This document shows, in pieces, positions 1 through 64,000 of a stretch of 64,000 nt of DNA (its first letter is position 1; every line of letters begins with the position of its first letter). This stretch comes from Thiomicrorhabdus immobilis. GTDB taxonomy: Bacteria; Pseudomonadota; Gammaproteobacteria; Thiomicrospirales; Thiomicrospiraceae. The DNA lies in contig NZ_AP024202.1 in NCBI RefSeq assembly GCF_021654855.1, positions 2,356,001-2,420,000 on the forward strand, read 5' to 3'. The notes beneath the pieces were generated by a model that saw only the letters and a list, made by a program, of their open reading frames with translations, did not search any database and was not told the origin of the DNA. The position numbers and the translations under genes are program-made.

Positions 1-26
1 GCCCTTTTTGAAATTTTGGACTTCCT

Positions 27-830
27 GTGTTTAAGCATGCCGCTGACCGCCTTCCCGTTATTCTTATATTATTCATATCGTTAATCGATTTTATTTTATT
101 TTTCCAACTGCAGAACCTTTGGATCCTTGTCGCTTACTGGCTGTTGATGGTCATTCCGAAAGGTGTCATTTCGGCATGGAACCATCACCATCAACATAGT
201 CACGTTTTCAAACACTCCGCCCTAAATCGGATTTTAGAGTTCTTCTATGCGTTGCATACCGGCGTGACCACCAATTTATGGGTGCTGCATCATAATCTCG
301 GGCATCACCGAAACTTCATGGACCAAGAAAAAGATGAGAGTCGCTGGAAACGCAAAGACGGTAAAAAGATGGGAATGTTGGAATATACGATAAATGTCAC
401 TTTAAGCGCTTACCCAAGAGGGTATCAAGTCGGCAAACACTATCCAAAATTGCAACGCCAGTTTGTGGTGTTTAGCCTCATCACCTTGATGTTGCTCGGT
501 GTCTTGACTTATCTGAATCCGCTCAATGCTCTGTTTCTGTTCATTCTACCGATGATAGGCAGTCTAACTTACACCTCTTGGGCGACCTATGGCCACCACA
601 CCGGTTTAGAAAGTGATGACCAGTTCGCCAGCTCACACAACATTACCGATAAATGGTTTAACAGTTTGACAGGCAATCTAGGCTACCATACGGCACACCA
701 CTTCAAACAAGGTGTTCATTGGTCAAAACTGCCAGAACTCCATGAGCAGATTAAACACAAGATTCCCACAGAGTGTTTTAGACCCTCGTTTTTTGAGAAT
801 ATTGGACGTTATCTTCCAATCGGGAAATAA
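27..830 (+). CDS. membrane fatty-acid desaturase family protein
   Basis: Probable di-iron membrane desaturase or hydroxylase acting on acyl chains in the inner membrane. Three histidine clusters are visible: HHHQHSH near residues 53-59, HHNLGHH near 88-94 and HTAHH near 221-225, separated by hydrophobic segments (about 10-45 and 150-185). This is the PF00487-type arrangement, and 267 residues is short but acceptable. The frame is closed by a TGA at 9-11, so the GTG at 27 is the only reasonable start; its ribosome site is weak. It converges on the pilus locus. The exact substrate cannot be told; an alkane or carotenoid hydroxylase relative is possible. Confidence 0.8.
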   Translation: MFKHAADRLPVILILFISLIDFILFFQLQNLWILVAYWLLMVIPKGVISAWNHHHQHSHVFKHSALNRILEFFYALHTGVTTNLWVLHHNLGHHRNFMDQEKDESRWKRKDGKKMGMLEYTINVTLSAYPRGYQVGKHYPKLQRQFVVFSLITLMLLGVLTYLNPLNALFLFILPMIGSLTYTSWATYGHHTGLESDDQFASSHNITDKWFNSLTGNLGYHTAHHFKQGVHWSKLPELHEQIKHKIPTECFRPSFFENIGRYLPIGK

Positions 831-865
831 CCTAGAAAAATCATAGAGTTCAAAAAGTAAAACCC

Positions 866-877
866 ACCAGGCCTGGT
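866..877. repeat. ACCAGGCCTGGT palindrome (copy 1)
   Basis: Exact 12-bp perfect palindrome in the short gap between the convergent desaturase and pilin genes. It is one of six exact copies in the window. There is no U-tract, so it is not an obvious terminator by itself. Confidence 0.8.
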
Positions 878-936
878 AACTTAATGAAGAATTTGGATAA
901 ATATTCAGATTTTAGAGCGTCTCATACAAGATTAAA

Positions 937-1653
937 TCAATTATTCATCATGAAATAAGCCGTGACAACGGCGACTTGTGATTCATCTTGATTGGTATTG
1001 GACGTTGTACCGTATGCTCTACGATTGTCTATAGACCAATCAGTTGATGCTGTCCCGGTATTGCTTGCAAGAGTACTTTCTCTAAACAATCCAAAACGGG
1101 CATCGACTTTACCGTCTACCTGCGAGTCTAAAAAGCGGGCTAAATCCGGGGTCAATGATTTAAGCACCATTACATTTCGTTTTCTCACAACATAACCCGA
1201 TGTGGCACCAGGTAAGCTCCAGTTAACATTTTGAAAACAAACGGTTGTCTCTTGAGGGTTTCCATTGCTATCTAAATAGACAAACTTATCCTCATTTCCT
1301 TCTGAACGTCCTGCTGGCATTCGAATACCCGCTGCATCCATGAAGCCCTGTAAACTCGTGGTACAGATTTCACCAGGTGTGGCATTAGCACCATCAACCT
1401 TTAACGTTGGCGCACTTGCCGAATCGCCAATCACAATACCCGTTTTATTGAAGTAATTTTGGTATGCTTGACTCCAAGACTGCATGAAGTTAGAGCTTAT
1501 TTGCTGATAAACCGCATTTCGCTGTAAATCTGAACCAATCGAAACCGCACCGACAATCAAACCAATCACCACCAGAACCACAGACATCTCTACCAATGTA
1601 AAACCTAATTGTTTCACTTGGCTTGCAATGTTTCTATTTTTAAATGATTTCAT
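937..1653 (-). CDS. type IV prepilin-like protein, MshA-related paralogue
   Basis: Prepilin with a class III-type N-terminal signal: basic leader ending in G, then FTLVEMSVVLVVIG with Glu at +5, for cleavage and methylation by a prepilin peptidase. The body (238 aa) is clearly paralogous to the two pilins at 17881 and 18743. All three share LQR after the helix, a GD(S) motif, GR(S/A)EG-ED, YLD(S/T)NGNP, VCFQ and LTPDLAR-LD. It is the last gene of the locus, far from its paralogues at the promoter end. It is probably a minor or alternative pilin subunit. The start fits a GA-rich ribosome site. Confidence 0.8.
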   Translation of the reverse strand: MKSFKNRNIASQVKQLGFTLVEMSVVLVVIGLIVGAVSIGSDLQRNAVYQQISSNFMQSWSQAYQNYFNKTGIVIGDSASAPTLKVDGANATPGEICTTSLQGFMDAAGIRMPAGRSEGNEDKFVYLDSNGNPQETTVCFQNVNWSLPGATSGYVVRKRNVMVLKSLTPDLARFLDSQVDGKVDARFGLFRESTLASNTGTASTDWSIDNRRAYGTTSNTNQDESQVAVVTAYFMMNN

Positions 1654-1676
1654 TAGGATTTCTCTTCATTTTTTGA

Positions 1677-2915
1677 TTATTGTTGATAAACGCCTTTTGC
1701 GTCAGCTTGTACTGCATTACTGTAAATAGAAGCATTCAACGTATTTATTTCAGTTAGTTTTGCACTGACTTGATTCACAAGATCATCAGCACCAATTTTA
1801 TTTGCAGCAGCCATACCTGTAACAATACTTGCCGTAACAACACTCGCCGCAGCGGCGGCCACCGCTGCGACAGATAGCGCGGCTGTCGGTGCAGCTGCAC
1901 CTGCTGTATTAATAGATTCAGAGGTTGCAATCGGAATCGTTGCTGCTGCTGCTGCTGTACCACTAGCACCGCTTAATATTGCCGCAGCAGCTGCGGCAAT
2001 ATCCGCAGAAGCGACATCTGCAGCTAATTCAGCCTGAACCTTATAATCCGCTAACGCTTGATTCATTATTGCTGAAGCGGTGGCTACATTAGGATGACCA
2101 TGTCCAACCGCCGATGTTACTGAAACACAACCTAAATCATCCCATAACTGACTAAAAGACTTAACATAAACTCTATCGTCATTATTTAAAGATGCAATAT
2201 CAGTCGGTTGGTTAAATTGTAGATCTGTTGCTGTAACAGTATTAGATCCATCAAACAAACCATTCAAATTATCTGCATCTTGTAATCCCAAATCATGGAT
2301 AAGATAGGCAACATGCTTAAAATTAGCCCCTGTTCCAGTATGTAACTTAGTTGTATCATTACTTGTTTTCGTTCCATTTAGCAGAGCATGACACATATCT
2401 AGTCCATTTGGATTACCAACATTCAATATGGTTTTTTGTGCTACTGGTCTGATATTGACGGAGTTATCATCTGTAGCTATAAATGCCTCATATCGATCTT
2501 TTAATTCTGTAAGCGCTATGTCAGATGACCCGGTTAATGATTTATCAAACACGGCGTAACGTAATGCAATTCCTGCCTGGTTTCTAATTGGCGTCGCTAA
2601 ACCTAATGTACGATAAGGCAACTCTCCTTTTTCTAAAGTACAGTTTTCAACACCTGTCATATTACTAGCTGGGCAAGGTAAACGCCCTGTAGCAAAGACA
2701 AAACCTAGAATGGTTTGTTCCAAGCGTTCTGATTGATTTAGAGATACTTGTTTGGCTGAGCTATCAGATATCTTAGGATAGAGTTCAGCTATAATCGTCA
2801 CAACAAAACCAATAATCATGACTGCAACAGAAAGTTCAATTAAGCTATAACCCGTTTGTGTTGCTACACCCAATTTATCCATTGATTTTGATTGCATAAA
2901 CATGATTAAAACCAT
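1677..2915 (-). CDS. minor prepilin with RLPC module and Ala-rich C-terminal half
   Basis: Prepilin-like N-terminus (TGYSLIELSVAVMIIGFVV, Glu at +5) preceded by a long leader; ATG alternatives at 2903 and 2897 are possible starts. After the helix comes GRLPCPASN...ENC and LPYRTLGL, a module shared with three other pilins here. From roughly residue 290 the protein is extremely Ala-rich and hydrophobic, which is uncommon for an extracellular pilin. It overlaps the upstream gene by 10 bp, implying translational coupling. Likely a minor or adhesive subunit of the MSHA-like fibre; the function of the tail is unknown. Confidence 0.75.
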   Translation of the reverse strand: MVLIMFMQSKSMDKLGVATQTGYSLIELSVAVMIIGFVVTIIAELYPKISDSSAKQVSLNQSERLEQTILGFVFATGRLPCPASNMTGVENCTLEKGELPYRTLGLATPIRNQAGIALRYAVFDKSLTGSSDIALTELKDRYEAFIATDDNSVNIRPVAQKTILNVGNPNGLDMCHALLNGTKTSNDTTKLHTGTGANFKHVAYLIHDLGLQDADNLNGLFDGSNTVTATDLQFNQPTDIASLNNDDRVYVKSFSQLWDDLGCVSVTSAVGHGHPNVATASAIMNQALADYKVQAELAADVASADIAAAAAAILSGASGTAAAAATIPIATSESINTAGAAAPTAALSVAAVAAAAASVVTASIVTGMAAANKIGADDLVNQVSAKLTEINTLNASIYSNAVQADAKGVYQQ

Positions 2916-4081
2916 CCTTTAGCATCAATCGCTTTGGCTTTAGCCAATTTTGCTGCATACAAAGCGTCAATATCTACTTTTTGAGCATCCGCTTCCGTTT
3001 TTTGTGCCGCTGCCACATCTCTTGCATCTTTGGCATCAGACAATCCATTTGCCGCATCAATCAATCCTTTTGCGGTTAAAGCACCCGCCGCAACGGCAGG
3101 AATAGCAATGGCTGCCACAGCAACACCAAAACTTTCTGCTCCTGCGGCTATGGCAATAACTGTCTGCGCTGCATATATAGCAGCATCAGCTGTCGCTAAA
3201 GCCATATTAAATTCGGCCTGGTCTACATTTCCTTCGTGTACATCAAGAGCCAGGGCCCTAAAACTCACGTTATAATCATTAATTCGGGTAATGTCATACA
3301 TAGCAAAACTGGTTCTAGCCGAACCATTAGCACGCCCAATCAAAGCGGCACACTTTAACTCACCTGCTAACTCGCTAAAGCCTTTGCTTCTAACCGTATC
3401 ATCATAATTCGCATCAATCACTTTATCAGGCAATTCAAAACCTATATTTCCTATTTGATTGATACCATCAAAAACTGTTCCAGCCTCGTTGGCATTTAAA
3501 CTCCCTGGCGAGGCCAGAATATATGCTTGGTTGATAGGGCTTGAGCTTGAGCCAACATAAGAAAAAGTATTACTATTCGCGACTTTTATAGCTGTTTTTA
3601 ACGCCCAACAAAAATCTAATCCATTTGAAATCGTACTACTCTCAGAATTTGGTAATAAAGGACGATAACGATCTTTAAGACTTGCTAAATCCGCATCTAA
3701 ATTTGCTGTACCATTGGCATTACGATAAACACTGTATGCAATCTTTTGACCAAAGATATTCATTACTGGAGAAGATAGTTTTAGCGTACGATAAGGCAGT
3801 GTTCCTGAGTGCACGGTAGAAGTACAATTTTCATTACCATCATTATCAGAATCTGGACAAGGTAGACGATTTTGTGCAATTAAAAACCCCTTAATTGCAC
3901 CTTCAGCATCGTCTAAAACCTGTTTGTCATTTTCTGAAGTAAACACTTGCTGTAATACAGGAGTTATAGCTGGAATAGCTAAAGACAGCACTCCAATAAT
4001 TACCAATACTATCGACAATTCTATTAAGCTAAATCCATGATTATTATGATGCCCTAACTTTCGAACTCGAGTATTCTTCAT
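2906..4081 (-). CDS. minor prepilin with RLPC / Asp-loop module
   Basis: 391-aa prepilin: basic leader, HGFSLIELSIVLVIIGVLS with Glu at +5, then NRLPCPDSDNDGNENC, an Asp/Asn-rich loop that looks like a calcium-binding turn, and GTLPYRTLKL. The C-terminal third carries an Ala/Gly-rich hydrophobic stretch followed by an Ala/Lys/Asp coiled-coil-like tail. It starts within the last bases of the 746-aa gene upstream (4-bp overlap). Probably a minor pilin of the same fibre. I do not recognise a named orthologue beyond MshO/MshQ-like accessory pilins in this position. Confidence 0.75.
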   Translation of the reverse strand: MKNTRVRKLGHHNNHGFSLIELSIVLVIIGVLSLAIPAITPVLQQVFTSENDKQVLDDAEGAIKGFLIAQNRLPCPDSDNDGNENCTSTVHSGTLPYRTLKLSSPVMNIFGQKIAYSVYRNANGTANLDADLASLKDRYRPLLPNSESSTISNGLDFCWALKTAIKVANSNTFSYVGSSSSPINQAYILASPGSLNANEAGTVFDGINQIGNIGFELPDKVIDANYDDTVRSKGFSELAGELKCAALIGRANGSARTSFAMYDITRINDYNVSFRALALDVHEGNVDQAEFNMALATADAAIYAAQTVIAIAAGAESFGVAVAAIAIPAVAAGALTAKGLIDAANGLSDAKDARDVAAAQKTEADAQKVDIDALYAAKLAKAKAIDAKGWF

Positions 4082-6318
4082 CGTAATACCCCATGTCTAT
4101 CAGCATCTTTTAGAATGTTTTCACCGCCTTGTAAAAGAGTGATTCCTGAACTTGTTCCTGTAGATGGAGTGGTTGAACAAACAAGAGTTGTCCCATCCCA
4201 ATAATTACCATCTTGCATACACTGCATACTGTCAATATTATTTTGTAAATCCGTTAAGTTACTTTCTTTTTCAGTTGCGTAATTATCAGCGCTATCTGCC
4301 AACGATTGTTTAATCAAAATCGCATCTATATATGATCCCGATATTACTGTAAAAGTATCATTTTCATCCGCCGGAACAAACGCATGGTAATCAATAACAT
4401 TCCCAGCTGCTGACAGCAAGTCTGGAGTGAAATCACAACCTGGATAATCTTCGCAACGAACCGTTGTTGCTGCAGAAACCAAGTTTCCATCAGTATCTTT
4501 AACCTCAGGAATATACACAGGATGATCTAAAGCAGCTTGATATGCCGCACTGTATGCATTATTAGTTGCTGTTTTGGCAGCTTGGTAAAGCAAATTTGCA
4601 TCATCTGCAGTCGTTTGAGCTGTAGCATAATCCTGACAAGCCGTTGACGACTGATCAGGAGTTCCTCCTGCCGGACAAGAGGGAGGTGGGTCATCTGGAG
4701 CCAATCCATCAAAGGCAGATTGAGGAATAACGCATGATGTATTATTACAATCCTCTTCTAAACCCGCTGCTATAGCGGCCTTGTCTCGATAGTCTTGCAA
4801 TTTTGCATATTCATCATTAACCGCTGTTTTAAAAGCGTTAGACTTGGTTTCTAAGTTATTGACAGCGTCGGTATAATCCTGCTCTGTAGCATAGGTGTTA
4901 GGCAAAGCTCCACCATTTCTAGCACTTACCACACTTGCTTCATAATACATATCGGTAAAACGTTGATTAGCTGTATTTAAAGCCGTTGATGCCGCGCTCA
5001 GTTTGGTATTTGCATCACTCCTTGCGGCAGACGCTTCATTGATTGCTACCGTTTTTTCTGCATTCAAAGCCGTTATGGTTGCGGAATAGTCAGGATTAGA
5101 CGTGGTACTTACAACATCATCAGGTACAGCCGCATTGGCTCTAACAGCAATATCAATATATAGACCCGTTGCCACCGCTTGAGAAATACCTGCTGCAGCC
5201 CCGGCACCAACCGCTACACCAGCAAGACCAACCCCAATACCAGCCGCTACAACACTTGCCGTATAAACAGGAATGAATGCACAACCAACTAACACAACAC
5301 AGGACGCAACAGCACCAGATAACAAGCCAGAAGCCACCCCTAAAGTTGCACTTGCATTAGCCAAATCAACTGCCGCTAAAACCACACTATAGGCAATAAC
5401 CGCGACATTAATACCTGCCATAATGGCGCCTTCAACCGCTGCATCAGCCATATCTTCAGCCTGGTCTTTGACTTCTTTCTCCATTAAGACAGAGTTGGCA
5501 ACCATATTAAGAGACTGCATCACAACATCACACTGCAATTTTTCTTGTAGCTCTGAAAAAGATCGGTTAATGACGTAATCATCATAAACACTAGATAAGA
5601 ATGTGCCAGAGCTGTTGAAGGCCGTTGTGGAGCTCGCATTTAGACCATCGTTTAAATCGCCATCATTATCACCATCATATCGCCCACCCATTGAAAGAGC
5701 ATAAGCTACATTTTTTTGTGAACCAGAAGGCGTTTGTACATATAAACGTGTGTTCGAAAATGCGCTTGTTTCCGCAGCTTTTAAAGCTTGACAAAAATCT
5801 AAGCTATTCTGATTGGCGGCATCGGTAAAATTGAATGAGTACCCTCCCGCCATCGTTGGCTGATAACGGTTTTTAAGTGTTGCTAAGTCTGCATCATTTG
5901 ATAGCAAGCTTATAGCATTGGCATCAGAGGTTGCCACACGATCAATACCACCGTTCTTAACCGCAGTATTATTAGCGTTACGATAAACACCGTATTTGAT
6001 TGGAGCATCGCCAGCACTAAATCCTGCGCTTGTCATCCCTAATGTTAAATAAGGCAAAGCACCTTTAACGCTGTTTGCAGAGCAATCTTCAACACCATCA
6101 CCAGTCGTATCTACACAAGGCAATCGACCATTTATGGTAATAAAATCTTGCAGTAATTTATCTGCTTTTTTTAGGGCAAGTTCATTACTTTTGGTTGGAG
6201 TTTGCGGAGCAAGAGGTTTAAGCATATAACTGGCTAAACCACCAATTATCATCAACAAAATAGCGACGTGCAATAACCCAAAACCTGTTTGTTTCTTTAT
6301 GGCTGCTAATCGCTTCAT
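4078..6318 (-). CDS. giant minor prepilin lacking Glu+5, possible tip subunit
   Basis: 746 aa, very long for this family. The N-terminus has a basic leader and GFGLLHVAILLMIIGG, so position +5 is His rather than Glu. Loss of Glu+5 is typical of GspK-like tip pseudopilins. The shared module follows: GRLPCVDTTGDGVEDC and LPYLTLGM. Residues about 285-400 form a long Ala/Gly/Val-rich hydrophobic region, then an Ala/Asn/Asp-rich coiled-coil-like stretch and a Cys-containing C-terminal domain. It sits directly downstream of mshG. I infer a tip or adhesin role by analogy with GspK; nothing in the body identifies a ligand. Confidence 0.72.
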   Translation of the reverse strand: MKRLAAIKKQTGFGLLHVAILLMIIGGLASYMLKPLAPQTPTKSNELALKKADKLLQDFITINGRLPCVDTTGDGVEDCSANSVKGALPYLTLGMTSAGFSAGDAPIKYGVYRNANNTAVKNGGIDRVATSDANAISLLSNDADLATLKNRYQPTMAGGYSFNFTDAANQNSLDFCQALKAAETSAFSNTRLYVQTPSGSQKNVAYALSMGGRYDGDNDGDLNDGLNASSTTAFNSSGTFLSSVYDDYVINRSFSELQEKLQCDVVMQSLNMVANSVLMEKEVKDQAEDMADAAVEGAIMAGINVAVIAYSVVLAAVDLANASATLGVASGLLSGAVASCVVLVGCAFIPVYTASVVAAGIGVGLAGVAVGAGAAAGISQAVATGLYIDIAVRANAAVPDDVVSTTSNPDYSATITALNAEKTVAINEASAARSDANTKLSAASTALNTANQRFTDMYYEASVVSARNGGALPNTYATEQDYTDAVNNLETKSNAFKTAVNDEYAKLQDYRDKAAIAAGLEEDCNNTSCVIPQSAFDGLAPDDPPPSCPAGGTPDQSSTACQDYATAQTTADDANLLYQAAKTATNNAYSAAYQAALDHPVYIPEVKDTDGNLVSAATTVRCEDYPGCDFTPDLLSAAGNVIDYHAFVPADENDTFTVISGSYIDAILIKQSLADSADNYATEKESNLTDLQNNIDSMQCMQDGNYWDGTTLVCSTTPSTGTSSGITLLQGGENILKDADRHGVLR

Positions 6319-6340
6319 CTCACTACCCTCTCAACCATCT

Positions 6341-7579
6341 TTACCCATGTACCTGGCTAACTAATTGATAAATTGGCAAGAACAGAGCAACGATAAGAAG
6401 TAGGAACAAGCCACCTGCAACCAGCATCACAACGGGTTTAATGATTTCACTGATTGACGCTACGATATGGTCAAATCGTTGACGATATTCTTCGGCGAGA
6501 TAACCTAACTGTTCATCAACACGCCCAGTTTCTTCTCCTACGCTAATCATTCTGACCACAAATCTTGGATACATCTTTATCTGACGCATTTCAGAACTCA
6601 ATGAGTTACCGCGGATAACTCCTTCACGCATGGTTTGTATGCTCTTACGATAAACTTCGTTTTCAGTAGAGCGCTCTAAAATATCTAAGCTTTCTACCAT
6701 ACTTAGACCCGAGGAAATCAACAGACTTAAATACTCTGTGATAAACGCTAGGGCAGACGAGTTGACCAGTACTCTACTCACGGGTAACGCCATTAATAAT
6801 CGATGGAACTGGTAACGCACTCGATAACTATGACGAATAGAGTAGACCGTAACGAAGAGTAGCAGGACTAAAATAACAAACGTCAGTAATAAATTTTGGC
6901 CAATATTCTCAGACATCGTCAAAACCATTTTAGTCACCGCTGGCAGTTCTACTCTCATCTGTTTAAACAGGTCACTAATACTCGGGATGACATAACTAAT
7001 CCAAAATACGGCGGATGCTAAAATCGTGAAGAATACAAAAGTCGGGTAGATCATGGCTCGCTTGCTATCTCGAACAATTTTATCCACTCGTTTAAGGTGC
7101 TCTGCGGCATCCATCAATGTTCGATCTAAATTACCTGAACTCTCACCAATTCGGATTAAATGTATGACCGTTTGAGGCACAATATCGGAGTGACGTTCAA
7201 CCCCTTCACTAAATGACGCGCCTGTTTTCAAACTCTCTAAAATATCTTTTGATACTCTTTGCACAGGAAGCGATGAATCGTCCGAAGCCATATCTTCAAT
7301 GGCGGTAAACATAGGGATACCACTTCTCAACATCACTGCGATATTTCTAAAGAAATCGGCCACTTCTTCACGTTTTAGTTGTGGTCTGAAAATACGCATA
7401 ATGAAGTCATACGGCCAATTCAACCAAGACGGAAGCATGATTAATTTAACAATAACCGCATCACCCCAACGCTGCTCTAAATAAAACTGCGCTGATGTTT
7501 CATTAGTAAAAGCCAGTTTCTCAACGCCAGTGGCTATCTGCCCTGTGTCTAACAATCTTTGGAAGTAAAAATATCTCAT
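6341..7579 (-). CDS. mshG: pilus inner-membrane platform protein, MshG/PilC/GspF family
   Basis: Polytopic platform protein that couples the cytoplasmic ATPase to pilin assembly. It has the twin T2SF domains: EEVADFFRNIAVMLRSGIPM near residue 72 and FITEYLSLLISSGLSMVESL near 275, each followed by G(E)ESGNL / GEETGRVDEQL motifs. Membrane segments lie near 175-200, 225-250 and close to the C-terminus. At 412 aa it is the usual length. Its first codons overlap the end of mshE by 4 bp, the standard E-G gene order of msh loci. Confidence 0.88.
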   Translation of the reverse strand: MRYFYFQRLLDTGQIATGVEKLAFTNETSAQFYLEQRWGDAVIVKLIMLPSWLNWPYDFIMRIFRPQLKREEVADFFRNIAVMLRSGIPMFTAIEDMASDDSSLPVQRVSKDILESLKTGASFSEGVERHSDIVPQTVIHLIRIGESSGNLDRTLMDAAEHLKRVDKIVRDSKRAMIYPTFVFFTILASAVFWISYVIPSISDLFKQMRVELPAVTKMVLTMSENIGQNLLLTFVILVLLLFVTVYSIRHSYRVRYQFHRLLMALPVSRVLVNSSALAFITEYLSLLISSGLSMVESLDILERSTENEVYRKSIQTMREGVIRGNSLSSEMRQIKMYPRFVVRMISVGEETGRVDEQLGYLAEEYRQRFDHIVASISEIIKPVVMLVAGGLFLLLIVALFLPIYQLVSQVHG

Positions 7580-9258
7580 GGCGCAATTCGCTCTAAGCTA
7601 TTCCCTAATAAACGGGTCACCTCTTCCAAAGTGGTATTACCCTGTAAAACCTGTTGAAGAGCCATTGTTTCAATGGTTTTAAAGTTAGAAGACTCTAACT
7701 TTCTCATTAACTCGGTGCGACTGGCATTTGAAGCGATCATCTCTTGCAATTCAGCATCAACATATAAGATTTCATAAAGAGGAATACGGCCAAAATACCC
7801 TGTGCCTTTACAGTGTGAACAGCCCTCTCCGCTATAGAGCGTAATTTCTTTAGACTCTTGCGGAAAATAGATTAACTCTTCGTCGCTGGGTTGGTATGTC
7901 GTCTTGCAATGTGAACATATTTGACGGGCCAAACGTTGATTGACAACACCGACTAATGAATCTGCAATCATTTGCACAGGGACATCTAGCGCCTGTAAAC
8001 GAGAAATCACCCCCAATACACTATTGACGTGCAATGTGGATAAAACTAAGTGTCCTGTTTCAGCTGCAGTGATGGCAGCGTGTGCTGTTTCAGCGTCACG
8101 AATCTCACCAACCAACATAACATCAGGGTCATGTCTTAAAAATTGGCGTATGGCGTGTGAAAAATCATAACCCGCTTTTCGGTTAACCTGTGTTTGACAG
8201 ATAGTCGGTAACTTATACTCAATAGGATCTTCCACTGTGAGGATATTTTTACCAACCATACCTTTAGATCGTAGGCCTGCATGTAATGTCGTACTTTTAC
8301 CCGACCCCGTCGGTCCAGTCATTAGCAAGATGCCATGCGGGTGAACAAACATATTATTCAAAGTAGCTAAATCTTCTTCAAAGAAACCAAGTTCATTTAA
8401 CCCTTTAACGTGCATTCCACTTGGTAACAGACGCATCACGATGTTTTCACCGTATTCAGAGATTAACGAGGAAACACGTATATCAAAAGGCATGGAAAGA
8501 ATATTGGTTGAGAAACTTCCATCTTGAGGGCGTAATTGATCAGAAATATCCATATCAGCATGACGTTTTATGGCAGCGACTAAACGTTTTAAAGTTGTAG
8601 GAATTGCAAAAACAGGCTGTAGAACACCATCTACACGGAATGAAATATGAATACTTTTTGGCTCGGGTTGGATATGAATGTCCGTGGCACGTTGAAGCAC
8701 CGCAAGATGTAACAGATAATGAATTAAGTTATCTGGAGAAAGAACTTGATCTTTATCTTTATCAATTTTTGAAACTTCTTTCAAGAAAAGCTTGTCTACT
8801 GGATTATCAATAAAGAAATAATTATGACGAATTGCTTGAAGGACTTTACTGAACTCACCCTGTTTGACTTTGCAATTCATCCCTGCGCGCTGAGTAACCG
8901 CCTGTTTCACATCATGGATATTGGCATTACCAATTACAACAACAAGTTCATTACCCTCTCTAAACAAGGGTAAGAAACCTCTATTTAAGCAGTACTCTTG
9001 GTTAAACATCCGAAGAATATCAGCATTAGGCTTAGAAACTGTATCAACATCGACAAACTCAATACCTGTTTGCGTTGCTAAATGTTTGGCTAAATCATAC
9101 TCAGAAACAATTCCTAACCTTACCAGCAACTCACCTAAGCGTTCACCTGTAACGGCTTGCTTTTGTAAAGCGAACTCCATCTGATTCTGATTCATTAACT
9201 CCGCATTGAGTAATGATTCACCTAATCGAACAACTTGTGTATTCATCTCTTCTGACAT
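7576..9258 (-). CDS. mshE: pilus assembly ATPase MshE (GspE/PilB family)
   Basis: Cytoplasmic hexameric ATPase driving pilus extension. An N-terminal MshEN/T2SSE-N-type region (GERLGELLVRLGIVSEYDLAKHL) is followed by a P-loop GPTGSGKST, an Asp box, Walker B DPDVMLVGEIRD, a His box (STLHVN) and a zinc tetracysteine with CSHCK and CSHCKGTGYFGR. MshEN domains in this family can bind c-di-GMP; whether this one does is not shown. I prefer the ATG at 9258 (about 560 aa). The frame stays open to a TTG at 9327, but that gives an atypical hydrophobic N-terminus. Confidence 0.88.
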   Translation of the reverse strand: MSEEMNTQVVRLGESLLNAELMNQNQMEFALQKQAVTGERLGELLVRLGIVSEYDLAKHLATQTGIEFVDVDTVSKPNADILRMFNQEYCLNRGFLPLFREGNELVVVIGNANIHDVKQAVTQRAGMNCKVKQGEFSKVLQAIRHNYFFIDNPVDKLFLKEVSKIDKDKDQVLSPDNLIHYLLHLAVLQRATDIHIQPEPKSIHISFRVDGVLQPVFAIPTTLKRLVAAIKRHADMDISDQLRPQDGSFSTNILSMPFDIRVSSLISEYGENIVMRLLPSGMHVKGLNELGFFEEDLATLNNMFVHPHGILLMTGPTGSGKSTTLHAGLRSKGMVGKNILTVEDPIEYKLPTICQTQVNRKAGYDFSHAIRQFLRHDPDVMLVGEIRDAETAHAAITAAETGHLVLSTLHVNSVLGVISRLQALDVPVQMIADSLVGVVNQRLARQICSHCKTTYQPSDEELIYFPQESKEITLYSGEGCSHCKGTGYFGRIPLYEILYVDAELQEMIASNASRTELMRKLESSNFKTIETMALQQVLQGNTTLEEVTRLLGNSLERIAP

Positions 9259-9336
9259 AGTGACCAGCTTTATTTTTTGTTTAGCAATAACGTCTACAAT
9301 CCACACAACTTGAATTGCGCCAACCAAGAAAAACAG

Positions 9337-10950
9337 CTACATAGCTAATGCACTGTTATCCCGAGTTAAAAAATACAATGTTAACGAATCCGCTTTACCC
9401 GTTGGTTCAAGACCTAATGAACGCTGAAAATTTGCAACGGCATACATGGTTTTAGAACCAATAGTTGCATCTTCTTTATCCTTAAAAAAGCCTTGTTCTT
9501 TAAGCAAATTTTGCAAAATCGCAACCTGTGAAGATTGCATACCAAAATAGTATTTATCAAAACGCAACTTAGGCTTCCAGAGCATTAACCAATGTTTTTT
9601 TTGATTATTAAACACCAGTTTCATTACACTTCTAGATGGTTCAATAAAAGGCTTCTCATTTATTAAAAGCTGCCAGCCCTGTTCAGCAATTTTTCTTTGG
9701 AAAACAGGCCAGTTGTTTTGCTCTACAGCCTTCTCTAATTCACCTGAATCATCACTCACACCATACCCATTTAGAAAACGCATTAACTCTGTGTTTTTGG
9801 GTTCCAAAACAGGCTCTGTGACTTCCTCTATAACCTGACCTGGTAACTCTTTTAGTGCCACTGTCTCGGTGTGACTAACCTCAACCGTGTCAAGACTTTT
9901 ATCTCTTACCGTTACTTTTGTGCTGGCAGGTCCTTCAAGTACAAGACTCGCTTGAGATTCTGATACAGCCTGCTGTAAATTCAACTTGCTTATCCAGCTA
10001 TCTGGTGCAAATTGCCAAACTGCCATTCCTAAAGCCAGTAAGATAGAAAAGCTTGCTAAATAGGCTCTATACCGATAAGTGTTAGCCTGCGCTTGTTGCA
10101 CATTACGCATAGATTCTGTTTGCTCTATATCGTTATTAGCGAGAGTAATGAGCTTATCGTTCACGACTGTACTTGCATCCACTAACAATGCGTATAAGGC
10201 TCTATCCATAATTAAATTAATACGCCTTGGATAGCCTTTACTTAACTTATGGAGTTTTTTCCCCGCTTTTTTTGTTAGATGAATGTCATAGTCGTTGCCA
10301 GCCGTAGCAAGTCGAAAATTCACATAATCCAACACTTCTTGTTCCGTAAAAGGTGCTAGCTCAATATGTAGTGCAATTCGACTTTTTAACTGTCTTATTT
10401 GCGGCAAATTTAACGTCAACATGATTTCAGGTTGAGCAATCAACAGTATTTGCACTAACTTATGCGTACTTACCTCAAAATTTGAAATAAGGCGAATCAT
10501 CTCCAAACTTTCCGCACTTAAATTTTGCGCATCATCAATGATAATTAAGCAGTTACGTTGCTGTTCATACTGTCTTAATAAAAAACTATTCAATGCATCT
10601 AACTGAGTTTTTACACCACCTTCAACCTTTAGTCCAAAGTCATCATTAATCGCTTTTAATAATTCAATACCCTGTAAAAACGTGTTTAAAACCAATGAAA
10701 CATCGGTATTTTGTTCTTCCAAATTGTTAATCAAATAACGACTTAATGTACTTTTACCTAGACCGACATCTGCTGTAAAAAGTAAAAAACCTTTACGCAC
10801 ATGAATACAATGCATTAGCTCAAGTACATGTGACTCTAACCGTTGAGAACAAAAGTAGTTACTTGCATCAGGTGTTACAGGGAAAGGGGATTCCGTAAGA
10901 CCTATACGATCGAACATGCCTTCGTTAGGTATGGCTAAACTAATATCCAT
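9337..10950 (-). CDS. mshM: MshM/ExeA-like AAA ATPase with peptidoglycan-binding domain
   Basis: GspA/ExeA-type protein thought to help secretins insert through the cell wall. The N-terminal AAA domain has Walker A GLGKST and Walker B CLIIIDDAQNL, plus an RRINLIMDRAL sensor-like motif. A single membrane span lies near residues 293-312. The periplasmic part ends in a PG_binding_1-like repeat (VAILQNLLKEQGFF...TMYAVANFQRSLGL). It overlaps mshN by 11 bp and precedes mshE. The full-length architecture (537 aa) matches ExeA better than short MshM proteins. Confidence 0.85.
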   Translation of the reverse strand: MDISLAIPNEGMFDRIGLTESPFPVTPDASNYFCSQRLESHVLELMHCIHVRKGFLLFTADVGLGKSTLSRYLINNLEEQNTDVSLVLNTFLQGIELLKAINDDFGLKVEGGVKTQLDALNSFLLRQYEQQRNCLIIIDDAQNLSAESLEMIRLISNFEVSTHKLVQILLIAQPEIMLTLNLPQIRQLKSRIALHIELAPFTEQEVLDYVNFRLATAGNDYDIHLTKKAGKKLHKLSKGYPRRINLIMDRALYALLVDASTVVNDKLITLANNDIEQTESMRNVQQAQANTYRYRAYLASFSILLALGMAVWQFAPDSWISKLNLQQAVSESQASLVLEGPASTKVTVRDKSLDTVEVSHTETVALKELPGQVIEEVTEPVLEPKNTELMRFLNGYGVSDDSGELEKAVEQNNWPVFQRKIAEQGWQLLINEKPFIEPSRSVMKLVFNNQKKHWLMLWKPKLRFDKYYFGMQSSQVAILQNLLKEQGFFKDKEDATIGSKTMYAVANFQRSLGLEPTGKADSLTLYFLTRDNSALAM

Positions 10951-12226
10951 ATTTAGCGTGAATCATTTTTTTATAGAGCCTTAACTGGCTTGATTCGGGA
11001 TATAACGAATCTAACCGATTCAATTGTTGCTTAGCAGTTTGTTGATCGCCTAACTCGGCTAGTGCAATAACTAAATTCATATTCGCCTCCATATCTTCAG
11101 GCTTTTGACTTAGAAGCTTCTGGTAGCTATTCACAGCTGCTTGATAGCGTTGATTTTTTAATGATGCATAAGCATTCATTCTTTGATAAATAACGCTATC
11201 TTTTCCTGATAACCGCTCAAGTTCATTTAAGTTGCTCTGAACCTCTTTATCACTTTTTAGTTGAATAGATTGTTTAATCTCCGCAACCTTTGTTTTTACC
11301 GCCATAAAATACTCAACCGAATTCTTAACGGGTGTCTCATTCGACTTAACCACCTCCACTTTAGTTAACGTCACGTCCTCTTTTTTAGGGAGTGGGATTT
11401 TTTTAAAAGGGGTTATATGAGACTTATCAACAAGCTTGTTTTCTACCACTTTGGCCGAAATGGGTTTTGGCGTTTTTTCTACTTTTGTGACAACCACCGC
11501 TACCTGTTTCACTGGTAGCTTATCGGCTTTCGCAACCGAAATAACGTGCTCTTTTTCTGTTTTTTGAAAAGAGAAATCTCTAACATGATAAGATTCATCA
11601 CTTTCCACTTTTGGCTGAATGGCCTCTAATTCAGTCGATACTGTCTTTGTATTACTGTTTTTTTCAAACTGGCTATTCACCTCAACCATTAAGTTCGTTG
11701 GTTTAGATTCAGTTTTTTTAACAACAGGGCTTTGGTTAACACCTTTATCAACCGTAGCCATTGAAGCCTGTAAAGCGTGTGGTTCAATATTTTGATGTTT
11801 TGTATCATCTAAAACATCAACCGCAACAACGTCAGTTCTCGCTTCATCTTCATTGCTTATTTCTGCTACAAGAATTGAATCAGGCTCACGAACCTCTATG
11901 CTTTCATCCACTCTAGCGACAATTTTATTAATACTAGAATCATGAATGACGTCCTTCTTTATTTCACCCTGGCTCTCGACCAAATTAACTCGTTTATCTT
12001 GAAACGGTAACCGCTCCTCTTCTTTAGCTTGATAGCCCCAGTACTTTTGCAAAATAAATAAACCGATAATACAAGCTAGCGTTACCCCTAACACCACCAA
12101 CCCAAAAGAGGTCTTTGAAAAAGCTTCCTCTTCCCTAGTTCGCATTCGCTGACTAATTGGATTAATTTTTTGTTGCGAGTCAGCTTTTTTCTCATGTTGT
12201 TTTAAGGAGTTATAAATTAAGCTCAT
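10940..12226 (-). CDS. mshN: MshN-like TPR membrane protein
   Basis: Bitopic protein with a cytoplasmic N-terminus, one transmembrane helix near residues 41-60 (GLVVLGVTLACIIGLFI), a long Lys/Glu/Val-rich low-complexity linker of about 250 residues, and C-terminal TPR-like helices (YQAAVNSYQKLLSQKPEDMEAN, described in part). This matches MshN by position and architecture, between MshL and MshM. MshN is presumed to act with the secretin and cell-wall complex. The linker shows no conserved motif. Confidence 0.75.
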   Translation of the reverse strand: MSLIYNSLKQHEKKADSQQKINPISQRMRTREEEAFSKTSFGLVVLGVTLACIIGLFILQKYWGYQAKEEERLPFQDKRVNLVESQGEIKKDVIHDSSINKIVARVDESIEVREPDSILVAEISNEDEARTDVVAVDVLDDTKHQNIEPHALQASMATVDKGVNQSPVVKKTESKPTNLMVEVNSQFEKNSNTKTVSTELEAIQPKVESDESYHVRDFSFQKTEKEHVISVAKADKLPVKQVAVVVTKVEKTPKPISAKVVENKLVDKSHITPFKKIPLPKKEDVTLTKVEVVKSNETPVKNSVEYFMAVKTKVAEIKQSIQLKSDKEVQSNLNELERLSGKDSVIYQRMNAYASLKNQRYQAAVNSYQKLLSQKPEDMEANMNLVIALAELGDQQTAKQQLNRLDSLYPESSQLRLYKKMIHAKYGY

Positions 12227-12232
12227 AATCCT

Positions 12233-13990
12233 CTAAAGAATTGTTACACGTAAAACCATAACCAACTCTCTAGTCTCCTTGTCATGCAGACGGTTACCAC
12301 CGAATAACGCGCCAATACCTGGAATTTCATTCAATCCTGGAACCCCTTCGCCTGAGTCAGTTGCCACTTCATCCATTAAACCACCTAAAATAACCGTGTC
12401 ACCATCTTTAAGACTGAGAGAAGTAGTTAACCCTTTGAAATCAATGACGGGTAACGTAATTTTGGTACCGTTACCTACATCCACCAAAGCCATACTTGCT
12501 TTATCCACATTCGACTGCATAGGGTGAATGGTTAGACTAATTTTCCCATCAGAATCAATAAATGGCTCAAACCCTAATATAATCCCATCAAATACAGAGC
12601 TTGTTGATACATCGCTGGTTGTGGTTAAAGAACCGCCCACGTTATTCACTGTAGAGGTACTTTCAGAAATATATTGAGAGTTACGCCCTACACTAATAAA
12701 GGCTGGACGAGCATTTTTAGCGCGAATACTAGGGTTGGAGAGCACTCTAAGTGAACCAAATTGCTGTAAAGCTTGTAAGGCTACAGAGAAGGTATTGGCT
12801 GAATGTACCAACTTTAAGTTCGTTGCACCATCTACACCATAAGAATTTGCCGGAATAGTAATAGAACGAACCTGATTACCTGTACCAATCAAAGTATTGG
12901 TTACACTGCCCAAATCGACTGAACCCGCACCATAATTATAGGCGATATCTTCACCAAGCTTATTCCAGTCAACACCATACTGGTTTCCGTCCCCTAAACG
13001 AACATCAAGTAATTGCGCTTCAATGAGCACCTGTCTTGATAGTACTGATTTGTATTGTGTAATCAGCTGATCCACCGCTTCGACTTGTGAAGGTCTAGCT
13101 TTAAGATAAAGCGTGCCTGTCATCTCATTGAGAGAATAAATTGGCTGAAAACCTTTTGGTTTCTCTTTAATAGGAGAGGGCAAACGCCCCATCATATTTG
13201 GTATTTGAGTATTCACACCAGGAATCGTATTTTCTTGCTCACTGACTTTTTTACGACCCAAAATATCTTCTAAAGTTTCACTTAATTGAGTATAAGGATT
13301 GCTTTGCGTGGCTCCCGTTCCTTTAAACGCTAAAGAGCCTGTCATTGGCTTATTACCCCCATTACTACCGCTACCGCCATTTGAATTGGAATTTGCACCA
13401 AAGACATCTCCACCCATACTGTAATCAATTGTGGTAGAGGTCTGTAAAAAGTTAAGTTCATACACTTTTTCACGATAAGGTCTAACAATCAAAACATTAC
13501 CCTTAACCTGACCATCAAAGTCTAATAGTTCCATTACTTGATTGAAAACCAAGCTAGCCGGTACATTTTTGAGATGCATACTTATTTTGCGTTTCAGCTC
13601 AGATAGCTGGGGATCCATTAATAAACTCATGCCCGCTTGATCAGAAATGGCGTGCAATACTGACTGTACATCCCCATTATTAACATTCACACTAATTTGC
13701 ACAGCATCTAACGGATTGAAGACAGGTTCAACCACAACCACTTCAGGTTCTACTTTAGGTATTTTTTGAATCTCCTTATAAAGCGATTGGCTTTCATCCA
13801 TAAACTTTTTAGACTCTTGATCAATACGAGTCGTCATCAATTTATGAGATTGATTATCCACTTCCTTCATATTATCAATATTGTTTTGGGAGACGTGCGC
13901 CGTTGAGCAACCCGCCAATAATGCACCACTTATAGCAAGTGATACGATTTGAACATAAGTATGATTTTTAGTACGCATCTTATAACCCAT
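12233..13990 (-). CDS. mshL: pilus secretin lipoprotein MshL
   Basis: Outer-membrane secretin pore for the pilus. A lipoprotein signal ends in the lipobox LAGC at about residues 25-28. A periplasmic N-domain follows (VNVNNGDVQSVLHAISDQAG; STN-like, near 95-115). The secretin core in the C-terminal half includes VLIEAQLLDVRLGDG, SNPSIRAKNARPAFISVG and VILGGLMDE, ending in a beta-rich RELVMVLRVTIL. At 585 aa it is typical of MshL. An ATG four codons downstream (13978) is an alternative start and leaves the lipobox intact. Confidence 0.88.
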   Translation of the reverse strand: MGYKMRTKNHTYVQIVSLAISGALLAGCSTAHVSQNNIDNMKEVDNQSHKLMTTRIDQESKKFMDESQSLYKEIQKIPKVEPEVVVVEPVFNPLDAVQISVNVNNGDVQSVLHAISDQAGMSLLMDPQLSELKRKISMHLKNVPASLVFNQVMELLDFDGQVKGNVLIVRPYREKVYELNFLQTSTTIDYSMGGDVFGANSNSNGGSGSNGGNKPMTGSLAFKGTGATQSNPYTQLSETLEDILGRKKVSEQENTIPGVNTQIPNMMGRLPSPIKEKPKGFQPIYSLNEMTGTLYLKARPSQVEAVDQLITQYKSVLSRQVLIEAQLLDVRLGDGNQYGVDWNKLGEDIAYNYGAGSVDLGSVTNTLIGTGNQVRSITIPANSYGVDGATNLKLVHSANTFSVALQALQQFGSLRVLSNPSIRAKNARPAFISVGRNSQYISESTSTVNNVGGSLTTTSDVSTSSVFDGIILGFEPFIDSDGKISLTIHPMQSNVDKASMALVDVGNGTKITLPVIDFKGLTTSLSLKDGDTVILGGLMDEVATDSGEGVPGLNEIPGIGALFGGNRLHDKETRELVMVLRVTIL

Positions 13991-14020
13991 TTTTTTGATA
14001 ATTCTTCATTCAAAATCCGT

Positions 14021-14794
14021 TTAAAGCAAGCCTATTAATTCACTAAAGGCCAAACCTGAAACCCTATCTACATAATTCGCATCTTGTCTTCTCGTCGGTG
14101 AAGCAAAGCAAAGCGAACCGGAGCCATCATGCTTCAAAAAAGCATTTACCCCATCAAAAGGGTTCCCATCCCCATCTGCATCTTCAACACTAGATGAAGC
14201 TAACCAAAAAGCGCCATTAGCCACTCTGTTCGTTAAGCAATCTTCACTACCAGATGTATTATTATCGCCTGTTATAAAAGGCTGATTAGCATTGGTGGCG
14301 AGTAAACTTGCATTCGATAACGCTTTTTTTAAATCATCAAGATTTTGATAATTAGCATCACCTAAACTGTCTCCAGTTCGTTCTGTCAAAACGGTCAGTT
14401 CTGCATCATTGACTGTATCTCTAAAAACCCCATAAATGAGGTTTTGATAGCCAATATCTACATCAGAAATCTGACTACTTACTGGCAGCCCAACAGTATA
14501 AAAAGGTAGCTGTCCTGTTTTATAACCACCTGAACAATCTTCAAAACCATCTCCATTTACATCTGGGCATGGAAGGCGAAAATTTCCTTGTGCAAAAAAA
14601 ACTACGGCCTCTTGTGCTTGTAATAGCACTTTATTAACTAACGTCTGATTTCTATAGGTATTTACAGAGTTATAAACTTGCATTGTTGCCATCGATATAA
14701 CCCCGATAACAACAAGTGCAATTGATAATTCGATTAAAGAAAATCCTTTCAATTCTTTGTATAGACTATCAACCTCTGCATCCTGACTATTCAT
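14021..14794 (-). CDS. minor prepilin with RLPCPD / DxNGDGxEDC loop
   Basis: 257-aa prepilin: leader ending KG, then FSLIELSIALVVIGVISM with Glu at +5. FRLPCPDVNGDGFEDC and GQLPFYTVGL follow, the module shared with the three minor pilins at 1677, 2906 and 4078; here the loop D-V-N-G-D-G-F-E-D looks most like a calcium site. A second Asp-rich loop (DADGDGNPFDG) occurs near residue 210. It lies between the platform genes and mshL and overlaps the upstream gene by 8 bp. Likely a minor subunit or initiator. Confidence 0.78.
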   Translation of the reverse strand: MNSQDAEVDSLYKELKGFSLIELSIALVVIGVISMATMQVYNSVNTYRNQTLVNKVLLQAQEAVVFFAQGNFRLPCPDVNGDGFEDCSGGYKTGQLPFYTVGLPVSSQISDVDIGYQNLIYGVFRDTVNDAELTVLTERTGDSLGDANYQNLDDLKKALSNASLLATNANQPFITGDNNTSGSEDCLTNRVANGAFWLASSSVEDADGDGNPFDGVNAFLKHDGSGSLCFASPTRRQDANYVDRVSGLAFSELIGLL

Positions 14795-15470
14795 GTTTTA
14801 TGATAATTCCCTGTTGAAGATCCTGAAGGGTTTTAACCTCATCTTTTAACTTCTCGTTTTTATCTTCTCCAGGCAGTAAACCTTTGTTCTGAGATGTTTC
14901 TATGATTTTGTTAGATTGTGCAATTATTTTTCTCAATTGCGGTATATTCACCCCACCAACAACACCATTCTCATCACCCATTTCTTGGAGCTCTACAAGT
15001 AATGCATCTAGTTTGTTAAAGTCCACACTTTGAGGGTCACCTAGGGCAATTTTTTTCAACTCATCACGAATAACATTTAACTTTAGACGTTTTTGCTCTT
15101 CAGGTGAAAGCGCATCCTTTGTGTCTTTTTCACTTGACGATGACTGAACACCTAAATCTACAAAAGGACCTCCAACTCCATTCTCTTGCGTACCTTTTGG
15201 TATATCATTACCTTCTGTTAACCCTGCGCCATCATCATTAAAGCCACGGCCACTAGGTGTCTGACCATCTGGGCTACCAGGCATGTTTGGAAACCCTGAA
15301 TCCTGCTGACTTTTTTCATGTATATTTGAATACTCAGGACTTTCAACAGAATGGTTCTCAACACTTATTTCAGGTTGATTTGCAGGAATTAAATGGTTAA
15401 CCATCCAGTAAGCAATACCTACAATCAAAACAAAACCCAAAACAATATAGACAACCTGTTTCACTTTCAT
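14787..15470 (-). CDS. unrecognised bitopic protein in pilus locus
   Basis: 227 aa with one N-terminal membrane helix (about residues 5-26) and a hydrophilic, presumably periplasmic body. The body has a Gly/Pro/Ser/Asp-rich linker (about 35-115), then a charged helical domain rich in Lys, Glu and Leu (about 115-227). I do not recognise the family. Its place between the MshK-like gene and the minor pilin, with 8 bp overlap downstream, argues for a structural role in the pilus envelope complex. Confidence 0.6.
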   Translation of the reverse strand: MKVKQVVYIVLGFVLIVGIAYWMVNHLIPANQPEISVENHSVESPEYSNIHEKSQQDSGFPNMPGSPDGQTPSGRGFNDDGAGLTEGNDIPKGTQENGVGGPFVDLGVQSSSSEKDTKDALSPEEQKRLKLNVIRDELKKIALGDPQSVDFNKLDALLVELQEMGDENGVVGGVNIPQLRKIIAQSNKIIETSQNKGLLPGEDKNEKLKDEVKTLQDLQQGIIIKHE

Positions 15471-15506
15471 TAACCCTGCTTTAGCTTTCTATTTACAACA
15501 ATTCAA

Positions 15507-16025
15507 CTAAGAACGAATCTTGAATGTCTCTATTTTTTTGCCACGCTTTACTTCAACATAACTATCTTCAATAGAAACGACCTTTCCACCATCTGGCAAA
15601 ACATCACCCACTCTGGAAAAATGATCATCGATTACGGCATAACGGTTATTAGGTGCAATAAAAATCATTGAAACGGCATAATCTTTGTAACGCTTAACAA
15701 CAACCCGCGTATATGGAGTATAACGCTGTGAAGGCAAAGTCACCGTCGGCTTGTTAATTACAGGCGCGGTTGGTGCCAAAGCTATTAAGTTTGTATTTAT
15801 GTTTGCAGCGGACTGATAAGCTGCAATAGCCTCAACTTGTTGATTCACTAGTGAAGCCTTCGCTTTTTGTGAAGTTTGCACCAATGTTTTAGACTTCAAT
15901 TCTTGTAACTCTACCAGTGAAGAGTCTGAATTAGATGGAATATACTGTTTACTCCCAACTTCATCCCACGATAGATAGACCGAAACAGCGATAATCAATA
16001 ATAAAACTAAACCACTATATTTCAT
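15507..16025 (-). CDS. MshK / GspC-HR-like periplasmic protein
   Basis: 172 aa: N-terminal membrane anchor (about residues 4-20), a linker, and a C-terminal beta domain reading YAVIDDHFSRVGDVLPDGGKV, VVSIEDSYVEVKRGKK (in part). This resembles the homology region of GspC/PilP and the small MshK protein, which connect the inner-membrane platform to the secretin. It lies 8 bp after the MshI-like gene. The assignment rests on fold-like pattern and gene order. Confidence 0.65.
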   Translation of the reverse strand: MKYSGLVLLLIIAVSVYLSWDEVGSKQYIPSNSDSSLVELQELKSKTLVQTSQKAKASLVNQQVEAIAAYQSAANINTNLIALAPTAPVINKPTVTLPSQRYTPYTRVVVKRYKDYAVSMIFIAPNNRYAVIDDHFSRVGDVLPDGGKVVSIEDSYVEVKRGKKIETFKIRS

Positions 16026-16033
16026 TTAGACAC

Positions 16034-17359
16034 CTATTCCTTATTTCCAGGAATGAGTATTAACTGGAACCCATTATTTCCATTTTTAGCAATAAATCCT
16101 TTGTCTTCAATTTGGTAGCCTTTTTCAACTAAACGGTCAATAAACATTCGAACCTGTCTAGAGGCAAAATCTAGGTCTTGGTCCACAAATCCTTGAACTA
16201 CCATGCCGAACCCTTCATCCTCTTCTGAACTGTGGAGTTGAATGTTGTTGATATGAATAAATTTATTTACGCTCGCTTGCAAATCTGCAACGATTTGTGG
16301 AATAGAGTTAGATTCAGTAATAGAGTACAACTCTTCAATGAAGTCGACCTTGTTTGCTTCAAGGATTGTAGCGGTTTGATTATTTTGGGCTACCAGCTGC
16401 TTGGCGTTTGTTAACTTAGCTTCAAACTGACTTGATTCCATTAACTCATCTGTAGACGCCATATACTCTTCAGCAGATTTTTGCCAGTTCAAACCGGCCA
16501 GAAAAGCTCCTGCGCTGACTGCTAGTACTAACCCCGCCACCCAAGGTAATGCGCGTTCAAACTGAAACAGAGGTTTACTGGTTTCAGCTTTAATGGCATC
16601 ACAAGTTGAAAGCGCTTGAAATAATGCATCAACATTACTCGCACAATCAGTTTTGTTTACCGATATATCTTGCTTTGTCGCGACAGAAATAGCTCTTCCA
16701 GACAGGCTTTCAAACCGTTCTGCTAATTCACCCGATGAATTATCAGCACACCATGAGAACCATTTAATACCATCTAACTGAACTTCTTGTTCTGACTCAA
16801 CTTGGTTTAGCTCTGTTGCCAAATAACTAAGAGCACTCTCCCAGTCTTGACCACCATAAGATGCACTAGAGACTCTAATACTATGCAAAGGAAAACCAGA
16901 ACCGACAACCAACACATCTAGCACACCGCCATGCTGGACAACCACCGTCGAAACACCTTTGCCAGCGACTTTCAACATGACGCTCCACAAAGGGACATAG
17001 AGACAATGATCATTGTCTTTTTTAATGGCATTTAGATAAGCCGCATATTCATTTATAGGCAAGGCTGCATAAAATACATTTTGCGCAGACGCAGCTTTTT
17101 TAGTTTGTAAAACCAATACCTCACTAGCCCCCTCCATATCACCGCGACTTCTGAGATGTTTTTCAATAATCGCTGATGCATAGGAACTGCCTTGATGAAC
17201 AGTTTCAATCCCCGTTAAAGCATGATTGAAATCGGATAAAACCACTTTTGGACCAGAAACTGTTTCCAAAGAATCAATTAAAATCGCTTTTTTACCTTCT
17301 AATAACCAATTCTGATTATCAAGATGCAATATTCGCTTAAAACCTAAAGGGATACTCAT
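16034..17359 (-). CDS. MshI-like protein (PilM-like + PilN-like)
   Basis: 441 aa. The N-terminal ~260 residues look like a degenerate PilM/actin-fold cytoplasmic domain. A single membrane helix lies near 268-288 (ALPWVAGLVLAVSAGAFLAG), followed by a coiled coil and a small periplasmic domain as in PilN/GspL. This two-in-one arrangement is that of MshI. It overlaps the upstream gene by 4 bp. Sequence motifs are weak, so the call relies mainly on architecture and context. Confidence 0.62.
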   Translation of the reverse strand: MSIPLGFKRILHLDNQNWLLEGKKAILIDSLETVSGPKVVLSDFNHALTGIETVHQGSSYASAIIEKHLRSRGDMEGASEVLVLQTKKAASAQNVFYAALPINEYAAYLNAIKKDNDHCLYVPLWSVMLKVAGKGVSTVVVQHGGVLDVLVVGSGFPLHSIRVSSASYGGQDWESALSYLATELNQVESEQEVQLDGIKWFSWCADNSSGELAERFESLSGRAISVATKQDISVNKTDCASNVDALFQALSTCDAIKAETSKPLFQFERALPWVAGLVLAVSAGAFLAGLNWQKSAEEYMASTDELMESSQFEAKLTNAKQLVAQNNQTATILEANKVDFIEELYSITESNSIPQIVADLQASVNKFIHINNIQLHSSEEDEGFGMVVQGFVDQDLDFASRQVRMFIDRLVEKGYQIEDKGFIAKNGNNGFQLILIPGNKE

Positions 17360-17829
17360 AACGGTCTCCGAATCATATATTCACCTTCAAGCAATAAATT
17401 AAGTTGGTTTGAGCTTTTAGCCGTCCAATGAAAAAGGTCATCTTTTTCACTCATGGTTTTCAATGCAAACTGTTTAGGCTTGAACCATTGGGCTTCTTTA
17501 TTTGAAATTCCTTTCAAAAACCCAGAAACATCTTGCCTTGAAATAATGCTATTTTTTACGATGACACTCTTACTACTCCAGTCCTCTTTTTTTAGGGCGT
17601 TTTTGGACACCCCTGACTGGATAGAAAGCAATGTATTTTGATAATTTTGAAACTCAGGTAATTGCTGCTCAAGTTCAGAAATCATTCTGACCTTTCGCTC
17701 TGCAGCCAAATATTGTTGCTGAGAACTCTGAAGCTTTTGCCACTGCTGAACTGAATATGAAACTGAAACCACCAAAAACACAGCGGCTAGAGCACTCAAT
17801 CCCAACATGATTATTCTAAGAAATGGCAT
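17356..17829 (-). CDS. MshJ/PilO/GspM-like platform protein
   Basis: About 157 aa from the ATG at 17829, which has an excellent AAGGAG ribosome site; the open frame runs back to a poor TTG at 17844. It shows an N-terminal membrane helix (about residues 5-28), then a coiled coil (QQWQKLQSSQQQYLAAERKV) and a small alpha/beta domain, the layout of MshJ, PilO and GspM proteins of the inner-membrane platform. Here it precedes rather than follows the MshI-like gene, so the order differs from Vibrio-type msh clusters. Confidence 0.55.
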   Translation of the reverse strand: MPFLRIIMLGLSALAAVFLVVSVSYSVQQWQKLQSSQQQYLAAERKVRMISELEQQLPEFQNYQNTLLSIQSGVSKNALKKEDWSSKSVIVKNSIISRQDVSGFLKGISNKEAQWFKPKQFALKTMSEKDDLFHWTAKSSNQLNLLLEGEYMIRRPL

Positions 17830-17880
17830 AACAACTCCTTCCAAATAGCTCGCTATTTATTTATCAATCTAAGCAAGAAC

Positions 17881-18732
17881 CTATTGATCCATTTGCCAAT
17901 GTGCCGTTAACAACACAACACGGTTTTCGTCTTGATTATCACCATCACCTTGCGCAGTAGCGGTCGCTTCTTCACCCACTTTGTAAGTACTGTTAGCACG
18001 CCACTCTACACCTGGTTGTTGACTGGTATTTGTCCCACCAGTATTCAAAGCCGCATCTTGTTGGCGAAAACGTCCTTCGATTGCATCAGGCTTACCATCA
18101 ATCATGGTATCTAAAGTTCGTGCCAAATCTGGTGTAACACCACGTAAAACTAGCACATTACCTGCACCACTATTCGTGCCATTGGGGTTCCATTGAAAAC
18201 AAACTTGCAACTCTACAGGATTGCCATTGGTATCCAAATATAGATAGCGATCCTCTTGCCCTTCTGCACGCCCAGGAGGCATTTTCAAACCTGCACGATC
18301 AAATAATGCGTGCAAGTCCTGCTGAGCAATGCCAGCATCACCTGTACCCACCGTATTAGCTGCATAACCTTGACCATGGCAAATTTTTAAACCTGTACCA
18401 GTGAAATTCTCAGCAACCCCCGCATTAGCGCCAGTCACATTGCCAGAGGCACCACCCGTTGTCCCTCCACCAATATTCGCTTCTAAGCCATTTACCATAT
18501 AGGTTGGTGCTACTTGACTATCACCCACGACAACACCAATACGATTGTAATACTGGTCATAAGCCGTTTTCCACGCGGCTAAAAACTTTTGGTAGATTTT
18601 TTGATTTTCGGCGTCACGCTGCAAATCTTTACCAATGGAAACCGCGCCTAAAATCACCCCAATAATGGCCAATACAATCGCCATTTCAACCAGGGTAAAC
18701 CCTTTTAATTTAGCTATTTTCTGCATAGACAT
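17881..18732 (-). CDS. MshA-like pilin (paralogue 2)
   Basis: 283 aa with a short leader MSMQKIAKLKG and FTLVEMAIVLAIIG (Glu at +5). It is paralogous to the pilins at 937 and 18743, sharing LQRDAE, RIGVVVGDSQVAP, GRAEGQEDRYLYLDTNGNP, VCFQW and GVTPDLARTLD. Two cysteines (ICHG and VCFQ) could form a disulfide as in other pilins. A GGAGAG ribosome site supports the start. It stands second in the operon, where a major or co-major pilin would be expected. Confidence 0.82.
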   Translation of the reverse strand: MSMQKIAKLKGFTLVEMAIVLAIIGVILGAVSIGKDLQRDAENQKIYQKFLAAWKTAYDQYYNRIGVVVGDSQVAPTYMVNGLEANIGGGTTGGASGNVTGANAGVAENFTGTGLKICHGQGYAANTVGTGDAGIAQQDLHALFDRAGLKMPPGRAEGQEDRYLYLDTNGNPVELQVCFQWNPNGTNSGAGNVLVLRGVTPDLARTLDTMIDGKPDAIEGRFRQQDAALNTGGTNTSQQPGVEWRANSTYKVGEEATATAQGDGDNQDENRVVLLTAHWQMDQ

Positions 18733-18742
18733 GATGGCTCTC

Positions 18743-19534
18743 CTATTGATTCATTTTATAGACGGCGACCAAGGTGATTACCTGATCTTCATCTTGGTTA
18801 TCAGTCACATCGGTTGCACTGGCTGTTGCTGCGGTTTGATCTTGAGCGTTATTTCCTACCCATTCAATACCTGCTACACCGCCTGTTGAATTGGCAACAC
18901 CTTGCTGTCTAAAATTACCTTCACGGGCATCAGCTTTGCCATCAATCATTTGATCTAAAGTTCTTGCTAAATCCGGTGTCAAGCCTGCCAACACCATGAC
19001 ATTACCAGAACCTTCTGCTGTTCCAGGTCTATTCCATTGAAAACAAACTTGAACTTCTTGAGGGTTACCATTGCTATCTAGATATAGATATCTGTCTTCT
19101 AAACCTTCGGCACGACCTGGTGGCATACGAATACCTAAACGGTCAAAAAACGCGTGCAAATCAACGTCTGCGTCGGCTCTAGTCATTTTAGGTGCTTTTA
19201 CACCCTGGCAAATCGCATTTGGTTCTGTAGCAGCCGTCATATCCCCTCCTGACACAGGAGCTCCTGCAGCAGCGGCGTAATCCTCGCCATTTACCATAAA
19301 TCTTGGCTGTGACTGACTGTCACCAACAACCACTCCCGCTCTTTTGTAATAAGCGTTGTAGGACTGCACCCATTGATCAACAAATTTTTGTTTGATTTTG
19401 CTGTATTCAGCATCTCGCTGCAGATCTTTACCGATAGACACTGCCCCTAAGATTAAACCGATAATAACCAATACAATCGACATCTCAACCAAAGTAAAAC
19501 CACCTTGCGATTTTTTATATGCTTGATGCTTCAC
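18743..19534 (-). CDS. MshA-like pilin (paralogue 1, first gene of operon)
   Basis: First gene of the pilus operon and the likely major pilin. FTLVEMSIVLVIIG (Glu at +5) follows GG. The body shares LQRDAEYSKIKQKF, AGVVVGDSQSQP, GRAEGLEDRYLYLDSNGNP, VCFQW and LTPDLARTLDQMIDG with the other two pilins. I chose the GTG at 19534: it has a GGGAGAG ribosome site about 6 bases upstream and gives a normal 12-residue leader. The ATG at 19564 has no visible ribosome site and would give an odd acidic leader. Confidence 0.82.
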   Translation of the reverse strand: MKHQAYKKSQGGFTLVEMSIVLVIIGLILGAVSIGKDLQRDAEYSKIKQKFVDQWVQSYNAYYKRAGVVVGDSQSQPRFMVNGEDYAAAAGAPVSGGDMTAATEPNAICQGVKAPKMTRADADVDLHAFFDRLGIRMPPGRAEGLEDRYLYLDSNGNPQEVQVCFQWNRPGTAEGSGNVMVLAGLTPDLARTLDQMIDGKADAREGNFRQQGVANSTGGVAGIEWVGNNAQDQTAATASATDVTDNQDEDQVITLVAVYKMNQ

Positions 19535-19564
19535 GACGCTCTCCCAATCGTTAACTAAACTCAT

Positions 19565-19895
19565 TTCAGATAGAATATAAACTTCAAATACGGTTCTTTG
19601 TTATTTAAAAATTGAGTTGCATTCGCTAGAAAATTCAAAGCTACCAGACCTGATAGCTCTAAAAACCCAACATCTTCACTTATAAAAACCGTTTATCATC
19701 CAAGTATGGTTGTTATTAATAACAATTACTAACGTCAAGTTACGACAATATACGACACAAACCGACATTTATTATTCCTAAGGAAGCCACATGGCGCTTA
19801 AATGAGATGATCTAGATAATAAAGAGGGGGAATTCATTTTATGTAGCATTGACGCCACAGACCTCTATACAAAAAATGAGAGTGTGGTGAGCTCG
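19565..19895 (-). promoter_or_regulatory. promoter region of pilus operon, 10-bp direct repeats
   Basis: This 331-base gap between the response-regulator gene and the first pilin holds no gene. It contains TACGACA at 19741-19747 and 19751-19757 and ACCGACA at 19761-19767, exactly 10 bp apart, plus the 16-bp perfect palindrome TTGTTATTAATAACAA at 19710-19725. OmpR/PhoB-type regulators bind direct repeats at about one helical turn, so this is a reasonable site for the adjacent regulator. I could not pick a convincing -35/-10 pair. Confidence 0.5.
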
Positions 19896-20594
19896 TTAAA
19901 CAATATCAATCGGCTCTATAAAAGAGTACCCTATAGAATGTATTGTTTTGATGGGTTTTGTCTTATCCCCTGATACAGTTTCAATCTTTTGACGTAAACG
20001 TCTAATCAATACTTCTAGGCTTCTTAAGTCATAAGAGTCTTCTTTTTTATTTAAAGCAATAATCAACTCTTTTTTACTTACTGACTTACCAGGCATAATA
20101 GCTAAACGGTTTACCACCATTTCCTCAAGTTTTGTTAACTTGATGTGCTCTGCGTGATATCTATTCTTTAGAGTCCAATCTAATGTGTTTAACATCCATA
20201 CCGCCTCATTTTTTTTAGGTATAACCACTTGTTTTTTATGCTGAACATTACGAATAATAGCAACCAGTTCTTCTAAAGCTATGGGCTTAATAAGATACGA
20301 ATCAACGCCCAACTTAAATCCTTGAACACGTTCAACAACCTCTCCTCGAGCAGAGGTAATTATAATGGAAGCCTCTTCAGGTAACGGCTTGGTTTTTAGC
20401 CATTCCATTCCGTCATCACCCTCTAAATTAAGGTCTAATACCACCACGTCTGGACTGTTTTTGGCCAACCATTTTTGAGCATTCTGAAGATTACTAACCC
20501 CAACGGCAAAAGCATCTTCTAGATTTAAATAGGTGACAACAGCGTCACGTAATTCCACCTCGTCTTCAATGACTAAAACTGTTACACCTTTCAT
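19896..20594 (-). CDS. OmpR/PhoB-family response regulator
   Basis: 232 aa. Receiver domain with acidic pocket IEDE near residue 10, phosphoacceptor D54 in VVLDLNLEGDDG, Ser/Thr of SIIITSAR near 78 and Lys of YLIKPIALEEL near 103. The C-terminal winged-helix Trans_reg_C domain ends in DLRSLEVLIRRLRQKIE and IKTIHSIGYSF. It follows the histidine kinase by 36 bp and precedes the pilus operon on the same strand, so the pilus genes are its obvious candidate targets. Confidence 0.88.
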   Translation of the reverse strand: MKGVTVLVIEDEVELRDAVVTYLNLEDAFAVGVSNLQNAQKWLAKNSPDVVVLDLNLEGDDGMEWLKTKPLPEEASIIITSARGEVVERVQGFKLGVDSYLIKPIALEELVAIIRNVQHKKQVVIPKKNEAVWMLNTLDWTLKNRYHAEHIKLTKLEEMVVNRLAIMPGKSVSKKELIIALNKKEDSYDLRSLEVLIRRLRQKIETVSGDKTKPIKTIHSIGYSFIEPIDIV

Positions 20595-20630
20595 GACCTT
20601 ACGATATCGCTCCTTAGTTAAAACTCGAAA

Positions 20631-22556
20631 TTATGCACGTTTGAAGCACAAAACAAAACGGCTACCTTCATTATAATCTTGATCTACATAAACAGTTCCA
20701 TCGTGTAGTTCCATAACTTTTTTAACTAAGAATAACCCTAGCCCAGTGCCACTAATATAGGCATCACTGTCAACGCGAACAAAACGTTCAAAAATTTTTT
20801 GTACATTTTCTTGGGCTACACCATCCCCCTGATCTTCTACATAGATAAAGATATTAATTTCTGTTACCACAATCTTTATGTGTATCTTACGACCAACTGG
20901 CGAATACTTAACTGCATTATCTACCAAATTATAGAGTGCCAATTTGAGCAAAACCGAATCTGCATGAATAGTGACAGCTTGTTTTTCAAAAGAAAATTGA
21001 TGACTACTATAGATTTGTTTAATCATTTCTTCTAAAGACCCTAACCATTCGGCTAAATTAAACGTTTGAATTTCAAATGAAAACAGGTCATTTTCTAACT
21101 TATCCGAAATCAACCAATCATCAAACAACATCTCCATGCGTTGAGTGGTCATACTCATGGTATTTATACGATTTTGACAGTTATTTATCCCCTTTTCTGA
21201 CTCTTTTCTTAACAATGCAAGCTGACTTTTAATAATCCCCAAGGGATTTCTGAGCTCATGGGTAATAAAGGAGATAAAGTTAGAATACTCGTTAACTAAA
21301 GCGCTCTGCTTTTTTAACATTTTTTCTAACTGAGCTGTTCGTGCTAAAACCTGTCTTTCGAGTAGTAGATTATTGTTTGTTTGTGTTTGAACCAAGTTGT
21401 GATTAGCAACCTCTTTCTCATCTTGTATTTGGAACATTTTGAGTGCAAGCAGATAAGCAAAAAAGGCAAACTCGATTATTGAGCCTGGAAAAGGTGCATT
21501 TCTTGTTAAGACGTTATAAGGCAACCACCCTAAATAAAGCATGGATAACACAATCATCCCTGAGAAAAAGGCAAATAACCCCACAACATATAAATTAATC
21601 TTACGCTCTTTGCGGGCGAGCGACTTGAATGACAAGTAAATAAGAACCAGCATGGTTATTGTTACCAACACATTGTGCAAGACAAAGCCCGTTTGTAGAT
21701 CAACAGGAATAAGAACAATGACCAATACAAACAGTACAATCATTAGATTTAAGAGAATATGGCCTCGTGGATAATACAAACGGCTATCTAAAATTGATTG
21801 TGAAAACTTAATGAGAAAGACGAAAGAAATCGGCATAAATATATACAGAGCATTGTTAATCCACTCATTAAAAAACATTGGCACTAAACCATTGTATAAC
21901 GCGACCCAAACCGAGTAACTTAAACTATAAAGACTATAGTAAATAAAGCTCATCTCTTTAAGATAAATATGCAACACTAAATAGAAAATCGACAACATAA
22001 TCAGTGCCACAATCATTGAAGAGAACAGTATTGATTTTTTTAAGACTTGAGCATAAAACTCTTTTTCAGATGAAATTAATAGCGCGGCAAAAACACCTAA
22101 CTGGCCGTCGAGTTGAACATAGATGGTTTTCTCTTCATTCGGGCGTAATTTAACAGAAAGATGGGGATAGGTGTCTAAGGTATCTTTATATTTAACATCA
22201 AGATGCAGCCCTCTGCTAAATGCTTGCCATTGATTGTTGACCTGTTCATAAAAAACGACTTTATGCAGAAAGGCTTCTGAAACCCAAAGAATTGGATTGA
22301 TAACATTGTTAGAGATGTTTTGCAGTTCAATTTTAAACCAGTGGGTACGATTTGAATAACCTAAAGAAAAATGGTTTGACTGCGGTTGCCAATCGTTGTT
22401 TTCTATTACCTCAGAAAGCGACAACGAGTTTGATGGGTCTATATAGCTTTCAATGCTCATAAAATGGGGACCATACCCTCCTGATAGGGTGACCGCATTT
22501 GCATTTGTGGCAAAAACTAGAAACAATATCCAAAACCACAATCGCATCTGTTTCAT
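20631..22556 (-). CDS. sensor histidine kinase, 7TMR-DISM type
   Basis: 641 aa: a signal peptide (about residues 1-21), a periplasmic 7TMR-DISM extracellular-type beta domain (about 30-170), seven hydrophobic helices (about 175-380), a short coiled coil, HisKA with FISFITHELRNPLG (His433), and an HATPase domain with N-box (LYNLVDNAVKYSP), GDGV and GTGLGLFLVKKVM. The periplasmic domain of this family usually senses small ligands; the signal is unknown here. It is co-transcribed with the regulator at 19896. Confidence 0.88.
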   Translation of the reverse strand: MKQMRLWFWILFLVFATNANAVTLSGGYGPHFMSIESYIDPSNSLSLSEVIENNDWQPQSNHFSLGYSNRTHWFKIELQNISNNVINPILWVSEAFLHKVVFYEQVNNQWQAFSRGLHLDVKYKDTLDTYPHLSVKLRPNEEKTIYVQLDGQLGVFAALLISSEKEFYAQVLKKSILFSSMIVALIMLSIFYLVLHIYLKEMSFIYYSLYSLSYSVWVALYNGLVPMFFNEWINNALYIFMPISFVFLIKFSQSILDSRLYYPRGHILLNLMIVLFVLVIVLIPVDLQTGFVLHNVLVTITMLVLIYLSFKSLARKERKINLYVVGLFAFFSGMIVLSMLYLGWLPYNVLTRNAPFPGSIIEFAFFAYLLALKMFQIQDEKEVANHNLVQTQTNNNLLLERQVLARTAQLEKMLKKQSALVNEYSNFISFITHELRNPLGIIKSQLALLRKESEKGINNCQNRINTMSMTTQRMEMLFDDWLISDKLENDLFSFEIQTFNLAEWLGSLEEMIKQIYSSHQFSFEKQAVTIHADSVLLKLALYNLVDNAVKYSPVGRKIHIKIVVTEINIFIYVEDQGDGVAQENVQKIFERFVRVDSDAYISGTGLGLFLVKKVMELHDGTVYVDQDYNEGSRFVLCFKRA

Positions 22557-22575
22557 TTAGCAACCTATCTCTATT

Positions 22576-22604
22576 AGCATCTCATTTATATTAAATGAGA
22601 TGCT
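22576..22604 (-). terminator. 12-bp-arm hairpin after gspN
   Basis: Perfect inverted repeat: arm AGCATCTCATTT at 22576-22587, 5-base loop, arm at 22593-22604. It begins four bases beyond the gspN stop codon and lies before the histidine-kinase start. There is no strong U-tract on the minus strand, so it may be a weak terminator, an attenuator or an mRNA-stabilising hairpin. Confidence 0.55.
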
Positions 22605-22607
22605 CAA

Positions 22608-23477
22608 TTAAAACAAACGTCCTTGCAATTTGGCTACATAATTCACGGCTGATTTTCTTTGCATCAAAAATGCCCAATCTGGCAACTCTTTCTCTGAATC
22701 TGCTTTGAGGTTCAAATCTAATCGATAAGCATAACTTTTATTTAATGACGCCACTCCGTCCAATTTCCACCCCGCTTGCAACGCATCTAAACGGCTCTGA
22801 ATACGCTCATCTTGTAATTCCACTTGAAGGTTCACCGTTGGAAACTTGTTATTCATGACGACTAAGTCATCAATTTGAATAGCTGACTGTAAAACACGAA
22901 ACCACTTAGTCTGAACAAGATATTCTGTTTCTAAATGATTAATACTAACCAGGCCTACCAAACTTGGCGCAATAGGAGATGCGGTTATTTTGTTAACCGG
23001 CAACTTAGAGATTACATCTTTAAGATTCACAACACCACTCACACCAGAAAGATGAATCTTACGTGATTGAATTGAAGAGAAAACTCGTGTGGACAATTCT
23101 CCAGACACTACCGACTGGCCGAATTCCCACGAAATATCAGCCGATAGCTTTGTGATAAAAAGGGACATAATCTGTAAATCCCAAGAGACTTTACCAATGG
23201 GAATAACATTTGAAGTCGCCATTATTTTACTATCCTTCTGCTCGATAGCTAAATCGACTTCACCTTGCCAAACCGTTCCACGTGAAGCAAGGATTTTAAT
23301 GTTTTGAGTGAGATTGATTTTTTGTTCTATCGTACTCTTTACAATTGGATTAGATAACAACCAATTGGCAGGCAGTTGCGATAGAATTGAGAAGAATAAC
23401 GCCACAATAAAAAGTGAAGCCACCCCGATAATTTTTCTTTTCTTACGACCAAGTCTGAAAGTACGCACAGATGACAT
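22608..23477 (-). CDS. gspN: type II secretion protein GspN
   Basis: 289-aa bitopic protein: N-terminal membrane helix (about residues 15-35), then a beta-rich periplasmic body with QNIKILASRGTVWQG and IPIGKVSWDL, patterns typical of GspN (T2SN). It is the last gene of the gsp operon, separated from gspM by two bases. GspN is dispensable in many systems and its exact role is unclear. Confidence 0.82.
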   Translation of the reverse strand: MSSVRTFRLGRKKRKIIGVASLFIVALFFSILSQLPANWLLSNPIVKSTIEQKINLTQNIKILASRGTVWQGEVDLAIEQKDSKIMATSNVIPIGKVSWDLQIMSLFITKLSADISWEFGQSVVSGELSTRVFSSIQSRKIHLSGVSGVVNLKDVISKLPVNKITASPIAPSLVGLVSINHLETEYLVQTKWFRVLQSAIQIDDLVVMNNKFPTVNLQVELQDERIQSRLDALQAGWKLDGVASLNKSYAYRLDLNLKADSEKELPDWAFLMQRKSAVNYVAKLQGRLF

Positions 23478-23479
23478 TC

Positions 23480-23971
23480 CTAATTAAGGGTAAATTGCAT
23501 TTCAGCTTTCACAAACCCTGGTTCAAGCCAAGAGGCTTGTAATCGATTAGTCGCCACACCCTTTTGCTCAAGTAAACTCAACCATTTAAACAGCCTTGCG
23601 GCATCCACCTTATCAAAAGCCACTTTTCCGCCATTTTCGATGCTCTGCAGGGTTTTGATATCCTTAAATAGATTTTGCTGTTTAAGGCTACTCTGCAACT
23701 GCGTCATCAGCTGGGTTTGACTGGTAATTTTTAGATTGGCATTCAGCGCATTAGCTGGCAACTTTTGAATCGCCGGAATTTGATTGTTCAACCATTGCCA
23801 TTCTTGCTGGGCACTCTGTAACTGTTGCTGGGCAATCTGTTTATTCGACACAATCGGTGACCAAATCAGCATGTACAAAATCACCACAACCAAAAACACG
23901 CCGAGCGCTTTTAATAATTTTTGCTCACGGCTATCTAAAGCAGACCAGGCCTGGTTAATTTGCATCCACAT
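23480..23971 (-). CDS. gspM: type II secretion inner-membrane protein GspM
   Basis: 163 aa: short cytoplasmic segment with a Trp-rich NQAWSALDSREQKLL, a membrane helix near residues 23-42, a coiled coil, and a small ferredoxin-like periplasmic domain. This is the standard GspM architecture, partnering GspL. GGAG lies 7 bases before the ATG. It overlaps gspL by 17 bp. An exact ACCAGGCCTGGT palindrome lies inside the gene and encodes part of the NQAW segment. Confidence 0.85.
   Translation of the reverse strand: MWMQINQAWSALDSREQKLLKALGVFLVVVILYMLIWSPIVSNKQIAQQQLQSAQQEWQWLNNQIPAIQKLPANALNANLKITSQTQLMTQLQSSLKQQNLFKDIKTLQSIENGGKVAFDKVDAARLFKWLSLLEQKGVATNRLQASWLEPGFVKAEMQFTLN
23944..23955. repeat. 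ACCAGGCCTGGT palindrome (copy 2)
   Basis: Exact 12-bp palindrome inside gspM, read on the minus strand as Asn-Gln-Ala-Trp context. Confidence 0.8.
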
Positions 23972-25229
23972 AAATCACTCCTTCAACAATATCCGCACTG
24001 ACATTTTTCAATGTTAAACTCAATGTAACTTGAGAAGTCTCCAGGCCTGATGGATTGTTGTTTGCCGTTTGCGTGGTTTGCTGCGATAACGTCACAATCT
24101 TTTGTAAATCGGCAGAACTCGGCGCTGAAACCGTAAACGATAAACGTTTTGATTTTGCACTTTGCTGCCACTGCATTTGCTCAACCTTAACCGTTTTCAC
24201 TTGGTTAAACCAAGGTTCAACCCGTTGTAAAACACTCACCAACTTTGCCGTGTTGTTATCATCAGCGGTCTGCTGTTTTAAATACGTCAAGGTTTGAGAT
24301 TTAATGTTTACAATACGTTTGCTCTCAGGAAACAATCTCTTAAATAACTCGGTCGTTTTCTGTTGGGTATAGTCGGTTTGTTGTCGCAACTTTTGGGTTT
24401 GCAAGAGTGTTGTCGCCAAATGCAGCGACATAACCACCAAAGTCAACACGGCGACCCAACGCCAAGCATACCAACTGCCTTTACTGGCTGCATTCGCCTT
24501 ATAGGCCAATTGACTTAAACTTAACGTTGCTACCTTTGACAAATTCTGTAAATGGCTACTCAACAAGCTGTTTGGGCTAACCTCGGTTTCAACGATTTTG
24601 GCTGTAGCAATACCCTCATGATTCTCCTTATCCGTCTCCAACGCATTCAGCATTTGCGTTTTAAGAGCGTCATACCAAGGTGTTTTACAAGCAAAACCAT
24701 GAAATTGATCCGTTCTCACCAAACAACGGGCATCTTGTTCAACCACACCCCAAGAGCCGCCTTTCTGAGAGCCGTTTTGTGCAGGAATCCTGAAACAATC
24801 CGGAACCAATTGCACATGTCCCAAACCGTAAGACTCAACGATACGTTTCCAGTTTTTCATATCATCATGAGTGGCAATCGCCACTGAAACCAAACCTTCC
24901 GGTGTACGGTCATAAGCCACAAAATGATAATGCTCCACCGCTTCACTCAAACCTTCTTCCAGGGCATAAGGTAAAGCCGCCATCCATAAAGATTTACGCT
25001 TTCCCGGAACCATAACATCGGTCATCACCACTTTTTCAGTCGGCAACCAAACAATCGCAATCTCACGAGTCAAACGCCTTCCAGACTTCAACTTTGCGAT
25101 AGTCTCTTCGCTATTCAGCAAAGAGCCATCTAGCCGACTGATCTGCAACTCACCATCCAAGCCAATACGGGCTACCAATGAATTTTTATCGACCGTTTCT
25201 GGTTGTTGATTAATTTTACTAAGCAACAC
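23955..25229 (-). CDS. gspL: type II secretion protein GspL
   Basis: 424 aa: a cytoplasmic actin-like domain that docks GspE (RRLTREIAIVWLPTEKVVMTDV, then PYALEEGLSEAVEHYHFV, typical of GspL), a membrane helix near residues 255-275, a coiled coil, and a periplasmic domain pairing with GspM. The start is a GTG with AGGTGG upstream and overlaps gspK by 11 bp. Links the ATPase to the platform. Confidence 0.87.
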   Translation of the reverse strand: MLLSKINQQPETVDKNSLVARIGLDGELQISRLDGSLLNSEETIAKLKSGRRLTREIAIVWLPTEKVVMTDVMVPGKRKSLWMAALPYALEEGLSEAVEHYHFVAYDRTPEGLVSVAIATHDDMKNWKRIVESYGLGHVQLVPDCFRIPAQNGSQKGGSWGVVEQDARCLVRTDQFHGFACKTPWYDALKTQMLNALETDKENHEGIATAKIVETEVSPNSLLSSHLQNLSKVATLSLSQLAYKANAASKGSWYAWRWVAVLTLVVMSLHLATTLLQTQKLRQQTDYTQQKTTELFKRLFPESKRIVNIKSQTLTYLKQQTADDNNTAKLVSVLQRVEPWFNQVKTVKVEQMQWQQSAKSKRLSFTVSAPSSADLQKIVTLSQQTTQTANNNPSGLETSQVTLSLTLKNVSADIVEGVIYVDAN

Positions 25230-26277
25230 TTAACCACCTTTGTACTAACGTCACTTCATTCTCACTTTTACGATTAAAGATAGAGGAAACCACCTGCTTC
25301 ACCTCTCCATAATCCACTTGGGCTTGTAATAAAAAATAATCGGTTTTTACGGCAATCACATCGGTAGGCAAGTCTTTGACAATCTCTTCCGCACTGAATC
25401 CCGTTTGCTCTTCTAAGAAACTGTAAAAACGACTAATCTCTTCCGCAGGTTCCTGTTTTCTGACCTGTAACCACTGCTTGGCGATATCCTCTGTTAACCA
25501 ATCAGTCAGAGCCATCAAGACCGGTACATCAGCAGTATTTACATTAATCGCCGTTACCGTTGGCAACGCCGCAAAATAACGTCCAATCTTGTCAAACTGC
25601 TGGGCAGTTAAAGCCTGCATGCCTTGCAAATTCTTCAGCTCCGAAACCATCACCATCGGCTGGTTAGCCGTACGGTAGGCTGGTTGATTAAGCAGATAAC
25701 TATCGCTTTCCGCCCCCATAGCCAAGCGTTCATCATCGGCATCCACCCAATCCTGCACCACGTCGGCAAAACCAACCATCGATTGCTCGGGTAAGCTTTG
25801 CTCCAAATAACGCTCAATCATTTTTTTCCAAAATCCGCGCTGGGTTTCATTACCCACCAACACATTGTTTAGATTCAACTTGGCTTGCAAATCGGTCAAT
25901 TTACCGCTGACTATCCCTTCTGCAAACGCCACCGGAATCAGTGGTTGCGCCCACTGTTCGGTAAGGTCATCGGTTTTATTATTCTTTAAATCCGCTTTTA
26001 AGCCTTTTTTAACCCAGTCTTCAAAACCGAATGCGACCGAAACCGAATGCGCCTGATGAATCATGTAACTACTGCGCTGAATATGTACCTGCTGGTCATA
26101 CAGCAACTGACTCGATACCATGCTCACCAGCGCCACCACCAATAACACCGTTAACAAGGCAAAACCTTTCTGTGAGTTCACCGGAAGTTTGCCCGACACA
26201 CCAGCCTTTTTCGATTGAGGATTTAGCAAACCCAGCAACCATTTGCCAATCATCTGTTTAGTCGTGCTATCCAGCAT
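25219..26277 (-). CDS. gspK: type II secretion tip pseudopilin GspK
   Basis: 352 aa. Prepilin signal QKG then FALLTVLLVVALVSMV with Thr instead of Glu at +5, the GspK hallmark. The long leader (38 residues) may mean a later start. The large periplasmic domain includes DVVQDWVDADD and an Asp-rich region consistent with the GspK calcium sites, then a helix-hairpin-like INVNTADVPVLMAL. GspK caps the pseudopilus with GspI and GspJ, encoded just upstream. Confidence 0.88.
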   Translation of the reverse strand: MLDSTTKQMIGKWLLGLLNPQSKKAGVSGKLPVNSQKGFALLTVLLVVALVSMVSSQLLYDQQVHIQRSSYMIHQAHSVSVAFGFEDWVKKGLKADLKNNKTDDLTEQWAQPLIPVAFAEGIVSGKLTDLQAKLNLNNVLVGNETQRGFWKKMIERYLEQSLPEQSMVGFADVVQDWVDADDERLAMGAESDSYLLNQPAYRTANQPMVMVSELKNLQGMQALTAQQFDKIGRYFAALPTVTAINVNTADVPVLMALTDWLTEDIAKQWLQVRKQEPAEEISRFYSFLEEQTGFSAEEIVKDLPTDVIAVKTDYFLLQAQVDYGEVKQVVSSIFNRKSENEVTLVQRWLSVA

Positions 26278-26910
26278 CTAATCGATTCCCATAAATAAAC
26301 GCGTTATCGTGCCTAACGTTTTATGTTTTATGGTTACCCGGCTCGCTCTAGGTAAATCGGTTAAACCCAGGTTTGCTCTGGGCCAATCCTTGACCCACTC
26401 ATTGCTTGAGGTCAACAACTCGATATCAAAACCCTCAATATCCGTCAGCAATTCGACCTTTTTCGGCTTTGTATCCTGCGCCCTATCCAAAACGGGCCAC
26501 GTTAAACGATATAGGATACCGTCTTGCAACTGATAGCCAACACGTAATAAACCACCACTTGCATTAGGTGTTGGAAACTGTGCGATGCGTGTAAACTCAA
26601 TCCCAATATCTTCACGATATTTAAATGCCGCTTGCCTCGAACCCAATTCATCTTGAATCGCACGGGGGACAATTTGAATGAAGTCTTGCTCCATCCACCA
26701 AATCGCACGCTGTAAATTCTCATTCTGCTTGCTGTGCTGTTCAACCGTGGTTTTGACATTCACCATGCTATCAATCGATTGATAAGCCAAAACGGCAATC
26801 ACCGCAGAAACCCCCAACGCCACCAACAGCTCAATCAGGGTAAAACCTTGCTGCAATTTCATCTCGGAGGATCTCATAGCCTGACTGACATAACGAGATT
26901 GCGAATTCAT
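26278..26910 (-). CDS. gspJ: type II secretion minor pseudopilin GspJ
   Basis: 210 aa: leader ending QQG, then FTLIELLVALGVSAVIAVLAY (Glu at +5). IWWMEQDFIQIVPR and a globular beta domain ending VTIKHKTLGTITRLF match GspJ. The leader has internal Met codons at residues 12 and 17 that could be the true start. It is contiguous with gspK and overlaps gspI by 4 bp. Part of the GspI-J-K tip complex. Confidence 0.87.
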   Translation of the reverse strand: MNSQSRYVSQAMRSSEMKLQQGFTLIELLVALGVSAVIAVLAYQSIDSMVNVKTTVEQHSKQNENLQRAIWWMEQDFIQIVPRAIQDELGSRQAAFKYREDIGIEFTRIAQFPTPNASGGLLRVGYQLQDGILYRLTWPVLDRAQDTKPKKVELLTDIEGFDIELLTSSNEWVKDWPRANLGLTDLPRASRVTIKHKTLGTITRLFMGID

Positions 26911-27305
26911 TCAGGACCAACGACACTAAACAAATTGGCGACCACCGCATCTGAACCTTTTTCAGAAACCTTAACCGATAATTTATAGATTTCAGGAATA
27001 AAGGTCGGCTCGGTGGCAAACTCAACACTCCAATCACGGTTCAACATGCTTTCGGAACGCTTATTTTCAGATTGCGTTTTACCGAATAGTTGTTGCTCCA
27101 CAATGGCATTTTCAGCCAACCAAGTCGCCACCACACGTGACTCAAGATGCGATTGATTGGATACCGTAATCCCCAAACTCCGACTGACCGCCGCCAAAGC
27201 AATCGCAATGATTGCCAACGCCACCATCACCTCAATGAGCGTAAAGCCGTGTAAGGTTCGGGTTTTTATGGTTGCAACAGAGGGTTTCATTGCTGGCTGG
27301 TTCAT
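26907..27305 (-). CDS. gspI: type II secretion minor pseudopilin GspI
   Basis: 132 aa: leader ending LHG, then FTLIEVMVALAIIAIALAAV (Glu at +5). Short body with ESRVVATWLAENAIVEQQLFG, the characteristic GspI pattern. It nucleates the pseudopilus tip with GspJ and GspK. The 4-bp overlap with gspJ indicates coupling. Confidence 0.88.
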   Translation of the reverse strand: MNQPAMKPSVATIKTRTLHGFTLIEVMVALAIIAIALAAVSRSLGITVSNQSHLESRVVATWLAENAIVEQQLFGKTQSENKRSESMLNRDWSVEFATEPTFIPEIYKLSVKVSEKGSDAVVANLFSVVGPE

Positions 27306-27371
27306 AAATTCATTATCTTTTTAAACTAACGTACACATTCAGTAGTTGGTTGGTTTCGGTTTAAATTGAGC

Positions 27372-27899
27372 TTACTGCTTAGCGAAAACCAAGGTTTCAT
27401 CCCAACTTAAGGTCATTTCTGTTTTAGCGGTTGAGTCTGACGAATCGGTACCTAAAATTTTTAAATGAATCTTGCCGGCAATCGCTTCACCACTTGGCCA
27501 AAACACCCAACCAGGCCTGGGCAATTGCTGTTGCTGGACAAATGTTTCATCCAGCTCCCAGCTGACCATAAAACCGTCATGCCATGGAAATATGGCCAAC
27601 TGTTCGTCTTCCAACCACTCACGGCTATTGAAGCGATAGGTCGTCAACCCTTGTGCATCTGGAACAATTAGATACATCTGTTGTCCAAACACCGCTTGGT
27701 CAGAAACCTGTTTAATATAGCTTTCGATTTTAGCCTGTTGATTATCAAGCAAGTCTTGGCTAAAACGTCCTAATGACAAAATCCCAACCGAGACCACAAC
27801 ACTCATAATCACCACCACGACCATCAATTCAATCAAGGTGAAGCCTTGTTGCTTTTTACCCTTGGCTGAGAGAACGTTTCGCGTGTCGGTTATTGGCAT
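27372..27899 (-). CDS. gspH: type II secretion minor pseudopilin GspH
   Basis: About 175 aa from the ATG at 27899; the frame extends to a TTG at 27911 that is less likely. [22 protein letters not shown] follows KKQQG. The body has the GspH-like beta sandwich (DQAVFGQQMYLIVPDAQGL). It lies between gspG and gspI as in canonical operons. GspH links the tip to the GspG shaft. Confidence 0.84.
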   Translation of the reverse strand: MPITDTRNVLSAKGKKQQGFTLIELMVVVVIMSVVVSVGILSLGRFSQDLLDNQQAKIESYIKQVSDQAVFGQQMYLIVPDAQGLTTYRFNSREWLEDEQLAIFPWHDGFMVSWELDETFVQQQQLPRPGWVFWPSGEAIAGKIHLKILGTDSSDSTAKTEMTLSWDETLVFAKQ

Positions 27900-27930
27900 T
27901 AAATGACCCAAATGCTTTGCATCAAACTAC

Positions 27931-28377
27931 TTATTTTATATTCCACTGACCAATCGTGGCATTAATGCCTTCGCCGCCATCGATGCCATCAGCACCATAG
28001 GTGAATAGGTCAAAATCTCCATGCTCTCCCGGCGACAGATACAAATATGGATTCCCCCAAGGATCAACCGGTACGTTATCCAATAAGTTCTTCCAATTTT
28101 TAGGTACCGGCTCCTCACTTGGTTGATTGACCAACGCCTCTAACCCTTGGTCGGTGGTCGGATAATTAAAGTTGTCTAATTTATAGAGCTTCAAAGCCGA
28201 AGAAATGGCGGAAATATCCTGTTTGGCTTTAACGATACGAGCCTCATCCGGGCGGTCCATCAAATTAGGGACGACCAGGCCTGCCAATACCGCCAAAATC
28301 ACCACAACCACCATCAACTCAATTAAGGTGAAGCCTTTTTGGCGTTTTATTTTTTGTTGCTGCATTAAGGTTTTCAT
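27931..28377 (-). CDS. gspG: type II secretion major pseudopilin GspG
   Basis: 148 aa, strongly conserved: [20 protein letters not shown] after RQKG, then [48 protein letters not shown] and TYGADG. The C-terminal D/G-rich part supplies the calcium site of GspG. Forms the shaft of the pseudopilus. It lies between gspF and gspH. Confidence 0.93.
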
Positions 28378-28442
28378 TCTTGCTTACCTTTTATTGATTG
28401 TAATAATTCTTTTTTTTCAGTCTGCCAGAGAGCCGAACGACT

Positions 28443-29666
28443 CTACTGCCCGACCATTTGATTCATTTCAAAAATCGGCATCATAATCGCCAACACCACG
28501 GTTAAGACCACCGCACCCATGATAATGATTAAAATCGGTTCCAATACACTTACCAAAGTATTCGCGGCGGTTTCTACCGAAAACTCGTAATGTTTCGCAC
28601 CTTTAAGCAGCATCGAATCAAGCTGACCTTTACCTTCACCTGTTCTCACCAGGTTTAACAGCAAAGGCGGGAAAAACCCTGCCTTAATCATTGCCTGACC
28701 AACCGCTTCCCCTTCACGCACATCTTCCACCATCTTCAGCACCGCTTTCTTCAACGGTTCTAAAGTGACCACTTCAGCAGAGATCTTAAGGGCATCTTGA
28801 ATGGCGACACCGCTGGAAATCAAGACCCCCAAAGTACGAGCCCAGCGTGCCGAGGATGAATAAATCAAAAACCGTTTCAATCCCGGTGTCTTCAATAACA
28901 GGGCATGCACTTTATAACGACCTTTTGGCTGACGTAACAACCAAATAAAAGCCCCCCAAACAGCTAAAATCAACGCCAACAACCAACCCCATTGATGTTG
29001 GATGAAGTCACTAAAACTCAATAAGCCTTGGGTTAAAGGAGGCAAGTCTTGCTGCATATTGTCAAAGACCTTCACCACTTTCGGCACCACGTAAATCATT
29101 AAAAAGAACACGATAACAACCGCCACGACCACCATCAGCACCGGGTAAATCAACGCCGTTTTCATCTTTTTATTCAACTGGTCACGTTGTTCAATCGATT
29201 CGGCCAAACGTGACAACACCTTGTCGAGATAACCGCTCTCCTCACCAGCCTGGATGGTGGCGATGACATCGGTAGGAACACGATAAGGCGCTTGATTCAT
29301 GGCACTTGCCAAGCCATGTCCTTCAGCCACTTTGGTATGCAAGGTTGCCACAAAACGAGTCATCTGCTTGCTTTCCGCCTGTTGCGACATCGCTTTCAGC
29401 GCTTCGTTTAAAGGTGTTCCTGCATCCAGCAAGGTATAAAGTTCACGGGTAAACAGAGACAGTTCGGCTGTTTTTATTTGCGGGATAAACAGTGCGTTGT
29501 TTCCGCCAAGATGATGCTGAGCCGCTTTATTAATCGGCTCGATAGAAGTGGGTACCAGTCCTTGGTCACGCAAAAGCTGTCTTATCTGTTTTTCAGAATC
29601 GCCTTCCAACAAACCTTTCTTTTGTTTGCCGGATGCACTCAACGCTTTGTATTCAAAGGCCGGCAT
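28443..29666 (-). CDS. gspF: type II secretion platform protein GspF
   Basis: 407 aa with starting motif MPAFEYKALSASGKQKKG and two T2SF repeats (LSLFTRELYTLLDAGTPLNEAL and ARTLGVLISSGVAIQDALKI, abbreviated here), three membrane spans near 170-195, 220-240 and 375-400. It is the polytopic core of the inner-membrane platform. It is distinct from and more typical than the pilus MshG at 6341. Confidence 0.92.
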   Translation of the reverse strand: MPAFEYKALSASGKQKKGLLEGDSEKQIRQLLRDQGLVPTSIEPINKAAQHHLGGNNALFIPQIKTAELSLFTRELYTLLDAGTPLNEALKAMSQQAESKQMTRFVATLHTKVAEGHGLASAMNQAPYRVPTDVIATIQAGEESGYLDKVLSRLAESIEQRDQLNKKMKTALIYPVLMVVVAVVIVFFLMIYVVPKVVKVFDNMQQDLPPLTQGLLSFSDFIQHQWGWLLALILAVWGAFIWLLRQPKGRYKVHALLLKTPGLKRFLIYSSSARWARTLGVLISSGVAIQDALKISAEVVTLEPLKKAVLKMVEDVREGEAVGQAMIKAGFFPPLLLNLVRTGEGKGQLDSMLLKGAKHYEFSVETAANTLVSVLEPILIIIMGAVVLTVVLAIMMPIFEMNQMVGQ

Positions 29667-29694
29667 AAGATCTCTCCTCAGACAAGTTCATCAT

Positions 29695-31146
29695 TTAACT
29701 CTGAGTCACTCGCTGAACTTCAGCTAAATTGGTCTGTCCTTTCAATACCGCCTGATAACCATTCTCTCTTAAAGAATGGGATTGCTTACGCACCACCGCC
29801 TCAATCTCCCCTTCGGGAATATTTGAATAAATCATGGAACGCAACTCATCATCCATCAAAAACAGTTCATACAAACCCATTCGGCCTTTGTAACCGGTGT
29901 ATTGACACTTTTCACAGCCATTCGGACGATAGATGGTCGCTTGCTCAACCCCCAACACTTCACACTCAACCTTGTCGGCCTGATGCGGTGTTTTACAGTC
30001 ACATAACTCACGCACCAGACGCTGGGCTAAGACACCCACAATACTCGATGACAACAAGAAAGGTTCGACCCCCATGTCACGCAATCGGGTAATGGCACCT
30101 ACCGCCGAGTTAGTGTGCAAGGTTGAAAGCACCAAATGTCCTGTTAAAGAGGCCTGAACGGCAATATTGGCGGTTTCTGCATCACGAATCTCCCCCACCA
30201 TCACCACATCAGGGTCTTGACGTAAAATCGCACGCAAGCCTTTGGCAAAGGTCATATCCGCTTTACTGTTCACCTGGGTCTGGTTGATACCGTCGATGTT
30301 GTATTCAATCGGGTCTTCAACCGTCATGATATTGCGTTGCGCATCATTTAACTGGGTTAACCCAGCATATAAAGTGGTGGTTTTACCCGAACCGGTTGGC
30401 CCAGTGACCAAGAAAATCCCATGTGATTTGGACAAGGCTTTTTGGATGCCTTTTTCAACTTCATCAGAGAGTTTGAGTTCTTTAAGGTTTAATCGCCCGG
30501 CACTCTTATCCAATAGACGCAGCACCACTCGCTCACCGTAACTGGAAGGAATCGTCGAAACCCTCAAATCAACCGCTCGCCCACCCAATTTCAAAGAGAT
30601 GCGTCCATCTTGCGGCAGACGTTTTTCAGCGATATCCAAACGCGCCATAACCTTGATACGGGACACCAGCATATTCGCCAAAGCAATTTTAGGAGTCAAA
30701 ACGGTTTTCAATAAGCCATCAATGCGGAAACGGATGCGTAGTTGATTTTCAAACGGCTCAATATGAATATCGGAGGCGCGTGAACGAATGGCTTCGCTTA
30801 AAATCGCATTCAGCAATTTGATAATCGGCGCCTCATCTTCGCTATCCAATAAATCTTCCGGCTCACCCACTTGCGCAAAAACCGAAGCTAAATCTTCGGT
30901 TTCAATAGCACCAATGGCTTCCATCGACTCTTTACCGTGGGTCGAATAGTTGGACTGAATTGCCATATCAAACGCGGTCTTATCAATCTTTTTCAGCTCA
31001 ACATCACAATTGACAAACTGGCGCTGTAATTCCAATAAGGCACTCGCAGGGGTTTCATCGGTAAACTGCAGTAGCAACCCCTGTTCAGTGTTATTCAATA
31101 ACACCTTATTCTTATTGGCAAAGCTAAACGAAAGCGAGACATTCAT
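29695..31146 (-). CDS. gspE: type II secretion ATPase GspE
   Basis: 483 aa. Walker A GPTGSGKTTTLYAGL, Asp box, Walker B DPDVVMVGEIRDAETA, His box STLHTN, and a zinc module with CDC...C and CEKCQYTGYKGRMGLYEL. Arg finger region LRIRFRIDGLL is present. Drives pseudopilus assembly. Standard length; 12 bases separate it from gspD. Confidence 0.93.
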   Translation of the reverse strand: MNVSLSFSFANKNKVLLNNTEQGLLLQFTDETPASALLELQRQFVNCDVELKKIDKTAFDMAIQSNYSTHGKESMEAIGAIETEDLASVFAQVGEPEDLLDSEDEAPIIKLLNAILSEAIRSRASDIHIEPFENQLRIRFRIDGLLKTVLTPKIALANMLVSRIKVMARLDIAEKRLPQDGRISLKLGGRAVDLRVSTIPSSYGERVVLRLLDKSAGRLNLKELKLSDEVEKGIQKALSKSHGIFLVTGPTGSGKTTTLYAGLTQLNDAQRNIMTVEDPIEYNIDGINQTQVNSKADMTFAKGLRAILRQDPDVVMVGEIRDAETANIAVQASLTGHLVLSTLHTNSAVGAITRLRDMGVEPFLLSSSIVGVLAQRLVRELCDCKTPHQADKVECEVLGVEQATIYRPNGCEKCQYTGYKGRMGLYELFLMDDELRSMIYSNIPEGEIEAVVRKQSHSLRENGYQAVLKGQTNLAEVQRVTQS

Positions 31147-31158
31147 AATGGTAATTCC

Positions 31159-33324
31159 CTAAAACCCTAACAGCTCTTCAGTCGAGGTTTCGTAAATCAA
31201 TTTGTCTTTTGGCTTATCCTTGGTAGCAGGTTTACTTTGCGCGGCAGCTTTAGCCTTTTCAGACTCATCGAATGGTTGGGCCGGCTCACTTTTTTTCCAC
31301 TGTTCCAAAGTAGGTAATCGTGGACGTAAACCTTCCAATAGGTTTGCATCATCTTTACGCAACATAGCGTCTTGCTCTTGATAGACGTAGTTATATTTTT
31401 TCTGACTATAGTAATCACTCATCTCATTATTACGAATAATCACCGGGCGTAAAAACACCATCAAATTCACTTTTTCGCGCTGGTCTTGCGATGAACTGAA
31501 CAAATTACCCAATACCGGCAAATCACCCAAGCCTGGTACTTTAGATTTAGAACGGGTCTCTTTCTCGTTAATCAAGCCACCTAACACCACCATATTGCCA
31601 TCACCCACAATCACACGTGTTTTGATTTGGCGTTTAGAGGTCTGAATATCAACCGCCTCACCCTTATCAATGACATCAGAAACCTCTTGATCGATTTCTA
31701 GATAGACCTCGTTACCCTCATTAATCTGCGGTTTGACTTTAAGTTTCAGACCCACGTTTTTACGCTCAATCGTGGTGAACGGGTTGGTTACCGTGGTGCT
31801 GGTGCTGGCATAAGAACCAGTTTGGAAAGGCACCTCTCTACCCACCAAAATCTCAGCTTCTTCGTTATCTAACGTTAAGATGGATGGGGTTGCCAAAATA
31901 TTCGATGCCGAATTGGTATTCAAGGCACGAATCAACGCCCCCCAACCAGTGTTGTCAGGATTGACCTCTCCACCACCTAAGGTAATGCCTCGACCAATCA
32001 CTTGTGATTGCGCCAATAAATCCCCTGAATTACCAATCAATGCCGGAATCGCGCCAGAGAAATTCACCAGGCCTGCTCCACTTGAGCCACTAATCCCCCA
32101 TTCAACACCCAGTTCGGCGGCTTTATCGGCGGCGATTTCCACAAAAATCGCTTCAATTAACACTTGAGCACGACGAATATCCAACTGTTTGATTACGCTT
32201 TTTAGGCCATTTACCACGGTGGTCGGCGCACTGATGATAATGGCATTCATACGTTCATCGGCTTCGATGCTGATTTTTTCCTGCAACTCGTTTTTATTTA
32301 GAATAGACGTGTTCAATCCTGTCACTTGTGCTGGCAAACCTTCAACCGGTGTAGCTGGAGGTGGCGTAGCACTCGACTCCTCAGACTGTACCTGAAGCGC
32401 CTGATTACCGGCGATTTTCTGTAAAACCGGCGCAATATCCGCCGCTTTCGCATATCGCAAATAAATGACCTGCACACCGCCTTCGGCATCGACCTTGACA
32501 TCCAAATCGGCAATCAAGGCTCTCAACATCATGCGCTTGATTTCATCACCGCTTAAAATAACGCGGTTTGAACGCGCATCAAAACCGATGGTGACATCCA
32601 CACCACCTTGGCCTTTTGGCACCACACTCTTCAAAGTCTTGGCCAAATCGACCGCTGAGGTATACTTGATTGGAATGACTTCATAGGCCCCTTTCACATC
32701 AACATCAACCCGTTTCAAAATACTTTTCAGACGTTTGATATTGGAAACCGTATCCGACACAATCAGTTTATTGCTTTCGGTCAGCGCGACCAAATGCCCC
32801 TCTTTTGCCACTAACGGACGTAGAACGGCGACTAACTTACTCGCTTCGACATTACGAATCGTGATGACTTCGGTCACCCAATCCTCGTCATATTCATTCC
32901 AGGTACGGTAAGGGATTTGGTCACGGGCGATGTTCGCAGGTACCACCTTAATCACGCCATCGGTTGGCACAGCGACATAACCGTAAACATTCAAGATGGC
33001 TAACAGTGAATCATAAAGCTCGTCTGGTTCCATGCCTTCTGGAGCGATAAACGTCACATTGCCTTTGACTCGCGGATCGATAATGAAGTTTTTGCCGGTA
33101 ATCTTAGCCACGGCTTCAATCACGGTCTTGATATCCGCCTGTTTAAAATTCTGTTTTAAGGTACCTTCCGCTTGAACTGGCTGAGCATTGGTGGCCAACA
33201 GCGCAAAACTTAACGCAACCACACCAAAGGAACTAAATAGAAATTTCAAGAAACCACGGCTATCTCGCATCGCTCTTTTATCCATATCGTAAGCTAATAA
33301 TTTCATATTCATCTTTTTATCCAT
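31159..33324 (-). CDS. gspD: type II secretion secretin GspD
   Basis: 721 aa. An N-terminal signal-like helix (about residues 27-50, ending QPVQA), then N0 (LKQNFKQADIKTVIEAVAK), N1-N3 repeats (VEASKLVAVLRPLVAKEGHL, IPIKYTSAVDLAKTLKSVV and VIYLRYAKAADIAPVL), and the secretin domain with VLIEAIFVEIAADKAAELGV, VGREVPFQTG and VVLGGLINEKE. A polar C-terminal tail ends in LLGF and may bind a pilotin; no pilotin gene is seen. Translation follows gspC immediately. Confidence 0.93.
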   Translation of the reverse strand: MDKKMNMKLLAYDMDKRAMRDSRGFLKFLFSSFGVVALSFALLATNAQPVQAEGTLKQNFKQADIKTVIEAVAKITGKNFIIDPRVKGNVTFIAPEGMEPDELYDSLLAILNVYGYVAVPTDGVIKVVPANIARDQIPYRTWNEYDEDWVTEVITIRNVEASKLVAVLRPLVAKEGHLVALTESNKLIVSDTVSNIKRLKSILKRVDVDVKGAYEVIPIKYTSAVDLAKTLKSVVPKGQGGVDVTIGFDARSNRVILSGDEIKRMMLRALIADLDVKVDAEGGVQVIYLRYAKAADIAPVLQKIAGNQALQVQSEESSATPPPATPVEGLPAQVTGLNTSILNKNELQEKISIEADERMNAIIISAPTTVVNGLKSVIKQLDIRRAQVLIEAIFVEIAADKAAELGVEWGISGSSGAGLVNFSGAIPALIGNSGDLLAQSQVIGRGITLGGGEVNPDNTGWGALIRALNTNSASNILATPSILTLDNEEAEILVGREVPFQTGSYASTSTTVTNPFTTIERKNVGLKLKVKPQINEGNEVYLEIDQEVSDVIDKGEAVDIQTSKRQIKTRVIVGDGNMVVLGGLINEKETRSKSKVPGLGDLPVLGNLFSSSQDQREKVNLMVFLRPVIIRNNEMSDYYSQKKYNYVYQEQDAMLRKDDANLLEGLRPRLPTLEQWKKSEPAQPFDESEKAKAAAQSKPATKDKPKDKLIYETSTEELLGF

Positions 33325-34137
33325 CTAATCCAGTTGCACCAAAACACTCTGTTCTTGGCCATTACGTTCAATTGTTAAATCTAAATCTGTTTTTTGGAGC
33401 AGCTCTTGCCATAAAGTTGGCGACTTGACCAACTCCTCGATAGCGTAACCACTCACCATCTTAAGTTCGTCACCAGGTTCAAAACCTAAGGAGGCGAAAA
33501 TCTCCCTCTCGGCCTGCGGCCAAACCTTAACCGCCGTGACCTTGCCATCCTTTTGAACCATCTGGAAACGCACATAACGCATTATGGAGATAGGGTTTTT
33601 TATGGCATTCTCTTTCACCGTTTTGAGTGTTTGCAACTGCTTTTCAGTCAAGTCAACAGACACCTCTTCACCTTGACTAAAAACCACGTCACCCTCAACC
33701 ATCTGCAAAGTCTCTAACAAGCCATTATGACTGATGACAACATAGTCCGAATGCACCTCTTTCAGCACCACTCCATCTTGAATAGTTTCTTCTAAACTGA
33801 AACTGAAATTTTGCGAACCTTTTTCAATAATGGCGATGCTATTATTCGGAGCGACCAACACCCCCAAGAGCTTCAGATTAAGCCGAGTCTTTTGAACATT
33901 CTCAGTGTTCAATAAAGGTTGATCTGAAGCTATTGGTGCGCGGCCAAACAGATAAATGGGCGAGGCAACGCCAGAAACCGAAGCAGAGGTGGGTTGTGAT
34001 TGTATGACAGGCATAATCAACTCCTGTTTAGGAGTTTCCAGCATAGTCCAAAACAACTTTGCCAACATCCATGAGATGGATAATAACAATAGAAGGGAAA
34101 GAGCATTTACTACTTTATTTCTAAATAAAGAATCCAA
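33325..34137 (-). CDS. gspC: type II secretion clamp protein GspC
   Basis: 270 aa: membrane helix near residues 12-32, HR domain (LNLKLLGVLVAPNNSIAIIE), linker, and a PDZ-like domain (GFEPGDELKMVSGYAIEELV). Bridges the inner-membrane platform to GspD and may select substrates. The start is a TTG with a GAGG site 6 bases upstream; the frame is closed upstream by a TGA, and no ATG alternative exists. First gene of the operon. Confidence 0.88.
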   Translation of the reverse strand: MDSLFRNKVVNALSLLLLLSISWMLAKLFWTMLETPKQELIMPVIQSQPTSASVSGVASPIYLFGRAPIASDQPLLNTENVQKTRLNLKLLGVLVAPNNSIAIIEKGSQNFSFSLEETIQDGVVLKEVHSDYVVISHNGLLETLQMVEGDVVFSQGEEVSVDLTEKQLQTLKTVKENAIKNPISIMRYVRFQMVQKDGKVTAVKVWPQAEREIFASLGFEPGDELKMVSGYAIEELVKSPTLWQELLQKTDLDLTIERNGQEQSVLVQLD

Positions 34138-34605
34138 GAAAACCTCAAAAGTTGTGTTATTTCAACGAAAAATCCGTGCTGAATTATTTTCAAACCAGGC
34201 ATAGACAACAATCATAAAGCCAATTATCTTACGATTCAAAAAAGGCGCTTAGAAAGTTATTCTAAATCAAATCCACCAACCACTAGCCATTAAACTTAGA
34301 ACAGTCACTGAAAATTAAACCAAGCGTAATAAATCTGACACAGTAATCGCTCAAAAAAGGACTAGTATATATACTAATTTTTAAACACTCAATCACCCTT
34401 TTTGATGATGGCGTTGCTAATTGCCCGGTAGCTTGCCATAGTGACCGGCTATCAAGTGATGGAAACCTTGTGACATCACCACACCAAGCCAATTTGACTT
34501 TACCTCAAAGCGTACAATATTTTTTATTATGGATTCAGCTTTGGCATAATACTGAACATCACTCGTTTAAACCACACTTTGGCAACTTCAAAATTGAGAG
34601 CAACC
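34138..34605. promoter_or_regulatory. divergent intergenic region gspC / manC
   Basis: 468 bases without a credible gene. It must hold the divergent promoters of the gsp operon and manC. The only structure noticed is the AT palindrome TAGTATATATACTA at 34363-34376, which could be a regulator site or simply AT-rich DNA. No clear -35/-10 pair was assigned. Confidence 0.35.
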
Positions 34606-35991
34606 ATGATCAATATCATTCTATGCGGCGGTTCAGGAACACGTCTTTGGCCTTTAAGCCGTACTATGCTACCTAAACAATTTGTGCGCTTGTTTAATAA
34701 TCACTCGTTGTTTCAAGATACCGTTTTGAGAAACCAGCCAGTGTGTTCACATACCTTTGTCGTATCCAATAATGAACAATATTTTTTAGCCGTTGACCAG
34801 TTAAACCAAATCACCGCCGATTCCGCCCAGTTCCTATTGGAACCGGTCGGCCGCAATACCGCCCCTGCGATTGCGTTGGCGTGCATGGCATTAGATGCAG
34901 ATGATTTGGTGTTAGTCACCACCTCTGACCATTTGGTTAAAGACCAAGCGGCCTATGAAACCGCGGTAATTCAGGCTAAGGCTTTAGCCGAACAAAATAA
35001 CCTAGTGACCTTTGGCATCAAACCGACTTATCCGGAAGTGGGTTTTGGCTATATTGAAGCCGACGGCAATGATGTTTTATCCTTTAAGGAAAAACCCGAT
35101 GCTTTAACTGCCCAATCTTATATTGAGCAGGGTAACTACTACTGGAATTCTGGCATGTTCTGTTTTAAAGCGGGTGTGTTTTTAGCTGAACTTCAAAAGT
35201 ATGCGCCAGAAATGTACCAGGCCTGTTTAGATGCCATGCCCAAAACAGGCTGCAAAACTGAAATTCGCATTGATTTAGAGATGATGAACGCCATTTCTGA
35301 AGACAGCATTGATTATGCGGTAATGGAAAAATCGAACAAGGTCAAAGTTGTGCCTTGTGACATGGGATGGTCTGACTTGGGAAGTTTTGATGCGTTATTT
35401 GAAGAAGTCAAACAACCAGGCCAGGATAATGCGGTTTTACCGCGTTTAGAGGATTCTCCAGAACCGATTTGTATCGACTCTAAAAACAACCTGATTGTGG
35501 CTCGTGAACGCCAAATTGCCTTAGTGGATGTGGAAGATCTATTGGTGGTAGACACTTCTGATGCGATTTTGATCTCTAAAAAAGGTAGCTCACAAAAAGT
35601 CAAAGAGGTGGTGGCGCAAATCAAAAAACAAACCCCTGAACTGACTGAGATTCACCGCCTTGCCCATAGACCATGGGGGACTTATGAGGTATTGCAAGAT
35701 TCCCAACAATACAAGGTAAAACGTATCGTGGTTAAACCCGGTAGCAAGCTGTCTCTGCAAAAACACTTCCACCGTAATGAACATTGGATTGTGGTGTCCG
35801 GAACAGCAACGGTAACGGTTGACCAAAACGTATTTTTTGTTAGACCGAACGAATCCACCTACATTCAAATGGGGCAACTGCACCGCCTAGAAAATCAAGG
35901 CAAAATCGATTTGGTCATGATAGAGGTGCAAGTGGGTGAGTACACCGGTGAAGATGATATCGTACGAGTGGATGATGACTACGGTCGATAA
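34606..35991 (+). CDS. manC: mannose-1-phosphate guanylyltransferase / mannose-6-phosphate isomerase
   Basis: Bifunctional ManC/AlgA/CpsB enzyme making GDP-mannose for surface polysaccharides. Pyrophosphorylase signature GGSGTRLWPLSR at the N-terminus, VGRNTAPAIALA, and FKEKPD are present. The C-terminal type II PMI cupin has HRPWGTYEVL and KPGSKLSLQKHFHRNEHW with VSGTA. The ATG at 34606 begins MINIILCGGSG and has a GAGAG site; an upstream TTG is unlikely. At 461 aa it is typical. It stands alone, with no other polysaccharide genes nearby. Confidence 0.92.
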   Translation: MINIILCGGSGTRLWPLSRTMLPKQFVRLFNNHSLFQDTVLRNQPVCSHTFVVSNNEQYFLAVDQLNQITADSAQFLLEPVGRNTAPAIALACMALDADDLVLVTTSDHLVKDQAAYETAVIQAKALAEQNNLVTFGIKPTYPEVGFGYIEADGNDVLSFKEKPDALTAQSYIEQGNYYWNSGMFCFKAGVFLAELQKYAPEMYQACLDAMPKTGCKTEIRIDLEMMNAISEDSIDYAVMEKSNKVKVVPCDMGWSDLGSFDALFEEVKQPGQDNAVLPRLEDSPEPICIDSKNNLIVARERQIALVDVEDLLVVDTSDAILISKKGSSQKVKEVVAQIKKQTPELTEIHRLAHRPWGTYEVLQDSQQYKVKRIVVKPGSKLSLQKHFHRNEHWIVVSGTATVTVDQNVFFVRPNESTYIQMGQLHRLENQGKIDLVMIEVQVGEYTGEDDIVRVDDDYGR

Positions 35992-36427
35992 ATATAAAAC
36001 CACGCTATTGAAAGCCCTTGTCAAGAAGCCATTGTTAAGTAGCTATTGTTAAGTAGCCATAGAATCAAACTCAGAATCAAACTCATTTGGAACTATGGCT
36101 AACCTATTCGTGTCATACCAACCATACACAACCATAACCGATACAAAACCATACGAATCGCCATTACCTGAAAGCACGCCTTAAACCTTAACTTTAGCGC
36201 CTGTCGTAACATCCTTAATCTCACCATTCGTTGACTTCCCTATTATTTTTCCCACTCTAGGCAATCAAGCAATCAATAAACTACCTTTATACTTAATAAT
36301 AATTTTTGCTTATAGGCGTGCTAATAACTTCAATTAGATATCTTCGTAATATTCACTATAGTAACTATCTCGATGACACAATGCATCAACGCTAAAGAAT
36401 TGCAAAAGAGCACCTTAAGGGAAATGA
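35992..36427. other. intergenic region with short tandem repeats
   Basis: 436 bases with no gene. ATTGTTAAGTAGC occurs twice (36031-36043 and 36045-36057, period 14) and AGAATCAAACTC twice in tandem (36061-36072 and 36073-36084). ACCATAC-like words recur around 36117-36155. The 3' end holds the ribosome site AAGGGA for the next gene. Confidence 0.6.
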
Positions 36428-38161
36428 ATGTTAGATATTGAAGCAACATTAGATAAAAAGTTTCCACAGCTGAATCAATCCACCAAAGGTAGATTGGCCA
36501 AAAAAATCATTAAACGATTTTCACATGAAGATGAGATTAATCAATTCATTCGCAAACACCCCCATTTGGAGGGTAGCGCTTTCATTCATAAAGCTTTTGA
36601 ACATTTTAATTTCTCTTATCGTATCTGCTCCACATCTCGAAAAAACATCCCATCCCAAGGTCGGGTCATTATTGTCGCAAACCATCCTATAGGCACTCTA
36701 GACGGCATGGCTTTAGTTGATATGGTGCGTAGCATTCGCAAGGACGTCAAAGTGGTTGCCAATGAGCTGCTGTACCAAGTCAAACCGTTAAGATCGTGTT
36801 TCTTTCCGATTAATAACATGTCACCAAACGCTTCTCATAAAACCCAGTTCAAGGCGATGACGGAAGCGCTAAATGCAGATCAAGCGGTGATTATCTTCCC
36901 CGCTGGAGAGGTTTCCCGCTTAGGGCGCAAAGGCATTAAGGATTCCGAGTGGAAAACCGGCTTTTTGAAGCTGGCGAAAAAAACCAATAGCCCGATTTTA
37001 CCGCTGCACATCGAAGCACGAAATTCCGCTTTTTTCTATGGACTTTCCATGCTCTACAAGCCATTGAGTACTATGTTGTTGGTGAATGAAATGTTTAATA
37101 AGAACAATCACACCATCGGTTTGAAAACGGGAAAACTTATCCCGATTCAGGCAATTGAAAACAGCGAATTACCACTCAACCAATTAGCCCAAAAAATCAA
37201 GCAATGTGTTTATAAACTAAAAAGTAAAAAGGAATATCAACCGGCTTTCACCACCGTAGATACGATTTCGCACCCTGCCTGTCGTCAATCCATTCGAAAT
37301 GAACTGAAAACTCAACAGCACCTCCTAACCACACCAACAGGACTGGACCTCTATATTGTCGACTACAAAGCCGATTCCGCACTCATGCATGAACTGGGTC
37401 GGGTAAGGGAACTGACCTTCAGAGCGGTAGGTGAAGGAACCGGGACTTGCTGGGACCTAGATCAATATGACCAGCATTATCGCCATCTTATTTTATGGGA
37501 TGACGCCCACCTAGAAATCGCTGGCGGCTATCGTTTGGGAGAGTGTCAGAAACTCATTGAAAAACATGGTCAGGACAGCTTATACATGAACCACATGTTC
37601 ACCCTGCAGCCCAGCATAAAACCTTATTTGGAACACACCCTCGAATTGGGGCGTTGTTTTGTTCAACCTAAGTATTGGGGGTCGCGTGCACTGGACTACC
37701 TTTGGTTTGGAATGGGAAGCTATCTTAGCCAAAACCCGCAAATCAAATACCTAATGGGCTCAATCAGCTTGAGCAATAGCTACTCCGAATATGCCCGAGA
37801 GCTGATTGTGAGTTATTACAACACGCAGTTTCCTATGGAAGGTGAACTGGCAAATGCTAAATGTCCATTTGTCGTTTCTGAAGAGATACAACAGATTGCC
37901 AACAGTGAATTCACCGGCAGTTACGCCGAAAGTTTTGCACGTTTGAATGATTTATTAGAAGCCCGCGGTGAAAAGCTGCCTATGCTGTTTAAACAGTATG
38001 TGGAACTGAGTGATGATAAGGGAACACGTTTTATCGATTTCAACGTGGCTCCCGATTTCTGCAATGCAATTGGTGCATTAGTGGTATTCGAGCTTGATAA
38101 AATCAAAGAGAGTAAGAAAAAACGTTATCTGAACGGTTTTTCTAAAGAAAATGTTGCGTAA
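36428..38161 (+). CDS. olsF: OlsF-like bifunctional acyltransferase (PlsC + GNAT fusion)
   Basis: 577 aa with two acyltransferase modules. Residues about 60-270 form a PlsC-type domain with NHPIGTLDG (H86 and D92, spaced H-x5-D as in the OlsA/hemolysin-like group) and IIFPAGEVSRLGRKG. Residues about 300-480 form an OlsB/Acetyltransf_5-like GNAT domain (LGRVRELTFRAVGEGTG, IAGGYRLGE). The same domain order and length are known for OlsF, which makes ornithine lipids in two steps. The alternative is another COG3176 acyltransferase. Ribosome site AAGGGAA precedes the ATG. It converges on the RND operon. Confidence 0.78.
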   Translation: MLDIEATLDKKFPQLNQSTKGRLAKKIIKRFSHEDEINQFIRKHPHLEGSAFIHKAFEHFNFSYRICSTSRKNIPSQGRVIIVANHPIGTLDGMALVDMVRSIRKDVKVVANELLYQVKPLRSCFFPINNMSPNASHKTQFKAMTEALNADQAVIIFPAGEVSRLGRKGIKDSEWKTGFLKLAKKTNSPILPLHIEARNSAFFYGLSMLYKPLSTMLLVNEMFNKNNHTIGLKTGKLIPIQAIENSELPLNQLAQKIKQCVYKLKSKKEYQPAFTTVDTISHPACRQSIRNELKTQQHLLTTPTGLDLYIVDYKADSALMHELGRVRELTFRAVGEGTGTCWDLDQYDQHYRHLILWDDAHLEIAGGYRLGECQKLIEKHGQDSLYMNHMFTLQPSIKPYLEHTLELGRCFVQPKYWGSRALDYLWFGMGSYLSQNPQIKYLMGSISLSNSYSEYARELIVSYYNTQFPMEGELANAKCPFVVSEEIQQIANSEFTGSYAESFARLNDLLEARGEKLPMLFKQYVELSDDKGTRFIDFNVAPDFCNAIGALVVFELDKIKESKKKRYLNGFSKENVA

Positions 38162-38186
38162 ATTCTACGGTTAATTGCTTTATTTT

Positions 38187-38210
38187 AAAGTGACCAGGCC
38201 TGGTCACTTT
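38187..38210. terminator. 24-bp perfect palindrome between convergent genes
   Basis: The ACCAGGCCTGGT core (38193-38204) is extended on both sides by AAAGTG / CACTTT to give a perfect 24-bp palindrome, followed by T-rich sequence. It lies between the convergent olsF-like gene and the RND pump gene and could act as a bidirectional terminator. It is also one of the exact copies of the window-wide repeat. Confidence 0.6.
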
Positions 38211-38235
38211 CTGTTTATCTTTTTCATTTGTAATA

Positions 38236-41200
38236 TCAATTCCGTTTATTCCGCGCTATAGAATCCAAATAGGCCTTGCGATAACTTTCATCGCCATACC
38301 AAAAAATATACAAACGGCGTTTGAACTCTAACTTATGCCAAGCAACCATTAATGCCTGCTGCAGGTTTTTCCAAAGCGGACGGTAAATATATTCATGCTT
38401 TTCAACTTGCTGATTCAGTTCAGCGCGCCCCAAGACCCACCACAACTTTGCTTGCGTTTCAGCCTTTTGCTGAACAAGCGGGATTTTCTCATTGTATTCC
38501 GCCAAATAGCTATAGGCGACAGGCACAACAATCAAGGTTAAAACCGTTGAACTGATCATGCCACCAATGACCGCAACCGCCAGTGGCGCATTCGCATCAC
38601 TCCCCGCACCAAAACCCATGGCCGCAGGCAACATGGTAAATATCACGGTCAATGAAGTCATCAACACAGGACGTAAGCGGATTGGACAGGCCTGCTTAAG
38701 CGCGGTTACCGCATCTTGACCTTCGGCAACAAATTGATTGGTTAAATCCACCAATAAAATCGCATTTTTGGCGACCAGCCCCATCAACAACACCAAACCG
38801 ATCATTGAGAAGATATTCAACGTCAAACCGGTTAGCCACAGCGCCAAGATTCCTCCTGCGATGGCAAGAGGTTGAGCCAGCATAATAATCAACGGTTGTA
38901 CAAACGCATTGAACTGACTGGCCAAAACCATATACACCAACAACAGCGACAACAATAGACCTACCAACATATAGTGTGAGGTTTTTTTAAGCTCTTCGGC
39001 TTGCCCGGTCATCTTGATCTGGTAACCGCCAGGTAACAGACCTTCCGTTTCTGAATTCAAGATTTTTATCGCTTTACTTAAACTCACTGTCGGAGCGCTA
39101 AAAAACATACTTGCATAAGCTAAGTCATAACGAGGCACAACCGCCGCGGCAGGCTGCTTGACCATGGTTGCAACCGTATCCAATGAAACCAACTGCCCGG
39201 TTTTTGATTTAATGAATATTTTTGAAAGGTCTTTTACCTGATTGAGTTGACCGTCGATGGCTTTAAGCTGCACATCATAGCGATCCGCGACTTGGTTTCT
39301 TTCACTATACTTGGCAAGCTGTACACCTCCGGCAAGCACATTGATCGCCTGGGCAACCGATTCCGAGCTCAACCCCAACAGTGCAGCCTTCTGGCGATTC
39401 ACCTCAAAATTGACTTGTGGCAAAGCCATCTGCAAATCCAGATCCAATTCGCCCAGTTCTGGGTGTTTTTGTAAACGTTTCAATAACGTCTCACTTAATA
39501 CCGAAACCTGCTGTAAATCGGGGCCTTGAATCACAAAACGGAACGGCTCACCACGTTGCCCACTCATCATCGGCAATGGGGAAACAAACGATTTCACCCC
39601 CGCCAATGTATTTAACTGCTGTGATAGGCTTTGCATGATTTCGGTCATATGTATGTCACGCTCAGAAAATTCATCTAAACGGACCACGATTCGCCCCTCA
39701 TTGACCTGGCTGGTTTGCCCTGTACCAATACTCGAAAATACGGCCGCAACCCCCGGCGTGTTCTGCAAGACCGTTTCCAAATCCTCTAGACGCTTTTCGG
39801 TATACGCCAAACTTGAACCCAAAGGTGCCTTGAAATTAACGATAAACTGCCCCTGGTCTTGCTTGGGCATAAAACTTGAACCTAATTGTGTTGCCAATAA
39901 AAAACACAACCCGACAATGCCGGCGGTCCACTGCAAAGTCTTTCTACGATTCTCCAACGCTTTAAATAGCCAGGCCTGGTAAGTTCGTTCAATACTGATA
40001 AACGCGTTATCCAACCAAACAAAACGCTTTGAATCCGATTTATCAACTCGAAGATAACGTGCGCTCAATACTGGAATCAATGTCAAAGACACCCATAATG
40101 AAACCAAGATTCCAATGGTGACCACAACACCAAACTCCTTGAAGAAGCGGCCGATGATGCCCTCCATAAAGATAACCGCCATAAAGATGGACACCAAGGT
40201 TAAAGAGGCGGCAATCACCGCGAACTGAACTTGCTGGGTTCCCTTTAATGCCGCATCACGCATTGAAATACCTTCGGTTTCCGCCACTCGGTGGATGTTC
40301 TCCAACACAACAATCGCATCGTCCACCACAATCCCAATCAACAGCAACAAGGCCAACAAGGTCATGGTATTGAAGGTGAAGCCGGCAAAATACATCACCG
40401 CCACCGCTCCCAACAAGGAAACAGGAATGGAAAGTGAAATAATCGCCGTCGCCCGGATATTCTTCAGGAAAAGCCACATCACTATCGCCGTAAGCAGGGT
40501 TCCCAACCATAGATGCTCTTTCATCGACTCTAAAATCAGCTGAATAAAACTCGCATCATCACTGGCAATCCTTAAGGTAACACCCGGTTCCAGGTTGGGT
40601 AAAATATCACGTTCCAAGCGGATCTTGGCCTCATTCACGATATCGACGGTATTGCTTCCCGAGACTTTAATCAGACCGATGCCCACTGTTGGACTCCCCT
40701 GAAAACGGGCTAACTTTCGTTTATCCGCCAGGCCTGAAACCACCTTGGCAACATCTTGGAGCTGTACGATGGTATTGCCGCGTTGGGCAATAGGTAGGGT
40801 TTTTAAGGTTTCAATCTGATGGAATTCCGCATCCAGTTTAATGAGATACTCCTGCTCACCATGCGTCAAAAATCCTCCAGGAAGCTGAAAGTGTTCATGT
40901 TCAATCGCGGACATCACCTCCAACACACTCAAACCATAGGCGTTTAAACGATCAATATCCAAATCGATACGAATGGTGTGCTTTTGTTCCCCCCCTAAAA
41001 CCACCTGACCCACGCCGTCGATATTCTCTAAATAGCGTTTAATCTGATTCGTCGCGATTGCGTTCAATTGCTGCAAGGTTCGATTGCCTTCCAGCGTCAA
41101 CCAAATAACTGGTGCGCCACCCGCCTCGACTTTAGCCACCTGCGGGGTCTTAATATCGTCGGGGAGTTGATTTAGAACCTGATTGACTTTGGCTTGAACC

Positions 41201-41520
41201 TCGTTGAAAGCCACATCAATATCTTTTTCTAACCGGAAGGTTAAATACACCTGCGAAATACCGGGAGAGGATTTTGACTGGATATGCTCAACCCCAGGAA
41301 TCGCATTGACTTGGGATTCAATCACTCGGGTAATACTGGAGTCGATGATTTCTGGATTAGCCCCCAACATGACCGTGCTGACCGAAACCATCGGAAACTC
41401 AACGGATGGATAACGGTCCAAACCAATACGCTCAAAACTCATCCAGCCAAAAACCACAATCAACAAACTCATCATCCAGGCAAATACCGGACGGTTCAGA
41501 GAAAGCTTAACCAAATTCAT
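38236..41520 (-). CDS. RND efflux pump inner-membrane transporter (AcrB/HAE1 family)
   Basis: 1094 aa, twelve membrane helices with two large periplasmic loops. The N-terminus LSLNRPVFAWMMSLLIVV is classical. The proton-relay Asp pair lies in GIVVDDAIVVLENIHRV, and GSNTVDIVNEAKIRLERDILP and LLMGLVAKNAILLVDL are typical HAE1 motifs. The C-terminal tail is about 50 residues longer than usual and very basic/aromatic (FKRRLYIFWYGDESYRKAY). Uses the fusion protein encoded just upstream; no TolC gene is present in the window. Substrates are unknown. Confidence 0.92.
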   Translation of the reverse strand: MNLVKLSLNRPVFAWMMSLLIVVFGWMSFERIGLDRYPSVEFPMVSVSTVMLGANPEIIDSSITRVIESQVNAIPGVEHIQSKSSPGISQVYLTFRLEKDIDVAFNEVQAKVNQVLNQLPDDIKTPQVAKVEAGGAPVIWLTLEGNRTLQQLNAIATNQIKRYLENIDGVGQVVLGGEQKHTIRIDLDIDRLNAYGLSVLEVMSAIEHEHFQLPGGFLTHGEQEYLIKLDAEFHQIETLKTLPIAQRGNTIVQLQDVAKVVSGLADKRKLARFQGSPTVGIGLIKVSGSNTVDIVNEAKIRLERDILPNLEPGVTLRIASDDASFIQLILESMKEHLWLGTLLTAIVMWLFLKNIRATAIISLSIPVSLLGAVAVMYFAGFTFNTMTLLALLLLIGIVVDDAIVVLENIHRVAETEGISMRDAALKGTQQVQFAVIAASLTLVSIFMAVIFMEGIIGRFFKEFGVVVTIGILVSLWVSLTLIPVLSARYLRVDKSDSKRFVWLDNAFISIERTYQAWLFKALENRRKTLQWTAGIVGLCFLLATQLGSSFMPKQDQGQFIVNFKAPLGSSLAYTEKRLEDLETVLQNTPGVAAVFSSIGTGQTSQVNEGRIVVRLDEFSERDIHMTEIMQSLSQQLNTLAGVKSFVSPLPMMSGQRGEPFRFVIQGPDLQQVSVLSETLLKRLQKHPELGELDLDLQMALPQVNFEVNRQKAALLGLSSESVAQAINVLAGGVQLAKYSERNQVADRYDVQLKAIDGQLNQVKDLSKIFIKSKTGQLVSLDTVATMVKQPAAAVVPRYDLAYASMFFSAPTVSLSKAIKILNSETEGLLPGGYQIKMTGQAEELKKTSHYMLVGLLLSLLLVYMVLASQFNAFVQPLIIMLAQPLAIAGGILALWLTGLTLNIFSMIGLVLLMGLVAKNAILLVDLTNQFVAEGQDAVTALKQACPIRLRPVLMTSLTVIFTMLPAAMGFGAGSDANAPLAVAVIGGMISSTVLTLIVVPVAYSYLAEYNEKIPLVQQKAETQAKLWWVLGRAELNQQVEKHEYIYRPLWKNLQQALMVAWHKLEFKRRLYIFWYGDESYRKAYLDSIARNKRN

Positions 41521-42575
41521 CGCTGAATCTCCACCTTAGCACCCGCCGATAAAAACCTCGCACCATCCAATGCGATGACTTCTCCCGCCTTTAGACCCGA
41601 CACAATCTGTGTGCCCTTGTCAGAGACCAAGCCGGTAACTACCAAACGTTCTTCAATCTTGACCTTGTTTGATTTAGCCTGTGAATGCACCACATACACC
41701 ACTTGCCCAATGGGTCGCTGCACAATCGCCTGCTCAGGAACAATCAAGGAATTAGGGTGTTTCTGTAAAATAAGATCCGCTTTGACACTGGCGCCAGGCA
41801 GCCAGCCCAAGTTGTTTTCAAAGTTGGCGAAAACTTCAATCGCCAAACTATTGGCTTCAATCTGTGGTCTCAAATAATTTATTTTGGCCTTAATGGGGGT
41901 TCCAGAACTGGCCTCGGAATGTAGATAAACGGTTTGACCGATCTTGATTTGCGATGAGAGACGTTCAGAAAAAGGCAGGCGCACTCGTAACTGATTGACC
42001 TCCACCACTTTAAAGAGCGGCGTTCCAGGTGACACATAGCTACCGATAAAAATCATACGTTCATCAATGACACCTTCAATCGGGCTATAAATTTGAGTCT
42101 GTTTTACCCGAAGTTCCGCTGCACTGGCCTTAGCTTTCGCATAATCCAACTGAGAGAGCAGTGAATCGTTTTCCGAAACGACCTTATCGTAAGCAGAACG
42201 ATCCACCCCTTTTTTTCTCAACAAGGCCCGATAACGGATGACCTGATTGGTTTGCAGTTTAACCAGTGAAGTCAAACGACGCACTTCTGCCTGAGCCTCT
42301 TTTAACTGCAAATCGTAACTTGCGCTATCCAGTTGAGCCAACAGGGTATCTTTGGTGACGAAATCACCGATTTTGACTTTGATATCCAACACCCTGGCCG
42401 TCAACTCAGCCGCGACCACCGGTGACTGCAAAGACTCAATCTTGCCTACCGTTTCAATACGGTCTTCGATATCGGTTTCAATAACGGGATGGACTGTAAT
42501 AAAAATATTTTTGGCGAATAATACAGACGGAAACATGCTCAATATAAAGAGCGAACAGAAAATGCGAATAAACAT
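41517..42575 (-). CDS. RND periplasmic adaptor (membrane fusion protein)
   Basis: 352 aa: signal peptide (MFIRIFCSLFILSMFPSVLFA), biotinyl-lipoyl half motifs (VVAAELTARVLDIKVKIGD and IYSPIEGVIDERMIFIGSYV), an alpha-hairpin between them, and a beta-barrel (LRVRLPFSERLSSQIKIG). Connects the RND pump to an outer-membrane channel. It has no lipobox Cys. The 4-bp overlap with the pump gene indicates one operon. Confidence 0.9.
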   Translation of the reverse strand: MFIRIFCSLFILSMFPSVLFAKNIFITVHPVIETDIEDRIETVGKIESLQSPVVAAELTARVLDIKVKIGDFVTKDTLLAQLDSASYDLQLKEAQAEVRRLTSLVKLQTNQVIRYRALLRKKGVDRSAYDKVVSENDSLLSQLDYAKAKASAAELRVKQTQIYSPIEGVIDERMIFIGSYVSPGTPLFKVVEVNQLRVRLPFSERLSSQIKIGQTVYLHSEASSGTPIKAKINYLRPQIEANSLAIEVFANFENNLGWLPGASVKADLILQKHPNSLIVPEQAIVQRPIGQVVYVVHSQAKSNKVKIEERLVVTGLVSDKGTQIVSGLKAGEVIALDGARFLSAGAKVEIQR

Positions 42576-42692
42576 ACAAAACCAGATTCAATAAAGTAAT
42601 CGGTATTCTAGTGGTACGCATAAATAATTAACAATCAAACAAATTGATTATGGGATTAACTGCAAGCCCGCTCACTTAAAAGAGGGAGATAT

Positions 42693-43550
42693 TCAGTCAT
42701 GTAAAATTTGCTGCAATGCACCATCTATCTTGGGGTATAAAAAATAAAAACCCTTTTCAAGCAACGCCCTAGGTAAAACCGCAGAGGAATGGGTCAAGAC
42801 TTGTGCCCCCTCTCCAAACATCAACTTCAATTGAAACTCGGGCAACGGCAACCAAAAAGGTCGATTTAGGGTCTGCGCTAAACATTGACCAAATACTCTA
42901 TTTGTTACCGGATTAGGTGAAGTTAGATTAAACACCCCGCTAAATTCAGGATAATCAATCAGGTAATTGACCGCTCTGGCTAAATCCTCAATATGGATCC
43001 AGCTAAAACATTGCTGTCCACCCGCCACCGGACCTCCTAAACCAAACCTGAATGGTGGCAACATTTTTTGTAAAGCGCCTCCATTTTTACCCAACACCAC
43101 ACCAAAACGCATAATGACCGGCTTGGGACTCAACGCCAAACTAGCTTGTTCCCATTGCTGGCTCAGCTCACCTAAAAATCCGCTACCGGCTTTTGTACAA
43201 GTTTCATCCACAGGGTGCTGGCAGTCGCTTTCGGGATAAAACCCAATCGCAGAGGCGGAAAAAATACGTTTTGGTGGGTTTTGACAGGCCTGTAAACTCT
43301 GCTTAAGTTTTTGGTTTGTTATAGTACGACTCTCCAATAGTGCGGTTTTGTATGATTTGCTCCAACGCCTACCAATATTCTCGCCCGCCAACATGATCAA
43401 TAGATCTTGGTTTTCAAGACAGCTACTTAAATCGAAGCCGTCTTGAAAAGCTTCTCGACCATAAACCTTCACATCGAACCCTTGCTCAAGTAAGTCGGCT
43501 TCAAGGTAACGGCCCACAAACCCGGTTCCACCCAAAATCATAACTTTCAT
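42693..43550 (-). CDS. TIGR01777-family NAD(P)-dependent epimerase (YfcH/SulA-like)
   Basis: About 285 aa with Rossmann motif MILGGTGFVGRYL, LIMLAGENIGRRW, SASAIGFYP, RFGVVLGKNGGAL and GGQQCFSWIHIEDLARA, diagnostic for the TIGR01777 group. The biochemical role of this family is poorly known. I use the ATG at 43550 because GAGG lies 8 bases upstream; a GTG at 43559 is in frame. It is divergent from the split photolyase, and both share the repeat-bearing promoter region, suggesting light control. Confidence 0.85.
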   Translation of the reverse strand: MKVMILGGTGFVGRYLEADLLEQGFDVKVYGREAFQDGFDLSSCLENQDLLIMLAGENIGRRWSKSYKTALLESRTITNQKLKQSLQACQNPPKRIFSASAIGFYPESDCQHPVDETCTKAGSGFLGELSQQWEQASLALSPKPVIMRFGVVLGKNGGALQKMLPPFRFGLGGPVAGGQQCFSWIHIEDLARAVNYLIDYPEFSGVFNLTSPNPVTNRVFGQCLAQTLNRPFWLPLPEFQLKLMFGEGAQVLTHSSAVLPRALLEKGFYFLYPKIDGALQQILHD

Positions 43551-43607
43551 GATTACCACCTCACTGATTACCCGTTGGTCACTCTGACAACAATTTTAGA
43601 AAATAAG

Positions 43608-43636
43608 TATACAATACCTATACATTAATAATACAA
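43608..43636 (-). promoter_or_regulatory. three 11-bp-spaced TTGTATA-like repeats, candidate LitR operator
   Basis: On the minus strand the units are TTGTATT, ATGTATA and TTGTATA, each followed by a 4-base spacer, so the period is exactly 11 bp. TTGTAT and TATACT with a 19-bp spacer could form a MerR-type promoter toward the epimerase gene. The region also faces the split photolyase start on the other strand. The same repeat recurs at 57877-57894 and loosely at 60513-60531. Confidence 0.6.
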
Positions 43637-43739
43637 TATTTCAATGGCACGTGTAATATTTATGAAAATAGACGATTTAACCAATACGTATCTCGCTATT
43701 TATCAAGCCATTTATCAAATTACGCTACAGGAATAAAAC

Positions 43740-44570
43740 ATGCTATTTTATGAGACTTTACTTGACGGGAAATTCGTTCCAGTAACGCTTGAAGGCAAAA
43801 ATCCTCGCGAGCGTTTTACCGACTGGGTGTTGTTGGATACCCCCTTTGTTGCATCGCCTATCAACGGCGGAATGAAAGAGGCGCAAGAAAAATTGGCAGC
43901 CCTTGATGTGATTGCTTACCAAAAAACACGCAACCATTTGGATGGAGCGGTCAGCGGCTTATCCCCTTACATTGAACACGGTTTAATTCAAGCCGATGAG
44001 GTATTGAAATTCATCGACAGTAATCACGCCCGGATAGAGGCTTATCATTTTTTACAACAACTGAGTTGGCGCGCTTTTTTTGAACAAAAATACCTAGAAG
44101 ACCCTTCTTTGATTTGGAAAGATGCTGGCGATTACAAAACCGGATTCAAAGCAGACGATTATGCCGACAAACTGCCAAAAGACATCCTAAATGCCAAAAC
44201 ACCGGTCGCGGTGATTAATCAGTTTATTGCGGAGCTTTATCAAACGGGTTATCTGCATAATCACGCTCGCCTGTATTTAGCTTCTTATATCGTGCACTGG
44301 CGCAAAATCAAATGGCAAACCGGTGCCAAATGGATGTTAAGCCATTTGCTTGATGGAAACTTAGCCTCCAATAACTACTCTTGGCAATGGGTTGCCAGTA
44401 CGGGCAGCAACAAACCTTATATTTTCAATTTGGACAATGTCACTCAATTTGCCAGCAAACAATACCAAACCCAGCGGTCGTTAAACCTGGAAATCGATAA
44501 ACCTTACACTCTTTTAAAGAAACAGCTGTTCCCGAACGTGAAGGAGTTTCAAAATGAAAAAAAACATTGA
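43740..44570 (+). CDS. stand-alone photolyase FAD-binding domain protein
   Basis: 276 aa corresponding to the C-terminal FAD domain of the photolyase/cryptochrome family. GAVSGLSPYIEHGLI, LSWRAFFEQKYLED, TGYLHNHARLYLASYIVHW and DGNLASNNYSWQWVASTGS match the FAD-binding and Asn-Asn/Trp-Gln-Trp motifs. The usual N-terminal alpha/beta antenna domain is missing here; a related domain is encoded by the next gene, overlapping by 17 bp. CAGGA precedes the ATG. It could be a DNA-repair flavoprotein or a light receptor. The start near the shared 11-bp repeats suggests regulation by the LitR-type protein. Confidence 0.82.
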   Translation: MLFYETLLDGKFVPVTLEGKNPRERFTDWVLLDTPFVASPINGGMKEAQEKLAALDVIAYQKTRNHLDGAVSGLSPYIEHGLIQADEVLKFIDSNHARIEAYHFLQQLSWRAFFEQKYLEDPSLIWKDAGDYKTGFKADDYADKLPKDILNAKTPVAVINQFIAELYQTGYLHNHARLYLASYIVHWRKIKWQTGAKWMLSHLLDGNLASNNYSWQWVASTGSNKPYIFNLDNVTQFASKQYQTQRSLNLEIDKPYTLLKKQLFPNVKEFQNEKKH

Positions 44571-45036
44571 TACTTTAGTTTGGTTAACCGCAAGCCAGTT
44601 GAACGCCAACCACCCTGTTTATGAGCAAATTGACGGCCGCGTGGCCACCTTGTTTATTTGGGATGATGAGCAATTTCAAAAGATGGGGTTTTCAATCAAA
44701 CGCCAATATTTCATTTGGCAGTGTTTACAGGATTTTAAAAAACGCAATTTAATGGTGATCAAAGGCGAGACCGACCATGTGTTAAAGTCTATCTACCAAA
44801 AAACCCCGAAGATTAAGATTATCACCCCTGAAGATAAACGCTTAGATTACAGCCGATGGTCATTCATCAATCGGTTGAATCAACCCCAGTTTTTGGTCTA
44901 CCAAGGCAAGATACCCTACGGTTTTTTTAAATTTTGGAAACAAGCTGAACAGCAACTGTTCCCTAAAAAATACCCAGCGCAATCGCATGTCAAAGCAAGT
45001 ATTCCAAGCAACATTAATCAGTCATCGGCAGTGTGA
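44554..45036 (+). CDS. reduced photolyase alpha/beta-like domain protein
   Basis: 160 aa. DTLVWLTASQLNANHPVYEQ and VATLFIWDDEQFQKMG then RQYFIWQCLQDFKKRNLMVI follow the pattern of the photolyase N-terminal Rossmann-like domain (LVWFRRDLR..., VFIWD..., long helix, strand with (R/K)G). QFLVYQGKIPYGFFKFWKQ resembles the end of that domain. It has a perfect AAGGAG site inside the end of the previous gene, so it is a separate coupled gene, not a frameshift. Likely partner of the FAD half. The assignment is by pattern only. Confidence 0.6.
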   Translation: MKKNIDTLVWLTASQLNANHPVYEQIDGRVATLFIWDDEQFQKMGFSIKRQYFIWQCLQDFKKRNLMVIKGETDHVLKSIYQKTPKIKIITPEDKRLDYSRWSFINRLNQPQFLVYQGKIPYGFFKFWKQAEQQLFPKKYPAQSHVKASIPSNINQSSAV

Positions 45037-45058
45037 AGAAGATGCGACTAAAATAACT

Positions 45059-45069
45059 ACCAGGCCTGG
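45059..45069. repeat. near copy of ACCAGGCCTGGT (11 of 12)
   Basis: ACCAGGCCTGG followed by A, just after the stop codon of the split-photolyase operon. Other 11-of-12 copies are at 27510-27520, 39970-39980 and 61021-61031. Confidence 0.7.
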
Positions 45070-45150
45070 ATAATCCCTTATAAAACAAGCATTACTAATG
45101 CTTATCGCCTCTCGTCAAACCAAAGCTGGCTACAGAAACCTCCCATAAAA

Positions 45151-45170
45151 AAGGGGCTATTCAGCCCCTT
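45151..45170 (-). terminator. intrinsic terminator for DUF2189 gene
   Basis: AAGGGGCT, 4-base loop, AGCCCCTT; on the minus strand the stem is followed directly by a run of T. Terminates transcription leaving the gene at 45222. Confidence 0.8.
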
Positions 45171-45177
45171 CCAGAAC

Positions 45178-45206
45178 AAAAACCGACTTTTCTTCAGCCG
45201 GTTTTT
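45178..45206 (+). terminator. intrinsic terminator for split-photolyase operon
   Basis: AAAAACCGaCT pairs with AGcCGGTTTTT around a 7-base loop, one internal mismatch, with T-rich continuation on the plus strand. It can also serve the minus strand. Confidence 0.75.
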
Positions 45207-45221
45207 ATTGTTCACCCATCA

Positions 45222-46052
45222 TTAAAGCGGCAAATCTTTAACCCCATCATCCACTTCAATTAAGTCATTAAAAGCATGCCAGCTAGCGTAACCTAACAAC
45301 GGCATGACAATGACCATGGCAAGGCCTAAAGTAACAATCCCAATCGCGACTAAAGCCGCGATGGTCATCGCCCAAACGGCCATCACTTTCTTGTTTTCCA
45401 TAACCACTTGAAAGCTCAAAATCATCGCAGAAATCACGCCAACTTTAGTGTCCCTAAGCAATAACGGAATCGTCACCACACTAATACTGAAAACAAAGGC
45501 AGAAACCAATGATGCGCTAATCAAAAAGAACAGCAAAAAGCTTTGCCCCGCTTCAGAACCCAAAAAGCTGGCCACACCGGCACTCGGATCGACAATCAAC
45601 AGTGAATTGGATTTAACTACTGCCGCAATCAGCGGGACAATTCTTGACCAAATAGCGATGATTATCCCAAGAGCCAAGGCAAACAGCGCAAACTCGGTGG
45701 GATTGCGTTTCCAAGAATACATGGAACGAATCAAGTCCGGTCTTTGACCTTTGGACATCTGATAAGAAACCGCATAAAGACCCGTTGCTAAGAACGGCGA
45801 CAAAATCACAAAAAAAGTGGTTATTTTAAACATCATTATCGGCTCATTGCTGAACGCAAAATACACAAGCATGACCGACAACATCATAACCAAGCCATAA
45901 AAAACCGATTCCACTGGGGCATTGGCTATATCAATCCAACCTTTTTTGAGCCAAGTTCCTATACTTGCCAGAGTCGCATCTCTAGAAACAATATGTTCAC
46001 CACTTTCAGTGTAGTGATCATGAGTCGTTTGATTAAATGTAGATTGTGACAT
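45222..46052 (-). CDS. DUF2189-family integral membrane protein
   Basis: 276 aa with about six hydrophobic helices. TLASIGTWLKKGWIDIANAP and SPFLATGLYAVSYQMSKGQRP are typical of DUF2189, often found near energy or stress genes but without a known activity. The last helix is followed by DLIEVDDG. A strong CAGGAGG site precedes the ATG. It is transcribed alone, and a terminator follows. Confidence 0.8.
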   Translation of the reverse strand: MSQSTFNQTTHDHYTESGEHIVSRDATLASIGTWLKKGWIDIANAPVESVFYGLVMMLSVMLVYFAFSNEPIMMFKITTFFVILSPFLATGLYAVSYQMSKGQRPDLIRSMYSWKRNPTEFALFALALGIIIAIWSRIVPLIAAVVKSNSLLIVDPSAGVASFLGSEAGQSFLLFFLISASLVSAFVFSISVVTIPLLLRDTKVGVISAMILSFQVVMENKKVMAVWAMTIAALVAIGIVTLGLAMVIVMPLLGYASWHAFNDLIEVDDGVKDLPL

Positions 46053-46302
46053 GGTAACCTCCTGGGTTAGATACCGACTAAATAACCTAGTGAAATACTA
46101 GGAAATTAAATCTATTTATACTTAAGCAATACCTCCTTTTCCAATTTAAAATACCTATAGATACCATATAAACCATAGATTTCATAAATACAATCAATCA
46201 CTTATATTAACAATGGTAGTACTTGAAATACTTTGGAAAAAGCCAAATAGCCTAGGAAACACCTCGTTTGGAACGGCGTTAACAAGATGCATTATTGAGA
46301 AT

Positions 46303-46860
46303 TTAAATACCGTTTTTCGATGGAGTTGACAGAGCGTTCGGCTGCATTTTTTCAGTGCGAGGAGGATTACCATCAGGATTGAACGGTTGAGATGGGGGTT
46401 GATGAGGGTTAAACAAATAGGGATTTTCCTGTAAGCGCCTATGCACCAAGTTCTTGATATATTCCCTACGCATAGCAATCACCTGATAAGCCATATCCAG
46501 CTCTTCTTGAAGCACTTTTTTCGGTGGTGACAGTAAATCAGGAACATCAATATAAGCGAGTTTGGATTGTCTTAAAGCAATGAACTGCGGTAGACACTTT
46601 TGGTGTAAACGCTTGGCGACAAGCTCTTTGCCGTCAGATAAATGCTCAACACTCGCGGCGTTTTCTCTTAAACAGGCACCTAAAGCCAGACCAATTTGCT
46701 TCTGGTCTTCTTTAAGCTGACTCGCCGTAAGCGGGGTTCTATTTTGATGGTCTAAAAATGTTTGGCCTTCGGATTGCGTATCTGAAGCTGAATCGCATGC
46801 TGACAAACCTAGAACACATACCGTCAAAACAAGCCGTTTTGCATGATCCATGTATCGCAT
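46303..46860 (-). CDS. hypothetical lipoprotein
   Basis: About 185 aa from the ATG at 46860, which has GAGG 7 bases upstream. Signal RLVLTVCVLGLSAC with lipobox LSAC, then a mostly helical charged body and a Pro/Asn-rich C-terminus (FNPHQPPSQPFNPDGNPPR). I recognise no family. An ORF start further upstream (46887) would put extra residues before the signal and is unlikely. Confidence 0.65.
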   Translation of the reverse strand: MRYMDHAKRLVLTVCVLGLSACDSASDTQSEGQTFLDHQNRTPLTASQLKEDQKQIGLALGACLRENAASVEHLSDGKELVAKRLHQKCLPQFIALRQSKLAYIDVPDLLSPPKKVLQEELDMAYQVIAMRREYIKNLVHRRLQENPYLFNPHQPPSQPFNPDGNPPRTEKMQPNALSTPSKNGI

Positions 46861-46923
46861 ATTACACCTCAAATTATCCAAAGGCATAGAAAATCCTCTA
46901 TCTTGCCGCTTAGCAGAACAAGC

Positions 46924-47610
46924 CTAAAGATGGCCGGTTTTAACGTAGATTAAAGTATCTTCATCCACAAATGGAAAGTGTTCGCTGTGGTGCGGGCTTC
47001 TTAACCAACTGCCTTTGGGGTAAACACCATGCTCATCCTTAAACACACCTTTCAACACCAAAATCTCTTCTCCACCCCAATGGCGATGCGGTTGGAACTT
47101 CTCGCCCGCTGGCCAAAACACCAATGCACTACCCTCTGTGCCATAACTATGCAAAGACATCACTTGCAAGTTGCCTATGCCAGGCTGCATAGGCTGGCTA
47201 TTGGTATCGATGACAACCGGTTCCAAATCCAATGGGTCAAACTGGTCTAACTTTACAAACAAGGTGCAGCCCTCTTTAGAAAAAGGCGAGTGTTTGGAAC
47301 CTGGCGGGTTTCTAAAATAAGTGCCGGCAGGGTAATCCCCCCTTTCATCGGAAAACACGCCCTCCAATACCAGAATCTCTTCACCCAGAGGGTGGGAATG
47401 TTCTGGAAATTGCGCTCCCGGCATAAACTTCACCAAACTGGTGGTGCGGCCATGCTCCGCAAACTCTTTCTCAAGTGGTTTACGTAACACACCCTTCGCA
47501 GGACTGCCTTGCCATTGCATCGCTTCGGTGTCTATCACCACACGTTTGTCTAGTTGCATATTTAGAGCCTGTTGCACAGTGTCGTCCTCCAACGATTTTG
47601 TTAGCTTCAT
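46924..47610 (-). CDS. tandem ChrR-type cupin protein
   Basis: 228 aa with two successive cupin domains. Domain 1 carries FPEHSHPLGEEILVLEGVF and GSKHSPF; domain 2 carries QPHRHWGGEEILVLKGVF and HHSEHFPF, each with a likely metal site of His, His, Glu, His. The pattern GEEILVLEGVF-DE is that of the ChrR cupin (anti-sigma) family, but no zinc-binding anti-sigma domain is present. It follows pdxH by 3 bases and is presumably co-transcribed. Function unknown; a metal- or oxidant-linked role is inference. Confidence 0.78.
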   Translation of the reverse strand: MKLTKSLEDDTVQQALNMQLDKRVVIDTEAMQWQGSPAKGVLRKPLEKEFAEHGRTTSLVKFMPGAQFPEHSHPLGEEILVLEGVFSDERGDYPAGTYFRNPPGSKHSPFSKEGCTLFVKLDQFDPLDLEPVVIDTNSQPMQPGIGNLQVMSLHSYGTEGSALVFWPAGEKFQPHRHWGGEEILVLKGVFKDEHGVYPKGSWLRSPHHSEHFPFVDEDTLIYVKTGHL

Positions 47611-47613
47611 TGT

Positions 47614-48291
47614 TTATGGCGCTAAACGCTGGATTTTCCAGCCGTTTTCTTGCGGGGTAAACACCAAACGGTCATGGAGTCGGTCATCACCGCCTTGCCA
47701 GAATTCAAAATAACTGGGCTCGATACAGTAACCGCCCCAAAAATCCGGAAAAGGCACTTGTCCACTGGCAAACTTCTGTTTGAGTTTTTGGTATTGGTTG
47801 ACCAACAATGCCTTTGAGGAGATAACCTGGCTTTGATGGCTGACCCAAGCCCCAATCTGGCTTCCTGAAGGCCGAAGGAAAAAGTAATGCATCGAATCTT
47901 TTAAGGAGATTTTTTTGGCTGTGCCGCGAATTTTGACCTGGCGCTCCAGACCCAACCATAAGAACTGAATCGTGACTTCAGGGTTATGCTCGATCTCTTT
48001 GGCTTTTTGACTGGTGTAGTTGGTAAAAAACACAAAACCATTTTCATCAAAGGCCTTGAGTAATACAGTGCGGGTATTGGGCCGATTGTCTTTATCAACC
48101 GTCGCCAACACCATGGCATTCGGTTCTATTAAATCAGCGCTTTCCGCCTCGTCATACCAGGCCTTAAATTGAGCGAATGGGTTCTTGGCTACATTTTCTT
48201 CAGTCAATTGTGCTTTTTTATACACTTTGCGCGCATCGTAGAGGTCTTTATTCACCTCTTGATCTAATGCCTGGCTTTCTGAATCACTCAT
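47614..48291 (-). CDS. pdxH: pyridoxamine 5'-phosphate oxidase
   Basis: 225-aa FMN enzyme making pyridoxal phosphate. PNTRTVLLKAFDENGFVFF, TNYTSQKAKEIEHNP, FFLRPSGSQIGAWVSHQSQ and FWGGYCIEPSYFEFWQGG plus RLHDR are the standard signature. Length is usual. It is followed by the double cupin gene on the same strand. Confidence 0.93.
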   Translation of the reverse strand: MSDSESQALDQEVNKDLYDARKVYKKAQLTEENVAKNPFAQFKAWYDEAESADLIEPNAMVLATVDKDNRPNTRTVLLKAFDENGFVFFTNYTSQKAKEIEHNPEVTIQFLWLGLERQVKIRGTAKKISLKDSMHYFFLRPSGSQIGAWVSHQSQVISSKALLVNQYQKLKQKFASGQVPFPDFWGGYCIEPSYFEFWQGGDDRLHDRLVFTPQENGWKIQRLAP

Positions 48292-48779
48292 CGGCTACTC
48301 CTCATCACTCGGTGTTATAAATTATTCTACTCTTAGAGGCTTTGACTGCCACAAAAGATTTAAAAAATACTTTTCTCAAAGTTAAACGGGCTTATTCAGC
48401 TTAATTTGAGCGCCACCACTTTTAAATTATACGGTATCAATTAATCTTTATTACAGCCAATAAAACTTATCCATTATGGTAATTTGCCAACTCTATAAAA
48501 CACAAACAACGGGTTAGTTGACACACTCTTACCAGGCCTGGTTATGTGCTATTCAATAAAGGCGGTTAAACCATTTATTACATACTTGAGTAACGTCAAC
48601 CAGATACTGCGTAAGATTATTCTAGGGCACGCACCAATCGTCACAATATCGTTCGATTGAAGACGCGATAAATTAATAAATTACGAGAAACACTAAGAAT
48701 AATGACTTTAAAGAAAGCAAGATGAGAAAACTTTGAGAAACCGCCTAAAAAGGTGGCGCTCAAAGTTATGAAAATTAAA
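48292..48779. other. 488-bp intergenic region
   Basis: No credible gene. It carries an exact ACCAGGCCTGGT palindrome at 48531-48542. No terminator hairpin or promoter was convincing. Confidence 0.5.
48531..48542. repeat. ACCAGGCCTGGT palindrome (copy 4)
   Basis: Exact 12-bp palindrome in the intergenic region upstream of pdxH and downstream of the tauE-like gene. Confidence 0.8.
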
Positions 48780-49589
48780 TTAGACCAAAAGCATTTTAAT
48801 GCCAACAAATGCAAGAAAGATGGCAAAAACGACCTTCAACTGTTTAACATTAAGTTTATAAGCGAGTTTTACACCTAACGGCGCAAAAAGCATTGTCATT
48901 GGCACTAAAGCGATAAAACCAAGCCAATTAACGTAACCCGTTGAAGCTACTGGCAAGTTAGGTACATTCCAGCCGATGAGAACATAGCCAATCGTAGCAG
49001 GAATACTAATTACCAGGCCAAATAATGACGCTGTACTTACCGCCTTATGAATTGGATAGGAAAACAGTGTTAATAAAGGCACCATTAACGTTCCTCCACC
49101 AATACCTAATAATGAAGAAAACCCACCTAATAAAGATGCAAAGATTTGCTGACCTGGAAACTTAGGAAGTTCTTTTGCTATCACAATATTTCGGTAACTA
49201 CTCATAATCATATGCGTCGAAACCAACAATAAAAGTACCCCAAACATCCATTTCAAGGTTACTCCATTAACATATGAGGCAAAATAAGCCCCTAATAGAA
49301 CACCTAATACTACAAACGGCAACCAGCGCTTAACGATAACCCAGTCTATTCCGCCTTTCTTATGGTGGGATCTGGCAGAAATAATCGAAGTCACCACAAT
49401 GGTTGAAAGGGATGTTCCAACAGCTAATGGCATGGCAATCGAGATATCAATATTTAAATAAATAAAAATATGGTAAAGCATGGGCACAATAACAATGCCC
49501 CCTCCTACGCCTAAAAGCCCTGCCAACAACCCAGCAATCACCCCACTTAGTAATAAAATGGGTAATAAAATAATCAATTCATTCATCAT
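48780..49589 (-). CDS. TauE/SafE-family sulfite/anion exporter
   Basis: 269 aa with about eight membrane helices. GVIAGLLAGLLGVGGGIVIVP and FSSLLGIGGGTLMVP are the paired TauE/SafE motifs. The family exports sulfite, sulfoacetate or related anions. It is the last gene of the porin-TRAP-ggt operon and starts 6 bases after ggt, so it may remove sulfur-containing end products of the imported compound. Confidence 0.87.
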   Translation of the reverse strand: MMNELIILLPILLLSGVIAGLLAGLLGVGGGIVIVPMLYHIFIYLNIDISIAMPLAVGTSLSTIVVTSIISARSHHKKGGIDWVIVKRWLPFVVLGVLLGAYFASYVNGVTLKWMFGVLLLLVSTHMIMSSYRNIVIAKELPKFPGQQIFASLLGGFSSLLGIGGGTLMVPLLTLFSYPIHKAVSTASLFGLVISIPATIGYVLIGWNVPNLPVASTGYVNWLGFIALVPMTMLFAPLGVKLAYKLNVKQLKVVFAIFLAFVGIKMLLV

Positions 49590-49595
49590 TTACCC

Positions 49596-51191
49596 TCACA
49601 TTCCCGCAGCCTTACCATCACTTCTCGGGTCTGTAGCCCCCTCAATTTTTGATGATGGATACAATACCAAGGCACCGGCATGCCCCACCGCCGAATCTAC
49701 AGGATTAAGCCATTCAAATTCATGCCCCTTTTCTTGCAGCTCGCCAGCAAAAAAATCAGGAAAACGCGATTCAAGCTTTAAGCTTTCAGAGGCATTGCCC
49801 CAAGTTCTTCCCAATAGCCATCGAGGCTTATTAATGGCTGTTTGTAAATCATCTCCATAATAAGCATAACGACTGAAAACAGTCGCCTGAGTTTGTGGTT
49901 GACCATCCCCGCCCATCGTTCCATAAGCCATCACGCGCCCATCCTTAAACAGAGCAATCGCAGGGTTTAAGGTATGAAAAGGTTTCTTATCTGGCTGAAT
50001 ACAACGGACGTGACGATTATCCAGAGAGAAACTGCAACCTCTATTCTGCCAAACGATACCTGACTCTGGGAGCATGAAACCACTGCCAAATTCATGATAA
50101 ATACTCTGAATCGCGCTAACCACACGTCCTTTAGAATCAATAACACCAAACCAAGTGGTATCCCCAGGAGAAGTTTTTTCATCCCAATCTTGCGTTTTAC
50201 TTAAATCGATTTGTTGACTCAAATAATCAAGGTATTCTGGTTCAAGCCATGCCTGCAAATCTTCTTTGCTTGCTGAGGTGTCCATCCTATTTCGATGAGA
50301 AAACGCAATTTTGGTCGCCTCTACCAACAAATGAACATAATCTACGGAATCGCTTTTAGGAAGCTTATCTTTCCATCGGTCAAACAGCCCTAAAATCATT
50401 AATGACGCTACACCCTGAGTAGGAGCAGAAGCGTTAAACAGAGTGGCTTTAGAGGTTTCCATTTCAAGATATGGCTTCCAAGAAGCTTTATGGTTTTCAA
50501 GATCCTGCCGGGTGATATAGCCTTGCTTAACAGAAAAATCACTGGCTATCGAGGCGGCAAGCTCACCTCGATAAAAATCATCAAAACCTTTTTGCCCCAG
50601 TTTCTCTAATGTTTTTCCCAGAGATTTCTGTACTAAGGTTTCACCTTCATTAAGAGTCTTACCTTCAGGGTAATAAACTTCTGAAAAAGCCTTGTCCGCC
50701 TGAAGCTCTTTCGCTTTATCTTTGAATGTTTCAGCTAAAGAGGCTGTTACCAATATGCCATTTTTAGCCGAATCGACGGCTTCTTGCATGAGTTTAGAGG
50801 ATGAGGTTGTTCCTCCCCAATCATTTTGGCTTTTTTGGTAAGCTAAATCCCAAGCTGAAACAGCTCCTGCAACCGTATTTGCCGCTAACTTGCCTCTAAA
50901 GGGAATTTCGTCCATGCCCGTATAGAGTTCCGCTGAAATTTCAGAACCCGAATAACCAGATGCTTCAATGAAACTCACGCCATCCTCTGGGTCATAAATC
51001 AACCAAAAAGCATCTCCTCCAATACCGGTCATATGAGGATAATGCACCGCTAACGAAGCCGCTGTAGCAATTGCCGCTTCAATTGCATTACCACCCGACT
51101 TTAAAATATCAAGGCCAGCATCGGCTGCTGCATGGTGTGGCGCGACAACCATTCCCTTGGTACTTACTTGTGTTTTAAATTGTTCAATCAT
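49596..51191 (-). CDS. gamma-glutamyltransferase family protein
   Basis: 531-aa Ntn hydrolase. MVVAPHHAAADAGLDILKSGGNAIEAAIA, given here in part, and TGIGGDAFWLIYD, then the autocleavage region SPGDTTWFGVIDSKG with the likely catalytic Thr, and HTLNPAIALFKDGRV, match the GGT family. There is no signal peptide, unlike E. coli GGT, so it is probably cytoplasmic. In TRAP operons such enzymes may process gamma-glutamyl compounds or act as acylases. It is 2 bases from dctM. Confidence 0.85.
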   Translation of the reverse strand: MIEQFKTQVSTKGMVVAPHHAAADAGLDILKSGGNAIEAAIATAASLAVHYPHMTGIGGDAFWLIYDPEDGVSFIEASGYSGSEISAELYTGMDEIPFRGKLAANTVAGAVSAWDLAYQKSQNDWGGTTSSSKLMQEAVDSAKNGILVTASLAETFKDKAKELQADKAFSEVYYPEGKTLNEGETLVQKSLGKTLEKLGQKGFDDFYRGELAASIASDFSVKQGYITRQDLENHKASWKPYLEMETSKATLFNASAPTQGVASLMILGLFDRWKDKLPKSDSVDYVHLLVEATKIAFSHRNRMDTSASKEDLQAWLEPEYLDYLSQQIDLSKTQDWDEKTSPGDTTWFGVIDSKGRVVSAIQSIYHEFGSGFMLPESGIVWQNRGCSFSLDNRHVRCIQPDKKPFHTLNPAIALFKDGRVMAYGTMGGDGQPQTQATVFSRYAYYGDDLQTAINKPRWLLGRTWGNASESLKLESRFPDFFAGELQEKGHEFEWLNPVDSAVGHAGALVLYPSSKIEGATDPRSDGKAAGM

Positions 51192-51193
51192 AC

Positions 51194-52519
51194 TTAACTC
51201 CAGCCAATCGCTTTAGGTAACCAGAGGGCTATTTCTGGAAAAATCATTACCAACCCAATCACACCAATTTGCATCCCAATAAAAGGCACAACCCCTTTAT
51301 AGATATCAATCGTTTTAATTTCTGGAGGAGCAACACCTTTAAGGAAAAATAGTGACCAACCAAAAGGTGGTGTTAAAAAAGAGGTTTGCAAATTCAGTGC
51401 TACTAAAATCGCTAACCAAACCATATCGATACCTAATGCATGAAAAATTGGTAGCATTAAAGGTAAGACAATATAGGAGATTTCAATCCACTCTAAAAAG
51501 AAACCTAAGACCAAAAGTATGAGCATCATGAAAAGGATTGCCCCCCACTCGCCTCCTGGAATCATTGAGAATAAATCTTCAATTAAATAATCGCCATCCA
51601 AGCCTCTAAAACTTAAACCAAAAATTTGTGCGGCAATCAGTACAAACATAATCATGCCGGTGATTTTTAAGGTCTCTCTTAAGGTTCCTCTTAAAACATC
51701 CAAACTCAATCGTTTACTTAACAAAACCAAAACCAAAGCGCCTAAAGCACCCATCGAAGCGGCTTCTGTCGGTGCAGCAACCCCACCTATAATTGAGCCC
51801 AACACTGCAAATATGAGAATAAAGGGTGGAGCAACAGACTTGATAAATTCAATCCATAATTCTTTTCTTGAATACTGCTCTCTTTCCTCTAGCTCTATTG
51901 CAGGAACCTTTTCAGGGTTTTTCCAAGCAATAAACAAAATATACAACACATACAATGTTGCCAGTATTAAACCTGGAACCAATGCCGCCGCAAACAGTGG
52001 TCCAATGGCCTCTCCTGTAATATCAGCCAGTAATATCAACACTAAACTTGGGGGAAGAATCTGCCCTAAAGTTCCTGACGCACATATTGTTCCGCAGGCT
52101 ACTGAATGGCTATAATTTCGTCTCAATAACGTCGGTAATGCGATCATACTTAAGGTAACAACCGTTGCCCCTACAATGCCTGTAGAAGCGCCCATTAAGA
52201 CACCAACAAGAATAATCGCTATCGCCATTCCGCCCGGAAGCCTTCCGGCAAGATGCCCTAAGACATCAAGCATTTTCTCCGCTAAACGCGACTTTTCGAG
52301 CATCACGCCCATAAAAACAAACAGAGGAATCGCTAATAATGTGTAGTTGGTTAAAACACCAAATATGCGCGCTGGAATAAGATTGAATAAATCAACCCCC
52401 ATCCCTATTAATCCGAAGGTTAAACCTGCCGCAACGATTGAAAATGCAACAGGAACTCCTACTAAAATAAGAGTAAAAAGTGTGATGACCATTAAAATGG
52501 CCAAAAATTGAGGTTCCAT
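51194..52519 (-). CDS. dctM: TRAP transporter large permease DctM
   Basis: 441 aa with about twelve hydrophobic segments. GVPVAFSIVAAGLTFGLIG, ASTGIVGATVVTLSMIALP, CASGTLGQILPPSLVLILLADI and LNLQTSFLTPPFGWSLFFLKG are DctM hallmarks. It forms the ion-coupled channel together with DctQ. It is 4 bases from dctQ. Confidence 0.92.
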   Translation of the reverse strand: MEPQFLAILMVITLFTLILVGVPVAFSIVAAGLTFGLIGMGVDLFNLIPARIFGVLTNYTLLAIPLFVFMGVMLEKSRLAEKMLDVLGHLAGRLPGGMAIAIILVGVLMGASTGIVGATVVTLSMIALPTLLRRNYSHSVACGTICASGTLGQILPPSLVLILLADITGEAIGPLFAAALVPGLILATLYVLYILFIAWKNPEKVPAIELEEREQYSRKELWIEFIKSVAPPFILIFAVLGSIIGGVAAPTEAASMGALGALVLVLLSKRLSLDVLRGTLRETLKITGMIMFVLIAAQIFGLSFRGLDGDYLIEDLFSMIPGGEWGAILFMMLILLVLGFFLEWIEISYIVLPLMLPIFHALGIDMVWLAILVALNLQTSFLTPPFGWSLFFLKGVAPPEIKTIDIYKGVVPFIGMQIGVIGLVMIFPEIALWLPKAIGWS

Positions 52520-52523
52520 AAAT

Positions 52524-53030
52524 TCAGTGCTCTTGCTTAGTATTCGTTAATGCCTTCAAAAAAAGAGCCAAGCCCTGTATAGCAATCAGAACAAAACCAA
52601 TTGGAAGTAATGATTTAACTAAATATCGATAAGGCAGTCCTCCAGGATCAGGAGAAACTTCCATAATGTCATATGAACGAAAGACAAAATCTGACGTGAG
52701 GTAAATCATAAAGACGGAAAAGGGAATGATAATAAATAGAGGAATTACCAAATCCATCCAACGTTTAGTTCTTTGTGAATAGCGATGATAAAAAAGATCA
52801 ACTCGGACATGCTCACCTTGCTGTAAGGTATAAACAGATCCAAACATTGCGATTGCGGCCAATAGATGCCATTCGAGCTCTTGCATACCGACTGAACTTG
52901 CTGAAAAGAAATATCTAGCAAGCACATTGCCCGCGACTAAAAGCACGAGCATAAAGATCAACCAAGAACTTAAATGGCCGATGCATTCGATGAATGCATC
53001 TAGCCTTTTAGATAAACTTGATAAAAACAT
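52524..53030 (-). CDS. dctQ: TRAP transporter small permease DctQ
   Basis: 168 aa, four membrane helices; NVLARYFFSASSVGMQELEWHL and GEHVRVDLFYHRYSQRTKRWMD (shortened) are typical of DctQ. It associates with DctM. Lies between dctP and dctM with spacings of 2 and 4 bases. Confidence 0.9.
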   Translation of the reverse strand: MFLSSLSKRLDAFIECIGHLSSWLIFMLVLLVAGNVLARYFFSASSVGMQELEWHLLAAIAMFGSVYTLQQGEHVRVDLFYHRYSQRTKRWMDLVIPLFIIIPFSVFMIYLTSDFVFRSYDIMEVSPDPGGLPYRYLVKSLLPIGFVLIAIQGLALFLKALTNTKQEH

Positions 53031-53032
53031 AA

Positions 53033-54127
53033 TTACAACTTAGTCATAAGTACTTTTTCACTTCGTTCCTGCCATGCATCATGCTTGGCTTTGAAAGCAA
53101 AATAGCTTTCATGAACTTTCTTCACCAAAGGATCTTTTTCTGTATAGGTTTCAAAAGTTTTGAAAGTAATCTCTTTTAATTTTTCAACTACAGAATCTGG
53201 CAAGGTTCTAACCTCAACACCATGATTTTTTACTAAATCATCTAATGCTTCAGAGTTATTAGCCTCTGACCACATATGACTCATTAAGTTACATTCCGCA
53301 GCAACCGTTTCTACAATGGCTTGTAAATCTTTTGGTAAAGAATTCCAAGCATCTTTATTAATTAAACACTCGGTAGTGTTACTTGGCTCAGACCATCCGG
53401 TAGTGTAGTAATATTTAGCCGCTTTCTGTAAACCTAAACGACGATCTTGATATGGGCCAACAAATTCAGCCGCATCAATCACTCCACGTTCAAGAGCTGA
53501 GAAAATCTCGCCACCAGGAAGCAACTTAACGCTAACCCCCAATTGCTCATAAACTTTACCCGCTAATCCAGGAATACGCATACGTAGTCCCTTTAGGTCT
53601 GCTACAGAATTGATTTCTTTTCTAAACCAACCCGTCATTTGAACACCCGTATTTCCTGCGGCCAAACCGATAACGTTAAATGGCTTATACACCTCATCCC
53701 AAAGCTCTTTTCCGCCGCCTTCTTGTAACCAAGCGTTGGTTCCTTGAAAATTCATCCCAAATGGTACCGCTGTAAAATACTGAGCCGCAAAAGTTTTTCC
53801 AGCCCAATAATATGAGTTAGCCCAGTTCATCTCAATCGTACCTTTAGAGACTGCATCAAAACCTTCCATCGCTGGAATCAACTCACCTGCCGCATAATGC
53901 TTAATTTTTAAACGACCACCAGACAGTTCATCTATTCGTTTGCAAAAATAACTGGCGCTTCCTGGCCCTTTTGAATAAAAAGGCGCACCTGCTGGATAGG
54001 CATTAGTCATCTTCCATCTAAATTTTTGTTTATCTGCAGCATTTGCGATTGATGGCGCAACCGTAGCGCCTGTGGCTGCTAACCCTGCTAGACCAGCCCT
54101 AAGAAAATCTCTTCTTTTAAGTGACAT
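53033..54127 (-). CDS. dctP: TRAP solute-binding protein DctP (TakP-like)
   Basis: 364 aa. The N-terminus KRRDFLRAGLAGLAATG is a twin-arginine signal, so it is exported folded. GGRLKIKHYAAGELIPAME, WANSYYWAGKT, GWFRKEINSVADLKGLRMRI and ERGVIDAAEFVGPYQD follow the TakP-like group, which binds 2-oxo acids and relatives. The Arg in LRMRIPG is the usual carboxylate ligand. The true substrate is not determined; context with ggt and tauE suggests an amino-acid-derived or sulfur-containing carboxylate. Confidence 0.9.
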   Translation of the reverse strand: MSLKRRDFLRAGLAGLAATGATVAPSIANAADKQKFRWKMTNAYPAGAPFYSKGPGSASYFCKRIDELSGGRLKIKHYAAGELIPAMEGFDAVSKGTIEMNWANSYYWAGKTFAAQYFTAVPFGMNFQGTNAWLQEGGGKELWDEVYKPFNVIGLAAGNTGVQMTGWFRKEINSVADLKGLRMRIPGLAGKVYEQLGVSVKLLPGGEIFSALERGVIDAAEFVGPYQDRRLGLQKAAKYYYTTGWSEPSNTTECLINKDAWNSLPKDLQAIVETVAAECNLMSHMWSEANNSEALDDLVKNHGVEVRTLPDSVVEKLKEITFKTFETYTEKDPLVKKVHESYFAFKAKHDAWQERSEKVLMTKL

Positions 54128-54163
54128 AAAATAACTCCTAATTTTTTAATCTGATTGTCTGGT

Positions 54164-55261
54164 TTAGAATTGAATCTGAGTACCGATTTTAAGTGTTCCA
54201 ACTGCATCAGAACCCGTTTCTTTAGTGTTCGAATAAACCGCTGAAATTAATGCGTTATGACTAGAGATAACATAGTTCATACCCAGTTCACTTTTATCCA
54301 TCGTTCCACCTGTCTCATATTCAAAATTCTGCACTCGTGCAAAAGGCTGAAATTTACCTATTCCAACTTTTTTAGGGAACATATAGGAAGTTAACGCTAG
54401 GTAAGAATCACCTGCTTTAAGGGTTGGATCTGTAATACCATCAAGATCGTAAGAATAATACGCACCTTCTAACGTACCAACGCCACCGTTAGACAACTTC
54501 TTTTCAAGAAGGAAATCTGCATTCCATGCCGTGAAGTCGCCCTGGTTAGTTACATCGGTACCCACACCATTTGCTTGGTATGCACCACCGATACCAAATG
54601 TAAGAATATCTTTAGAGCCATGGTAAGTACTACGATTGAAATAACCAGACTCGGCATCCCATAAACTCACGGCTAAACGGCCAGAGTATAACAAGCTACC
54701 AGAATCGTTCGGTCCATCTGTACGACCTTGTGTAGCACCAAAATAGTACTTAACTTTCTTATCGTTTGCTAAACCCCAAAATACCACACCATCATCTCTG
54801 CCAGCAAAAATTGATGGATATTTACGCACTGAAGGGAAATCAAATGCGGCCTGGTAAAAAGGCCCATCCAAATTGGCTCTATCAGTAGGAATCAAAACTC
54901 GACCAGCCCAAATATTCAATCCGTCATTGATATGAAACTTTGCAGCGGCATCCATAAGCTTGATATTGTCATTCGCATCTTTTTCTGTATTAAACGTAAA
55001 CTGAATATCTTTCATTGCTTGTGCAGTCAAATAAAAACGCATATTTTGTACAGCAAAATCGGTACTATTATCAGTACCACTAGGCGCACCATCCTCTACA
55101 ATAGAGGCACTTGCTCTAATTCCCGCTCCAATTTTTACCCAACGATCATCATCGATATTCAGAGTTATGCCTGCATTAGCAACGGGAGTCGTCAATAACA
55201 ACGCTCCACCAGCCAAAACACTCGCCAGACAACCCACTTTTTGATTCTTACTTATATTCAT
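54164..55261 (-). CDS. outer-membrane porin
   Basis: 365 aa with a signal peptide ending ANA, alternating beta strands throughout, and a C-terminal Phe (IGTQIQF) as in outer-membrane beta-barrels. AGRVLIPTDRANLDGPFY and KYYFGATQGRTDGPND resemble OprP/OprO-like or generic Gram-negative porins. It starts the operon with the TRAP system and probably gives the substrate passage through the outer membrane. Confidence 0.82.
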   Translation of the reverse strand: MNISKNQKVGCLASVLAGGALLLTTPVANAGITLNIDDDRWVKIGAGIRASASIVEDGAPSGTDNSTDFAVQNMRFYLTAQAMKDIQFTFNTEKDANDNIKLMDAAAKFHINDGLNIWAGRVLIPTDRANLDGPFYQAAFDFPSVRKYPSIFAGRDDGVVFWGLANDKKVKYYFGATQGRTDGPNDSGSLLYSGRLAVSLWDAESGYFNRSTYHGSKDILTFGIGGAYQANGVGTDVTNQGDFTAWNADFLLEKKLSNGGVGTLEGAYYSYDLDGITDPTLKAGDSYLALTSYMFPKKVGIGKFQPFARVQNFEYETGGTMDKSELGMNYVISSHNALISAVYSNTKETGSDAVGTLKIGTQIQF

Positions 55262-55628
55262 TTTTTACCCTTCAACTAGAACTATCATTTGTAAACACTA
55301 CAACATACATTTAGCACCGGGTATGCCAAAAAAATAAAAATAACGTAACTTTTTGTTTTTAATGGATTTTAACCAAAAAAATAAATTTTCAATATAAGCA
55401 AAAAATGATTTATTTGCACCATAAAAACAGCTGATATGAATACCTTTTGTAAACCAAATACTTTTTAATCATTTCTTTTGTATACTACAAACATACAAAA
55501 AAATTAAAAAAATGATATTCATCTCAATAAATAACTAAAATCGTTTACATTCGAAATAATTATTTATAAATTACAAAATGCACCAAATAAGAGCATTTTT
55601 ATTTTTTAACAAAACAGGATTGTAAAAA
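55262..55628. promoter_or_regulatory. divergent promoter region porin operon / lrp-type gene
   Basis: 367 very AT-rich bases. TTTGTAAAC occurs at 55288-55296 and 55446-55454, and TTTGTATAC at 55477-55485; the last is part of TTTGTA-TAC-TACAAA, an inverted repeat at 55477-55491. The second and third are 31 bp apart, about three helical turns. This could be the operator of the adjacent Lrp/AsnC regulator. Confidence 0.45.
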
Positions 55629-56072
55629 ATGAATACTGACAACCATATCATTAATGCATTAATTAAAAATGGTCGAGCTTCCTATGCTGATATCGCGAGA
55701 GAGATTGGAGTATCAAGGGCTTATGTCAGGCAAAGAGTCCAGAAATTAGTCGATGAGGGTATGATTGAACAATTTACAGCAGTCATTAACCCTAATAAAT
55801 TAGGGAAGTCTCTATCTGCTTTTTTGGACGTCAAAGTCTCTCCTCAAGGCATTGAAGAGATTGCTAATGAACTAGCCAACTGCCCAGAAGTTGTTAGCTT
55901 ATATATTATGAGTGATATGAAAAGCCTTCATATCCATACCTTAACAAACGATATAGATGCATTAGATAAATTCTCGCAAGAACATCTGTTCTCTCGAGAA
56001 CATATTATTGATGTGGATTGCAAAACATTACTTAAGCGAGTTAAAAATCGTCGAGGAGGACCAAGACTTTAA
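55629..56072 (+). CDS. Lrp/AsnC-family transcriptional regulator
   Basis: 147 aa: N-terminal AsnC-type HTH (NGRASYADIAREIGVSRAYVRQRVQKL), C-terminal RAM-like ligand domain (LSAFLDVKVSPQGIEEIANEL, VVSLYIMSDMKSLHI). Divergent from the porin-TRAP operon, which is its likely target, with an amino acid or derivative as effector. The C-terminus is basic (RVKNRRGGPRL). Length is typical for short Lrp proteins. Confidence 0.87.
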   Translation: MNTDNHIINALIKNGRASYADIAREIGVSRAYVRQRVQKLVDEGMIEQFTAVINPNKLGKSLSAFLDVKVSPQGIEEIANELANCPEVVSLYIMSDMKSLHIHTLTNDIDALDKFSQEHLFSREHIIDVDCKTLLKRVKNRRGGPRL

Positions 56073-56157
56073 TTGGTAATTCCTTTTCATATGCATTTTA
56101 AATAGAAAATTGGCAAGTGATTTTTTAAATGGTTAGCAAAGAGTTAAGGTAGCAAAC

Positions 56158-56640
56158 CTACCAAGACTCTTCACGAATGAAACACAGATAGCTGTGAAAG
56201 CCTTCTCGCCAAGCCTCTATAATTTCTGGCTCAACCTCTTCGGCCAAACCACCAGGCCTGGTCACTTTGTTGTATGGGTTTTCCGAGAACTGTAATCGCT
56301 GACCATCTTCAATCAACCTGACCGGTGAAATCGAGCGCGCGAAATTGACCCCATCGGTACGAGCAGACTCAATACGATACTCTAACCAGCCTTGTGTCGC
56401 CAACTGATTCAGTATTACATTGGTTTGTTTGGCAAAAGGCTCAAAGGATTTTTTTGAATAGACAAACAGGTTTTCCAACTGTTGCCAAAGTTGGCGCTCT
56501 TGGTCGTTAGATTGCAACAGCACTTCCGCCAACATCCACGGCACCTTATAGCCTTGAAGTGCCGCGATAAGGTAACGCATTCGCTCCGCAAGAATAGAAT
56601 CACCGGTCAAAAAGTTGATTTGTTCCGAAGTCAGTTGCAT
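56158..56640 (-). CDS. hypothetical protein downstream of hemH
   Basis: 160 aa, no membrane segment, no motif I recognise. N-terminal half helical (SILAERMRYLIAALQGYKVP, LLQSNDQERQLWQQLENLF), then a strand-rich part. It has a normal ATG and lies 105 bp after hemH on the same strand. It contains an exact ACCAGGCCTGGT palindrome at 56251-56262, read as Thr-Arg-Pro-Gly. Confidence 0.6.
   Translation of the reverse strand: MQLTSEQINFLTGDSILAERMRYLIAALQGYKVPWMLAEVLLQSNDQERQLWQQLENLFVYSKKSFEPFAKQTNVILNQLATQGWLEYRIESARTDGVNFARSISPVRLIEDGQRLQFSENPYNKVTRPGGLAEEVEPEIIEAWREGFHSYLCFIREESW
56251..56262. repeat. ACCAGGCCTGGT palindrome (copy 5)
   Basis: Exact copy inside the hypothetical gene at 56158. 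With its right flank CACTTT it is identical over 18 bp to the copy at 38193. Confidence 0.8.
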
Positions 56641-56745
56641 AAATACCCCACAATCCTAGCGTTACATTCAATGGCCGGCTGCAGTGCTTTTCCATCGAGG
56701 GCATCACATGCTACCAAACCCGGTAATACCGCTTTATCCAACTTA

Positions 56746-57849
56746 TTAGACAATTGTTGCACCGAGTTTTTGGGCATTGGTTTTCACTTTGGCCAAATCT
56801 TCATCGTCTACAACCACATCCCAGCCTTGTAGATGCTGCAACACCAAATGGGCCAATGCCATGGTATGATCTGCGCGGTCGTTTAAGCATTGAATATAAC
56901 CAAAGGTTTCACCCCCGGCCTCCTCAAAATATTCACGGTTCTCTTCGCCAATCTCTTCAATGGTCTCTAAACAATCGGCTGAAAAACCAGGACAAATCAC
57001 CTGAACATTTTTAATCCCGCGCTTAGGTAAATCCATCATGGTTTCATCGGTATAGGGTTGTACCCAGGGCTCCTTACCAAAGCGCGACTGGAAGGTGACG
57101 AGATATTCCTCTTTACTCAACCCCAACTTTTCCGCCACCAAACGTGAGGTTAGATGACAATGGCATGGATAAGCATCGCCATTATCCCAATAACGTTGTG
57201 GAATACCGTGATATGACATCACCAATAACTCGGGCTTGCCATGCGCTTGTTGATATTCTGCGATGGAGTTGGCCAAGGCATCAATATAACCGGGGTGGCG
57301 GTAATATTGGTTGATGGTGCGGATTTCCGGAACCCAACGCCAATTAAGCAACTCTTGGTTTACCGCATCAAAGGTTGAGGCGGTGGTTGCACCGGCATAT
57401 TGCGGATACAGAGGCAAGACTAAAATTTTTTGACAGCCTTTGGCTTGCAGTTTTTGCATGGCCGAAGCAATCGAAGGATTGCCATAACGCATGCCCAACT
57501 CAAACTCCACTCGAGTGTTGAGTTTGGGTGTGACATGTTTTGCAATGGCATCCACTTGACACTGCGAAATATTCAACAATGGCGCTCCAGGCCCTTCAGA
57601 ATCCCAAACGGTTTGATAAGCTTGTGCAGACTTGGCAGGCCTGGTATTCAAAATAATCCCATTCAAAATCAAACGCCATAACCAACGTGCCGGTGGTGGC
57701 TCGACCACTCGGGGATCGGACAAGAACTCTTTTAAATAAGGCTTGAGAGCCTCTTTGGTAGGTGCATCTGGCGTACCCAGATTGGTGATTAACACACCAA
57801 TCGCCGAAGCATCGCCATGTTGATAATTGGTGTATGATTGGTAATACAT
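56746..57849 (-). CDS. hemH: ferrochelatase
   Basis: Inserts iron into protoporphyrin IX in the last step of protoheme synthesis. ITNLGTPDAPT, LKPYLKEFLSDPRVVE, YGNPSIASAMQKL, VLPLYPQYAG and VMSYHGIPQRY are diagnostic. The ATG at 57849 has AAGGA 6 bases upstream and gives 367 aa; an upstream ATG at 57909 lies across the shared promoter. It is divergent from the DUF523-DUF1722 gene and shares the 11-bp TTGTATA repeat, so light control is plausible. Confidence 0.93.
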   Translation of the reverse strand: MYYQSYTNYQHGDASAIGVLITNLGTPDAPTKEALKPYLKEFLSDPRVVEPPPARWLWRLILNGIILNTRPAKSAQAYQTVWDSEGPGAPLLNISQCQVDAIAKHVTPKLNTRVEFELGMRYGNPSIASAMQKLQAKGCQKILVLPLYPQYAGATTASTFDAVNQELLNWRWVPEIRTINQYYRHPGYIDALANSIAEYQQAHGKPELLVMSYHGIPQRYWDNGDAYPCHCHLTSRLVAEKLGLSKEEYLVTFQSRFGKEPWVQPYTDETMMDLPKRGIKNVQVICPGFSADCLETIEEIGEENREYFEEAGGETFGYIQCLNDRADHTMALAHLVLQHLQGWDVVVDDEDLAKVKTNAQKLGATIV

Positions 57850-57876
57850 ATCATTCCTTGCAAATAGCTTTCTTAA

Positions 57877-57894
57877 ATGTATAACTATTGTATA
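57877..57894 (+). promoter_or_regulatory. 11-bp-spaced ATGTATA / TTGTATA repeat, candidate LitR operator
   Basis: ATGTATA, 4-base spacer, TTGTATA: the same period and sequence as at 43608-43636. It overlaps a TATAAT -10 box (57891-57896) directed at the DUF523-DUF1722 gene and lies 28 bases upstream of the hemH start. Confidence 0.6.
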
Positions 57895-57939
57895 ATATTT
57901 AGAAAACAATGTATCAGTTTATTAGCATGAGGATTAAAA

Positions 57940-58914
57940 ATGCACTTTCCACGATTAAAAATTGCGGTTTCAGACTGTTTGAGAGGCACCGAGTGTCGTT
58001 ATAACGGTGGTCATGCTCAAGATGATTTTGTGAACCAACATTTGGCCAAATATGCCGATTTTTATCCTTTCTGCCCGGAAGCGGCGGTGATTGGCACACC
58101 TAGGGAAACCATCCGTCTGGTGGGGATTGGCACGGAAGTGCGTGTCATTGCACCCAAATCCAATATCGATTACACCGAAGGTTTGCAGGCCTACAATGAC
58201 AACATCATCCCTAAACTGGTCGATAAGAAAATGGACGGCGCGGTGGTGAAATCCCGCTCACCAAGCTGTGGTTTGGAGCGCATCAAAGTGTATCAACCTA
58301 GCGGTGAATGGCATGGTTCTAAAGATCCGATGCAAGCAGGCCTGTTTACCGGAGATTTGCAGAAAGCCATGCCGCATTTGGCCATCGAGGAAGAGGGGCG
58401 TTTAAGTGACGCTTGGTTGCGAGAAACCTTTATGGTTCAGGCGTTTACCTCGGCACGTTGGCGTGAGTTCATGGAAAACCAACCAACGGTTGGTAAATTC
58501 CAAACCTTTCACCGCGACCACAAATATCTGTTTCTCTCTAAAAATGAAGAGATTTATCGTGAGCTAGGGGCTCTGGTGGCGACCACCCGCAAACACAACT
58601 TAACAGAAAGCCTGATTGGCTATCAACATAAGATGTTTCAACTGCTGGCATGCCGCTCTAAAAAAGGCCATGTAAAAAATGTCCTGGACCATATTTACGG
58701 CTACTTCAAACATGATATTACCCAAGATGAAAAGGCCCACTATCACGAAACCGTTGCCGAATTTATGGAGGACATCATCCCCTTGATTGCGGTCATTAAA
58801 ATCTTGGAGCAGTTTTTAAAACGCTACGGTTCAGACTATTTGGCGTCTCAGGTGTTCTTTCACCCTTACCCGGCGGATTTAGCATTACGCTCAAGGACTT
58901 CAGCGTACCGTTAA
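57940..58914 (+). CDS. DUF523-DUF1722 (YbgA-like) protein
   Basis: 324 aa. Residues about 5-155 are DUF523/TudS-like: SDCLRGTECRYNGG, FCPEAAVIGTPR and KSRSPSCGLERI supply the three Cys expected for an iron-sulfur cluster. Residues about 195-310 are DUF1722 (KFQTFHRDHKYLFLSKN, IGYQHKMFQLLACRSKKG), the domain of E. coli YbgA, encoded next to phr. TudS proteins desulfurate thiouracil; the activity of the fusion is unknown. GAGG precedes the ATG. The photolyase association in E. coli fits the light-response setting here. Confidence 0.85.
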   Translation: MHFPRLKIAVSDCLRGTECRYNGGHAQDDFVNQHLAKYADFYPFCPEAAVIGTPRETIRLVGIGTEVRVIAPKSNIDYTEGLQAYNDNIIPKLVDKKMDGAVVKSRSPSCGLERIKVYQPSGEWHGSKDPMQAGLFTGDLQKAMPHLAIEEEGRLSDAWLRETFMVQAFTSARWREFMENQPTVGKFQTFHRDHKYLFLSKNEEIYRELGALVATTRKHNLTESLIGYQHKMFQLLACRSKKGHVKNVLDHIYGYFKHDITQDEKAHYHETVAEFMEDIIPLIAVIKILEQFLKRYGSDYLASQVFFHPYPADLALRSRTSAYR

Positions 58915-58955
58915 ACCGTGAATTGGATAAAAAGGATGTTTAGCGAGTCCATCTC

Positions 58956-58983
58956 TTGACCCCTGTGCAGATAAAGCGATAAT
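58956..58983 (+). promoter_or_regulatory. candidate sigma-70 promoter of LOV gene
   Basis: TTGACC (58956-58961) and GATAAT (58978-58983) with a 16-base spacer, about 31 bases before the LOV start codon. No TTGTATA repeat is present, so this gene may be expressed independently of light. Confidence 0.5.
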
Positions 58984-59014
58984 AGAGTCGAATTTTTATT
59001 CAAATGACGGTGTT

Positions 59015-59473
59015 ATGAAAGATCCAAAACTGAGAACGAATTTATTACTACAGCTTGTTGAAAACGCGCAAGAAGGGATTGTGGTTGCCGAAAAAGAAGG
59101 TCATGACACCATTCTGATTTATGTGAACCCAGCATTTGAACGCTTAACAGGTTATAAATCGGAAGAAATCTTGTACCAGGACTGCCGCTTTTTACAAGGT
59201 GAAGACACCCAGCAAGAATCGATCAAAGTGATTCGTGATGCGATTGATGGTTCTGAACCGGTACGAACCATTTTAAAAAACTACCGTAAAGACGGTACGG
59301 TGTTTTGGAACGAGTTGAGTGTAACGCCCTATTTTGATGAGATAGATAATCTGACTTACTTTATTGGTATTCAAAAAGATGTCACCGAGGAGGTGGTGTT
59401 GCAAGAAAAGCTGGATAAAGCCAATGAAGAAATTGCTCAATTAAAAGCCGAGCTCAAGGCGATTAAGAAGTAA
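59015..59473 (+). CDS. short LOV blue-light photoreceptor
   Basis: 152 aa consisting of one PAS/LOV domain and a C-terminal helix. YVNPAFERLTGY, the photoactive signature DCRFLQGED with Cys57, NYRKDGTVFWNELSVTP (FMN-binding strand) and YFIGIQKDVTEE match true LOV domains, including the adduct-forming Cys. Residues 122-152 are a likely coiled coil (EKLDKANEEIAQLKAELKAI). This is the layout of short LOV proteins such as those of Pseudomonas putida. It has no output domain and is convergent with a LitR-type gene, its likely partner. Confidence 0.88.
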   Translation: MKDPKLRTNLLLQLVENAQEGIVVAEKEGHDTILIYVNPAFERLTGYKSEEILYQDCRFLQGEDTQQESIKVIRDAIDGSEPVRTILKNYRKDGTVFWNELSVTPYFDEIDNLTYFIGIQKDVTEEVVLQEKLDKANEEIAQLKAELKAIKK

Positions 59474-59540
59474 TCCAAGATTGAAAGTCCGTGCAAGATC
59501 GGTAAATTGCATAAAGACCTTTTTTGCTAGACCTTAACTG

Positions 59541-59567
59541 AAAAAAGCTGATTAACTCAGCTTTTTT
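59541..59567. terminator. bidirectional intrinsic terminator
   Basis: AAAAAAGCTGA, 5-base loop, TCAGCTTTTTT: 11-bp stem with T-runs on both strands, placed between the convergent LOV and LitR-type genes. Confidence 0.85.
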
Positions 59568-59604
59568 TATGCCTGTTGAAAACAATCCTACGTCTGTTTT
59601 CGGG

Positions 59605-60453
59605 CTAGTCTAAACGATAAGCATAACACTGGATTTTTCGACTCAAGTTCAGGTTATCGTCGGCAGATTCCATAAAATAATGCAGCTCTAAGCCAGGGTG
59701 TTCTTCAACCCAATTGCTCCAACGTGTTTCATCAAATTGCTGCAGCATATCTACAATGACCAGCCCCTGGCAAAGTGATGCTTTGATATTTTCAAATAAC
59801 AGAACATCGTCCTGCTGTGGTGTTGTACTGATAATCGAGTTCATGCCTTTTTCAGCCAAACGAATCGCCGCGATGACTAAAACGACCGTTGAATCCTGCT
59901 CCGATTGACCTTGCAACCATAGGCTTTTAGCCGAATGCGATGCGATATGGCGACTGGCAAAACGTAACCGGGTATATAACCGTGGCAGTAATTGAGACTC
60001 CCAAAAGACGATAACGGCACGGGTTGAGTTTGAGTTCTCATGCTCAGTCAATTGCTTGCTAACCTGTAATATAGTGGCAAACAAAAAACGATCGCTCAAA
60101 TCCATGAAAATTTGGTCAAGCTCTGCGTTTAAGCCTTCTAAATCAAAATTGACACACGCTTCTTTTAGCTTGGATTCATAGTCATAATCATCAGAATCAA
60201 GCGTATCTTTCACCTGGGTTGCCATCTGCTTGAGTCGGGCTTTAACCTGACTAATCGGAATACCCTCTTCGGTTAATTTCACCGCCGCTTTGATACGTTC
60301 GATATGCGCTAAAGTGTAAAGACGATGCCCACCCTCGGTACGAACCGGTTCAATCAAACCATAGCGTCTTTCCCAAGCCCTCAAGGTGATTGAATTCACC
60401 CCTGTCAAGTTGGAGACTTCTCTAATTGGGTAAAGTGCTTCTTCGCTGTTCAT
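59605..60453 (-). CDS. litR: LitR/CarH-type MerR regulator without evident B12 motif
   Basis: About 282 aa from the ATG at 60453. MerR DNA-binding domain: YPIREVSNLTGVNSITLRAW, ERRYGLIEPVRTEGGHRLY, then HIERIKAAVKLTEEGIPIS. The C-terminal ~190 residues have the helical-then-alpha/beta plan of CarH/LitR but no DxHxxG cobalamin motif that I can see. Such B12-less LitR proteins of pseudomonads work with short LOV proteins, as expected from its neighbour. Possible upstream starts are an ATG at 60471 and a TTG at 60519; the latter lies in the operator-like repeat. Confidence 0.8.
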   Translation of the reverse strand: MNSEEALYPIREVSNLTGVNSITLRAWERRYGLIEPVRTEGGHRLYTLAHIERIKAAVKLTEEGIPISQVKARLKQMATQVKDTLDSDDYDYESKLKEACVNFDLEGLNAELDQIFMDLSDRFLFATILQVSKQLTEHENSNSTRAVIVFWESQLLPRLYTRLRFASRHIASHSAKSLWLQGQSEQDSTVVLVIAAIRLAEKGMNSIISTTPQQDDVLLFENIKASLCQGLVIVDMLQQFDETRWSNWVEEHPGLELHYFMESADDNLNLSRKIQCYAYRLD

Positions 60454-60512
60454 AGTGTTCAATTCTTTCATTTTGGGCGCAAGGGCATCAAACCCTATAG
60501 TTATGCGTATGT

Positions 60513-60531
60513 TAGACAAAAACCTATACTA
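60513..60531 (-). promoter_or_regulatory. degenerate TTGTATA-like repeat before litR
   Basis: On the minus strand TAGTATA and TTGTCTA, 12 bp apart (TATACTA and TAGACAA on plus). It shares ACCTATAC with the 43608 site. Position between the photolyase stop and the LitR start suggests autoregulation. It is weaker than the other two sites. Confidence 0.4.
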
Positions 60532-60537
60532 AAGCAA

Positions 60538-62034
60538 TCAACTCGCCGCTTTGATTGCTGCCACACGCTCCAAGTGTTCGGTTCTACTCTGTTTCAAATC
60601 CACCAACGGATAGGGGTAATCTGTACCCAATTCAATGCCTTTTAATTTGCATTCCGCCAGATACTCCCACGGCGCATGAATTGCTTTGCTGGAGAGTAAT
60701 TTCAATTCAGGGACCCAAGTTCTAATATATTCACCATCGTCGTCAAACTTCACGCTTTGTGTCACCGGGTTAAACAAACGGTAATAAGGCGAGGCATCCA
60801 CCCCGCAACCTGCCACCCACTGCCAACCCATGACATTATTAGCCGGGTCAGCATCAAACAAGGTATTATCAAACCACGCCTTGCCTTTTAACCAAGACTG
60901 GTTCAAATTCTTGGTTAAGAACGAGGCCACCAACATACGCACACGATTATGCATCGTGCCGGTTTCCCATAGTTCACGCATGCCCGCATCCACAATGGGA
61001 ATCCCCGTCAACCCTTTCTGCCAGGCCTGGTAGTTTGGTAAATCCTCTTGCCAAGCCATGGTTTTATATTTGCTTTGAAACGGTTCGGTTTCGGTTTGTG
61101 GAAAATGCACCAGCAAGTGGCGTGCAAACTCTTTCCAGACCAACTGCCTTATCCACGGCATCGCCTGTTCCGCTTTAACAAGGTTTTCGGCCATTAAGGC
61201 TTGCAGATAATAATAGATAACCCGCGGATTGATTTCTCCAAAATGCAGATACTGTGATAGACCGCTGGTGGCATTTAGGCTTGGAAAGTCACGGTCATAA
61301 TCATAACTGTCTATACCTTGTTTGATGAACTCGTCCAACTTTTGCCAAGCCGCTTGTTCACCGACTTGCCAATGTGACATCATCTTTTTCGCCCACGGCT
61401 CTCTAGCCAAAGCCTGTAAATCTGCCGGCAAATCCAACCAGGCCTGGTCAGTTGGTTGGATTTGCGCACAGCGGGTTAAACAACCGATATCCTCTTGCAA
61501 AGGTTCTATATATTGTTGCTTGGCCATTAAGGCTTTATAGAAAGGTGTAAACACCAGATAGGGTTTGTTTTGCTGATTGCTGATTGCTTGCGGCTCCAGC
61601 AAAAACTCCGAATAAAAAGGTGTTAGCGCCACTTTATATTGCTGGCAAATCGCCAAAGCCTGCTGTTGCATCTGCATAAAAGGTGTACCGACCTGAAAAC
61701 TATACATGACCTGTCTGACCTTGTAGTCCGACAAAAGCTTGGAAAACTGGGTGGCAAAATCGCCATCAACAACCCACAAGTCACCACCTTTGGCACGCAT
61801 GTTTTTCTGCAACAAGACCAAGCTATGCGCCAACCAAAGTGAATTGGCTTCACCAACCTGCTGTTTTGGGTCATGAAAATACGCCACAATCACCCCACCC
61901 GCTGAATCCAAAGCGGCTTGCAAAGCAGGCAATGCACTTAACCTAAACTCCCTTTGCAACCAGACCAAGGTGGCGGCTTGCTCTGGACGTTTGGCGGTAT
62001 CGACAGAGGTATTAACAGCGGTATCAGCAGACAT
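60538..62034 (-). CDS. phrB: class I-type DNA photolyase / cryptochrome
   Basis: 498 aa, full length. The N-terminal alpha/beta domain has TLVWLQREFRLSALPAL and a conserved nucleotide-like core (WVVDGD). The FAD domain shows TSGLSQYLHFGEINPR, WKEFARHLLVHFP, TGIPIVDAGMRELWETG, MHNRVRMLVASFLTKNL and DADPANNVMGWQWVAG. Light-driven repair of cyclobutane dimers is likely; a cryptochrome role cannot be excluded. It follows the chalcone-isomerase-fold gene by one base and precedes litR. Two ACCAGGCCTGGT-type repeats lie within it, both in Gln-Ala-Trp codons. Confidence 0.9.
   Translation of the reverse strand: MSADTAVNTSVDTAKRPEQAATLVWLQREFRLSALPALQAALDSAGGVIVAYFHDPKQQVGEANSLWLAHSLVLLQKNMRAKGGDLWVVDGDFATQFSKLLSDYKVRQVMYSFQVGTPFMQMQQQALAICQQYKVALTPFYSEFLLEPQAISNQQNKPYLVFTPFYKALMAKQQYIEPLQEDIGCLTRCAQIQPTDQAWLDLPADLQALAREPWAKKMMSHWQVGEQAAWQKLDEFIKQGIDSYDYDRDFPSLNATSGLSQYLHFGEINPRVIYYYLQALMAENLVKAEQAMPWIRQLVWKEFARHLLVHFPQTETEPFQSKYKTMAWQEDLPNYQAWQKGLTGIPIVDAGMRELWETGTMHNRVRMLVASFLTKNLNQSWLKGKAWFDNTLFDADPANNVMGWQWVAGCGVDASPYYRLFNPVTQSVKFDDDGEYIRTWVPELKLLSSKAIHAPWEYLAECKLKGIELGTDYPYPLVDLKQSRTEHLERVAAIKAAS
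61437..61448. repeat. ACCAGGCCTGGT palindrome (copy 6)
   Basis: Exact copy inside the photolyase gene; an 11-of-12 copy lies 417 bp away at 61021-61031. Confidence 0.8.
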
Positions 62035-62589
62035 CTAAGTTCCTAAATTTTTCAGAAGACGGTTTTTTAAATCTTCAGAGAGCGGATTTTCTCCCAACCA
62101 AATGCCAAAATACAGCGCCTTAAATCCACCAACCTTTGAAGTGAATAATGGGATTTGATTGAGTTTTAACTGGGTGCCAATTTGTGGTGTATATTCTAAT
62201 TCATAACAATCACCCGGTTTTACTGGCTGATACGATTGATGCAGCCGGCTGACTTCCGATTTTAACGGCTCACTCATCTCTTTAGGCAACACCTTATTGG
62301 CACCTTCGATAAAAAGACCGGGAGAGATAGCTTGCAAATAACACAAGCTCAACTTCAACGGCTGCGAGTCCGCTAAAAAATCTTTAGGCAATTTCGGTTG
62401 TGGGTTGGCACGCTCGGCTTTGCCGTCCACATACAAACTTGCATTGTAGACATCCAACCACAACCAAGTCGCCTTGCCTTGCGAGACTTCTTGCCAAACC
62501 ACATCCTTTGAATCAGATGCATTTGCCAAACAACCGTTTGAAAAAACCACGCCAAAAACACTTAACGCAAAATATACCGCAAGCTTCAT
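62035..62589 (-). CDS. chalcone-isomerase-fold periplasmic protein
   Basis: 184 aa with a signal peptide (about residues 1-22, possible CLA cleavage). DVYNASLYVDGK, PLKLSLCYLQAISPGLFIEGA and ALYFGIWLGENPLSEDLKNRLL are patterns of the Chalcone_3 family, which in bacteria may bind fatty acids rather than flavonoids. It lies in the CFA synthase - DUF3833 - this gene - photolyase run, seen in light- and singlet-oxygen-induced clusters of other proteobacteria. Confidence 0.82.
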   Translation of the reverse strand: MKLAVYFALSVFGVVFSNGCLANASDSKDVVWQEVSQGKATWLWLDVYNASLYVDGKAERANPQPKLPKDFLADSQPLKLSLCYLQAISPGLFIEGANKVLPKEMSEPLKSEVSRLHQSYQPVKPGDCYELEYTPQIGTQLKLNQIPLFTSKVGGFKALYFGIWLGENPLSEDLKNRLLKNLGT

Positions 62590-62602
62590 CTATCTGGCCA
62601 AT

Positions 62603-63148
62603 CTACAAGGGGGTTTTACTAAAAAACAGCGTGACTTCGCCAACATTAAACCCCCATTTAGTGACACTGGCGCGATTTATCATGCTGCTGTCACTCTGCA
62701 AAAACATCCAATCGTTAAATTGCACATGGATACTACCGTCTTTGTAGGGTAGGTCTAGGGTATAACGCCAATTCAAGGCGTTGCCAGCCGATTCACCAAT
62801 CGCCTCACCCACGACATCATCGGCTTTGCCGGTATAATGCCCCTCTGCAGTTTGGGTGATTTGCCAAACACGCTGCTGTTTTTCACCATCGTGGTACACA
62901 AAACGTTCATCCAAGGTCAGTTGCTGGCCATCAACGGTACCGTTGATATCTACCGTAAAACGCCGCAGAACCTTGCCAGACCGATCTTGAAATTGACCTT
63001 GGGCGAAGGTTTTACCCTTGAAATATTCAAACAGTTCAAGCTGTGGTGTTTCATTTTGGTAATCTTGGATTTTCACTGAACTGCATCCTGAAATCAGGGT
63101 TGATGACATTAAACCCATCGCTAAAAATAAACCTTTAAACAGCATCAT
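62603..63148 (-). CDS. DUF3833 family lipoprotein
   Basis: 181 aa. Lipobox LISGC at about residues 18-22. FKGKTFAQGQFQDRSGKVLRRF, DERFVYHDGEKQQRVW and DDWM-like FNDWMFLQSDSSMINRA are typical of DUF3833, a lipocalin-like family commonly beside CFA synthase and photolyase genes. It overlaps the CFA synthase gene by 4 bp. Role unknown; lipid handling at the envelope is inference. Confidence 0.85.
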   Translation of the reverse strand: MMLFKGLFLAMGLMSSTLISGCSSVKIQDYQNETPQLELFEYFKGKTFAQGQFQDRSGKVLRRFTVDINGTVDGQQLTLDERFVYHDGEKQQRVWQITQTAEGHYTGKADDVVGEAIGESAGNALNWRYTLDLPYKDGSIHVQFNDWMFLQSDSSMINRASVTKWGFNVGEVTLFFSKTPL

Positions 63149-64000
63149 AACGCCTCCTCGACCCGCTCTTGCTTTGAAAGCGTTAACTGCACCACGCTAC
63201 TGTGTTGGGTTTCAAAACCAACCGTGCAGTAATCCAGGTAATAGTTCCACATTTTTTGAAACGACTTGTCGTAACCTTGTTCCAATAAAGTTTGGCTATG
63301 TTTATTAAAGTCTTGCTTCCATAACCGACAGGTTTTGGCGTAATCCTGACCAAAATCGAAGACATTATCGACCTTGAAGCCATGCTTTGTCGCCAATTGC
63401 TTCAATTGAGTTAAACTTGGCAAAAGTCCGCCAGGGAAAATATAGGTTTGGATAAAATCCACATTATCCTGATAAAGCTCGGCAAACCGTTCGTTGATGG
63501 TAATCACCTGCAAAGCCACTTTGCCATGGTCTTTCAAGCACTCATTGAGTTTGGCAAAATAAACATCCCAATACTCCTTGCCCACCGCTTCAAACATCTC
63601 GATGCTCACAATATGGTCGTACTGCTGCACCTCATGACGATAATCTTGCAGAACCACTTCAAACTGACCATCAACCGCCTGGTTTTGTAAACGTCGTAAC
63701 GCAAAATCTCTTTGCTCTATTGATAAAGTTAACCCCTTGATTGCAGCGCCCTTATGTATCGCGGCCTCCATGAACCCACCCCATCCGCAGCCGATTTCCA
63801 ATACATCTTGACCGGCTTTGAGGTCAATCTCCTTAATCAGGCGCTGATATTTTTGTTGCTGGGCCTCTTCTAAAGTCTGGTCATCACGACTGAAGATGGC
63901 ACTTGAGTATGACATGGTCTTGTCTAACCACATTTGATAAAAATCGTTACCTAAGTCGTAATGATAAGAGATGTTTTTACGGCTATTCTCAATCGAATTA
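63145..64000 (-). CDS. cyclopropane-fatty-acyl-phospholipid synthase family (5' end beyond window)
   Basis: The reading frame stays open to the right edge (64000), so the N-terminus is missing; about 285 C-terminal residues are visible. YHYDLGNDFYQMWLDKTMSYS, VLEIGCGWGGFMEAA (SAM site), GLTLSIEQRDFALRRL, HIVSIEMFEAVGKEYW and YIFPGGLLPSL are CFA-synthase motifs. It could form cyclopropane or other methyl-modified acyl chains, such as the UfaM-like branch. It is the upstream member of the light-linked operon. Confidence 0.9.
   Translation of the reverse strand, partial: NSIENSRKNISYHYDLGNDFYQMWLDKTMSYSSAIFSRDDQTLEEAQQQKYQRLIKEIDLKAGQDVLEIGCGWGGFMEAAIHKGAAIKGLTLSIEQRDFALRRLQNQAVDGQFEVVLQDYRHEVQQYDHIVSIEMFEAVGKEYWDVYFAKLNECLKDHGKVALQVITINERFAELYQDNVDFIQTYIFPGGLLPSLTQLKQLATKHGFKVDNVFDFGQDYAKTCRLWKQDFNKHSQTLLEQGYDKSFQKMWNYYLDYCTVGFETQHSSVVQLTLSKQERVEEAL

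Follow-up and report, generated by a model that had tools for sequence, protein, structure and literature searches.

Overlapping genes in Thiomicrorhabdus immobilis that probably encode the two subunits of a photolyase with permuted domain order

Within the 64,000-nucleotide stretch of Thiomicrorhabdus immobilis DNA analyzed here (the window), two overlapping genes on the plus strand encode the FAD-binding domain and the alpha/beta domain of a photolyase as separate proteins, the FAD domain first. The pair is real and conserved, and with a probability of about 0.82 its products are the two subunits of one permuted photolyase, a FAD-containing catalytic chain and an alpha/beta chain, which we infer to contact one another. 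Proteins of this kind have already been described in marine cyanobacteria. What is new, as far as searched, is the wide distribution and near-obligate pairing of the two genes, a form of the catalytic half free of an Fe-S cluster, and a paired exchange between Glu-Met and Gln-Leu (E-M and Q-L) at the lesion site.

The catalytic half (43740..44570, plus strand, 276 aa) was assigned by profile and alignment, and the alpha/beta or antenna-type half directly downstream of it (44554..45036, plus strand, 160 aa) by profile and fold. The sequence-only reading had taken the first gene to be only the FAD-binding half of a photolyase, and this was borne out: the protein carries the motifs HNHARLYLAS and ASNNYSWQW, and its sole Pfam match is FAD_binding_7 (PF03441), at 2.9e-23 and above the cut-off. 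When the profile of its family was compared with the PDB, the best matches were the class I photolyases 1tez and 1owl (4e-30), followed by 1dnp and by the class III protein 4u63. Also as that reading had it, the second gene has a ribosome-binding site of its own, AAGGAG at 44541..44546 (plus strand) within the first gene and 7 nt from the ATG at 44554, and the two reading frames share 17 bp (44554..44570, plus strand), an overlap that may couple their translation. A weaker possible ribosome-binding site, AGGA, precedes the FAD-half gene at 43729..43732 on the plus strand. Promoter-like sites were no more frequent than in shuffled sequence (4 found, 4.2 in shuffles), and the terminator-like sites (5, against 2.0 in shuffles) all lie within the two ORFs.

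The second protein is recognized only faintly at the sequence level. Its Pfam match to DNA_photolyase (PF00875) has an E-value of 5.6e-4 and 20.3 bits, under the 26.6-bit cut-off, NCBIfam gave no match, and among 45 members of the alpha/beta family PF00875 was found at 0.01 or better in 14, with 8e-6 the best value. An AlphaFold2 model built with the 45 family members (pLDDT 88.8, pTM 0.73) was more informative. In VIA-align comparisons with the PDB the top match was E. coli photolyase 1dnp (Z 10.4, rmsd 4.8, 140 residues aligned), Z values of 8 to 10 being middling by the tool's own note; rows 1-41 were photolyases and cryptochromes without exception, with a USP domain at row 42 (Z 8.2). Foldseek returned a single match at E of 0.001 or below, photolyase 8ijy at 9e-4. 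The fold match is trusted in spite of its middling Z because the list of matches is uniform and the family context agrees with it. The model thus indicates that the 160-aa protein folds like the N-terminal alpha/beta domain of photolyases, and a second protein unrelated to photolyases, which the Pfam score alone would have been insufficient to exclude, is ruled out by this fold. An unrelated fold had been named beforehand as the outcome that would count against the pair, and it did not appear. The description of this protein as a shortened antenna domain is right as to the domain, but with about 140 residues aligning to the photolyase alpha/beta domain it is hardly shortened. The split point of the two proteins seems to lie within the inter-domain linker.

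The order of the two domains, FAD and then alpha/beta, is the reverse of that in an ordinary photolyase. One such photolyase is encoded in the same window at 60538-62034 (minus strand, 498 aa), and like E. coli PhrB it has the two domains of the pair and largely the same active site, but it is a single chain with the alpha/beta domain first, whereas the pair consists of two ORFs. It had been argued from the sequence that a frameshift could not explain the reversed order, and we agree: a frameshifted or decayed ordinary photolyase is rejected on three grounds, namely the reversed order, two conserved frames and a distribution of the pair over many phyla.

Conservation was followed first among related genomes. 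Some match to the FAD half was found in 37 of 58 relatives searched, most of these matches being ordinary photolyases, and the short FAD gene itself occurs in 14 of the 58, the window genome included. In all 14 the second gene follows it directly, with gaps of -17 to +36 nt; 13 of these second genes were found by search (one of them weakly, at 9.9e-4) and the remaining one (G036) by reading the next ORF. Identity to the window proteins in the 13 other genomes is 41-82% for the FAD half and 19-76% for the second half. A wider scan of one genome per species, 84,980 species in all, gave at least 580 stretches with relatives of the FAD half, short and ordinary forms unsorted, and linkage was counted in the best 80 of these, which include five genomes of the set of 14. 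A second gene was found downstream of the FAD gene and on its strand at 74 of these loci, the FAD half coming first in every one of the 74 linked pairs. The pairs overlap by 4 nt in 31 cases and by 8 nt in 11; since ORF starts were set at the first possible start, some of the longer overlaps are overestimated. The remaining six loci comprise one fusion (L111, Planctomycetaceae, 482 aa) and five FAD genes with no adjacent second gene. For three of the five, from two Calothrix and one Roseiflexaceae, the second gene is elsewhere in the genome, and in a fourth (L082) the contig end cuts through it. No second gene was found for the fifth (L122, in G411), whose contig ends right after the FAD gene; this locus counts against pairing. 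A scan of genome contigs with the single FAD protein as query returned 35 stretches and one of viral contigs 22, none of them a relative, and among phages there were six records at 32-33% identity, none covering 80%.

Near some of these loci other genes recur. A DUF3429 gene directly follows the split pair in the relatives G033 and G008 (L020:2811-3245 and L024:2780-3196). A flavin-containing, amine-oxidase-like, NAD(P)-binding protein is encoded about 1.3 kb downstream of the middle of the FAD gene in 16 of the best 80 loci (for example L108:4864-5892), and a protein of the same Pfam families adjoins a one-gene form at L166:2163-3230.

Co-occurrence was determined by separate profile searches for both genes on the same samples of genomes, named here by the class or phylum of the named loci at their centers. 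The FAD half was sought with profile A1 at 1e-50 in Gammaproteobacteria and with profile A4 at 1e-50 or 1e-60 in the other samples, and the second gene with profile A3 at 1e-8. Among 240 alphaproteobacterial genomes the FAD half was found in seven and the second gene in the identical seven; among 370 gammaproteobacterial genomes the counts were five and four, all four within the five; and among 146 cyanobacterial genomes they were 26 and 25, all 25 within the 26. Together, the FAD half is present in 38 of 756 genomes and the second gene in 36, all among the 38, while no genome of the 756 has the second gene without the FAD half. In some genomes only part of the candidates were scored (10 of 15 in one example), so these counts may include misses. 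The sample centers (G000, G409 and G413) were picked for having the pair, and with the centers removed the counts of FAD half and second gene become 4 and 3 of 369, 25 and 24 of 145, and 6 and 6 of 239 for the gammaproteobacterial, cyanobacterial and alphaproteobacterial samples, respectively. The two genomes that have a FAD half and no separate second gene, G264 and G439, contain one-gene forms in the same swapped order (372 and 441 aa). In the genomes searched the short FAD half is thus hardly ever without its partner; a FAD half never found together with the second gene had been foreseen as a refutation, and the search for co-occurring or fused homologues that had been advised recovered both kinds. 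In Cyanobacteria the two genes are on one strand and within 2 kb of each other in 16 of the 25 pairs; in the other nine they are not, and in five of the nine (G409, G464, G477, G502 and G504) both genes are on one contig at distances of 0.48-4.9 Mb. Because such distant genes still co-occur, linkage alone cannot explain the association.

Natural fusions of the FAD domain to a following alpha/beta domain are represented by the 482-aa L111 protein and by three Deinococcus plasmid proteins of 456, 457 and 472 aa; the Deinococcus plasmids additionally carry one split pair with a 4-nt overlap. The C-terminal parts of the three Deinococcus fusions match the second-gene profile at 2e-31 to 4e-29, and PF00875 is weakly seen by Pfam in two of the three. 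For the shorter proteins of G264 and G439 neither hmmsearch nor Pfam gave a second-gene match, which counts against pairing; in one-to-one hhalign comparisons their C-terminal parts matched the second-gene profile with E-values of 1.8e-5 and 4.7e-5 and probabilities of 78 and 68. A search of 199 genomes of the L111 phylum at 1e-40 matched the genome of L111 alone. The L111 fusion was also modeled as a stand-in for the complex, and the model is weak (pLDDT 68.8, pTM 0.46); its C-terminal domain aligns with the N-terminal domains of photolyases (1dnp at Z 12.6, rmsd 2.5, 124 residues aligned), with photolyases and cryptochromes filling rows 1-36. A tree of 61 FAD domains places 11 ordinary photolyases from related genomes in a fully supported group of their own, and the one-gene forms require three label changes, at least two of them on supported branches; in this unrooted tree the bootstrap is not settled and three branches are long. 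The split or one-gene state has therefore changed more than once, in a direction that an unrooted tree does not give. A further one-gene arrangement was seen on a Persicobacter plasmid, where a 433-aa ORF with the FAD domain first (L214:2264-3565) has a C-terminal part ending in the FFAYWK-like motif of the family and is overlapped by a 490-aa photolyase/cryptochrome-like ORF (L214:3558-5030), both being unannotated in the table used. Natural fusions in the same order, together with the strict co-occurrence of the two genes, also where they are distant, point to one functional unit, and the coupled two-subunit flavoprotein that had been proposed from the sequence is very probably a single two-part flavoprotein.

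In the catalytic half, eleven positions are invariant in all 49 aligned FAD halves (Y60, R64, N65, S75, N174, R177, W192, D205, N211, W215 and W217) and W110 is kept in 47 of the 49. We take N211 to be the active-site Asn on the FAD side, W215 and W192 to be the electron-transfer Trp pair, W110 and W217 to be the Trp residues that stack on the lesion, and several of the other invariant residues to be FAD contacts. Two alignment results count against the assignment: of the 13 FAD contacts given for the PCC 6301 photolyase the window protein shares only 8, and no Trp aligns with the third, distal member of the Trp triad of E. coli photolyase. Cysteine is absent from the window protein, which therefore has no Fe-S cluster of the described kind, while all 25 short cyanobacterial FAD halves have a C-terminal cysteine motif. 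At the lesion site the window protein has Q107, W110, L178 and W217. Positions 107 and 178 vary together: of 93 permuted sequences less than 80% alike, 60 have E-M, 32 have Q-L (the window protein included) and one has Q-M. Before rows at least 80% alike were thinned (133 to 93), the 138 permuted rows, which amount to 126 distinct sequences, comprised 92 with E-M, 43 with Q-L and one with Q-M, plus two with no readable first motif; these two rows and L130, L166 and L214 were dropped for the tree. Two cyanobacterial members with the cysteine motif are also Q-L. A quick tree that leaves out the two columns requires four to five changes for the exchange, of which two or more fall on supported branches; as to independent origins of the Q-L pair, supported branches give only two independent pairs, not enough for a sign test. 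Seventeen ordinary photolyases sampled, a set from which the NewPHL-like proteins L211 and L212 were excluded after a score cut had put them among the canonical ones, have Q-M in 10 cases and E-M in seven, most of the Gln-containing ones coming from the same genus.

The sequence-only reading knew of no described function for such a pair, and on this point it was mistaken: Phr4, Phr5 and Phr6 have been described with mutant and E. coli complementation data (PMC9426592), and a heterodimer was suggested as early as 2012 (PMC3441193). According to Haney et al. (2022), every marine Synechococcus in their set has phr4 and phr5, adjacent genes for a FAD domain and a photolyase domain, and in two Cyanobium strains the two are fused "in the reverse domain order" as phr6; a heterodimer or a +1 frameshift, and (6-4) activity, were suggested for phr4/phr5 (PMC9426592). 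In the same study a phr4 mutant of Synechococcus RS9916 had UV-C survival 20-30 times lower with no effect of UV-B, and phr4/phr5 gave UV-C protection to E. coli with no significant difference between light and dark (PMC9426592), so that a light-driven mechanism is unproven even for Phr4/Phr5. The 2012 study proposed a possible "heterodimeric photolyase complex" for SynWH7803_0266/0267 and also noted a Prochlorococcus gene for the FAD half with no gene for the other half (PMC3441193), an observation that counts against pairing; this gene is perhaps Phr7, a one-gene FAD-plus-Z-domain protein of Prochlorococcus in the account of Haney et al. (PMC9426592). The window pair resembles Phr4/Phr5/Phr6 in having the FAD domain first and the alpha/beta domain second, encoded by two adjacent genes or one fused gene, and the cyanobacterial pairs retrieved with the window family profiles share this order and show the cysteine motif that is reported for Phr4 (PMC9426592). 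The window pair is nevertheless not of the Fe-S form, which as there described has four cysteines in the FAD half whereas the window FAD half has none; it has Q-L where the commoner residues at the lesion site of permuted photolyases are E-M; its genes share 17 bp, where seven G-C pairs stand between phr4 and phr5 (PMC9426592); and its host belongs, by the nearest named loci, to the Thiomicrorhabdus/Thiomicrospira group whereas the hosts of Phr4/Phr5 are phototrophs.

Two other described classes are relevant. The short photolyase-like proteins (SPLs) of Xu et al. (2021), as cited in PMC9178010 and PMC9649867, are a class of CPD repair enzymes without an alpha/beta domain. The window FAD half is like them in being a chain of about 270 aa (276 aa in the window), closest to class I/III photolyases and without an alpha/beta domain in the chain; the difference is that SPLs are described as having no such domain, whereas in the window it is the next gene (44554-45036). 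Compared by description only, the window FAD half probably belongs to the SPL class. Among the literature found, subscription papers being mostly outside its scope, no separate alpha/beta subunit is stated for SPLs outside picocyanobacteria, and the E-M/Q-L exchange is not mentioned. NewPHLs (Emmerich et al. 2020) have an inverted topology with the FAD domain N-terminal, as cited in PMC9426592, PMC13274461 and PMC8948257, and in 2026 NewPHLs and SPLs were grouped as proteins of inverted domain topology (PMC13274461). NewPHLs are said to have "a mere Trp dyad" (PMC8948257), and the window protein seems the same; they differ in being one chain of about 400 aa, whereas the window has two ORFs. 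In an hhalign comparison of the C-terminal domain of six NewPHL-like proteins with the alpha/beta subunit there was no significant match (E 0.08, Prob 0.7), and the NewPHL-like row in the FAD tree has a very long branch and an unsure position. The six (L195, L210-L213 and L215), which we take to be probable NewPHLs, are each encoded by one gene on plasmids of Ruegeria, Peteryoungia, Niveispirillum, Novosphingobium and Asticcacaulis; they are 388-410 aa long and have the FAD domain at the N-terminus. Their genes are annotated as FAD-binding domain-containing proteins, with L211 unannotated, and DUF3429 adjoins three of the six (L212, L213 and L215).

The surroundings of the window pair are also of interest. 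A divergent gene for a DUF1731 epimerase adjoins it, and about 12-19 kb downstream (56746-63933) are genes for a ferrochelatase, a 2-thiouracil desulfurase/DUF1722 protein, a PAS protein, a MerR regulator, the ordinary photolyase, a chalcone-isomerase-like protein, a DUF3833 protein and a cyclopropane synthase. This set resembles those induced by light and photo-oxidation in other bacteria, and the PAS protein has a LOV-like motif. On the strength of that resemblance, induction of the pair by light is plausible. An operator pattern for MerR/LitR-type light regulators, with one mismatch or fewer, gave three matches, below the chance mean of 7.7, and a TATACA pair pattern gave none. By eye, three consecutive genes at 51194-54127 of the window look like those for the binding protein and the two membrane components of a TRAP transporter, and a gamma-glutamyltransferase-like gene adjoins them.

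These findings bear on how the two proteins might otherwise be understood. The catalytic subunit could work alone in the manner of an SPL, the alpha/beta protein being a separate partner such as a regulator or chromophore donor. The SPL of Rhodococcus fascians studied by Xu and colleagues in 2021 reportedly repairs CPDs though it has no alpha/beta domain, and SPLs as a class are described as repair enzymes of just this composition; the same-order fusions and the strict co-occurrence of the genes, even at great distances, make a lone catalytic subunit unlikely. The frameshifting that Haney et al. considered for phr4/phr5 would, if programmed, join the two window frames into one reversed-order photolyase, in keeping with the existence of one-gene homologues. 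This is very improbable given that the gap varies between -17 and +36 over the related genomes with the pair, 14 in number, that the 74 linked pairs differ in relative frame (their overlap is 4 nt in 31 cases and 8 nt in 11), that the genes are at least 0.48 Mb apart on one contig in five cyanobacterial genomes, and that the second gene of the window has its own AAGGAG.

A role as a cryptochrome-like blue-light sensor rather than a repair enzyme, for which a two-part build would permit light-dependent association, is improbable as well, if less so than frameshifting. The genome already has a full photolyase of 498 aa, Glu at the lesion site is replaced by Gln in the subgroup of the window, and the window also encodes the PAS protein, with its LOV-like motif, and the MerR regulator. 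Against such a sensor, W110 (47/49), W217 (49/49) and N211 (49/49) are kept, Gln is found at the lesion site in 10 of the 17 ordinary photolyases sampled as well, and the described relatives Phr4/Phr5 alter survival after UV. The two-subunit permuted photolyase is accordingly preferred.

Such a photolyase would be made as a FAD catalytic subunit and an alpha/beta subunit, produced in step from the overlapping genes. The chains would bind each other as two lobes, much as if an ordinary enzyme had been divided at its linker and its halves encoded in reverse order, with the alpha/beta subunit closing the FAD pocket and perhaps holding an antenna pigment. Blue light would be absorbed by FADH-, and perhaps also by that pigment, and the excited FADH- would donate an electron to a UV lesion in DNA, which would then be split; the lesion would sit between W110 and W217, with Q107 and L178 adjoining it. 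The pair would act beside the ordinary photolyase encoded at 60538-62034.

In the window the FAD domain precedes the alpha/beta domain and the two parts are present together, as in the reversed-order photolyases, and near-obligate pairing of this sort probably applies to the SPL class. It is tentatively suggested, with the odds somewhat against it, that the whole SPL class, for which publications propose the role of single-domain ancestor of photolyases and cryptochromes, is a two-subunit permuted photolyase whose alpha/beta gene was overlooked as separate and sometimes megabases away, and that the Fe-S-free Q-L form, with its joint changes from E to Q and from M to L, may differ from the E-M majority in lesion or strand preference. 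If short FAD halves regularly have a separate alpha/beta partner, they would model a primitive one-domain photolyase poorly, and the case published for SPL ancestry of the cryptochrome/photolyase family would have to be made anew. In a natural two-chain photolyase the contribution of the alpha/beta domain to FAD retention, antenna pigment, lesion range and light dependence would be directly testable, and the Q-L exchange would provide a concrete pair of residues for lesion specificity.
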